A DNA stretch of 32,448 bases from a virus, in the IMG/VR virus record IMGVR_UViG_3300043409_001724, positions 1 through 32,448 of that record. One strand, 5' to 3'. Made by a program: the position numbers and the translations under genes. How positions within the stretch are numbered: position 1 is the first letter of the stretch; every line of letters starts with the position of its first letter. Below are positions 1 through 32,448 of this stretch, in pieces. The notes beneath the pieces are model-generated. The model did no database searches and had not been told where the DNA came from. It was given only the letters and a program-made list of their open reading frames with translations.

Positions 1-207
1 AGACAAGTTTACATACTGGTTCTGCCTAAGTGCCATTTCGCGAATTGGCTTGTGCTTGTCGTATTCCCATTTTGCCATAATGAGATCGTGTTTTTCCTGG
101 TCGTGCGAGAAATATATGAAGGCTAATATTCCTACAACTAATACTATACTGCTTAGTATACCGCCAATCAAAAATGGGATGTTTGTTGTTGCTTGTGTAA
201 TTTCCAT
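1..207 (-). CDS. Small membrane-anchored protein, 3' end beyond window
   Basis: The gene starts with ATG at 207 and stays open to base 1, so at least 69 residues are present and the C-terminus lies outside the window. Residues about 9-33 form one hydrophobic segment (IPFLIGGILSSIVLVVGILA), followed by a charged stretch rich in D, E, K and H. This is the pattern of a single-pass membrane protein with a short exposed N-terminus. It has its own strong promoter (261-293) and a leader containing AAACACTAAAAC, which also precedes the genes starting at 2143 and 2966. I do not recognise the family. A lysis or membrane-modifying accessory role is possible, but nothing in the sequence decides it. Confidence 0.6.
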   Translation of the reverse strand, partial: MEITQATTNIPFLIGGILSSIVLVVGILAFIYFSHDQEKHDLIMAKWEYDKHKPIREMALRQNQYVNLS

Positions 208-260
208 GTTCGTAGTGTTTTAGTGTTTAATTTATTTTTGTTTCTTACTTTCTTATACGA

Positions 261-293
261 CAAAGATATAAGAAAGTTTATAATAAGCAATAA
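261..293 (-). promoter_or_regulatory. Bacteroidota-type promoter for the 1-207 gene
   Basis: On the minus strand the -7 element reads TATCTTTG (plus-strand CAAAGATA at 261-268), an exact match to TAnnTTTG. A TTATTG -33 element lies 19 bp upstream (288-293). The inferred transcription start is about 254, giving a leader of about 47 nt before the ATG at 207. It separates this gene from the upstream KilA-N gene, whose stop is at 309. Confidence 0.65.
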
Positions 294-308
294 CTTTTCT
301 TATATTTT

Positions 309-1019
309 TTAACAAATTTTTTTACTCCACTTAACTCCCCACATATTCCTAAGTGCGTCAACAAGTTGCGTTTGAGAGTTGATATAACCCATATCTATGG
401 CAAAGGCCATTTTCTTTTCTAAATCTATAAGATCATTTAATTGCTGTCTGGTGGCAGTATTCCTTATACCAGCTTCGTGGCGGTTAAATACTACATAATT
501 AAGAGCCTTGGCAATTTTTACATAGTCGGGGCCAAATTTTTTAATTGCCCTTGAAAAGTCCTTATAAAAATCTCCCGCCTCTATTCTATTAATTATAAGA
601 CCGTCCGTTAACCATGTAACCACTTTTGCGTAAAGCATTGGGTTCATTTCAAGTGCAATAAGAGTCCATATATAAGGGTCGCAAGTAACTGTTTTATTAT
701 CGCCCCTGCCTGTGGTTTTATAAACCCCCAAGTCTTTCAGAACCCTTGAAATTCCCTTATTTTCGCAGTTTTCCATAAAAGCGGAAATTCCTGCTTTTAT
801 CAAACCTTGATTTTCAAGTATATAGTAAATGCGTTCTATATTGGTTTTTGACTCCAATACGGTTTTGGTATACCTTTCTGACCATCCATTAATACCTCTA
901 GCTATATCATAAGCGTTCTGCAGGTCGCTTAAATTTAAGTGACCTGTCTTTGTCTCTTGTCTAACTACTATGCCAAATAATTTTCGGTCAGTAGACTTCA
1001 TTGTTACATTTGTTTTCAT
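309..1019 (-). CDS. KilA-N-domain-like phage regulatory protein
   Basis: This 236-aa protein has the layout of KilA-N DNA-binding proteins. It opens with a strand-rich GIVVRQETKTGHLNLSDL region, in which the turn before NLSDL corresponds to the typical GyvnlTdl motif. Further on, WTLIALEMNPMLYAKVVTWLTDG matches the second half of the domain (lAlwlsP...V..wi). The C-terminal third (about 165-236) is a helical extension. Such proteins are usually phage antirepressors or regulators, and the DNA target here is unknown. The start codon overlaps the stop of the preceding small gene as ATGA (1016-1019), so the two are probably translationally coupled. The assignment rests on pattern recognition only. 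Confidence 0.6.
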   Translation of the reverse strand: MKTNVTMKSTDRKLFGIVVRQETKTGHLNLSDLQNAYDIARGINGWSERYTKTVLESKTNIERIYYILENQGLIKAGISAFMENCENKGISRVLKDLGVYKTTGRGDNKTVTCDPYIWTLIALEMNPMLYAKVVTWLTDGLIINRIEAGDFYKDFSRAIKKFGPDYVKIAKALNYVVFNRHEAGIRNTATRQQLNDLIDLEKKMAFAIDMGYINSQTQLVDALRNMWGVKWSKKIC

Positions 1020-1237
1020 GATACAAGCTTTTTGTTCTTTTCAATTTTTTTGACAACAGACTTTAGGGCGTTGAGTATCTCGTAATTCTCGACTCCATAG
1101 TGTATTACGTTGTATATATTTCTGCTTTTAAACTTTCCTGGATACATTAACTCTATAGCCCCAAGGTATCTTTTTGGTAATTTTGCCCTAACCTCTTCCA
1201 ACTCCCTGACAAACTTTTCATTAGGATTTTTCTTCAT
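1016..1237 (-). CDS. Small putative DNA-binding protein (73 aa)
   Basis: The reading frame is open further upstream, but the likely start is the ATG at 1237 (MKKNPNEKF), because the sequence before it is low-complexity and AT-rich. The 73-residue basic product has a helix-rich pattern: VRELEEVRAKLPKRYLGAI, then a short turn, then a second segment NIYNVIHYG and a C-terminal helix ending in lysines. It resembles the small helix-turn-helix-like proteins common in Bacteroidota phages (LPK..., then a YNV-type recognition helix). It is coupled by ATGA to the KilA-N gene, which suggests that the pair forms one regulatory unit. The function is inferred. Confidence 0.6.
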   Translation of the reverse strand: MKKNPNEKFVRELEEVRAKLPKRYLGAIELMYPGKFKSRNIYNVIHYGVENYEILNALKSVVKKIEKNKKLVS

Positions 1238-1491
1238 ATAAGAATTTTTACTATATTTGGTGTAATATTTGAACGTAAATATATAAAATAGTTTATAATG
1301 AAATATAAGAAGTCGTATATTATTTATCCACATGAATATATTAGGTAATAGATTAAAAATCTTGTAGATAACACAGAGAAACTTCTCAAAACGATACGAT
1401 AACTGAGCAAGTACGAGATCGTTGATAATAAACTGCGTAGGGTTTGTGTGTGATTATTTTTTTACAGTTGCTGATACAATTATAGATTTCT
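1238..1491. other. AT-rich stretch without a recognisable gene
   Basis: This non-coding interval separates the 1016-1237 gene from the terminator at 1492-1524. It should contain the promoter for the KilA-N pair, but I found no exact TAnnTTTG box on the minus strand. Near-matches TATATTTA and TATATTTC occur at about 1275-1315. No ORF with a convincing start was seen. Confidence 0.4.
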
Positions 1492-1524
1492 AAAAAAATA
1501 AAGGCCCTCTGATTAGAAGGGCCT
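1492..1524 (-). terminator. Rho-independent terminator
   Basis: On the minus strand the perfect 7-bp stem AGGCCCT/AGGGCCT (1502-1508 with 1518-1524, 9-nt loop) is followed by TTTATTTTTTTA (1490-1501). This is a canonical intrinsic terminator for leftward transcripts. It closes the small unit that starts at the promoter 1804-1833. Confidence 0.85.
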
Positions 1525-1594
1525 CATAATACTGTTGGCAAGCAGTAGTACTCGAAGCAGACATCTTAACGTAAAATAAGAGGTCTCATTAGCT

Positions 1595-1756
1595 TTAAAA
1601 AGCGTTATTACTTCGTGTATTAATGGTTTGATAGAACCGTTCTATCACAAGTAAGTGTAAGTAGGTCATACTACCCAAGCTTACTAATTCACGGTTAGTA
1701 GCCTTGTACACTACATCCGTTAACAAAAGCCTCTGTGTAAGTTGCTCTTCTTCCAT
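1595..1756 (-). CDS. Putative 53-aa protein in a self-contained transcription unit
   Basis: The ORF begins with ATG at 1756 (MEEEQLTQRLLLTDVVYKA...) and ends with TAA at 1595-1597. It is the only sizeable ORF between a good promoter (1804-1833) and a good terminator (1492-1524). The composition looks like protein: an acidic N-terminus, amphipathic helices and a basic C-terminus. I do not recognise a family. The ATG lies in the 3' arm of a possible hairpin (UUCCGU-ACGU-AUGGAA, minus strand of 1751-1766), which could limit translation. About 70 nt between the stop and the terminator are non-coding, or hold a 24-codon ORF that runs into the terminator. A regulatory RNA of about 300 nt is the alternative reading. 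Confidence 0.45.
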   Translation of the reverse strand: MEEEQLTQRLLLTDVVYKATNRELVSLGSMTYLHLLVIERFYQTINTRSNNAF

Positions 1757-1803
1757 ACGTACGGAAAGGAACAATGATAAGCAGGGGACTTTTTATTTAT
1801 ATA

Positions 1804-1833
1804 CAAAGGTATTAAAAATTTTATCAATTCAAT
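1804..1833 (-). promoter_or_regulatory. Promoter of the small 1.5-1.8 kb unit
   Basis: The -7 element is TACCTTTG (plus-strand CAAAGGTA, 1804-1811), an exact TAnnTTTG. The -33 element is ATTG (1830-1833), with an 18-bp spacer. The inferred start is about 1797. The -33 element overlaps the last codons of the upstream gene (stop at 1829). Confidence 0.6.
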
Positions 1834-2143
1834 ACCTTTCCGCGATTTCTAAAACCACATTAAATTCTGCCTCTATTGCAGATTTTAGTTCCTCGATTCT
1901 TGCATAGTCAATATTGTCAACAAATGCATTGCCTTCCTCCCAGATTTGAAGGTCAATACCGTAATTGCCAATCGCGAATTTTGAGAGTAGATCATATATC
2001 TTAATCACATTGTCCGTGTAATGGCCCTCCGCTCCATTCACACCTATCCACGCTGCATTGTAGTCTTCTCCTGTCAATAGGAATGCTATTTTTACAATTG
2101 CGTTTCCGTTGCTATTCGATACTAATAATTCTGAGGTTGTCAT
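1829..2143 (-). CDS. Hypothetical acidic protein (104 aa)
   Basis: The ATG at 2143 follows a leader of about 27 nt from the operator-bearing promoter at 2177-2219. The product is acidic and mixed alpha/beta, with a central aromatic stretch (YNAAWIGVNGAEGHYTDNVIKIYDLL) and a C-terminal helix (ARIEELKSAIEAEF). I do not recognise the family. The promoter and 5' leader are close copies of those of the 2529-2966 gene, so the two are expected to be regulated together, probably by the repressor-like gene between them. Confidence 0.7.
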   Translation of the reverse strand: MTTSELLVSNSNGNAIVKIAFLLTGEDYNAAWIGVNGAEGHYTDNVIKIYDLLSKFAIGNYGIDLQIWEEGNAFVDNIDYARIEELKSAIEAEFNVVLEIAERY

Positions 2144-2228
2144 GTTGTTTTTTTGTTTTAGTGTTTAATTATGATGCAAATATATATCCCTTTACGGATA
2201 TATCCTAATATGGTTGCATATATTTTCC
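2141..2228 (-). promoter_or_regulatory. Promoter/operator and leader, copy 1
   Basis: The minus strand carries TATATTTG (plus-strand CAAATATA, 2177-2184) as the -7 element. A perfect 8-bp inverted repeat, ATATATCC-CTTTAC-GGATATAT (2182-2203), overlaps it and extends upstream, as a repressor operator would. No good -33 TTTG is seen. From the ATG to about 2219 the sequence is a near-duplicate of 2964-3043: the same poly-T/GTTTTAGTG leader, the same TTACGG block and the same CCTAATA-GGTTGCAT block. Confidence 0.6.
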
Positions 2229-2230
2229 TA

Positions 2231-2437
2231 TTATTTTTCAAATAGCTCTAATATGTCTGATTTTGAGGCGTTTATACCCTTGCATATTTTTATAAAGTTC
2301 TCGGCGCTTGGCTGTCTGGTGGCGTTTACGTACATTTGGATAGATGTTTGATCGACGCCCGAATCTTTTGCGAGCCGGTACATTGTTAGACCCTTTTTCT
2401 GCATTTGGTTTTTTAAGAAATCTGATATTGTTTTCAT
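2231..2437 (-). CDS. Cro/CI-type (XRE family) transcriptional repressor
   Basis: This 68-aa protein is essentially a single HTH_3 domain. Helix 2 and the recognition helix lie at about residues 18-38 (LTMYRLAKDSGVDQTSIQMY), followed by RQPSAENFIKICKGI and a short C-terminal helix. The length matches Cro-like or minimal XRE regulators and leaves no room for a dimerisation or peptidase domain. It lies between two genes with near-identical promoter/operator leaders, one of them (2177-2219) only about 10 bp downstream of its stop. It is therefore the obvious candidate to bind the inverted repeat there. Its start overlaps the stop of a 22-codon ORF (2434-2502) as ATGA, which may regulate its translation. 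Confidence 0.85.
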   Translation of the reverse strand: MKTISDFLKNQMQKKGLTMYRLAKDSGVDQTSIQMYVNATRQPSAENFIKICKGINASKSDILELFEK

Positions 2438-2502
2438 GTTTTTTTAGTTTCGTTTTTTTGGATTTTTGCAGGGAAAATCGGTATTCCCGTTTTTTCTATC
2501 AT
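2434..2502 (-). CDS. Possible 22-aa leader peptide coupled to the repressor
   Basis: A short ORF begins with ATG at 2502 (MIEKTGIPIFPAKIQKNETKKT). Its TGA overlaps the ATG of the XRE gene (ATGA at 2434-2437), the arrangement of translational coupling. It could be a true leader peptide or chance. There is no homology to judge by. Confidence 0.3.
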   Translation of the reverse strand: MIEKTGIPIFPAKIQKNETKKT

Positions 2503-2528
2503 TTTGTTGGCTTGCGGGTATACGAGTG

Positions 2529-2966
2529 TTATAGGTCAGCCTGCTCAATGTCAGCAATTTTAGTATAATAGCCATCATATTCATACCCGTCGTCTGTTAA
2601 ATTCATAATGCACCTACCGTCCGTGTAAATTCCTGGTCCTGTGAACTTAAAGAAACGATCCTCTCTTCTTGTATATAAGAGAGCCTGACGCTTTTTTGTT
2701 GCTTCAAAATACTCTACCTCTGTCATTCCTGTTATATCAGAGTCGTTGAAATGAGGAGTAGAGATGAACTCCCTGATAAAATCTTCAAGAGTCTCTATTT
2801 TAATCGAAAATTCGTAATCTTCTTGGCAAAAACTAATCAGTTTTACCCTTGCCTCTTCGAGCGTAAGACCCGAATCCAGTTCTCTACTAGTTGTATTTTT
2901 GGCATACTTAGCATTTCTTGAAGCTTGGTGCAAATTTGTAGATTCTGTTATTTTGAAGGTTTCCAT
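2529..2966 (-). CDS. Hypothetical protein (145 aa)
   Basis: The frame is open up to 3002, but that extension would cover the -7 promoter box at 3000-3007. The real start is therefore the ATG at 2966 (METFKITEST). The product is acidic and mixed alpha/beta, with no membrane segment. It has a helix LTLEEARVKLISFCQED, then GMTEVEYFEATKKRQALLYTRREDRFFKF and a glycine- and tyrosine-rich C-terminus (DDGYEYDGYY). I do not recognise the family. The gene shares its promoter and leader with the 1829-2143 gene and is divergent from the small plus-strand gene at 3187. Confidence 0.7.
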   Translation of the reverse strand: METFKITESTNLHQASRNAKYAKNTTSRELDSGLTLEEARVKLISFCQEDYEFSIKIETLEDFIREFISTPHFNDSDITGMTEVEYFEATKKRQALLYTRREDRFFKFTGPGIYTDGRCIMNLTDDGYEYDGYYTKIADIEQADL

Positions 2967-3050
2967 GTTGTTTTTTGTTTTAGTGCTTAATTTATAATAC
3001 AAATATATACACTCTTACGGTCATATCCTAATAAGGTTGCATTTATTTTA
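2964..3050 (-). promoter_or_regulatory. Promoter/operator and leader, copy 2
   Basis: The -7 element is TATATTTG (plus-strand CAAATATA, 3000-3007), about 34 bp upstream of the ATG at 2966. The sequence aligns with copy 1 over about 85 bp: CATGTTG and the poly-T stretch, GTTTTAGTG, CAAATATATA, TTACGG, and ATATCCTAATA-GGTTGCAT. The inverted repeat that is perfect in copy 1 is degraded here, so any repressor affinity may differ between the two copies. Confidence 0.6.
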
Positions 3051-3150
3051 AAGATTTTTTACTCTTAGGTAATAGGCGTTTGATTGTTAGCAACTTATAA
3101 GTAAGTTTATTTTTAGGTTTGAGCGAATAGGGCGTTTTTAAAAAAAATCG

Positions 3151-3158
3151 TATATTTG
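3151..3158 (+). promoter_or_regulatory. Plus-strand -7 element for the small 3187 gene
   Basis: TATATTTG is an exact TAnnTTTG, 28 bp before the ATG at 3187. No clear -33 TTTG lies at the right distance; the nearest TTTG (3118-3121) is 29 bp away. With the minus-strand promoter at 3000 it forms a divergent control region of about 150 bp. Confidence 0.45.
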
Positions 3159-3186
3159 TGTACTCTTTTTAACAAAAAAAACAGAC

Positions 3187-3350
3187 ATGAAGAAACAAAA
3201 AAAGAATTTACCTGCTTCGATGACAGAAACCTGCCGAATGTCAACATCTCTTATGAGCGCTCGAAGGAAATTGAAGACAAAATAACCCCGTTATTGGCAG
3301 AGGCAGCGAATAAGCTAAGACTTACAAGTCCGCACTTGTTCTCTAAATAA
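3187..3350 (+). CDS. Small plus-strand gene needing a -1 frameshift at A AAA AAG (54 aa)
   Basis: The ATG at 3187 has a typical A-rich Bacteroidota leader and a -7 box. The zero frame ends after 32 codons (stop 3283-3285) with a composition unlike a protein. The -1 frame continues to 3350 and looks like a real protein (EFTCFDDRNLPNVNISYERS..., ending in an amphipathic helix). The switch point is A AAA AAG at 3198-3204, the dnaX-type slip heptamer. Slipping there gives MKKQKK joined to the long frame, 54 residues in all. Alternatives are a sequencing indel in the A7 run (A8 would restore the frame) or transcriptional slippage. The function is unknown. The terminator at 3352-3390 follows the stop directly. 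Confidence 0.5.
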
Positions 3351-3351
3351 A

Positions 3352-3390
3352 AACCGACAGCTATTAAAATTTATCTAATAGCTGTCGGTT
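3352..3390. terminator. Strong bidirectional terminator between converging units
   Basis: A perfect 15-bp inverted repeat (AACCGACAGCTATTA / TAATAGCTGTCGGTT, 9-nt loop) is flanked by CGTTTTAT on the plus side and by TTTTTATTT on the minus side. It ends the small plus-strand gene and also the long minus-strand late operon, whose last gene stops at 3418. Confidence 0.9.
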
Positions 3391-3417
3391 CGTTTTATAA
3401 TAGGTGTAAATATACTG

Positions 3418-3972
3418 CTACCTCTTATTCCAAGCAAATAAAAAAAACATTATTGCGATTAACATTCCTGCAATAAACTCCTTCACCGACCATAAATTTT
3501 TAAGGAAACTTCGTTTCTCTATAACAGGTTTTACAATATCCCGTTTAACATCTCTCGTTATTATCGCCTCCTTAAATTTCAAAGACACGTGTAAAGATTC
3601 GCCTTTAGGCCATATTTTTACAACGACTCCAGCGCTATCGAATGTTATTGTCTTTAAGATAGATTCGAGCTTACAGGCGCTTTTGATCCTGTTTTTTATA
3701 TTTAAGAGATTACTTTTTCCGCGTAATTTCTCGCAGTTTTCTTGCAGATAAACTATTATGGTATCCGTCTGCTTATTCAGATCTAAATAGCTTGTAACAC
3801 TGTCTCGATAAAATACCCTGTCCACCTCTTTGAATGTCGTATCTATTTTTACTACCTCAATAGTATCTATAAGCCTCCACTTGTCGTTTAGATTTGCAAC
3901 GCGCCTCATTGCGCCATCCCGGCTTGTTATGCAGCTAGGCAGTAGAAGTAATGCAAGTATTAGATTACGCAT
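3418..3972 (-). CDS. Lipoprotein with C-terminal membrane segment, candidate unimolecular spanin
   Basis: The frame is open to 4029, but the ATG at 3972 gives a textbook lipoprotein signal: MRNLILALLLLPSC with lipobox L-P-S-C and the lipidated Cys at residue 14. A periplasmic region of about 145 residues is predicted next, strand- and Asp/Thr-rich (DTIEVVKIDTTFKEVDRVFYRDSV). A single membrane helix (about 163-181, EFIAGMLIAIMFFLFAW) and basic NKR end the protein. An outer-membrane lipid anchor plus an inner-membrane C-terminal helix is the defining layout of u-spanins such as T1 gp11. The gene is last in the lysis cassette, overlaps the holin candidate by 8 nt, and precedes the terminator. 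The function is inferred from layout and position. Confidence 0.6.
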   Translation of the reverse strand: MRNLILALLLLPSCITSRDGAMRRVANLNDKWRLIDTIEVVKIDTTFKEVDRVFYRDSVTSYLDLNKQTDTIIVYLQENCEKLRGKSNLLNIKNRIKSACKLESILKTITFDSAGVVVKIWPKGESLHVSLKFKEAIITRDVKRDIVKPVIEKRSFLKNLWSVKEFIAGMLIAIMFFLFAWNKR

Positions 3973-4216
3973 CTGTCTTGTTTTTAAACAAAGAAAATAA
4001 CGCACTCGCCACTTTTCCCGCGTATTCATCCAGCTTAGTCTTGGGAGAGATTACAAGCACGAACGATACCGCCAAGCCTATACCACATTCCCACCATGTG
4101 TTTAGCGCGTTTGGATTCGGAAGCCTGTAGATTCCTAGCGTGTGTAATGTTACTGCCACTAATACGACTCCTCCTAAAGCAGAGAGAAACCAGCCTTTTA
4201 TTACATTTTCTAGCAT
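3965..4216 (-). CDS. Putative holin, two membrane segments (83 aa)
   Basis: I chose the ATG at 4216 (MLENVIKGWF), just after the endolysin stop (4221), over an upstream in-frame start inside the endolysin. Two hydrophobic segments, about residues 8-28 (WFLSALGGVVLVAVTLHTLG) and 46-61 (CGIGLAVSFVLVIS), are joined by a polar loop, and the C-terminus is charged. Size, topology and position next to the endolysin fit a class II-like holin. The start of the spanin candidate overlaps its last codons by 8 nt. It could also be an accessory membrane protein. Confidence 0.55.
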   Translation of the reverse strand: MLENVIKGWFLSALGGVVLVAVTLHTLGIYRLPNPNALNTWWECGIGLAVSFVLVISPKTKLDEYAGKVASALFSLFKNKTDA

Positions 4217-4220
4217 AGTT

Positions 4221-4784
4221 TTATTTTTTAAATTTGATTGCATTTGCTCTGGCTATTAAGCCAGTCTTGAATTTGATATTTATTTTTTTTGAGTTTTCGA
4301 TCATTGAAATTCTTCTACTCTGCAGCTCGGTAAATACTACCAACGGATTCTCTTTATTGACCACCTCTATGTCTTGATTGGTCATTACTCCCGTTATCTT
4401 TTCTTTTGAATCATAAACAATACGCTGAATAGCCTTTACAGACAAGCCGATTCCAGAGTTGAAGCCGTAATCTCCGATCATTTCAGCAAGCGATTGATTG
4501 TCTACTAAGTCCAGTTTCATCTTGTCCCAGTAAGCTGCTTTAGAGTGTTTTTCCGCTGCCTTGTAAATTTCCTGTCTTGGGATTCTCTGATTCCACGCGG
4601 GCGTACCATTCGTTTTAATGTATGCGTCTATCATGACCCATCCCTCCCATGCCTTGTTATAGTTCCGTGCTATCCCTAGATACGTTTCACCGCCCTTGTC
4701 GCCCATCTTAGCAGCGTAAGCAGCACTTGCGTAGCCTCCTTCGTACTTTAATAAAAAAGGATAGTATAGTGAGAAATTAGCCAT
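4221..4784 (-). CDS. Endolysin, GH108-type N-acetylmuramidase with peptidoglycan-binding C-terminus
   Basis: This 187-aa protein carries the glycoside hydrolase family 108 signature near its N-terminus: KYEGGY (catalytic Glu at residue 15) followed by D29-KGGETYLGIAR. AYWDKMKLD and LAEMIGDYGFNSG are the typical continuation of the lysozyme-like fold, and the C-terminal half corresponds to the PG_binding_3 region. The enzyme would cleave the MurNAc-GlcNAc backbone of peptidoglycan at lysis. No signal peptide is seen, so it needs a holin for export. It overlaps the coiled-coil membrane protein upstream by 8 nt and is followed by the holin and spanin candidates. Confidence 0.88.
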   Translation of the reverse strand: MANFSLYYPFLLKYEGGYASAAYAAKMGDKGGETYLGIARNYNKAWEGWVMIDAYIKTNGTPAWNQRIPRQEIYKAAEKHSKAAYWDKMKLDLVDNQSLAEMIGDYGFNSGIGLSVKAIQRIVYDSKEKITGVMTNQDIEVVNKENPLVVFTELQSRRISMIENSKKINIKFKTGLIARANAIKFKK

Positions 4785-5166
4785 TAGTTTTTTTTTCGAT
4801 AAATTGAGAGACCCTCTCCATTATTTTTGTATTATCCTTTACAAGCATCTTCATCTCGCCGTGTTGCTCCTTTAGTTCGGAACTTAAAATCCTTACGGTT
4901 TGATTAAATTCCTTTAACGCATTATTATTTTCCTTCCACGCTGATTTTAAATCTTCCAAAACGAGCGCCTGATTATTTATAGAAAATTCGAGTGCCTGTA
5001 TTTTTAACTCGTGTTCACCGTGCCCTTTCTCTAGTGCCTTTACAGACTCCACGATTGCATTATCAATACGATCTTGATTATTTTGATATTTTCGCAAGAA
5101 TATATCTTTGACAATCATAATGCCTATTCCGCTCCCAAGCACCCATTCTAGTAGTGTACCTTCCAT
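4777..5166 (-). CDS. Membrane-anchored coiled-coil protein of the lysis cassette
   Basis: This 129-aa protein has one N-terminal hydrophobic segment (about residues 5-22, LLEWVLGSGIGIMIVKDIF) and then a long charged heptad-rich region to the end. The layout resembles BhlA/UviB-like holins (N-terminal membrane helix plus coiled coil) and, reversed, XhlA-type hemolysin proteins. It lies directly upstream of the endolysin with an 8-nt overlap, so a role in lysis is likely. Whether it is the holin, an antiholin or a tail-associated protein cannot be decided from sequence. Confidence 0.55.
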   Translation of the reverse strand: MEGTLLEWVLGSGIGIMIVKDIFLRKYQNNQDRIDNAIVESVKALEKGHGEHELKIQALEFSINNQALVLEDLKSAWKENNNALKEFNQTVRILSSELKEQHGEMKMLVKDNTKIMERVSQFIEKKTNG

Positions 5167-5183
5167 TCTTCTTTAGTTTAAGT

Positions 5184-5209
5184 AGCGTTCGCCAAAATTG
5201 GCGAACGCT
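5184..5209. terminator. Perfect 12-bp hairpin between structural and lysis modules
   Basis: AGCGTTCGCCAA and TTGGCGAACGCT are separated by only two bases. A T-rich tract follows on the plus side (TGTTTTTGTTT) but not on the minus side, where ACTTAAACT follows. For the leftward operon it is therefore better read as a processing, stabilising or attenuating hairpin just ahead of the lysis genes. As an intrinsic terminator it would act on rightward antisense transcripts. Confidence 0.55.
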
Positions 5210-5218
5210 TGTTTTTGT

Positions 5219-5488
5219 TTAAGAATACTTATTAATTTTAACATCCGAAGCCAACAACGTGGAGCCTGGGAAATCAGCTGTAACCCGCGCTATTACTGCA
5301 TTTTTAAGAGCTGTATTAATAGCATTGTCGGATTGAGACATGTCTATTATTGCTACGACATCAATCCGTTGTGGCGTGAACGCCTCTGGTGCTATTGGAT
5401 TTACCTTCGTTGCGATTGTAAAATCGGTCATTAATGGATTATCTTGGTTCGGTTGTACTTCCGACATTATACATATTGCTTGTGCCAT
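5219..5488 (-). CDS. Hypothetical small protein before the lysis cassette (89 aa)
   Basis: The start is ATG at 5488, with an in-frame alternative at 5467 (MSEVQPNQDN). The protein is predicted to be soluble. It has a strand-rich middle (PQRIDVVAIIDMSQS) and an alanine-rich helix (NAINTALKNAVIARVTADFPG), ending with LLASDVKINKYS. It is separated from the fibre gene by about 30 nt and followed by the hairpin at 5184-5209. I do not recognise a family. From position it may be a small virion or fibre-associated protein. Confidence 0.6.
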   Translation of the reverse strand: MAQAICIMSEVQPNQDNPLMTDFTIATKVNPIAPEAFTPQRIDVVAIIDMSQSDNAINTALKNAVIARVTADFPGSTLLASDVKINKYS

Positions 5489-5521
5489 AATTTTTGATTT
5501 ATTTTAGTTTAATTTAATTGT

Positions 5522-7888
5522 TTACAAACCAAATGCGATTACGCTACTATTCGCCATTACCCTAGTGGTGGCGGCGGTTTCAGATCCTTCGTATATTTCT
5601 AAATCACCCGAAACCGTAACGTTTATAACACCACTTATCTTCATTAAGATATTTGTATTTATCGCAGCAACACCCGCCATAGGCCCAAGGTTTGGTGCTG
5701 CTGTAGAAAATGTAGTAGCGGCCGAAGCTTCGTAAATAGCCCCTGTGATATTAGCTATTATGTTCTCTGCTATACCCGTCGTTGCTGTCGTTCCAGTTGA
5801 CGGGTAGGTTAAATTAAGCGCTAAAACCGTAGCCGTCCCTGTATGATTTATTCCGAACTTTAGGCCCGTTGTCGCAACACTCGATTGAACTATTAAGTAA
5901 TATTCAAACCTTACTAGTCCTGTTCCTGTAGAGGTTATTTGAAGCCCTGTAATTTCTGTTCCTGTAGTGGTTGCGTTCGTATAGTCAGCGACAAGTTTCA
6001 CAGCCGCGCCCCTCATAAAGCCTCCAAGCGTTCCCGTTTCGTCCGTTAGCACCCCTGCAAGCCCTGCCGATGTAGTGGTAGAGGTCATTGCAGATATTCC
6101 GTTTCCTATCACTAAGCCTGTATGAGTTGCTGCTCCCGTTCCTCCGTTTTCCACAAGCGCGACCGACTGCGTAGCTAGCGCGCCTAAACCAGTTATAGTA
6201 CTTACATCTTGCGTTCCAGTGTGATTTGCCCTATTTAATAATGTAGCATCAGGGCTATTAGCAGTAGCGCCTGTAGCGATTCCAGATAATTTTGCTTGCT
6301 CTGCTGTCGTGTAGTTGTTTATCGAAACCCCAGCGTTTGTGCCGTTTGCCAGTGTTATCGTGCCATCCAAGCCATTAGAGGAATTTACTGTTACACTTGA
6401 CGGTGTTTGAGAAATAGTGATATCTGTAGCACCTCCGCCTGCTGAATAATCAGGGATATTTAGAGTGTTCCCGATCAGCATTGCTGCTCCAGAAGTGCCG
6501 AAGGTAGTTAGTGTAATATTATCCTGTTTTCCCGACAAGTCGGCAGCAAGATTTGTTACTGCTGACTGTGGAATATTAGTAATGGTATTGTTAGTTCCGC
6601 TTATCGTCTTATTTGTTAGAGTAGTGATATTATCGTTAAGGACTGCTATCCCGTTGGTATCTGGCAATAAAATTTCTCTATTGTTAGTGTTAAGGCTTGC
6701 AGAAAGCGCGGTACTGAATCCAGATGGATTGAATATCTCAAGATCGCCATCCCCCCATTCTACTACTTTTGTGATTCCCGATAAGTCCCATAGTTCGCAA
6801 GTGCCATAGTCGATAGTTCTACCGTTGCTACTGTGTAGCTTTCGGTTATTAACATCTATAGAGGTGTCTGTTGTGCTTGCGGAGGTATTAAAGTGCGTAC
6901 CTGGATCAAGCTGAATCCCACTTGCATTGACTCTTAAATATTTATTGTCATTTCTGATAAATGTTTCTGTCGCATTTGCTTGGAATTGACTAAGCGAAAT
7001 TCCGTCGTAAGCTTGGAAATTATAGTAATAAGGGGTCAACTCCAATTTTGCATCATAGCCCAACCCGTCATTGGCCTCAGCCTTCCACTCGTCTTTGACT
7101 TTCGAGGAGATTGTTTTAAACTTGCTTCCGCTAGTACCCCACCCTAAATCATAGTCGTTGCCAGGGACAGATTTATTGCTCAAAGCGCCCTGGCCGAATT
7201 TAAGGTAATAACTCAGGCTATCAGATAGCGTTGAATCGACAACAAGGATACCAGACTTGTTAGGTGTTTGCAAATTAACAATTCGCGACAATAACGATGT
7301 GTTAAAATATGCCGAGTATATGTTACCTGTTTGAACTTTAACACCCCCCGAGTCCACGCCGACCTCTGCAAATCTTGAAGGGGTTTGATAAATAAATCTC
7401 GCCCTTTCCAAAGACAATTCATCACCTGACGTAGTGCCTGATAAATTGTCAAGCTGCCGCTGCATGTACGTATCTCCGTGACTTACGTATCCACGATAAT
7501 CATTAATGCTCATTTCAACGCTGCTGTTAGTATTAATATTTAACCCGTCAATCTTACTTCCAGCACTTCCGAGCGTCAACGAATAGGATCCGACTCCTAG
7601 TATATTGGTATTTTGTGTTAAAGCGCCGCCCAGTCTTATTGTATTACTGGTACGGGTTAATCCATTTGCAAATATTAGTCCTGGCTCGTAGTCCGTGCCG
7701 GCGATAGCTGGCGTGATTACTCCGCTTACGCTCTTCAGCATAGCATTGGCCATGCCTTGAATAGTGTATTCGCAAGCTTGTACTTTTTTAGCCTTGGTCG
7801 TACCCGTTAATGTTGTGCCTCCTATTATGCACTGTGAATAAGCGTTCGAGCTGATCAGTATTGATATTAAGAATATTATTTTTTTCAT
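5522..7888 (-). CDS. Large tail fibre / receptor-binding protein with N-terminal signal peptide
   Basis: This 788-aa protein starts with what looks like a Sec signal peptide (MKKIIFLISILISSNAYSQ, cut before Gln as is common in Bacteroidota). That is odd for a virion protein. The middle contains motifs typical of phage fibres and repeat shafts: NNTITNIPQSAVTNLAADLSGKQ, YTTAEQAKLSGIATGATAN, LLNRANHTGTQ and VENGGTGAATHTG. The C-terminal ~150 residues are rich in Gly, Thr, Ser and Ala and strand-like, and may be the receptor-binding tip. The gene follows a putative fibre-base gene (7896-8312) and precedes lysis genes, a common place for the last virion gene. It could instead be a phage-encoded secreted adhesin. 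Confidence 0.7.
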   Translation of the reverse strand: MKKIIFLISILISSNAYSQCIIGGTTLTGTTKAKKVQACEYTIQGMANAMLKSVSGVITPAIAGTDYEPGLIFANGLTRTSNTIRLGGALTQNTNILGVGSYSLTLGSAGSKIDGLNINTNSSVEMSINDYRGYVSHGDTYMQRQLDNLSGTTSGDELSLERARFIYQTPSRFAEVGVDSGGVKVQTGNIYSAYFNTSLLSRIVNLQTPNKSGILVVDSTLSDSLSYYLKFGQGALSNKSVPGNDYDLGWGTSGSKFKTISSKVKDEWKAEANDGLGYDAKLELTPYYYNFQAYDGISLSQFQANATETFIRNDNKYLRVNASGIQLDPGTHFNTSASTTDTSIDVNNRKLHSSNGRTIDYGTCELWDLSGITKVVEWGDGDLEIFNPSGFSTALSASLNTNNREILLPDTNGIAVLNDNITTLTNKTISGTNNTITNIPQSAVTNLAADLSGKQDNITLTTFGTSGAAMLIGNTLNIPDYSAGGGATDITISQTPSSVTVNSSNGLDGTITLANGTNAGVSINNYTTAEQAKLSGIATGATANSPDATLLNRANHTGTQDVSTITGLGALATQSVALVENGGTGAATHTGLVIGNGISAMTSTTTSAGLAGVLTDETGTLGGFMRGAAVKLVADYTNATTTGTEITGLQITSTGTGLVRFEYYLIVQSSVATTGLKFGINHTGTATVLALNLTYPSTGTTATTGIAENIIANITGAIYEASAATTFSTAAPNLGPMAGVAAINTNILMKISGVINVTVSGDLEIYEGSETAATTRVMANSSVIAFGL

Positions 7889-7895
7889 AGTTTTT

Positions 7896-8312
7896 TTATC
7901 TTGTATTTCTTACAGTCCACACTCCCGGAGCATCTATTGTATCAAATTCTTGTAGTTGCAATTCTGACCCTACCATCCCCTCTCTTATGTCTCCTGTAGT
8001 GTCTACACCTATCAGGGGATTTGCTTTCTTCCAGTAGCCAAATCCATCGGATTGGACGAAGCCTACTACAGATGCAACTGCGTCATCCACATATCCTACA
8101 TGAGCAACTTGTTTTCTGTCGGTTAATACATATTCATTAAAGTATGCAAGTATCGCCTGTATTACTCCTCCGTCTTTTTTGTTCAAAGAAGAGTTTGCGA
8201 TATCTGATTCTATTGCATTGTGAATAGACGGTGTTATCTCTCTTTTTCCGTTGGATTTTATTCCAGCGTTAATCTGAATTTTAAGCTCTGCGTATGTTTT
8301 TTCACCAGCCAT
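7896..8312 (-). CDS. Putative fibre-base or baseplate-associated protein (138 aa)
   Basis: The gene starts with ATG at 8312, directly abutting the stop of the upstream gene, and ends 8 nt before the fibre start. The protein is mixed alpha/beta: an N-terminal helix (KTYAELKIQINAGIKSNG), then ITPSIHNAIESDIANSSLNKKDGGVIQAILAYFNEYV. A later segment, VGYVDDAVASVVGFVQSDGFGYW, is reminiscent of fibre attachment segments, and the C-terminus is IDAPGVWTVRNTR. I do not recognise a named family. Tight spacing with the fibre gene suggests that it connects or folds the fibre. Confidence 0.55.
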   Translation of the reverse strand: MAGEKTYAELKIQINAGIKSNGKREITPSIHNAIESDIANSSLNKKDGGVIQAILAYFNEYVLTDRKQVAHVGYVDDAVASVVGFVQSDGFGYWKKANPLIGVDTTGDIREGMVGSELQLQEFDTIDAPGVWTVRNTR

Positions 8313-8885
8313 TTAACAAGTTATTTGCGTGTGACAGCTTAATTTTTTTGTTATCAAAACCTCATAGGAGATAGAGATATAGGCGTATCCTACTGGTATT
8401 TTAAATTCGATCCCTGAATACTCTTTTTTAAATATTGAGTACTTATCAGTACTAGCTCCTGTTAGTGATATAGAAATAACATCGGCCGACAAATCACTTG
8501 AAAGGACAGTGTTATTTTGTGATGAAATCAAATATTCTAAATTCTCAATAATAGAAAGCTCTACATAGGCGTCATTTTTATCGTTCAAAAACAAGTCTTT
8601 TTTAACCCCAATTATTAATATTATTGGGTATGTTTTCGAGCTTAAAACATCACAACCGTATGACTCGTCTTCACCTTGAGAGATAGAAATATCTCCGTCA
8701 ATTCTATGATAGCATAACCCCTTATACTTGTCAAAATCGCTGACTTGTACGTACCTATTCAAACAGTACTCTGCTGGGAATTTTTTACCATCCTTCTCTA
8801 TTATATCACAAAGACAATAAGCCTTTTCAATCATTCCAGAGCTGGTTATTAATTCGTTTATATATTCTATGACCTTTTTAAGCAC
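8313..8885 (-). CDS. Hypothetical connector or tail-completion protein (190 aa)
   Basis: The start is GTG at 8885, overlapping the stop of the previous gene by 8 nt. The N-terminal helix MLKKVIEYINELITSSG is followed by strand-rich sequence with scattered Cys and ends in KKLSCHTQITC. The position, two genes downstream of the gene after the capsid, and the size fit head-tail connector or tail-terminator proteins. There is no diagnostic motif, so the role is inferred from order only. Confidence 0.5.
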   Translation of the reverse strand: MLKKVIEYINELITSSGMIEKAYCLCDIIEKDGKKFPAEYCLNRYVQVSDFDKYKGLCYHRIDGDISISQGEDESYGCDVLSSKTYPIILIIGVKKDLFLNDKNDAYVELSIIENLEYLISSQNNTVLSSDLSADVISISLTGASTDKYSIFKKEYSGIEFKIPVGYAYISISYEVLITKKLSCHTQITC

Positions 8886-9456
8886 CTTTCATTATTCTTA
8901 ATGATTCGTATTCTAGCGTCTCGATAAAATTTTCTCTCTCATTTTTTGAAAGAGAAAACACGTCACCGTATTTATTTTTTACCCCGTCCATTATATCTAT
9001 ACTTCTTTGTTGTGAAACTTTTGAAGCGTAAACAAACTCGCTTATTTTAACCACAGCCCTAGATAGATCGGACTTAAACAGCCCAGAAAGCGTCAAGTCT
9101 ACCCTTGAGGTTTGTCTGCCTATTTTTTTTCTGTATTCTTGATAGCTTTCAAAATACCCTGTCTTGTGAGTTTTCCCGTCAGAAAACTTTGATCCCCCAT
9201 TCTTCCCAGTAACGGGAAAGTTTTTAGGCGATATTTTAGGGTCTACATAAATAGGGTTTTGATAATCATAAACACCGATCTCGGTACCATCTGAATTTAA
9301 TCCGCTTTCAAATATCCGCTCTGCCATTATAGCGTGAGTATCTTGAGCAGCAATTGCAAGAGCCTCGCTCAAGTGAGAGAATCTAGTATTAAGCGTCCGT
9401 ATATACTCTTCGGTAGTCAAGGTATCTGGATTGTCTTTCTTATTTTGGGATTGCAC
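8878..9456 (-). CDS. Putative neck / tail-completion protein (192 aa)
   Basis: The start is GTG at 9456, which overlaps the preceding gene by 40 nt. The alternative ATG (MAERIF) is 43 codons downstream. The N-terminal part is helical (EEYIRTLNTRFSHLSEALAIAAQDTHAIMAERIF). The C-terminal half has TGYFESYQEYRKKIGRQ, SRVDLTLSGLF and then KYGDVFSLSKNERENF. This order recalls HK97 gp10-like neck proteins of phages, in which a YG.vF.ls..E segment is common. The gene overlaps its downstream neighbour by 8 nt, so the connector genes appear translationally coupled. The assignment is tentative. Confidence 0.5.
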   Translation of the reverse strand: MQSQNKKDNPDTLTTEEYIRTLNTRFSHLSEALAIAAQDTHAIMAERIFESGLNSDGTEIGVYDYQNPIYVDPKISPKNFPVTGKNGGSKFSDGKTHKTGYFESYQEYRKKIGRQTSRVDLTLSGLFKSDLSRAVVKISEFVYASKVSQQRSIDIMDGVKNKYGDVFSLSKNERENFIETLEYESLRIMKGA

Positions 9457-10403
9457 TTGAAACAGATATCGTCTGGCACTACCATATTAGTAGCGATCTG
9501 AGTCATTGATCTTGTATACTCTGCTTCGTAATCAGTAAGTAACGATTCCGTTTTATCCTGATCTATTATTACAATAGAGTTTAAGTTTCTACTGTACTTT
9601 AATTCTTTCAAAATCTCTGCACCGGCCTTGTATAGTAATGGCCATGCTATTAACTGAGCCATAGAGCAAACAAATTTTTCTATATCACAGGCTACAATGT
9701 AATCAACCGTAATTCCTCCGGTGCCTGATTGTGCTATGAAATTTGAATCTATCTTTTGCCCTGAAATGTATCCCGAGGTATCCCAGGTAACTAAATTTGA
9801 TTTATTACAGGAGGTACACCCCTTACTGCCTGAGTAGGTTGCGTATTGATCAGAAACAGAAGCATCAATACAAATGAATAATGATTGCTTTTGATTGTTA
9901 GCTCTGTATTTCTTATTCACATTTATATATACCACCTGATCCGCAATGCTTGTGAATGGTATAGTGTCGAGTAGAGATCCACTTGTTAAATCGTAAATAA
10001 AAATATCGCTAGCAATAGCGTCGGTTAATTTTATGCCAACTCTTGATATTTCTGTATCAGTGTAATTATATTCTTTAACCTGTATTCTTATTCCACGAAA
10101 ACGACCTGAAATAGCCGAAACTACCTCCATTTCGTCTTTGTAAATCCCTGCTATCTCAGAGGCTAGAATACTGTTTAGCTTAAATTTATCCTGTAAAAAA
10201 TTACGTATGTCTGCAACAAGATATTTTTGAGCAAATTTTATTTTCTCTTCAATAAGTAGTTTTCCTGAAATATCTTCACTTGTAATAATAGACTCCGCAA
10301 TACTTATTCTCATTCCGGGTAGATCGTTTATTTTCAACCCAGAAACAGAAGCGACAGCGTCGCATACGTTATCTATACCTATAATATTATCTAGACAGCT
10401 CAT
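9417..10403 (-). CDS. Virion protein downstream of the capsid gene, family not recognised (328 aa)
   Basis: The frame is open to 10427, but the start at 10403 (MSCLDNIIGIDN) avoids placing the start inside the hairpin at 10413-10433. An N-terminal helical part (to about 110) includes AQKYLVADIRNFLQDKF. A strand-rich middle has GCTSCNKSNLVTW, and the C-terminus has SMAQLIAWPLLYKAGAEILKELKYS and ends with CFKCNPKIRKTIQIP. The CxxC pairs could bind metal. Position directly after the major capsid protein suggests a head-completion, decoration or connector role. No named family is recognised. Confidence 0.6.
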   Translation of the reverse strand: MSCLDNIIGIDNVCDAVASVSGLKINDLPGMRISIAESIITSEDISGKLLIEEKIKFAQKYLVADIRNFLQDKFKLNSILASEIAGIYKDEMEVVSAISGRFRGIRIQVKEYNYTDTEISRVGIKLTDAIASDIFIYDLTSGSLLDTIPFTSIADQVVYINVNKKYRANNQKQSLFICIDASVSDQYATYSGSKGCTSCNKSNLVTWDTSGYISGQKIDSNFIAQSGTGGITVDYIVACDIEKFVCSMAQLIAWPLLYKAGAEILKELKYSRNLNSIVIIDQDKTESLLTDYEAEYTRSMTQIATNMVVPDDICFKCNPKIRKTIQIP

Positions 10404-10412
10404 ATAAACAAA

Positions 10413-10433
10413 GGGCGGGAATCGCACCCGCCC
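10413..10433 (-). terminator. GC-rich hairpin after the capsid gene
   Basis: On the minus strand GGGCGGG-N7-CCCGCCC is followed by TTTGTTTATATG, and the start codon of the next gene follows within 10 nt. It is probably a partial terminator or 3'-protective hairpin that makes the capsid message more abundant than the downstream genes. The arm and loop (GGG-TGCGATT-CCC) differ from a tRNA T-arm at one loop base, but no tRNA body is present. Confidence 0.6.
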
Positions 10434-10453
10434 CTCGAAGAAAACAAAGAAGA

Positions 10454-11518
10454 CTATGTATTACTTACTGCGTACTTGTTGACGCCTGTTACACCTGAGT
10501 AGATGTCCTCTACTTCGTAGATGTCGTCTGGTATTCCAACCAACTTGTGAGCAAGCTCAACAAAGATATGCCACTTTCCGCAAGTCATTACCATTCTGAA
10601 ATCGAAATCTAGTCCCGTTTCAGTGTGTTGAATGGTTGTTGCTTTGTACCCGTCATCGTCGATAAGCATGATATTATCACCTTGTCCATACTTGTTGTAT
10701 GTCAATAACTGAACCTTACCTGGATCGACAGTGATGAATCTGTTAAGACCACCAAGAGCAGCAGGTACATTTCGGTTTGGGATAAACATCATTCCGGCAA
10801 TGGAGTTTAAAACCGCAAGGTTTAAACCTCCGTCATTGCAGCAGTTAGAAGCTCGTAGCTCTTGCGCCACTTTATAAACATCGTTATAGGCGAAAACAAG
10901 AGGCGCGTTGCAATAGCCCGAATTATCTACCGCAAACTCAATATCCGAGATCCAGTTACTAACAAGAGTGTTATCTGACGCGCTTTTTCTTGTTCTAACA
11001 GTTTTGGTGTTTGCTGAAACGTTTGTTTCGTCAGGCCCGAAACCTCCCGCAAACGCTACGATTTGGTCAGCAGAAATGTTGTCCATTCTCCTAACAAGAA
11101 CGTCCATCATTGAGTATAGCAATCTTGAAAAATAGTTGCTGTCAGATTCACACTTGCGAATTAAATCCATAGGGTCGATCACTCTTGAGATCGTTACTCC
11201 TACAAGCGGATCAATAGTATATTGCTCTGATCTATCGCCGAATTTTTCAGTTGCCGTACAGTCGTTTGGATCGATCGTAGTACTTACTGCGCCTTTTGGA
11301 ATACGAGGCGTATAAGTAAGTTCAACAGTTTTTAATTTATTGTCTCCCGGATAAACCGTTTTTGCTAGAACACCAGAAGTGTTAGCAGGAGAAAGAAGTG
11401 TTTTAACGAGTGAAACCTCGTTATTCTTTAGCGTTTTGGCGTAATCGCAACCAAAATAGTTATCAATCGAATCTTGAATATTTGGGCAATTAACAAATGA
11501 TGATAATGCGTATGACAT
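10454..11518 (-). CDS. Major capsid protein
   Basis: This 354-aa soluble protein follows a scaffold-like gene and precedes connector candidates, which is the standard place for the major capsid protein. It has an N-terminal helix with NYFGCDYAKTLKNNEVSL, a strand-rich segment around PKGAVSTTIDPNDC, and a helical spine (YFSRLLYSMMDVLVRRMDNISADQIVAF). Late strands include NIMLIDDDGYKATTIQHTETGLDFDFRM. Together this is compatible with an HK97-like fold as found in other Bacteroidota siphophages. The gene is flanked by two hairpins, one immediately upstream of its ATG (11521-11539) and one after its stop (10413-10433), both plausible expression-level controls. The call is based on size and context, not on a diagnostic motif. 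Confidence 0.78.
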   Translation of the reverse strand: MSYALSSFVNCPNIQDSIDNYFGCDYAKTLKNNEVSLVKTLLSPANTSGVLAKTVYPGDNKLKTVELTYTPRIPKGAVSTTIDPNDCTATEKFGDRSEQYTIDPLVGVTISRVIDPMDLIRKCESDSNYFSRLLYSMMDVLVRRMDNISADQIVAFAGGFGPDETNVSANTKTVRTRKSASDNTLVSNWISDIEFAVDNSGYCNAPLVFAYNDVYKVAQELRASNCCNDGGLNLAVLNSIAGMMFIPNRNVPAALGGLNRFITVDPGKVQLLTYNKYGQGDNIMLIDDDGYKATTIQHTETGLDFDFRMVMTCGKWHIFVELAHKLVGIPDDIYEVEDIYSGVTGVNKYAVSNT

Positions 11519-11520
11519 TT

Positions 11521-11539
11521 TTGTAAAATAGTTTTACAA
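11521..11539. promoter_or_regulatory. Hairpin immediately upstream of the capsid start codon
   Basis: TTGTAAAA-TAG-TTTTACAA is a perfect 8-bp inverted repeat ending 2 nt before the capsid ATG at 11518. A second, weaker repeat (TGCTG ... CAGCA) lies further upstream in the 106-nt intergenic region (11519-11624). No TAnnTTTG box was seen here, so these are likely features of the mRNA leader rather than of a promoter. Confidence 0.45.
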
Positions 11540-11624
11540 TAAACCTAGTCTCAACGTTATGCTGTGAGATTTCAGCACCATTTTACCTTTTTAATGTCAT
11601 AGGCAAGACACCGTTTTTGCGTAA

Positions 11625-12449
11625 TTATAACCCCATTCTCTTACGCACGCTAAGTGGCAAGTTGTCCGGGTCAATGTTTGATTTCTTATTATTGGTTGTT
11701 GTACTTGCTGCTGTTTGAGCGCTACCGATAACCTTCTTGGCTGTTTGCCCATCGTTCATTTTAAGAAGCTTTGCTTTTGCCGCCTCTGATATTAACAGGT
11801 CTTTTGGAGTAATGAAAGCACCTAGTTTTTTAGGGTCTGGCACCCTCTTTCCTTCTTTATCATAGACCGCAAGCTCTTTTCCGTCTTCGTCAAGATCGAA
11901 CAAATATTTTTCGTTTATCTCTGAATCGAACCCTTTTCTTTTTAAAGGGTCAATATCTGAAATCAACTCTCTCTCAAATTCTTTTTTAAGCCCATCATAA
12001 AGGCTTGTTATTTTCCAGCCTTTCTTCTCTTTTTCAAAAGACCCTTCTTTTTCCTGAAGTGCTTTTGCGGCTTGCTCTGCTGCTGTTTTGTAGCTTTCAG
12101 AGTCTTTTTTCAACTTGTCAAGTTTCGCCTCAAGCTCTATAACCGCCTCGTCTTTTCCTTTTTTTGAGCCAGCCTCTAATTCAGATATTTTTGTTTTTAA
12201 CTTAGTAGATCCAAGTAAAATAACATCTTCTAGTTTCTTGTCTTTTATTTCATCTGGTGAAAGGTCGTACTCTTTCTTGATGTAGGTTGTAAGGCTTCCC
12301 AATAATTTACCAGTAGCCTTTGATCGAACTTCTTCGTGTTCGTGAGCTGTAGCAAGTGGTAAGAATTTTTTATTGTGCAGCTCCATTAAATGCTCTCTCG
12401 AAGTAACGTCTCCGAGATCTAACGCTTCTAGTATTTCTTTTGCTTCCAT
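11625..12449 (-). CDS. Capsid scaffold-like protein (GP20-type)
   Basis: This 274-aa, highly charged protein has a long coiled-coil middle (about residues 80-150, rich in K, E and A: ELEAKLDKLKKDSESYKTA). A Lys/Asp-rich C-terminal part includes PKKLGAFITPKDLLISEAAKAKLL, and the tail (PDNLPLSVRKRMGL) is disordered and basic. This is the composition of phage scaffold proteins, and the gene is directly upstream of the capsid gene. It would guide procapsid assembly and leave before DNA packaging. No protease motif is apparent. Its ATG overlaps the stop of the preceding 80-aa gene by one base. Confidence 0.72.
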   Translation of the reverse strand: MEAKEILEALDLGDVTSREHLMELHNKKFLPLATAHEHEEVRSKATGKLLGSLTTYIKKEYDLSPDEIKDKKLEDVILLGSTKLKTKISELEAGSKKGKDEAVIELEAKLDKLKKDSESYKTAAEQAAKALQEKEGSFEKEKKGWKITSLYDGLKKEFERELISDIDPLKRKGFDSEINEKYLFDLDEDGKELAVYDKEGKRVPDPKKLGAFITPKDLLISEAAKAKLLKMNDGQTAKKVIGSAQTAASTTTNNKKSNIDPDNLPLSVRKRMGL

Positions 12450-12691
12450 TATTTCTTCTTTGTTTTTTCTTCAACTAAACTAAAGCTGTCGTCTTCAATA
12501 GATTTAACCTGCTCTATTTTTTCTTTGGTCGCCCCAAAATGAGTTTTTTCTACCTTTCCGTTTCTTCCGTCTAGGTGTTGAACCGATAAGCCATTTTTAT
12601 CAAGGTAGCCTGGCTGTTTAATAAGATGCTCGGAAATCCACCTTACAGCACCATTCTTGTTAATACATCTAATTTCCTTAGTTTCTTCCAT
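12449..12691 (-). CDS. Small hydrophilic protein at the start of the scaffold/capsid unit (80 aa)
   Basis: The gene starts with ATG at 12691, about 22 nt after the transcription start inferred from the promoter at 12719-12750. The sequence is charged, beginning EETKEIRCINKNGAVRWISEHLIKQPGYLDKNG, then a middle NGKVEKTHFGATKEKIEQVKS and a Lys/Glu-rich tail. The N-terminal part may form a small beta fold. Small proteins of this kind often lie between minor head and scaffold genes in Bacteroidota phages. The function is not known; a head decoration or assembly role is inferred from position. Confidence 0.6.
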   Translation of the reverse strand: MEETKEIRCINKNGAVRWISEHLIKQPGYLDKNGLSVQHLDGRNGKVEKTHFGATKEKIEQVKSIEDDSFSLVEEKTKKK

Positions 12692-12718
12692 TTATGTTTA
12701 TTTGTATAATCGCATAAG

Positions 12719-12750
12719 CAAATATACAAATTTTTTAGTAAAATACTAAA
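12719..12750 (-). promoter_or_regulatory. Promoter with 17-bp palindromic operator (site a)
   Basis: The minus-strand -7 element is TATATTTG (plus-strand CAAATATA, 12719-12726). The palindrome TTTAGTAAAATACTAAA (12734-12750) begins 7 bp upstream of it and supplies the TTTAG that would serve as the -33 region (20-bp spacer). The same -7 box, 7-bp gap and palindrome recur at 27375-27406. The promoter would drive the 80-aa gene, scaffold and capsid. Confidence 0.7.
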
Positions 12751-12772
12751 TTATTAAGAAAAACTTATGCCA

Positions 12773-13690
12773 TTAAGCCGATTGTTTGTAAAATCCTGAT
12801 TCTATAGCCCTGTTAATTACGTCTTTAGGAACTGATCTTGTAGATACTGGTATTATGGCGTGCTTGCAATTGTAGCCCCCTGCGAAAACAAATATAGTAG
12901 CGCTATTGGTGGCTGAGTTTCTACCCTGCCATTTACCAGACTGAGGCCATGACAGCCCACAACATTTATTGCCAGCCCCCCAGGCTTCTATTTCTTTTTT
13001 GTGGAAATACTTCCCGGCTCTTTCATCACAGAAGGGCCTAGTGTCTTCCATTTCACCGCCTTGGTACCTGTAAAATTCAAGGCCCAAAGAATTAGCTACC
13101 GTATTAGTATAGGTTCGATCTGAGGCGCTGAATGAATCGAACGCTATTCGTTTCACGTGAGAAGCTAATCTGCCGTCTACTTCGTTATTGCCTTCTATAA
13201 ATTCACGAATAGATTTTATAGTATCCAAGTAACTTGATTGATTGGTAATGCTAGATTGTAGCATTTGAGAGATAGGAGCGTTGACTACTTGCGTGAACGA
13301 ATCCTGTCCTAATAATTGCAATGCATTTTTTTGAGTTGCCTCTAATGTCGTCTTATAAATATCAGAATCCTGGAACCCTACATTTATTTCTGTGAAATAA
13401 GTATTATTAAGGTTCGACTGTATTTTAAACTCTCGGGTAAAATCGGTTAATGATTTTATATATTCGTCATTGAATACTGCATTGTCAATTTTTGAGCTTA
13501 AGCCATTTATTATACTTAGATTTCTTTCATTGAGTAATATAATATTACCCTCTGTTTCCAGTTTTAAAATCTCACCTTCAATAAGCGCTTGTAGTTCTTT
13601 TTGTGATTTTAATGCCTCCGAAACAAATTTTTCAGGAACAGAATTTAATCTGTTTATCTTCTCTAGTAATATCTTATTAATATTAGGCAT
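12773..13690 (-). CDS. Minor head protein, Mu F / SPP1 gp7-like
   Basis: This 305-aa protein has a helical N-terminal two-thirds and the phage Mu F head-morphogenesis signature in its C-terminal third. That signature includes R218-P-F-C221-D-E-R224-AGKYF, a WGAGNKCC segment, W-QGRNSAT and finally GGYNCKH (271-277) before IPVS. These Cys and His residues are typical of the family. Such proteins enter the procapsid with the portal and are needed for head assembly or early DNA entry. The ATG at 13690 overlaps the portal stop by one base, so the two are coupled. Transcription from upstream meets the operator-bearing promoter 23 bp past its stop. Confidence 0.85.
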   Translation of the reverse strand: MPNINKILLEKINRLNSVPEKFVSEALKSQKELQALIEGEILKLETEGNIILLNERNLSIINGLSSKIDNAVFNDEYIKSLTDFTREFKIQSNLNNTYFTEINVGFQDSDIYKTTLEATQKNALQLLGQDSFTQVVNAPISQMLQSSITNQSSYLDTIKSIREFIEGNNEVDGRLASHVKRIAFDSFSASDRTYTNTVANSLGLEFYRYQGGEMEDTRPFCDERAGKYFHKKEIEAWGAGNKCCGLSWPQSGKWQGRNSATNSATIFVFAGGYNCKHAIIPVSTRSVPKDVINRAIESGFYKQSA

Positions 13691-15546
13691 TAAATAGCGT
13701 TTGCGTTAGATAGTATATTGTCCGGGTTTAATTTTGAAGGACTAATTTCTGATTCTTTCTTTTTTGCCATTTCGATAAGTTCGCTTTGCTGATCCATAAA
13801 TTCTTTATCAAAGAACTCTGGCTCATTTTTGATCTTATCGTCGATCCACATATAAATAGAGGTGTGTAGAATATCTTCCCATTTTGCAACGGTCCCGATA
13901 CCTATTTTCTGGGATATCTCAAGGGGCGAAAGAGTTATTATTCGGTCGGTCGCAAAAACAAGATCTATTATTTTATTCGCTCTGTCGCTATTAGAGAATC
14001 TTGTATTAACGTACTCGAAGATTAACTGACGTATTACAACATCTGGCAATCCTTCTTTTTTCGCTATAGCAATTTCGTCAGTTAAATCAGCTTCGGTCCT
14101 GATGCTGAAATTTTTCGGTTCTGAAATCTCAGGGACTTTTGCGTTTACGCCATACCTCATTTTTTGAATCGTCCCCAAACTAAAAGAAAATAGCCCAAAC
14201 AACTGACTAGAAATATTCAATAAAAACGAGAACATTTCCTCTCTGTCTATTTGAGATTTTAAAGCTGTATCACCACCCTTTACTACATCGTTGCTTTTTT
14301 CAAGATTCAAAATTGATAATCCCCTTGCAAGGTTCTTATCAATTTGCTTATCTAAGAACTCAGGCGTTTCAATATCAGGGCTAATAAATCCAGCCCAAGG
14401 AGCCGATGGTATAGGGGCTTGAGAGTTGAATGAATCAGGCATTGGCACCTGAATAGTATGGAAAGGGCTTGCGCTTCTTTGCGCCCCTGTTCCTTTGCAG
14501 GAAGGACACTTTACACTGTGGCCCCCTGCCATTCTAATCATACCCTTATCGCAAGTTCCTCCCTCTGGATGCGAGTATTCGCAGGCGGTTATGTACTCCC
14601 ACTTCTGAGGGAAAGCATGCCTATACTTGCTTATTAATAAATATGCGTTATCCAGCAACGCAATATCAAGAGGTTCGCAAGCTGGCATAAAATAAGATTT
14701 GTATATCAACTCTTCTTTTACATAAGCTGGCTTACCTTTCAATTTAGAACACGGAAGGTAGCCTAAATTATGTGTCCACAAAAGTGTAGCCTCAAATTTA
14801 TAGTCCTTCTTCTCGCCTACTTGTCTTATTGTATAGATGTTGTTTTCGTCATAGAACTCGAAAACTAAACCAGTCTTCTCTTTATTCTTTCCGACGATAA
14901 CGGTACTGTTCTCATGGGTAAGCACCAGCGCATATTCTCCCTGTCTGTAGGCTATCACATTTTCGCATCCATATATAAAGGCTATTGGTTCTATTATCTG
15001 ACTGTCATCTGGAATAATCTGACCGTCTTCTGTGAATGATACCGTGCCATCTTCACTTGTTTTGATTGGGATTTCATAAGGCTTGTGAACGATTAAAGCG
15101 TTTGGATCTTTAGATTTTAACTCAGTTACAATAGTTTTATAGTAACTTTCAAGAGAGCCGAAAATAGGGTACTTTTCTTCAAAATAAACTTGTGGGCTTT
15201 CTTCTTCCGAAAACTTAGTATCCACCTCTCCCCAGGAAGAAACAGACCAGTTAGCATCATTCCATACCCTACTTATTGCCGTCTGGTACTTATCGAATAC
15301 AGGGTAAGTAATAGCCTTATGATTATTTCTTACATAATCAAGTTCGTCATCTGTTTGATTTGGCGCTCTCTTCATGTAGAGTTTTTCGGGAAAATAATCA
15401 GAGTCAGAGTGCACCAGTATTCGCTCTTTATATTTTACCGAAAGGTCATAAAGTTGACCGAAAGAAGGTTTTTGGTCCTTCTTTAATGCCTTAAATACTT
15501 CTACTTTGTTTTCTACAAGTCGTATAACTTCTTCCGCTGTAAACAT
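13690..15546 (-). CDS. Portal protein
   Basis: This 618-aa protein is of typical portal length and sits directly upstream of the Mu F-like gene. N-terminal sequences such as ERILVHSDSDYFPEKLYM, DKYQTAISRVW and SLESYYKTIVTELKSKDPNALIV match Bacteroidota siphophage portals. It forms the dodecameric DNA gate at one capsid vertex and docks the terminase. An unusual insertion at about residues 322-350 has four Cys (C322, C332, C347, C350) ending in CPSCKGTG, a DnaJ-like zinc-ribbon half-motif. The C-terminus is acidic and helical. The start ATG overlaps the stop of a 32-aa ORF (TAATG). Confidence 0.85.
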   Translation of the reverse strand: MFTAEEVIRLVENKVEVFKALKKDQKPSFGQLYDLSVKYKERILVHSDSDYFPEKLYMKRAPNQTDDELDYVRNNHKAITYPVFDKYQTAISRVWNDANWSVSSWGEVDTKFSEEESPQVYFEEKYPIFGSLESYYKTIVTELKSKDPNALIVHKPYEIPIKTSEDGTVSFTEDGQIIPDDSQIIEPIAFIYGCENVIAYRQGEYALVLTHENSTVIVGKNKEKTGLVFEFYDENNIYTIRQVGEKKDYKFEATLLWTHNLGYLPCSKLKGKPAYVKEELIYKSYFMPACEPLDIALLDNAYLLISKYRHAFPQKWEYITACEYSHPEGGTCDKGMIRMAGGHSVKCPSCKGTGAQRSASPFHTIQVPMPDSFNSQAPIPSAPWAGFISPDIETPEFLDKQIDKNLARGLSILNLEKSNDVVKGGDTALKSQIDREEMFSFLLNISSQLFGLFSFSLGTIQKMRYGVNAKVPEISEPKNFSIRTEADLTDEIAIAKKEGLPDVVIRQLIFEYVNTRFSNSDRANKIIDLVFATDRIITLSPLEISQKIGIGTVAKWEDILHTSIYMWIDDKIKNEPEFFDKEFMDQQSELIEMAKKKESEISPSKLNPDNILSNANAI

Positions 15547-15644
15547 TATGCAGCTATTAAGTATGGAAAATCATAGACCTCATTACAAGACCCTTTACCT
15601 TTCTTGCCTCCGCAAGCTTTGATTTTTATTATTTTTTTTCGCAT
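15546..15644 (-). CDS. Small basic protein coupled to portal (32 aa)
   Basis: The ATG at 15644 lies inside the 3' end of the methyltransferase remnant, and the TAA overlaps the portal ATG as TAATG (15544-15548). The peptide begins MRKKIIKIKACGGKKGKG, continues SCNEVYDFP and ends in YLIAA. The Gly/Lys-rich C..G.KKGKG..C core could be a small metal or nucleic-acid-binding element. The tight coupling to the portal gene argues for a real gene, but there is no further support. Confidence 0.45.
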   Translation of the reverse strand: MRKKIIKIKACGGKKGKGSCNEVYDFPYLIAA

Positions 15645-15883
15645 ATAATATCGTATTGATCGCCCGACAACGTTTGTTCTTGGTAAATATTTCTATATGA
15701 ATAACCTAGTTCGTCTAGGTAGTTGAATATGTCTTTTTCTGTTTTTCCCTCTCTTAGTAATGTGCCTTTATTTATTTCGGCCAAAAGAACTGGGCTGAAT
15801 GCACCTCCAATATTTTTAAACGTTATGCCGTAAAAGCCTCCAGTTCGGCTTTTATTCCCGCTGTAATATTTCCCCAGCTCCAA
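15629..15883 (-). pseudogene. C-terminal remnant of an FkbM-type methyltransferase
   Basis: An open frame of 84 codons has no ATG; its first possible start is TTG at 15883, inside the preceding glycosyltransferase. It carries AEINKGTLLREGKTEKDIF, then NYLDELGYSYRNIYQEQ and finally DQYDIICEKK. From memory, this closely resembles the extreme C-terminus of FkbM-family SAM-dependent methyltransferases (EIN.G.L...G.....IF..L...GY.YRNIYPEQ...YDI.C). The SAM-binding N-terminal two-thirds are missing. The fragment lies in the -1 frame relative to the glycosyltransferase, which stops at 15823. It is best read as what remains after a deletion fused the two genes. A functional frameshift fusion is a less likely alternative, since no slip heptamer is visible. 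Confidence 0.6.
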
Positions 15884-16536
15884 TTCTGCTTTAAATAATC
15901 ATTTCCGCACCCTTCTTTTTCCGTATCCTTGAAACGATAATTTTCTTTTTCGTTTAATTCTGCATAAGCACCAAGATAATTAAACTCTGAGAAGTGCCTG
16001 CCGGGCTGCCTCATAACATAGTCGGATATGTTGCAATCGTGCAGTATATTAATGTACAGACTGGCTGATTTTAATGTCTTTGACAAAAACACAAACGGTA
16101 ATCTTCTCATATACTCATACTCAAGATTAGCGCCTATTGTCTTCTCGGTTATTTCTTTCCAGCAAATAGCGTCTCCTACGTGTTCGTAAACCGTTTTGTA
16201 AACTATCGGCAATTCTCCCTCAAATAACTCAACTGATAAATCTACAGGGCTTTTAAAGCAGCAGTCCGAGTCTACGAAAACTATCGCCTCTGCATCTGTG
16301 TACTTGTAGGCCTGTAACTTGCTTACCTGTTGACCTAGGTAATCTTCTTTATATACCGGACAAGTAACTACCTTTTCGGCTGTTAAATTCCACGAATCAA
16401 GTAGTCTTTTCTGAGGCTCTGGAATGCAAATCACAATTTGTCTGTAACCAGTAACGTACTTATGAATTGATTTTAGGCAGTACCTCAACCAGCCTAAATC
16501 TCTTTCGTAAGTTCTAATAAATATATCTGTTGTCAT
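15823..16536 (-). CDS. Glycosyltransferase 3, GT-A type with DSD motif
   Basis: This 237-aa protein starts TTDIFIRTYERDLGWLRYCLKSI, the nucleotide-sugar-binding N-terminus of small GT-A enzymes. It continues with GQQVSKLQAYKYTDAEAIVFVDSDCCF, where D89-S90-D91 is the metal-binding DxD. The KLQA...D.i.fvDSD pattern matches the DUF6492-like family seen in phages and capsule loci. The acceptor may be lipopolysaccharide, another host glycan or a virion protein. It is the last intact member of a three-gene series on the virion-gene strand. The methyltransferase remnant begins in its last 20 codons. Confidence 0.75.
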   Translation of the reverse strand: MTTDIFIRTYERDLGWLRYCLKSIHKYVTGYRQIVICIPEPQKRLLDSWNLTAEKVVTCPVYKEDYLGQQVSKLQAYKYTDAEAIVFVDSDCCFKSPVDLSVELFEGELPIVYKTVYEHVGDAICWKEITEKTIGANLEYEYMRRLPFVFLSKTLKSASLYINILHDCNISDYVMRQPGRHFSEFNYLGAYAELNEKENYRFKDTEKEGCGNDYLKQNWSWGNITAGIKAELEAFTA

Positions 16537-16547
16537 TTTTTTTTTGT

Positions 16548-17258
16548 TTACTTAAAATTTATTCTTATTTGCTTGTATACATACTCTGATATTTGCTCTG
16601 GTGATCTTAGTTGGTACATTCGCTTATCCAGTATAGCCGTTTCAGCTCTGAATATTTCAGAGGTTCTTTTCCAGTCCTCATAAGAATACTGTATCTGGTG
16701 CGTCTTATGGAATAAGTAGGGCTCATTAAGTCTAAATATGGTTACTTTTGAAAGCAGGCATATGTAAGGAATCCAAAAATCCCAATGACACTGACCAAGG
16801 CAAAGTATTGATTGAGGAAATATGCTTAACCATTTTTTATTAATGAAAAACCCGTCAAAACCCTGATCGTATACTTTTGAATTATCCGTATTATCATTGA
16901 AGTCGTACCGATTCATTACTATTACCCCCTTGCCAGATATTCGTTTTATCTCACTTGTAAAACTTAGCTTATCCTCTATGATAATATCTGAATTTATTAC
17001 CAGTGCGTATTCTTCTCCTGAATCTTTTATGTAGTCTATTATAGCCGATATGGTAACGTATGGCCTCTTGAATAGCACTTCGTTTGTTCGGTTGGTTGGG
17101 ATAAAATTTACATACTTTGAAAACTCCAAAAGTGATTTTATTTCCTCCTTACTGTTTAAGCTTATTACCTTATACCCGTGATCAATCCAGCTCTTTACGG
17201 CTCTTAGTTGGCTTTCAAAGTTCTTGTGATTTGGCGATATAGTAGTAATAGCGATCAT
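16548..17258 (-). CDS. Glycosyltransferase 2, GT-A-like
   Basis: This 236-aa protein begins MIAITTISPNHKNFESQLRAVKSW and has YALVINSDIII, where N89-S90-D91 is the likely metal-site motif with the first Asp replaced by Asn. Later come YDFNDNTDNSKVYDQGFDGFFI and GQCHWDFWIPY, typical substrate-site segments of sugar transferases. The ATG overlaps the stop of glycosyltransferase 1 (ATGA). The altered DxD leaves activity uncertain, but NSD variants are known in related phage proteins. Its function is likely in the same glycan pathway as its neighbours. Confidence 0.68.
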   Translation of the reverse strand: MIAITTISPNHKNFESQLRAVKSWIDHGYKVISLNSKEEIKSLLEFSKYVNFIPTNRTNEVLFKRPYVTISAIIDYIKDSGEEYALVINSDIIIEDKLSFTSEIKRISGKGVIVMNRYDFNDNTDNSKVYDQGFDGFFINKKWLSIFPQSILCLGQCHWDFWIPYICLLSKVTIFRLNEPYLFHKTHQIQYSYEDWKRTSEIFRAETAILDKRMYQLRSPEQISEYVYKQIRINFK

Positions 17259-18100
17259 TTTTGGACGATAATTTTATTTTTATAAAGGTTCTGAGATTTA
17301 AATAAATGATCCCGTTTACCTTCTCTTAGGATAGAGGATAGGTGTCTGTTATATAAGTCGTGAGCGTATGGTCTTACTAAATTTTGTCCTCCAAAATGAG
17401 ACAGTATATAGTATTCGCTTAGTATTTTTTTTACATCTTCTACTTTATCAGGAAAAAAAACTGGCCGAATTCTCGCGTCTGGCACTATATCAAGCTGTGA
17501 CATGGTACCAGAATAATATAGCTCGTCTGGGTGATTCTTTTTAAAGCCCCACATTAACAAGTACTTATTTTTATCAAGCCTGTTATTGTAGTTTTGCTTT
17601 AATTTAGAAAAAAACTTTTTTGAGATTTTAGACTTGTTAAAATAAATAATAGAAGTTTGAAGGCCGCATAGTATAGCGTCTTTTTTCAATTTAAAATGAT
17701 CCCATATAGTGTCATTGGTAGCCCACTCACTATATGTTATCTCATCTTCTCTCTTGCCATAGTCGATCACTTGAGCGTATACGTTATGATCTTCCAGTTC
17801 TTTAAATAGAGGGGAAATGTCTTTTAAACAAACTCCATCAACATCTACGTAGATGGTTTTTTCAAAAGGGGAAAGTTCGAAAAGTTTTATTTTATTTAAT
17901 CCCGGATCGTTGCTGTCAAAATCAAATAACTCTACCTTATCGAATACAGAGGTGTCAATTTGATCTAATCCGATCCCATCCGAAAATAAATATACTGGTA
18001 AGTCATGGCAATAATACTTAATACTGTATGCCATATTAAAAGCATACTTAGCATACGTAGCGCTGCCAAAACTTACCAGTAAGATTCCTTTCGCTATCAC
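17255..18100 (-). CDS. Glycosyltransferase 1, GT8-like
   Basis: This 281-aa protein opens with GILLVSFGSATYAKYAFNMAYSIKYYCHDLPVYLFSDG and has FEKTIYVDVDGVC with D86-V87-D88 as DxD. That is the layout of GT8-like retaining transferases (glycogenin or LPS galactosyltransferase type). HPDELYYSGTMSQLDIVPD and YYILSHFGGQNLV follow. The start is GTG at 18100, overlapping the stop of the 181-aa gene upstream as TAGTG. It is therefore translated together with a putative virion gene. Its substrate is not determined by sequence. Confidence 0.72.
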   Translation of the reverse strand: MIAKGILLVSFGSATYAKYAFNMAYSIKYYCHDLPVYLFSDGIGLDQIDTSVFDKVELFDFDSNDPGLNKIKLFELSPFEKTIYVDVDGVCLKDISPLFKELEDHNVYAQVIDYGKREDEITYSEWATNDTIWDHFKLKKDAILCGLQTSIIYFNKSKISKKFFSKLKQNYNNRLDKNKYLLMWGFKKNHPDELYYSGTMSQLDIVPDARIRPVFFPDKVEDVKKILSEYYILSHFGGQNLVRPYAHDLYNRHLSSILREGKRDHLFKSQNLYKNKIIVQK

Positions 18101-18645
18101 TAGACGAATATGCCCTCCGGGGCATCAAAGAATTCGCCAAATGAATCGTCCGCATCTTGATACCATTTTGCGGTGACATTGTAGAATCTTTTTTCTTTTT
18201 GGCTTTCTGGGCTGCTTGCTGGCAAGGCCGCAAAGTTCACCCTCTTCTCAATCACCTCGACGCTATTATCTGAGCAATAGTAAAGCACTATCCCAGAAAA
18301 TCCACCTTGCGAATTCAACTGACGATAAAACTCATTATTGCTATTACTTATTTTTGCATCCTTCCATGTGATTGTTCTATCGAATCCGTCTAGTACGGTC
18401 TCTGTGCCGCAAGATGTTGGAGCCTCCCCCTCTACTGCGGTAGCGTCAGGTATAGCTGCTTTTATCCCCATAACAAGCACGGCTGTACCTGCTGTTATGG
18501 CTGCCTGAACTTGAGCTGCGTTTGAAAAATCTGTGATATTGTGTCCAGTCTTTAGAACTAAAGCGCCTGGAATTCCTCCGAATTTTGGGCCGCAGACAAA
18601 TTTCTCATGCGCTCCCAAGTCTTCAAATGAGCATATTATTGACAT
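18100..18645 (-). CDS. Putative virion protein ahead of the glycosyltransferases (181 aa)
   Basis: The gene starts with ATG at 18645 after a 150-bp intergenic region. The protein has no signal peptide or membrane helix and is rich in small residues. It has a GPKFGGIPGALVLKTGHNITDFSNAAQVQAAITAG segment and a strand-rich core (TVLDGFDRTITWKDAKISNSNNEF). QGGFSGIVLYYCSD and a C-terminal WYQDADDSFGEFFDAPEGIFV follow. It may be a tail-tube or tail-tip protein. No named family is recognised. Translational coupling to glycosyltransferase 1 makes it a possible glycosylation target, which is inference only. Confidence 0.55.
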   Translation of the reverse strand: MSIICSFEDLGAHEKFVCGPKFGGIPGALVLKTGHNITDFSNAAQVQAAITAGTAVLVMGIKAAIPDATAVEGEAPTSCGTETVLDGFDRTITWKDAKISNSNNEFYRQLNSQGGFSGIVLYYCSDNSVEVIEKRVNFAALPASSPESQKEKRFYNVTAKWYQDADDSFGEFFDAPEGIFV

Positions 18646-18766
18646 AATAATAGATGTTTTAATAACCTACCAAGTGTTTTTATGCCTTCTCGGTTTTTGG
18701 CACCAATTAATTACGCACTGTAAAAATAGCTAAAAAACAATGTATTAACAAATAAATTTAAAAAAG

Positions 18767-18797
18767 TTTAGATTGTAACAATAAGGCATTAGATTTG
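18767..18797 (+). promoter_or_regulatory. Plus-strand promoter of the outer-membrane protein gene
   Basis: TAGATTTG at 18790-18797 is an exact -7 TAnnTTTG, with TTTA (18767-18770) 19 bp upstream as the -33. The start would be at about 18803, so the GTG at 18797 is excluded and the ATG at 18815 is favoured, with a leader of only about 12 nt. Confidence 0.65.
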
Positions 18798-18814
18798 TGA
18801 TAAGAAGAATAAAT

Positions 18815-19444
18815 ATGAAGAAGATTTTATTTTTGATAGCTGTGGTACTAGGTACTAGAGCTACATTTGCACAAAATAAATTTAATGCTGGAATCTCTAT
18901 TGGAGGCGGCATTACTGGTATTAAAAATGACTTAATGTATAAAAATGGAGGATCTTTAAGGCTGGCCCTTATCGCTGAATATTCGTTTACAAGAAACATA
19001 TCTGTTCTCCTGAATCCGTCCTTCAGCTATTTTACTACAAAATATTCTGATAAGTTTTCTGTTCCTGGAGGCAAGGGCTACGATCTAGTAAATATAAATA
19101 GGTTTAATACTATAGCTACTCCATTATGCTTTAAGATGAAGGCGTCTGGAGGGAAGGCAAAGCCTTATTATTCCATTGGACTTGGGCCTTCATTTTTGGT
19201 AAGTCATAAAAATATTGAAACCATAGGCGGAAGCCTTTCCAAAAACACTTATTATTCTGCTTCAAACACTGGCTACAAAAACTTATACTGGACCGTAAAT
19301 AATTATTTTGGCATAGAACTACAAGGCGATAAAATCACCCCTTACATAGAATTTGTAACCATCCACTCTTTCACGCCAACAAGCGAAAGCTATCACTTTG
19401 ACGGACTGAATTCTTATACCTTAAGTTTAGGTTTTAAGTTCTAG
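18815..19444 (+). CDS. Outer-membrane beta-barrel protein (moron-like)
   Basis: This is the only sizeable plus-strand gene in the late region. It encodes 209 aa with a Sec signal peptide (MKKILFLIAVVLGTRATFA, then Gln20). Alternating hydrophobic strands and aromatic girdles follow, and the protein ends in the strand YTLSLGFKF with a terminal Phe, the usual barrel-assembly signal. It resembles small outer-membrane porin or PorT-like barrels of Bacteroidota. It has its own promoter and lies inside the leftward operon, the pattern of a lysogenic-conversion (moron) gene. It may alter the host surface, for example to block superinfection. Its TAG stop and the stop of the converging gene both lie within the palindrome CTAG (19441-19444). 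Confidence 0.78.
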   Translation: MKKILFLIAVVLGTRATFAQNKFNAGISIGGGITGIKNDLMYKNGGSLRLALIAEYSFTRNISVLLNPSFSYFTTKYSDKFSVPGGKGYDLVNINRFNTIATPLCFKMKASGGKAKPYYSIGLGPSFLVSHKNIETIGGSLSKNTYYSASNTGYKNLYWTVNNYFGIELQGDKITPYIEFVTIHSFTPTSESYHFDGLNSYTLSLGFKF

Positions 19445-20331
19445 CAGTTTGAATTCAATAAGTTTTGCCTATTCTGCTTTACTATGAATGCAGAAGGGGC
19501 AAGATTGCTAGAATTCCTCCAGCTTGGCGTATACTCTTCGTCTTCAACCACAGATGTTATATCATTCACAAATAGATTATCGTGATTGATTGCTACTGCA
19601 ATGGCTCGGTGTATGTAGTCGGGAGCTTCTTTGATTGCTACCTCTAATTCTTCGTATACCCTTGCGTATGTGATTAATTTATTCCCGTTGGATTTTCCGT
19701 ATACCTCTTTGTCTTCGGTTGTAAAACGTGGTTTCCATACCTTACCGTCTAACCTTAGTTGTGGCCTAAAGGTAAGCCCTGAGTAGTTGAATCCGAAGCC
19801 ATCTTGATCATTGTACCATTCAACTGTTATAGTGCAGTCGTGTGTTAGTTTAACAGAAAAACAATCACTCTTATAGGTTAGTACTCCGTCAGAAAATTCT
19901 ATATAATAACAACCGTCTTGTAACGAAGTCCAGTCAAGTTGATACTGAATATGTATTCTATCGGCTGTTAATCCTGTATTAGAGGACATGGTGCTAATCG
20001 TAATACCGTCAAGATCTTTTATCCTGTAGGTAGGGATCAAGGATAATTCTATTTGAGTTATGCAACCGTTGAATACTCCCGCCCCTAACGCTCCTGGATT
20101 TATGATAAGATCGCCAAAGGTTGACTCAAGTAAGTATTCGTATTCTCCATTGGCTGTTATCTCTGGGTATCCTGATAAGCTTTGTATTGTAAGCTTACCT
20201 TGAGTCATATTTTCAACGGTAATCTTTACAAAATAAAACTCGCCAACAACCATGGCCCCTTCTTGAGTTAGGAGAGTTCCCGCTGACCCGCTATAACAGG
20301 CCGACCCTGTGCTTTGTGTCCACACCCCCAT
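19441..20331 (-). CDS. Putative tail-tip or fibre-associated protein (296 aa)
   Basis: The ATG at 20331 overlaps the previous stop (TAATG). The protein is strand-rich throughout. Its N-terminal half, with VGEFYFVKITVENMTQGKLTIQSL and GVFNGCITQIELSLIP, resembles jelly-roll carbohydrate-binding modules. The C-terminal half has HDCTITVEWYNDQDGFGFNYSGLTFRPQLRLDGKVWKP and ends with a helical, less ordered tail. It belongs to the three-gene group behind the large tail protein, so a role at the tail tip in host binding is likely. The family is not recognised with certainty. The stop converges on that of the outer-membrane protein gene with no terminator between them. Confidence 0.55.
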   Translation of the reverse strand: MGVWTQSTGSACYSGSAGTLLTQEGAMVVGEFYFVKITVENMTQGKLTIQSLSGYPEITANGEYEYLLESTFGDLIINPGALGAGVFNGCITQIELSLIPTYRIKDLDGITISTMSSNTGLTADRIHIQYQLDWTSLQDGCYYIEFSDGVLTYKSDCFSVKLTHDCTITVEWYNDQDGFGFNYSGLTFRPQLRLDGKVWKPRFTTEDKEVYGKSNGNKLITYARVYEELEVAIKEAPDYIHRAIAVAINHDNLFVNDITSVVEDEEYTPSWRNSSNLAPSAFIVKQNRQNLLNSNC

Positions 20332-20807
20332 TAGTCTAGCAAGTAAGAAATTGACCCTACTAATATATCATCTCCTAATGCCATACTGGAGGCAGCTGTT
20401 AGCTCTCCACTATTTGTATTTAGGGTAACTGGTATTGTCTTACCTTGTTGTGAAGGACCTCCACCAGCTTGATACGTTGAGAATGTAGTCCCTAAAAAAC
20501 GCGCTGTTGTTGTCCTTAATTGAACAGGTATTGTATATATAAGCTGGCCACTAGTCTTGTATCCTAGATTCCCGAATATATTTACTAGTATCATATTTGC
20601 TGACCTTGTAATATAAATGTTAGCATTCGCATCCGACAAGTCAAGTACGCTCGATTGTATCCAAACAGGAGGAAGCCCAACCCCTGCGCTTGTCAATACT
20701 GCGCCTATAACGCCGCCTTTAAGTTCCGCAAATGTATCATTAATTTTATCGTATACGTTTACAAATGGTTCTCCAGGAGAGTAAGCAATGTTGTCAAATG
20801 CTGCCAT
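20331..20807 (-). CDS. Putative short tail fibre or tip protein (158 aa)
   Basis: The N-terminal helix PFVNVYDKINDTFAELKGGVIGAVLTSAGVGLPPVW resembles fibre N-terminal segments with a GAVLTSAG turn. A strand-rich C-terminal domain follows (ANIYITRSANMILVNIFGNLGYKTSGQLIYTIPVQL), with a glycine-rich loop (YQAGGGPSQQG). Length and pattern suit a trimeric short fibre. The gene lies between two other putative tail-tip genes with one- or two-base spacing, as expected for a co-translated set. The function is inferred. Confidence 0.5.
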   Translation of the reverse strand: MAAFDNIAYSPGEPFVNVYDKINDTFAELKGGVIGAVLTSAGVGLPPVWIQSSVLDLSDANANIYITRSANMILVNIFGNLGYKTSGQLIYTIPVQLRTTTARFLGTTFSTYQAGGGPSQQGKTIPVTLNTNSGELTAASSMALGDDILVGSISYLLD

Positions 20808-20809
20808 AA

Positions 20810-21328
20810 TTATAAGAAATCAGAAGTTAAACAGTTTAGAAATTGCGATGTATTAAATGGTAATAATTCGTTGGTCATGTCAAAGGCTGCGCAGTTTACA
20901 TTCGTGTCAACGCAAGCTGTAATAAAGCCAATGTTTCCTAATGAATCCTTTACCACAACATTATTACATCCGACACAAAGATCATTAAATATATTGGAAC
21001 TTGAAAATGTTGTACCGTCGATTGAGTAGGTATATGGGCCTGCGCCTCCAGATGCTGTAATTGTTATTTCACCGTCACAAGCATCCGCCGCAGACTCGTT
21101 GGTAATATCAACGGAAACAACCAAGGCCTCTGCCTGATCCCATCCATTTAGTCCAGAGTCGAAACTTCCATTAATGATTAAATTACTACTCAATAATTGC
21201 CATTGCGTAGGGTCGTTTTTGTTTACCTTTTGGCAAAAAAACTTTTCCCCACAATCACAGCTATCGGCCTCTATTTGTTGAGTCGTCCTAAATCGAACTG
21301 GTTGATATTCTAATATACTAATCGACAT
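20810..21328 (-). CDS. Tail protein with a SprB-type repeat (172 aa)
   Basis: An N-terminal Cys-rich segment (SCDCGEKFFC, residues 23-32) is followed by NLIINGSFDSGLNGW, the opening strand typical of jelly-roll carbohydrate-binding domains. Residues about 72-133 form one SprB-type repeat: ACDGEITITASGGAGPYTYSI, DG, F, then LCVGCNNVVVKDSLGN. SprB repeats are known from the surface adhesin used in gliding by Flavobacterium. A single copy inside a small tail gene suggests adhesion to the host surface. The start overlaps the large tail protein stop by 11 nt. Confidence 0.6.
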   Translation of the reverse strand: MSISILEYQPVRFRTTQQIEADSCDCGEKFFCQKVNKNDPTQWQLLSSNLIINGSFDSGLNGWDQAEALVVSVDITNESAADACDGEITITASGGAGPYTYSIDGTTFSSSNIFNDLCVGCNNVVVKDSLGNIGFITACVDTNVNCAAFDMTNELLPFNTSQFLNCLTSDFL

Positions 21329-23591
21329 AAGCTTTCAATAGTTTAAATTCTGCTATCCCTCCTACTGGCTTATATCTTATATCGACAATAAAGCCTTTCA
21401 TGAAATCGGTATCGGTTTCGGACACTTCGATGCATCCTTTTGGGTTATTTTTAAGCATTAAATACTGTGAGAATGTTAACGGGTATCTAAAGTCTATATA
21501 TTCTGGTATCCAAATAGGCGTAACATCAGCCTGTGCAACGGTTACGTCCTGGTTTTCGGTTAATGGATTATTTTGAAAGTTATCAGGACATGAATCGTTA
21601 GTATATTTTGTAGAGACAAAGAAATTGCCATCACCGTAAACAAACTTAATAGCACGCCCTGCATACTTAATCAATGACGATGCTATTACATTCATGTGAT
21701 TTAGCAAGTTTCTCGCTGGACTTCTTCTAATGTTATATGCTGTTTCGGGCGATTTAAAGCCTGTGGCCTGAGAAAAGTTTTCGTTTTTCTCAGCGATGTT
21801 TAATTGATTTGGATTGCCAGCACTATCCACTCCTCTGGCTAAACATATAATAAAATTATCGTCATCATACTCTGTGTCCACCGTACTAACACCCTTTCTA
21901 CGCGTTAGTTCTATAGAGTACATAGAAGCGACCATTGGAGACACTATATTTAGGCGTGATTCGATTGATTTTATTCCAGTGTTATACTCTCTCTTAGTAT
22001 TGAATTCGTCAAGTCCGTTTACATTCGATGTTTCCCATTTATCGTACCCCGTATAGACATCGGATATATAATACTCTTTTGCAATAGATGTTTTTATATC
22101 CGACACAAAATCAAATCTTAGTATAACATCTTGGCTATAGAAGCTTTGTTTTTTCTCGATCGAGATAAGATACTCTCCTCCTATTTTCTCAAAACCTAAA
22201 CCAACATTATAACATGCATTAATAGTGCTGTAAAAGTCTTTCATCGAGCAAAAATACGGAGCGTCCGATATAGCAAATCCCCTTATATGTTTTCCATTTA
22301 AAGATCCAAGGAATGATCCGCACCCATTGCCTGTATAAGATACTGGCGCACTATTTTTCCTGCCTAACAGTTCACTCCTGAAGCAGTCATTCTTAGAAGT
22401 GATCCGCTGTGCAATGGCGGCACCGAGTTCGTGTATCTTGAAGATAGAGGCGCTTGAAGGATCTGTAGTACTTCTCTGTACAAATGACAATTCAAAATTT
22501 GTTGGCGTAAAACCTATAAACTCAAATTTTCCCGGATTTGTAACATTGCCGGCGATATCAGTAAAATAAAAACATAAAAATACCTTATGTCCATTTTGTA
22601 TTGTTGCCGATAAGCTACCGACCGCATTTATTGAAACGTTCTCGGTTTCATTTGGGTCTAAAGTCAGCCCGTTTATATTTTGCAAAGTTGTAGGAAAAGG
22701 AGAGTAAGAGAACTGTGTCCCTCCGACCTGGAGCAGAAAATAGAAGTTTACAGGAGTGGAAGAAAGCGTATTCCTTACCTGTAAATTGCCAACTATATTG
22801 TAGTCTATAGTAAATGTGATATCGCTACCAGTTGTATTCTCATAAATAGGCCCCGTGTTTTCATATCCCTTCGCGTCTCCTCCAGACAATACCGACCACA
22901 TATAACTTTGCTCCGTACCTATTGCCCCTCCTATATCATCCTTCTCAACGAGCAGCGGAAGTTCTATATTTATACCGTCAGCCGGAAACACAGTAAACAA
23001 AAATTCGGTATCATTGAAATACTGGAAGGTAGTTTCTAATAATATTTCTTTACTATGAAGTGTTATTGCGCTTGGGAAATCGACAATAGGATTTAGTGCC
23101 ACCCCGTCTAAGCTTTCATTCCTTGTTACCTCAACCTTGGTATCAAATCTATTTAATACATTTGAAATAAAGTCCGACTGAATCAAACTGACAGATGTAC
23201 TTTCACTTGTTTTTGAATAGTTCTTAAACTCTAAAACTCCTTCAAAAATATTCTCAAATACTGGAGCTGCCGAGCCACTAACCATTGACCCATAATCATC
23301 AGAATAGTCGATAGAATAATCAGTCGAGTCGCCTGATTGGCTACCTGTTGAGCATGATACGGAAATGGTTAACGACACTATAGCGTCAGGTCCTAACTCG
23401 TCAAATGCTTTGTCAATATATTCTTTTCCCGAACCGCATTTAAACTCTATTGGAGCCATCGCCTCATAGAACACCCCGTGATATTCAAGGCTTCTTTTTA
23501 GCATGAGCTCAATATCCTTCCACCCTACAGGCTCATTAGGCAATATGAACGATCCGTACTGTTCACTATTTAATACAAATCTAAATATCAT
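21318..23591 (-). CDS. Large tail-tip / baseplate protein (757 aa)
   Basis: This long protein follows the tape measure gene (4-nt ATGA overlap), where phages encode distal-tail and tip proteins. The N-terminus has EPVGWKDIELMLKRSLEYHGVFYEAM, a segment frequent in Bacteroidota phage tail proteins. A Ser/Asp/Tyr-rich stretch (DSTDYSIDYSDDYGS, about residues 88-102) is followed by many beta-rich segments. There is no signal peptide or membrane helix. A specific fold cannot be named from sequence alone. It probably forms the tail tip and carries the smaller tip proteins encoded next. Confidence in a structural role is high, in detail low. Confidence 0.68.
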   Translation of the reverse strand: MIFRFVLNSEQYGSFILPNEPVGWKDIELMLKRSLEYHGVFYEAMAPIEFKCGSGKEYIDKAFDELGPDAIVSLTISVSCSTGSQSGDSTDYSIDYSDDYGSMVSGSAAPVFENIFEGVLEFKNYSKTSESTSVSLIQSDFISNVLNRFDTKVEVTRNESLDGVALNPIVDFPSAITLHSKEILLETTFQYFNDTEFLFTVFPADGINIELPLLVEKDDIGGAIGTEQSYMWSVLSGGDAKGYENTGPIYENTTGSDITFTIDYNIVGNLQVRNTLSSTPVNFYFLLQVGGTQFSYSPFPTTLQNINGLTLDPNETENVSINAVGSLSATIQNGHKVFLCFYFTDIAGNVTNPGKFEFIGFTPTNFELSFVQRSTTDPSSASIFKIHELGAAIAQRITSKNDCFRSELLGRKNSAPVSYTGNGCGSFLGSLNGKHIRGFAISDAPYFCSMKDFYSTINACYNVGLGFEKIGGEYLISIEKKQSFYSQDVILRFDFVSDIKTSIAKEYYISDVYTGYDKWETSNVNGLDEFNTKREYNTGIKSIESRLNIVSPMVASMYSIELTRRKGVSTVDTEYDDDNFIICLARGVDSAGNPNQLNIAEKNENFSQATGFKSPETAYNIRRSPARNLLNHMNVIASSLIKYAGRAIKFVYGDGNFFVSTKYTNDSCPDNFQNNPLTENQDVTVAQADVTPIWIPEYIDFRYPLTFSQYLMLKNNPKGCIEVSETDTDFMKGFIVDIRYKPVGGIAEFKLLKAYVD

Positions 23592-25942
23592 TTGAATGAA
23601 CTATAGTAAGACTGTTTATTTATTTCTTTTGCAAAGTCCGATAAATTAGAGACCTTAACAGTACTATTTTTTTTAATCAAACGGTCTGTATTGCTAAGAT
23701 CTATTTGATTACCTGATTTAGACAACATTCGTTTCTCTTTAGCCTCTCTCCTTGTTTTTGCAAGCCTATTATTCTCGATCTCTATTTTTCGCAGCGCTGG
23801 AGATATATAAGACTTTTCTATGTAGTCTTCTTCTCTACCTTCGTTCATAGCTTTTAATAGCCCCATATTACTGCTGGTGGCCCTAGCCGTCACTACTGAT
23901 TCGCCCCTCGATAAGAACGCAGGGATACTATCACTCGTCCCTGTGCCAGGGCCCTTCAGTCCTACCACTCCATCTTTAAATTTTGGTACAGGCTTAGACG
24001 AGATTAGTGCCGCTTGAGCAAGTCCAGCGGCCGCAGCAAGAGCAGCGCCAAGCGCGCCACCAATAGGACCAAGCTGTGCAAATGATTTAGCTATGGCAAG
24101 CGCTGTATCTATAGCAACCTGTGTAAGTGCTGCTTTTTTATCGGCTTGGAATTTCTTTGTTTTTATCTCTGCCTCCTTAGACGCTTGCTGTCTGTCGATC
24201 GCTTCTTTCCTTACGGCAAACTGCTCCTCTGTGATAAGTCCAGAGTCCAGTTGTTTTTGGAGGCTTGATATTTTTGATTCTGTTTGCTCTTGTAGGGCCT
24301 CTGATTCTTCGTCGAGTTCTGCCTGTCTTTTCTCGGCTGAAATATCTGCAAATCCCTTCGCCAGATCTTCGGCTATCTGAAATCCAGCTTCTCTGATCTG
24401 TCCTATTTTTTGCTGCTGCTGTTTATTTAGTTCTTCCTCTTCCTTTAATCTTTGTTCAACACGGGCCAGAGTTTCTTTAGCCGCTTCTTCATCTGCTTTT
24501 TTTCTAAGATCCCGCGCTTCTTTCTCTTTTGCAGCGGCCTCCTTGTTGCTTTTTTCAAGATTTGCAAGTTGAAGATCAAGTATTGCCTTGTCTATATCAA
24601 CGATATCGCGGCCGTTCTCAACTAATAATTCTTTCTGCCGGTTTAATCCATCTAATTTTATCAGATACAAAGACTCTTCATACTCTTCCGCATTTACAAC
24701 GCCATTTAATAGTGCTTCTTTTTGTACATTCTCTCTTAATACTTCTTCCTGCCCTATTCGTTTAATTTGGTTCTGAAATATCTCCTCTTCTTTTGTATCG
24801 CGCCTATTCTGTATTCTCTCTAGTAATGCATCTGATGCTCCTTGAAGTTCTATAATAGCATTGAACGCATCTTTTTCCTCTTGTGCTAAATCGTCATTTA
24901 TAGACCTTCTGGCTTCACCATTTTTTATATCTTGGTTAATGGAATCGGACTCACGCTTATTTCTTTCTTGAATTAATTTAAGCCTAGCGCTCGCATTTGA
25001 TAATTCAATCGCCAGGTTTCTTTTTTCTAGTTTTGCCGCCTTGTCCAAGTTTGCCAAGCTTATTTCGTCTTGGGCGGTTTTGCTTTTTGAGGCAATAATA
25101 AGCCTCTGTATTTCATTGTTATTTTCCTTAATAACGCTTGAATCGTCACGGATCTTATCTTGTAACGCATCCATCCTTGACTCCCATTCAAATGCTGCTT
25201 GCGCTGCCGCTTGTGCCTTAGCCACGAAATCTCCAGTCTTGCTTGTTATATCTGTTATTCCTGTTGTTAATTGAACAGTGGAGTCTATAAATCTTTTCCC
25301 AGCAGCCACAAAATCACCTCCTACGGCAAGGTTAAGGGCCTCAAAAAAAGTGAACACCGCCTTTCCTCTATTTACAATATTCTCTACAAGTATATTTCCA
25401 AGGTCTGCAACACCTTCTTTAAAATTTGCAAAGCTTTCGAAAGCCTTAAATGTAGCCTCTCCTATCCCTACCATAGCACCAGAGACAAGGTCTAGTGTAG
25501 CTCCAAGTGCAGACATGACACCTTGTAGCCTTGTCGCTCCTTCGTCGGTTCGCTTGAAATATGCTATAAGTCCTACTATCGCAGCAACAAGCAAAGGTAT
25601 ACCAGTGGAAAGCATTGCTACGCGTAAAATTTGAAATCCAGCTGAAGAAGCTTTAGCAGCACCACCAAGCCCAGTAACAGCAGAACCAAGTTCAGCCACT
25701 TGTTTTATCTGCCCGGCAAAGGGGAGATTATTTGCAAGCTCTGTAAATTTACTTGATAGATTAGTGACAGAGCCAGATGTTTTATTAATTTCGCCAGATG
25801 TTTTTTTTGACTCAGCAGTTATAGAGTTCATAGATTTTTTACCTATGCTCTCAGCATTCCGTAACTCCTTCTCAAAACCTTTTAGTTCCGCTTCTGCCTG
25901 TTGTAGCTGAATGTCATATTCTACTACTATCTTATCTGCCAT
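23588..25942 (-). CDS. Tape measure protein
   Basis: This 784-aa protein has the expected composition. The N-terminal helical coiled region is MADKIVVEYDIQLQQAEAEL. A hydrophobic segment at about residues 104-129 (ILRVAMLSTGIPLLVAAIVG) is of the sort found in most tape measures. A long Glu/Lys/Gln-rich coiled coil runs from about 255 to 620, and an Ala-rich segment (LGAALAAAAGLAQAAL) lies near 640. It sets tail length (about 120 nm by the usual 0.15 nm per residue) and helps DNA entry. It follows the frameshifted chaperone, whose -1 frame ends inside its first codons, the classic order of siphophage tails. Confidence 0.92.
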   Translation of the reverse strand: MADKIVVEYDIQLQQAEAELKGFEKELRNAESIGKKSMNSITAESKKTSGEINKTSGSVTNLSSKFTELANNLPFAGQIKQVAELGSAVTGLGGAAKASSAGFQILRVAMLSTGIPLLVAAIVGLIAYFKRTDEGATRLQGVMSALGATLDLVSGAMVGIGEATFKAFESFANFKEGVADLGNILVENIVNRGKAVFTFFEALNLAVGGDFVAAGKRFIDSTVQLTTGITDITSKTGDFVAKAQAAAQAAFEWESRMDALQDKIRDDSSVIKENNNEIQRLIIASKSKTAQDEISLANLDKAAKLEKRNLAIELSNASARLKLIQERNKRESDSINQDIKNGEARRSINDDLAQEEKDAFNAIIELQGASDALLERIQNRRDTKEEEIFQNQIKRIGQEEVLRENVQKEALLNGVVNAEEYEESLYLIKLDGLNRQKELLVENGRDIVDIDKAILDLQLANLEKSNKEAAAKEKEARDLRKKADEEAAKETLARVEQRLKEEEELNKQQQQKIGQIREAGFQIAEDLAKGFADISAEKRQAELDEESEALQEQTESKISSLQKQLDSGLITEEQFAVRKEAIDRQQASKEAEIKTKKFQADKKAALTQVAIDTALAIAKSFAQLGPIGGALGAALAAAAGLAQAALISSKPVPKFKDGVVGLKGPGTGTSDSIPAFLSRGESVVTARATSSNMGLLKAMNEGREEDYIEKSYISPALRKIEIENNRLAKTRREAKEKRMLSKSGNQIDLSNTDRLIKKNSTVKVSNLSDFAKEINKQSYYSSFK

Positions 25943-26228
25943 TTGCGACCTTTTTTATACTTTTAGTTATAATATACTTCATCAAGCTTAAATACTCTAT
26001 TGTACTAAACTTTTTTATTTTGTCGTATTCGATAGCGCTCCCTTCGGCCATGTCCCAGTATTCCACTTCATCTGCCTCTATACTTTTGACAATACCTACC
26101 CTGTGGAATATTTCTCCATGTACATTTTCAGCGCCTTCAATTTCAATTCCGATTCCCTCAAATATTCGTTGAACTCGTTCTCGGTAGTCCCGACAAATGG
26201 AATATAATCGGTTAACCCCGCTGAGTAA
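25932..26228 (-). CDS. T-like extension of the tail-assembly chaperone, read by -1 frameshift
   Basis: This open frame without an ATG near its 5' end continues for 98 codons from the slip site and stops inside the tape measure start (TAA 25932-25934, ATG 25940-25942). Its protein looks genuine: EGIGIEIEGAENVHGEIFHRV, then IVKSIEADEVEYWDMAEG and a basic helical end. The -1 frame has a stop about 30 nt upstream of the slip site, so it opens just in time. Slipping at 26228-26234 joins it to the first 160 residues of the upstream gene, giving about 258 aa. This is the lambda G-GT arrangement in position, direction and order. It also explains the apparent gap 25943-26095. Confidence 0.8.
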   Translation of the reverse strand, partial: LLSGVNRLYSICRDYRERVQRIFEGIGIEIEGAENVHGEIFHRVGIVKSIEADEVEYWDMAEGSAIEYDKIKKFSTIEYLSLMKYIITKSIKKVANGR

Positions 26229-26707
26229 AAAAAATCGTACAGTCCTCCTTGACTGTCGATTTTAAATTGCTCAATTTTTTCTTTGTGAACTACAGAATCA
26301 ACTTCTATTAAACTCTCGTCTTCCCTAATATACATTAATGCAGCGCAGGAGAAGAGCGTATCTGGATCAACAAATACGCCTAGCCTTGACTCTAACTCTG
26401 TTATAAAAAAACCGATTTTTGCTATATCTGGTTTCTTACCTCCATTAATAGAATCTTTCATGGATGAAATAAAAAGCTTTATTGAGTCTTCGGAAATGCC
26501 AGCCTTGATAAGCATAAGCATTTTTTGAACCTCCTTGAACCTATTTATTGGCATATCAAGGTCACGTGAATAACGATAATACACCCTACCGCTTGAGTCA
26601 ACAAAAACCTTTTCCATCTTTTCAAAACCATTACCTTTTGTTTGTTCAGAATGGTAATATTTCAAGAATTGTCTTTTGAATATGCGGTATAGTAACCTTG
26701 TAAACAT
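26096..26707 (-). CDS. Tail-assembly chaperone G-like (203 aa, zero frame)
   Basis: The start is ATG at 26707, overlapping the previous stop as TAATG. The alternative ATG (MEKVFVDSSGRVYYRYSRDLDMP) begins 30 codons downstream and may be the true start. The protein is helical and of mixed charge, with RFKEVQKMLMLIKAGISEDSIKLFISSMKD and LESRLGVFVDPDTLFSCAALMYI. It has no signal peptide. Its position directly before the tape measure, together with the frameshift element near its end, identifies it as the short form of the tail chaperone pair (lambda gpG role). The longer G-T form would be made in small amounts. Confidence 0.8.
   Translation of the reverse strand: MFTRLLYRIFKRQFLKYYHSEQTKGNGFEKMEKVFVDSSGRVYYRYSRDLDMPINRFKEVQKMLMLIKAGISEDSIKLFISSMKDSINGGKKPDIAKIGFFITELESRLGVFVDPDTLFSCAALMYIREDESLIEVDSVVHKEKIEQFKIDSQGGLYDFFYSAGLTDYIPFVGTTENEFNEYLRESELKLKALKMYMEKYSTG
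26228..26256 (-). promoter_or_regulatory. Programmed -1 frameshift signal
   Basis: On the minus strand the zero-frame codons GAT TTT TTT TAC contain the slip heptamer T TTT TTT (26228-26234). Upstream, AGGAGG (26244-26249) lies 9 nt before it, within the loop and stem of a 6-bp hairpin (ACAGTC-AAGGAG-GACTGT, 26239-26256). A Shine-Dalgarno-like site about 10 nt upstream is a known stimulator in E. coli dnaX. Bacteroidota ribosomes rarely use such sites for initiation, so its presence here is notable. Confidence 0.75.
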
Positions 26708-27012
26708 TATTTTTCCAATTTGTATTTAACCGACAATAACATACTGTTTACAAATGCAACCGATACAACCATAGGTAATAGCATAATGATTGAACCATGA
26801 ATCACAAATAAATGAAGTATGCCGCCCCAGAATGAAGAATAACAGATAGGGCAACCCCATATAGGGGTGTATAATGCTCTTAGAAATCCTTTTGATGGCA
26901 GCTTAGAATCAACCCATAACCTTAACGGCTCTAGCACCATCCCATCGTATGAGATCGTGTACCACCCCATACAAAAAAAAGATATTAGCGCTATCTCGAT
27001 CAGCGGATTCAT
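26707..27012 (-). CDS. Small membrane protein with CxxC motif (101 aa)
   Basis: The frame is open to 27075, but the ATG at 27012 overlaps the preceding stop as ATGA and is the likely start. The sequence has three hydrophobic segments (about residues 3-20, 50-72 and 74-96). The motif ALYTPIWGCPICYSSFWGG, with CPIC at residues 54-57, is frequent in phage proteins of this type. Those proteins are related to DUF1360-like membrane proteins with a CxxC motif. The CxxC may bind a metal or act in redox chemistry. Its placement between terminase and tail genes suggests a conserved assembly or host-membrane role, not determined. Confidence 0.6.
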   Translation of the reverse strand: MNPLIEIALISFFCMGWYTISYDGMVLEPLRLWVDSKLPSKGFLRALYTPIWGCPICYSSFWGGILHLFVIHGSIIMLLPMVVSVAFVNSMLLSVKYKLEK

Positions 27013-27371
27013 ATACTTAGCGTGTGGGTTGTTATGATTGGAGGATAAGCTTTGATAAATGAAGCCAGAAAACAAGTATATGGTAAAATCCCTATTGTTA
27101 CTGGTAGCCTATCATTAATAGTCTGGGATTGTCTTGTTACCCAAATCTCATATAGATGGTTGTGGTTGTAAAATGAAATATCTGGCAGTTCGGTTGATAA
27201 TGTTACTAGCCCGGCAGCACTACTATTTGATGCTTCAGTATGAATATATCCAGTGCTAATATTTTTGACAAAAATATAAATCGGTTCGCTATTAAATGCA
27301 ATAGTACCTAGTATGATAGATTTAACACACTCAGGTACTGGTTTTGTTTCTGTACATTCTACACAAGCCAT
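27009..27371 (-). CDS. Putative virion protein after the terminase (120 aa)
   Basis: The ATG at 27371 is the start used here; an upstream in-frame ATG at 27377 (MYMACV) would lie inside the -7 box. The protein begins MACVECTETKPVPECVKSI, with three Cys, and continues strand-rich (EPIYIFVKNISTGYIHTEA, SFYNHNHLYEIWVT) to THTLSI. There is no membrane helix or signal peptide. It looks like a small beta-sandwich virion protein, but no family is recognised. The promoter/operator at 27375-27406 lies only 3 bp before the ATG. A transcript from it would be leaderless or start within the gene, so expression by read-through from terminase is equally possible. Confidence 0.55.
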   Translation of the reverse strand: MACVECTETKPVPECVKSIILGTIAFNSEPIYIFVKNISTGYIHTEASNSSAAGLVTLSTELPDISFYNHNHLYEIWVTRQSQTINDRLPVTIGILPYTCFLASFIKAYPPIITTHTLSI

Positions 27372-27374
27372 GTA

Positions 27375-27406
27375 CAAATATACAAATAACTTAGCATTTT
27401 GCTAAA
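27375..27406 (-). promoter_or_regulatory. Promoter with 17-bp palindromic operator (site b)
   Basis: The -7 element CAAATATA (27375-27382, TATATTTG on the minus strand), a 7-bp gap and the palindrome CTTAGCATTTTGCTAAA (27390-27406) copy site a almost exactly; even CAAATATACAAAT and CTAAATTATT are shared. The palindrome ends against the terminase stop (27407-27409). Confidence 0.7.
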
Positions 27407-28828
27407 TTATTGAGGTTTTTTAGTATTTTGTAAAATCCACTTCTTTAAGTAAGTGTTAATCAAGTACCTAAATGTATCAAGGTGGTCGGCTCGTTGGGTT
27501 AAATCATTTCTGTTTCTTTTGATTATAGAACCAAAGGCATCTACTTGCACAGTTCTTAAGTCCATACAGGTCTGCTGGCAGGTCTTTGGGTTTACCTTGA
27601 AATCTGGAAACTTAAACAAGAAGAAATTAACGTCTGCTCTGCTGTTTTCGTGGGTTGGATTGGATACCGTCTTGAGTTGACTTTTATTCATTCCGAGCCC
27701 TCTGATTAATTGAATGTATAGGCTTGCATTGTCTCGCTGCGAAAGCTCTCCTTTCATTCCCATATAATCCCCTGTGAGTTCAGCCATGTACAGGTACTTG
27801 CCATATCTTGAATTTATCGCATCTATCATCTTAGGAATAGAACCTCCTGTTACGGCTAATTCATCGAATATGTGTACGTGTTCTCCCGCTGAATCCCTCC
27901 ATATATGCGAAAAGGTAACAGCAAAAGGGTTTAGGTTGAAATCAATTGATATTCGTATAGGTATTTGCGGCCTAAATATTGCCTCTAATGATTCATTTTT
28001 TTCTGGCCTATATTCTGAGGCAAATGGGTTTTCCCCTCTATATGAGCCAAACTCACCGTTAGCCATTGCGGCTAGCTTAACCAAGTCACCACCCGATGCA
28101 AGTCTCAATTTATCGTAGTAGTCCTGCTGGTCGATAAAATAGTTGTCTGTATAGTTGCAAAAAACCTTTGTGACGCCCATTTTGTCAACGAGCTTCATTA
28201 ACTCCTGAGTTTCTTCGCTCTGATTTTTTGCTTTTTCAGGGAAAAACATTTTAATGATCCAGTGGTCGGGTAAAACTGGCTCGGTATTAAAAGCTCCGTA
28301 CAATTGCAAATGACCCTTTTCAGTTCTTAAACGGCTAAGAATAACAGCAAAATCATTAAGGCTAAACTGGTCCATTTCCTCAAGGAAGAAATGCGTGGGA
28401 TCGTCAATGGATTTTAAGGAATCAGGTTTTGAAGCTCCAAATGGGTGAAAGGAGTTGCCTGTAACCTTATGCTTAATGACCATCGAGCCGTTGGGCTGGT
28501 CACTATAGTCGAACTCGTGATGCAGGTGGTTGTCCTTTATTAGGGATATAAACTTAGAATGAACTGAACCTCTTACGTCTTCCAGTACCTTTCTACCATA
28601 GTAGCATTTAAAGTACTCTGAGCTTCTGGCTTTTTCCAGCAGGTCGGTTTCAGCGAAGTTCGATTTACCTGATCCATAGCCACCGAATAATAGTAATATT
28701 GGACACCTATTACCCCATAATGGAAAAAATATGTCGTTGACTGGGGTTATTCCGGCAGCTCTAAGAGTTTTTTTGTCTGCTTCTGATAGTCCGCTATTTA
28801 GCCAGCCAGAGGCTTTAACTGGTTGCAT
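27407..28828 (-). CDS. terL: Terminase large subunit
   Basis: This 473-aa protein is of usual length with both functional halves. ATPase: Walker A GGYGSGKS at 49-56 and Walker B with catalytic Glu in THFFLEEMDQF (E150/E151). Nuclease: SIDFNLNPFAV with the first metal-binding Asp at 296, then FDELAVTGGS (E323), LTGDYMG (D354) and RADHLDTFRYLI near the C-terminus. The enzyme cuts concatemeric DNA and pumps it through the portal. It overlaps the small subunit by 14 nt, indicating coupled translation. The protein is intact, with no frameshift or key-residue loss seen. Confidence 0.97.
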   Translation of the reverse strand: MQPVKASGWLNSGLSEADKKTLRAAGITPVNDIFFPLWGNRCPILLLFGGYGSGKSNFAETDLLEKARSSEYFKCYYGRKVLEDVRGSVHSKFISLIKDNHLHHEFDYSDQPNGSMVIKHKVTGNSFHPFGASKPDSLKSIDDPTHFFLEEMDQFSLNDFAVILSRLRTEKGHLQLYGAFNTEPVLPDHWIIKMFFPEKAKNQSEETQELMKLVDKMGVTKVFCNYTDNYFIDQQDYYDKLRLASGGDLVKLAAMANGEFGSYRGENPFASEYRPEKNESLEAIFRPQIPIRISIDFNLNPFAVTFSHIWRDSAGEHVHIFDELAVTGGSIPKMIDAINSRYGKYLYMAELTGDYMGMKGELSQRDNASLYIQLIRGLGMNKSQLKTVSNPTHENSRADVNFFLFKFPDFKVNPKTCQQTCMDLRTVQVDAFGSIIKRNRNDLTQRADHLDTFRYLINTYLKKWILQNTKKPQ

Positions 28829-29384
28829 TGTTATTTATCTTGTCCGCTAAGGATGCTAGCGTTTCAGGGCTTATAATATCTACCTTCTTCTGGTTGTTAT
28901 CCTTCTCAAAAATACCCAGGTGCTTACCAAGGCTTTCGAGCGCCCGCACCTTGTCATATAGTTTAATTTTCTTAGCCTCCCCTACTCGTTCTTTTTTCTC
29001 GGTTTCAGGATTATAAGCCCATATTTCATCTGTTTCAATACCTACCAAACAATGTGCCTCGTCTCCCATTTCGGAAGGAAGCTTCAATGATCCGTCTGGT
29101 TTATAGAAACTTCTTATGTCAGAAAATGCAATCTTTGCGAACTCTTTTAGTACCATATCTGCGGTAATTGCGGTTCTTTCTGACCTAACTGCCTTGCGCT
29201 CAGATATGTAATTTTGTATTTCTGGTTTTTTCAACAATTCGTGGCCCGTTGAATAAGCTGTCTTTTCGCTATATCCAGCTCTAAGTGCTGACCGTGTGGC
29301 ATTTAGGTCAATAAGGTATTCCTCGCAAAAAATTCTTTGCTTTTCATTTAACCCCTTGTCGTCGTATTCTCTTTCGCTTCCCAT
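28815..29384 (-). CDS. terS: Terminase small subunit (Terminase_2 family)
   Basis: This 189-aa protein begins with the characteristic LNEKQRIFCEEYLIDLNATRSALRAGYSEKTAYSTGHELLKKPEIQNYI, the DNA-binding N-terminal domain of the family. ADMVLKEFAKIAFSDIRSFYKPDG and KLYDKVRALESLGKHLGIF follow. It recognises the packaging site and recruits the large subunit. The ATG at 29384 lies only 3 bp from a 17-bp palindrome (29388-29404), which may be a control site or the protein's own recognition sequence. It overlaps terL by 14 nt. Confidence 0.95.
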   Translation of the reverse strand: MGSEREYDDKGLNEKQRIFCEEYLIDLNATRSALRAGYSEKTAYSTGHELLKKPEIQNYISERKAVRSERTAITADMVLKEFAKIAFSDIRSFYKPDGSLKLPSEMGDEAHCLVGIETDEIWAYNPETEKKERVGEAKKIKLYDKVRALESLGKHLGIFEKDNNQKKVDIISPETLASLADKINNNATS

Positions 29385-29387
29385 TAT

Positions 29388-29404
29388 TTTAGCAAATTAC
29401 TAAA
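29388..29404. promoter_or_regulatory. 17-bp palindrome before terS (site c)
   Basis: TTTAGCAAATTACTAAA matches the consensus YTTAG-Y-A-N3-T-R-CTAAA of sites a and b in all symmetric positions. There is no -7 box at the spacing used by the other two. A weak GTAATTTG with TTGG 20 bp upstream would overlap the palindrome instead. It may act as an operator, or as the packaging-initiation region near terS. Confidence 0.5.
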
Positions 29405-29423
29405 CTTTTTATTAAAATACCAA

Positions 29424-30137
29424 CTATTTAGCCTTGTCTTTCGGAATGTTCCAGACAAGATTCTCCTCTTCAATATGAATACAATAAATTCCAGTCGGAA
29501 AATCAGAACGAACCCATTTAGCAAGGAAATCAACCTTGCCTTTTCGTTCAACCCTGAAAATAATACCTTCAGGGTTCCCTTCACTCTCAACTCCTTGTGT
29601 CTTTAAGTTCAAGACAGGCAATAGTTTGCTTACTGTTATTGGTTCACCTTCACTTAATAATCGTGGCATATTTAAGCCGTATTTGCCTGTAATTTGTCTC
29701 AAATCAGCTTGTAGTATCCTTTCGTTTTTAGGGGTAAAATAATCGAAAAATAAAATCGGGTCGCTTTCGATTTTATATTTAAGCCCATGTGCTTGTAAGA
29801 GCCATTCGCCTGTTATTCTTTCACCTTCGTTAAGCATTTCGGAAAATAGTTTCTCACGCCTATAGACCCAGTCACTAAAAAAGTGGTGGTGTTTATGCCG
29901 GCTCGTTTTTGCTTCATAGCCTGAACGAGTCAACGCGAATATTTTCCCATTCCTTTTGCCCACGCCAATATTTGAGCCATCGTACTTTTCATGGGCAAAA
30001 ATAACGTCGTGCTTGTCTCGTTTCTTTTCAGTCAATATACCCTCCATGCCTTTTTCAACATAATGGTCGCCTTCGCCTAGTTTTGAGCTTGATAAGTGGG
30101 GGATTGAGCCGTAATTTTTCCTACCTAGTGGTCTCAT
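29424..30137 (-). CDS. RNA ligase, Rnl2-like
   Basis: This 237-aa protein has the nucleotidyltransferase motifs of RNA ligases in order. Motif I is HEKYDGSN with the adenylated Lys at 51 (K-Y-D-G). ITGEWLLQAHGL (108-119) and ILFFDYF (128-134) cover the motif III region. Motif IV is EGIIFRV (Glu 190) and motif V is FLAKWVR (Lys 207). There is no C-terminal dimer domain of T4 Rnl2, so it is a compact form. It seals RNA nicks with ATP, possibly countering host tRNA cleavage; no polynucleotide kinase-phosphatase partner is visible in the window. It may have its own promoter (30171-30199). Confidence 0.85.
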   Translation of the reverse strand: MRPLGRKNYGSIPHLSSSKLGEGDHYVEKGMEGILTEKKRDKHDVIFAHEKYDGSNIGVGKRNGKIFALTRSGYEAKTSRHKHHHFFSDWVYRREKLFSEMLNEGERITGEWLLQAHGLKYKIESDPILFFDYFTPKNERILQADLRQITGKYGLNMPRLLSEGEPITVSKLLPVLNLKTQGVESEGNPEGIIFRVERKGKVDFLAKWVRSDFPTGIYCIHIEEENLVWNIPKDKAK

Positions 30138-30170
30138 AAATTTTAAAGTTTTTTTAATATTTCAGTTTTG

Positions 30171-30199
30171 CAGATATAGGTATTAGCTGACATTACAAA
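30171..30199 (-). promoter_or_regulatory. Possible promoter of the RNA ligase gene
   Basis: On the minus strand, TTTG (30196-30199) is followed after 17 bp by TATATCTG (30171-30178), one mismatch from TAnnTTTG. The leader to the ATG at 30137 is AT-rich and ends in a TTAAAATTTAT block like that before the 31721 start. Spacing is at the short end of the range. Confidence 0.35.
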
Positions 30200-30621
30200 T
30201 ATCCAAGCGAACGAGCCTTTTCCTGAATTTCGAGCATATCGGATTCAGAATAACCCCAATGCCGAGAAAGCAAGCCACCATATCCGTTATTATGATTAGA
30301 CTTTTCTCCTGTAGTGATGAAATCTTTGAAGTCTTTTGTCAAACCCCAAAGCGTTCCTCCATGGCACCATCTTTTTGGTGGGTAACCCCATTTTGTAGAA
30401 AGACACATTTCTGAACCGTTGTATTCATTTTTCATATACAATCGTCCATTTTTTTGGAAGATTTCTGCAATGCCACATCTACCAGCAAAAAACTTACGAC
30501 TACGGTTTGCAATTTCCTTTATGATTGCGTTAACTATCTCAATCCTGCCCTGACGAGAAGTAACGTCAGCTAACACAGTATTGGCGTTATTGCCTTCCAT
30601 ACGGTTCGATTCATTTTCCAT
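30193..30621 (-). CDS. Hypothetical protein upstream of the RNA ligase (142 aa)
   Basis: This mixed alpha/beta protein has no membrane helix. An N-terminal helix (QGRIEIVNAIIKEIANRSRKFF) is followed by a Trp/Tyr/Cys-rich region, KWGYPPKRWCHGGTLWGLTKDFKDFI, and the motif GYGGLLSRHWGYSESDMLEIQEKARSLGYL. Such proteins with an HWGY-type motif are frequent in phages, but I know of no assigned function. There are 3 bp between it and the gene upstream, while the RNA ligase starts 55 bp beyond its stop. It may be part of an early set with the ligase. Confidence 0.6.
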   Translation of the reverse strand: MENESNRMEGNNANTVLADVTSRQGRIEIVNAIIKEIANRSRKFFAGRCGIAEIFQKNGRLYMKNEYNGSEMCLSTKWGYPPKRWCHGGTLWGLTKDFKDFITTGEKSNHNNGYGGLLSRHWGYSESDMLEIQEKARSLGYL

Positions 30622-30624
30622 AGT

Positions 30625-31026
30625 TCAATCTATTTTGTGTTTAAAATTCGTTTTTGATAGGTTTACAATTAGCTCCTCTTCTGTTAATGCGTGGTATAGG
30701 TTTTGAAGCTGGTGAATATATTGATATTTTTTAAATAAATTTACCCTAATACCTGGCGCAACAGTTCTCTCGTACTCTATTCCGTTATCCCAAAGGTAAA
30801 CACGATCAGCATTTAACTCAAAATATTTACCAGCAAAGTCTTTTTTTTCTTTAAATCCACAATTTTCTAACAGCCATTCGTCTGTAATAGGGATAGGTGA
30901 TAAGTCTATTGCTATCTTGTCTTTATTGGTTATTTCTTCTAGTCTGGCTATTAAAGAGCCTGTTACTATTATTGGTATGCCAAACTCGGCTACTATGTTT
31001 CCTATTCTTAATTCTTCTGGTTTCAT
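30625..31026 (-). CDS. Conserved Bacteroidota mobile-element protein of unknown function (133 aa)
   Basis: MKPEELRIGNIVAEFG, then PITDEWLLENCGFKEKK and finally QYIHQLQNLYHALTEEELIV match, from memory, a protein frequently found in Bacteroidota phages and mobile elements (RIGN... near the start, HQLQNLY.AL..EEL near the end). It is soluble, with a strand-rich middle. The ATG overlaps the stop of a 40-aa ORF upstream (ATGA). No function is known; it is probably an early accessory gene. Confidence 0.7.
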   Translation of the reverse strand: MKPEELRIGNIVAEFGIPIIVTGSLIARLEEITNKDKIAIDLSPIPITDEWLLENCGFKEKKDFAGKYFELNADRVYLWDNGIEYERTVAPGIRVNLFKKYQYIHQLQNLYHALTEEELIVNLSKTNFKHKID

Positions 31027-31145
31027 AATTCTTTGTTCATTAATGTTTTAGATCTACTTTTTATAACTTGCTCAAACCGATTAATCATGTCTATGTACAT
31101 ATCTTTATTGTCTCGCTCCATCTCGTGAATACAGTGGTTTTCCAT
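31023..31145 (-). CDS. Small overlapping ORF (40 aa)
   Basis: ATG at 31145 (MENHCIHEMERDNKDMYID, then a helix ending in LMNKEL), with a stop overlapping the next start as ATGA (31023-31026). It overlaps the previous gene by 41 nt; internal ATGs at 31121 or 31100 would reduce that. The charged amphipathic helix and the coupling suggest it is real, but the product is too short to classify. Confidence 0.4.
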   Translation of the reverse strand: MENHCIHEMERDNKDMYIDMINRFEQVIKSRSKTLMNKEL

Positions 31146-31395
31146 CTCTTTCTGTTTTTATTTTTAAATTTTCTAAGTCTGAAATTAAACTGTTATGGTC
31201 AGATAATAAATATGGATTAGACGTATATCCGCATTCAGAACAATCTCCTCTATATGGTGCATGATCACTACAACGAGGATGTATATGTGACTTAACTATG
31301 TCTATGCACTTATTTATAATCGAATACTCTTTCTCTTCTACTGGCACAAGATAATATTCCTTGCCGTCTGTTTTTGTTAGTTTCTCGTAGTTCAT
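31105..31395 (-). CDS. Hypothetical protein with a putative zinc-binding cluster (96 aa)
   Basis: The ATG at 31395 overlaps the upstream stop (ATGA). The middle contains C42-S-D-H45 and then C52-S-E-C55, a cluster that could hold a zinc ion. An N-terminal strand-rich part (KEYYLVPVEEKEYSIINKC) and a charged C-terminal helix (LISDLENLKIKTERDGK) surround it. It may be a small nucleic-acid-binding or adapter protein. The family is not recognised. Confidence 0.6.
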   Translation of the reverse strand: MNYEKLTKTDGKEYYLVPVEEKEYSIINKCIDIVKSHIHPRCSDHAPYRGDCSECGYTSNPYLLSDHNSLISDLENLKIKTERDGKPLYSRDGARQ

Positions 31396-31721
31396 AATCT
31401 CTCTTTGTTTTCGTTGATGAAATTTTCAAATGTGCTTTCCGAACCACCTTGTTCAATCTCGTGGTAATCATTCCATCCTGTACTATAAGCGTCTGCCGCC
31501 AGCTCAATAGCTCTATCCTTAGTAGTAAGTTTAGAGAGGTCGAGCCAATGGGTAACCTCTTCTAATAATATATCATCGGACTCGGTAAAACAAAAGCGCT
31601 CACCTTTTTGTATGTAACCGACAAGTGACTCTTTGCTAGCTTCGCTATATGACAAGACCTCGCCCTTTGGCAACCCATCCTCAACTCTTGTGAATAGGTG
31701 TAAGTTGTTTTCTATGTTCAT
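31392..31721 (-). CDS. Hypothetical accessory protein B (109 aa), intact copy
   Basis: The frame is open to 31769, but the ATG at 31721 (MNIENNLHLF) is favoured: the extension lies in the AT-rich leader, and the duplicate at 32270 keeps the same start. The protein is acidic, with a predicted C-terminal helix set (KDRAIELAADAYSTGWNDYHE, then GSESTFENFINENKERL). The function is unknown. The first 16 codons and the whole leader are repeated 549 bp to the right, where the rest of the gene is missing. It overlaps the next gene by ATGA. Confidence 0.65.
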   Translation of the reverse strand: MNIENNLHLFTRVEDGLPKGEVLSYSEASKESLVGYIQKGERFCFTESDDILLEEVTHWLDLSKLTTKDRAIELAADAYSTGWNDYHEIEQGGSESTFENFINENKERL

Positions 31722-31793
31722 GGTTTTAAATTTTAAAGTTGTTTTATTGTACTTTTTTGTATTGCGCATATGCAGGTGTTATAAGCCATTTTA
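31674..31793. repeat. Direct repeat, left copy
   Basis: Bases 31674-31781 are identical to 32223-32330 (108 bp), and after a 3-bp mismatch the match continues as GCCATTTTA to 31793 (117 of 120). The unit runs from the stop codon of gene A (31791-31793) through the leader into the first 16 codons of gene B. Confidence 0.95.
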
Positions 31794-32180
31794 GGACAGT
31801 TCCGAAATAAACTGACTTGGTATTTTCCAATAGCCATTTAAAGGCGTTCCAAACAAGCTCCGACAGTCCTCAATAATGGTCGTAACAAACTTTGCATTTA
31901 TCACTCTACCATTTGGAAGTTTGTAACCTCTTTTAGACAAAATGACTATTGATAAATCATTACCTAAAGCATCTACTATAAAAGGTTCTCCGTATTGGAT
32001 TACTTTTCCAAGTGGTATTTTAGCTTTGTCTGCTTTAAAGTATTCAATTTCTTCAATCAAATTACCTTCTATTAGTTTTGCATTCTCTGGTTTATTGCAG
32101 TTTGTTTCAATTTCAGAATACTTTAAAGACTTTATGTAAGTCTCGAGTCCTTTGTAGTCAATTTTGTGTTTAAGTTTCAT
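31791..32180 (-). CDS. Hypothetical accessory protein A (129 aa)
   Basis: This soluble, mixed alpha/beta protein has an N-terminal helix (GLETYIKSLKYSEIETN). The middle, LIEEIEYFKADKAKIP, continues as LGKVIQYGEPFIVDALGND. A basic segment KRGYKLPNGRVINAKFVTTIIEDC precedes the C-terminus. It is similar to the partial gene at the right edge (VIKEIEY..., then VIFYDAEPI), so A is a tandem duplicate. The stop lies in the repeat. The function is unknown. Confidence 0.65.
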   Translation of the reverse strand: MKLKHKIDYKGLETYIKSLKYSEIETNCNKPENAKLIEGNLIEEIEYFKADKAKIPLGKVIQYGEPFIVDALGNDLSIVILSKRGYKLPNGRVINAKFVTTIIEDCRSLFGTPLNGYWKIPSQFISELS

Positions 32181-32192
32181 ATAACATTTGTA

Positions 32193-32270
32193 TTAAATTG
32201 TGAAGAAAAATAGCTCATTAAGCCCATCCTCAACTCTTGTGAATAGGTGTAAGTTGTTTTCTATGTTCAT
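32193..32270 (-). pseudogene. Truncated copy of gene B (25 codons)
   Basis: The ATG at 32270 and the first 16 codons are those of the 31392-31721 gene (MNIENNLHLFTRVEDG). The sequence then diverges to LNELFFFTI and stops. The leader is identical to the intact copy, so it would be transcribed and could yield a short peptide. It is best seen as the remnant of a duplication followed by deletion. Confidence 0.7.
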
Positions 32271-32342
32271 GGTTTTAAATTTTAAAGTTGTTTTATTGTA
32301 CTTTTTTGTATTGCGCATATGCAGGTGTTACCTGCCATTTTA
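32223..32342. repeat. Direct repeat, right copy
   Basis: This is the second copy of the 31674-31793 repeat, offset by exactly 549 bp. Its outer boundary (32340-32342) is again the stop codon of an upstream A-type gene, so the repeat respects gene borders. Confidence 0.95.
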
Positions 32343-32448
32343 AGCGACACCATCCGACACATTCAAAATTGGTTCGGCATCGTAAAAAATGACATCTTCT
32401 TTGTTCCCAATCTTACTGAAAATAGGGTATTCAATTTCTTTAATAACC
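32340..32448 (-). CDS. Paralogue of protein A, 5' end beyond window
   Basis: The frame is open from the right edge (codons from 32447) to TAA at 32340-32342, giving 35 visible residues: VIKEIEYPIFSKIGNKED, then VIFYDAEPILNVSDGVA. It aligns with the middle of protein A (LIEEIEY and VIQYGEPFIVDALGND) but ends where protein A continues for about 50 residues. It is therefore a shorter paralogue or a C-terminally truncated copy. Confidence 0.5.
   Translation of the reverse strand, partial: VIKEIEYPIFSKIGNKEDVIFYDAEPILNVSDGVA

Follow-up and report, generated by a model that had tools for sequence, protein, structure and literature searches.

It is probable that the gene preceding the tape measure gene in the analysed window, a stretch of viral DNA of 32,448 nucleotides, produces two forms of a tail assembly chaperone through a programmed -1 ribosomal frameshift, and that a Shine-Dalgarno (SD)-like sequence in the loop of an upstream hairpin sets the rate of the shift in the clade of the window. 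We propose that most ribosomes would read the codons GAT TTT TTT TAC without a shift and produce a protein of 203 amino acids. In a minority of them, the two phenylalanine tRNAs on T TTT TTT would slip back by one base, which would lead to a 258-amino-acid form with a second domain. Two product forms would be encoded ahead of the tape measure, as is the case for gpG and gpGT of lambda. In the window's clade, further called the T8 clade, the looped SD-like sequence that precedes the slip site by 8-10 nt is the element most likely to set the shift rate. Its pairing with the anti-SD of the 16S rRNA would draw the ribosome backwards and so promote the shift, and the hairpin would compete with this pairing. 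Both the stimulation by the SD and the role of the hairpin are predicted from the sequence. The features are listed in Table 1.

Table 1. Positions of the features of the frameshifted gene and its surroundings in the window
Feature	Position	Strand	Description
0-frame gene, putative tail assembly chaperone	26096..26707	-	ATG start, 203 aa; homologues found
Hairpin ACAGTC / AAGGAG loop / GACTGT	26239..26256	-	SD in loop; covariation (12 sequences), synonymous constraint
SD-like AGGAGG	26244..26249	-	9 nt (ACTGTACGA) to slip
T8 run	26227..26234	-	slip heptamer T TTT TTT at 26234-26228; codons GAT TTT TTT TAC
-1 open frame	25932..26261	-	98 codons past slip, second domain of the 258-aa fusion
Tape measure gene, 784 aa, after the -1 ORF	23588..25942	-	PHROG tape-measure families, best E 3.4e-11

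Slip site, second frame and homologues

The 0-frame gene is located directly upstream of the tape measure gene. An earlier note on this DNA had claimed a complete programmed -1 frameshift at T TTT TTT (26228-26234) within this gene, with a -1 frame that opens about 30 nt before the slip site, continues for 98 codons and ends within the start of the tape measure gene. All of this is seen in the window: the heptamer is present on the minus strand as a part of the T8 run, and the -1 frame opens 27 nt ahead of it and overlaps the tape measure start by 11 nt. The frame had also been described as free of start codons. This is correct up to position +168, where the first GTG is found; the first ATG follows at +183, and start codons do exist from +168 onwards. 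The heptamer T_TTT_TTT occurs in phase just three times among the 8,241 codons of the window genes.

No close relatives of the window protein were found by a pattern scan or by tblastn of phage records. Relatives of the terminase and tape measure genes gave access to homologues, and profiles built from those gene copies then yielded prophage copies in bacterial genomes and further viral contigs. The terminase profile retrieved three bacterial loci, all of which belong to the Bacteroidota by their titles (Bacteroidetes or Segetibacter aerophilus). Annotated phages of Bacteroides and Tenacibaculum in which the tape measure matched partially had no comparable gene in their feature tables. One degenerate weak match (L032) was set aside. 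An in-phase T TTT TT[T/C] with a -1 ORF is present at the homologous position in 44 of the 44 distinct intact homologues, although the identity to the window protein goes down to about 16-20%. The run consists of exactly nine T in 27 of them, eight in 12, seven in two, T6C in two and ten in one. The -1 tails past the slip site comprise 62-122 codons, and 87-103 in all but two of those measured; L039, the slip site of which was judged by eye, is absent from this range. The slip codons F159 and F160 are two of the six invariant columns in an alignment of 14 sequences. In two groups with T9, 15 of 16 members have TTG as the third codon, while TTG accounts for about 20% of leucine codons. The T8 clade has 12 members, which are 38-85% identical (median 42%) and are known from metagenomic contigs alone, their host being a deduced one. 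Since the heptamer is rare in the window genes and recurs in every intact homologue, the slip site is beyond chance. The claim of a programmed frameshift is thereby supported: among the intact homologues, neither one without the slip site nor a conserved start codon of the second frame's own was found.

The scan for slip sites also returned a gene in a Bacteroidota MAG (L013, 3960-5407), which was rejected as a homologue because it is unrelated. This gene of unknown family is split at GAT TTT TTT TTG (T9), is followed by a -1 ORF of 183 codons and gave no PADLOC match. It may be a further case of recoding or phase variation, or simply be broken.

In the seven measurable pairs of the T8 clade, the dN/dS ratio of the -1 ORF beyond the overlap is 0.10-0.32, which shows that the -1 frame is under purifying selection. 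A tail profile built leaving out the clade of the window gave the tails of the window, L002 and L010 higher scores than any of 200 shuffles per tail. By this measure, homology of the -1 tails extends across clades; the profile fails to recognise some of those in the most distant group. Synonymous conservation of the 0 frame goes up within the overlap, as is expected from dual coding.

The naming of the gene as a tail chaperone is supported in part. Position and architecture agree with it, but the candidate proteins gave no significant match to known tail-chaperone families in Pfam, PHROGs or fold searches. The chaperone-named BFVD rows are weak (E 0.1-1.6), and further PDB structure comparison gave general helical matches alone, with Z of 5.3 and below. 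The putative function is suggested by the position, the overlap and the frameshift. A tape measure or tape-measure-like ORF comes next in most, not all, of the sufficiently long loci. In L035 and L036, the ORF after the frameshifted gene has about 365 amino acids, which is short for a tape measure; it possibly belongs to a very short tail or a tail-like particle.

Several other genes of the window were noticed. The gene at 18797-19444 on the plus strand, located amid minus-strand genes, has a signal-peptide-like start, resembles an outer-membrane barrel by eye and gave no Pfam match. Three adjacent genes lie on the minus strand at 15823-18100; the one at 17255-18100 weakly matches glycosyltransferase family 8 (E 0.00035), and the other two are without a Pfam match. 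An RNA ligase (PF09414, E 2e-18) is encoded near the terminase genes, at 29424-30137 on the minus strand.

The SD-like element and its hairpin

At a pairing threshold of -6 kcal/mol or better, an SD is seen at the start of 0 of 31 window genes and 0 of 44 clade genes; random positions pass this threshold in about 9-10% of cases. Such starts fit Bacteroidota translation and a putative Bacteroidota host. The ribosomes of this phylum sequester their anti-SD, and those lacking bS21 expose it (PMC9976891). The remark of the earlier note that Bacteroidota ribosomes hide the anti-SD agrees with that publication and with the SD-less starts. The prfB gene of F. johnsoniae carries a perfect AGGAGG for recoding, and the prfB frameshift is kept in 72% of 726 Bacteroidia genomes (PMC8710568). 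Since prfB recoding uses AGGAGG there, the use of an SD in Bacteroidota recoding has a precedent, and internal SD use of this kind is already published for prfB (PMC8710568).

The AGGAGG motif occurs 14 times on the coding strand of the window and by itself would be unremarkable. An SD-like sequence is, however, present in 12 of 12 T8-clade members, with pairing energies of -7.9 to -12.4 kcal/mol and a distance of 8-10 nt from the slip site. In E. coli, -1 frameshifting is stimulated by an internal SD located 8-11 nt ahead of the slip (PMC6321510).

The AGGAGG had been reported to lie within a 6-bp hairpin. The stem, formed by ACAGTC (26256-26251) and GACTGT (26244-26239), is indeed perfect, but the loop contains five of the six SD bases, so that the SD is mainly looped rather than held in the stem. 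The 45 nt upstream of the slip site in the window fold with an MFE of -10.2 kcal/mol (z -3.2). In the alignment of the 12 T8-clade sequences, 84.5% of the stem cells are paired, compared with 17-48% in slid versions, and the covariation score of the stem is higher than that of all 500 shuffles. One pair, formed by two third codon positions, is C-G in nine sequences, U-A in three and broken in none, which needs at least two double changes on the tree. The inner stem pairs vary more between sequences, and L010, L064 and L066 have a weak hairpin. Synonymous conservation is close to the expected level along most of the gene (observed/expected about 1.0) and reaches a ratio of 1.68 at codons -8 to 0; in the T8 clade, the peak sets in abruptly at the 5' arm of the hairpin. 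Codon choice over this stretch in the T8 clade is biased as well: serine is encoded by AGY in 12 of 12 cases (31% usage), leucine by the rare CTR codons CTG and CTA in 10 of 12 (20% usage) and tyrosine by TAC in 11 of 11 (39% usage), these counts sharing ancestry and not being independent trials.

Since a ribosome positioned on the slip site contains the 3' arm of the stem, the hairpin and the SD pairing would be mutually exclusive. The hairpin may therefore mask the SD or attenuate the shift, by analogy to upstream hairpins, the refolding of which is reported to attenuate frameshifting (PMC6321510). Downstream of the slip site, no signal of a stimulatory structure was detected, either over 30 homologues (mean z 0.37 for 60 nt and 0.03 for 100 nt) or in the window itself (z -0.5 and -1.0, respectively).

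The AGGAGG could also be merely the look of Gly-Gly codons, in which case the frameshift would be real and the SD and the hairpin idle. When synonymous codons were randomised, the strength of the SD was not significant in any single clade member (p 0.09-0.51). This is the main weakness of the SD reading, and it arises because Gly-Gly codons already look like an SD. Furthermore, the T9 relatives manage without an SD: with the exception of L041, they mostly lack an SD-like element, and their pairing energies scatter with no trend. An idle SD was the reading drawn from the first homologues, SD-less T9 members, and it was reversed by the larger T8 clade. The residues under the SD vary in this clade (QGG, TGG, MGG, EGG, KGG, KEG, KDG), and the SD-like sequence persists even where they are KEG or KDG. 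The peak of synonymous conservation sits at the SD, the stem covaries, and the leucine codons are rare ones. We consider an idle element unlikely, although it retains appreciable weight. The element described in the earlier note is thus upheld for the T8 clade by its presence in all members, covariation and synonymous constraint, but not for the wider family.

A functional SD in the hairpin suggests a further, rather improbable, idea: it could tie the ratio of the tail-chaperone forms to the accessibility of the host anti-SD, which is set by bS21 in Bacteroidota. If this is true, the phage would read the state of the ribosome through the frameshift; the T9 relatives slip without an SD.

Ribosomal and transcriptional slippage

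The same fusion would be obtained if the RNA polymerase slipped on the T-run and some mRNAs gained an extra U. The run is exactly T9 in 27 of 44 members, in three codon phases, and the T9 members are mostly without an SD. In many bacterial genomes, A/T runs are avoided from a length of nine upwards because they are prone to slippage (PMC1088944). The T9 majority reaches this length, which makes transcriptional slippage a serious competitor there. Shorter runs are found in the window and its clade, with T8 in 12 of 12 members, and in four relatives with T6C or T7. The T6C and T7 runs, seen among relatives of the clade in L052 (T6C) and in L063 and L068 (T7), are too short for known polymerase slippage, L036 (T6C) and L035 (T9) share a bacterial family, and the upstream SD and hairpin have no obvious role in polymerase slippage. 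The family resembles cases of A9/T9 transcriptional slippage in the exact T9 of most wider-family members, and differs from them in the T8 of the window, the T6C and T7 of relatives and the in-phase heptamer that is always kept. Since this heptamer alone is common to all members, ribosomal slippage is favoured, and transcriptional slippage is, on the whole, considered improbable.

Internal initiation, in which the AGGAGG would start a separate -1-frame protein, is highly improbable. A strong SD-like sequence does lie upstream of the -1 frame, but no -1-frame ATG, GTG or TTG is found at a usable spacing, the first candidate starts, found between +27 and +252, show no conservation among the homologues, and the starts of the present phages are without an SD. 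An assembly error or a pseudogene, with the split caused by an indel in an error-prone homopolymer, is refuted by the homologues, as 44 independently assembled records share this split and the -1 frame is under purifying selection.

The frameshift among known systems

The T-run sites appear to represent a previously undescribed family of U-run tail-chaperone frameshifts in Bacteroidota phages and prophages; no earlier report was found in open-licence papers, nor was one found for a phage -1 site whose SD is in a hairpin. The T8 module with its hairpin-borne SD and the Bacteroidota T-run family appear to be new versions of known systems, namely the lambda G-GT frameshift and SD-stimulated recoding as in dnaX and in Flavobacterium prfB. 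Pfam and PHROGs miss the frameshifted gene. Bacteroidota ribosomes ignore the SD at start codons, which makes its use in elongation the question for the T8 clade; the clade offers a natural test of such use by anti-SD-sequestering ribosomes beyond prfB. The members with T6C, T7, T8, T9 and T10 form a natural series to separate ribosomal from polymerase slippage.

The G-GT logic of lambda, which had been proposed for the window, is borne out by the gene order, the slip, the start-poor overlapping -1 ORF and the selection on the -1 frame. Both systems have a gene right before the tape measure with a -1 slip near its 3' end, a long fusion with a second domain and a -1 ORF without its own start (PMC5009743). 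Unlike in lambda, the slip is T TTT TT[T/C] inside a T-run, the proteins match no known chaperone family, the preceding gene does not encode a recognised major tail protein, and the T8 clade bears the SD and the hairpin. With dnaX of E. coli, the T8 clade shares an SD-like sequence 8-11 nt before a slippery heptamer (spacing from PMC6321510). The heptamer is a U-run here and A AAA AAG in dnaX; the SD here is in the loop of an upstream hairpin, with no downstream hairpin detected, and the start codons of the present phages and their putative host are without an SD. The prfB gene of Bacteroidia (PMC8710568), as seen in F. johnsoniae, also has a perfect internal AGGAGG in an anti-SD-sequestering phylum, and a similar use in recoding is proposed here. 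The prfB shift goes +1 at a stop codon, and its SD lies near the P site; the proposed shift in the window goes -1 at a T-run, which is separated from the SD by 9 nt.
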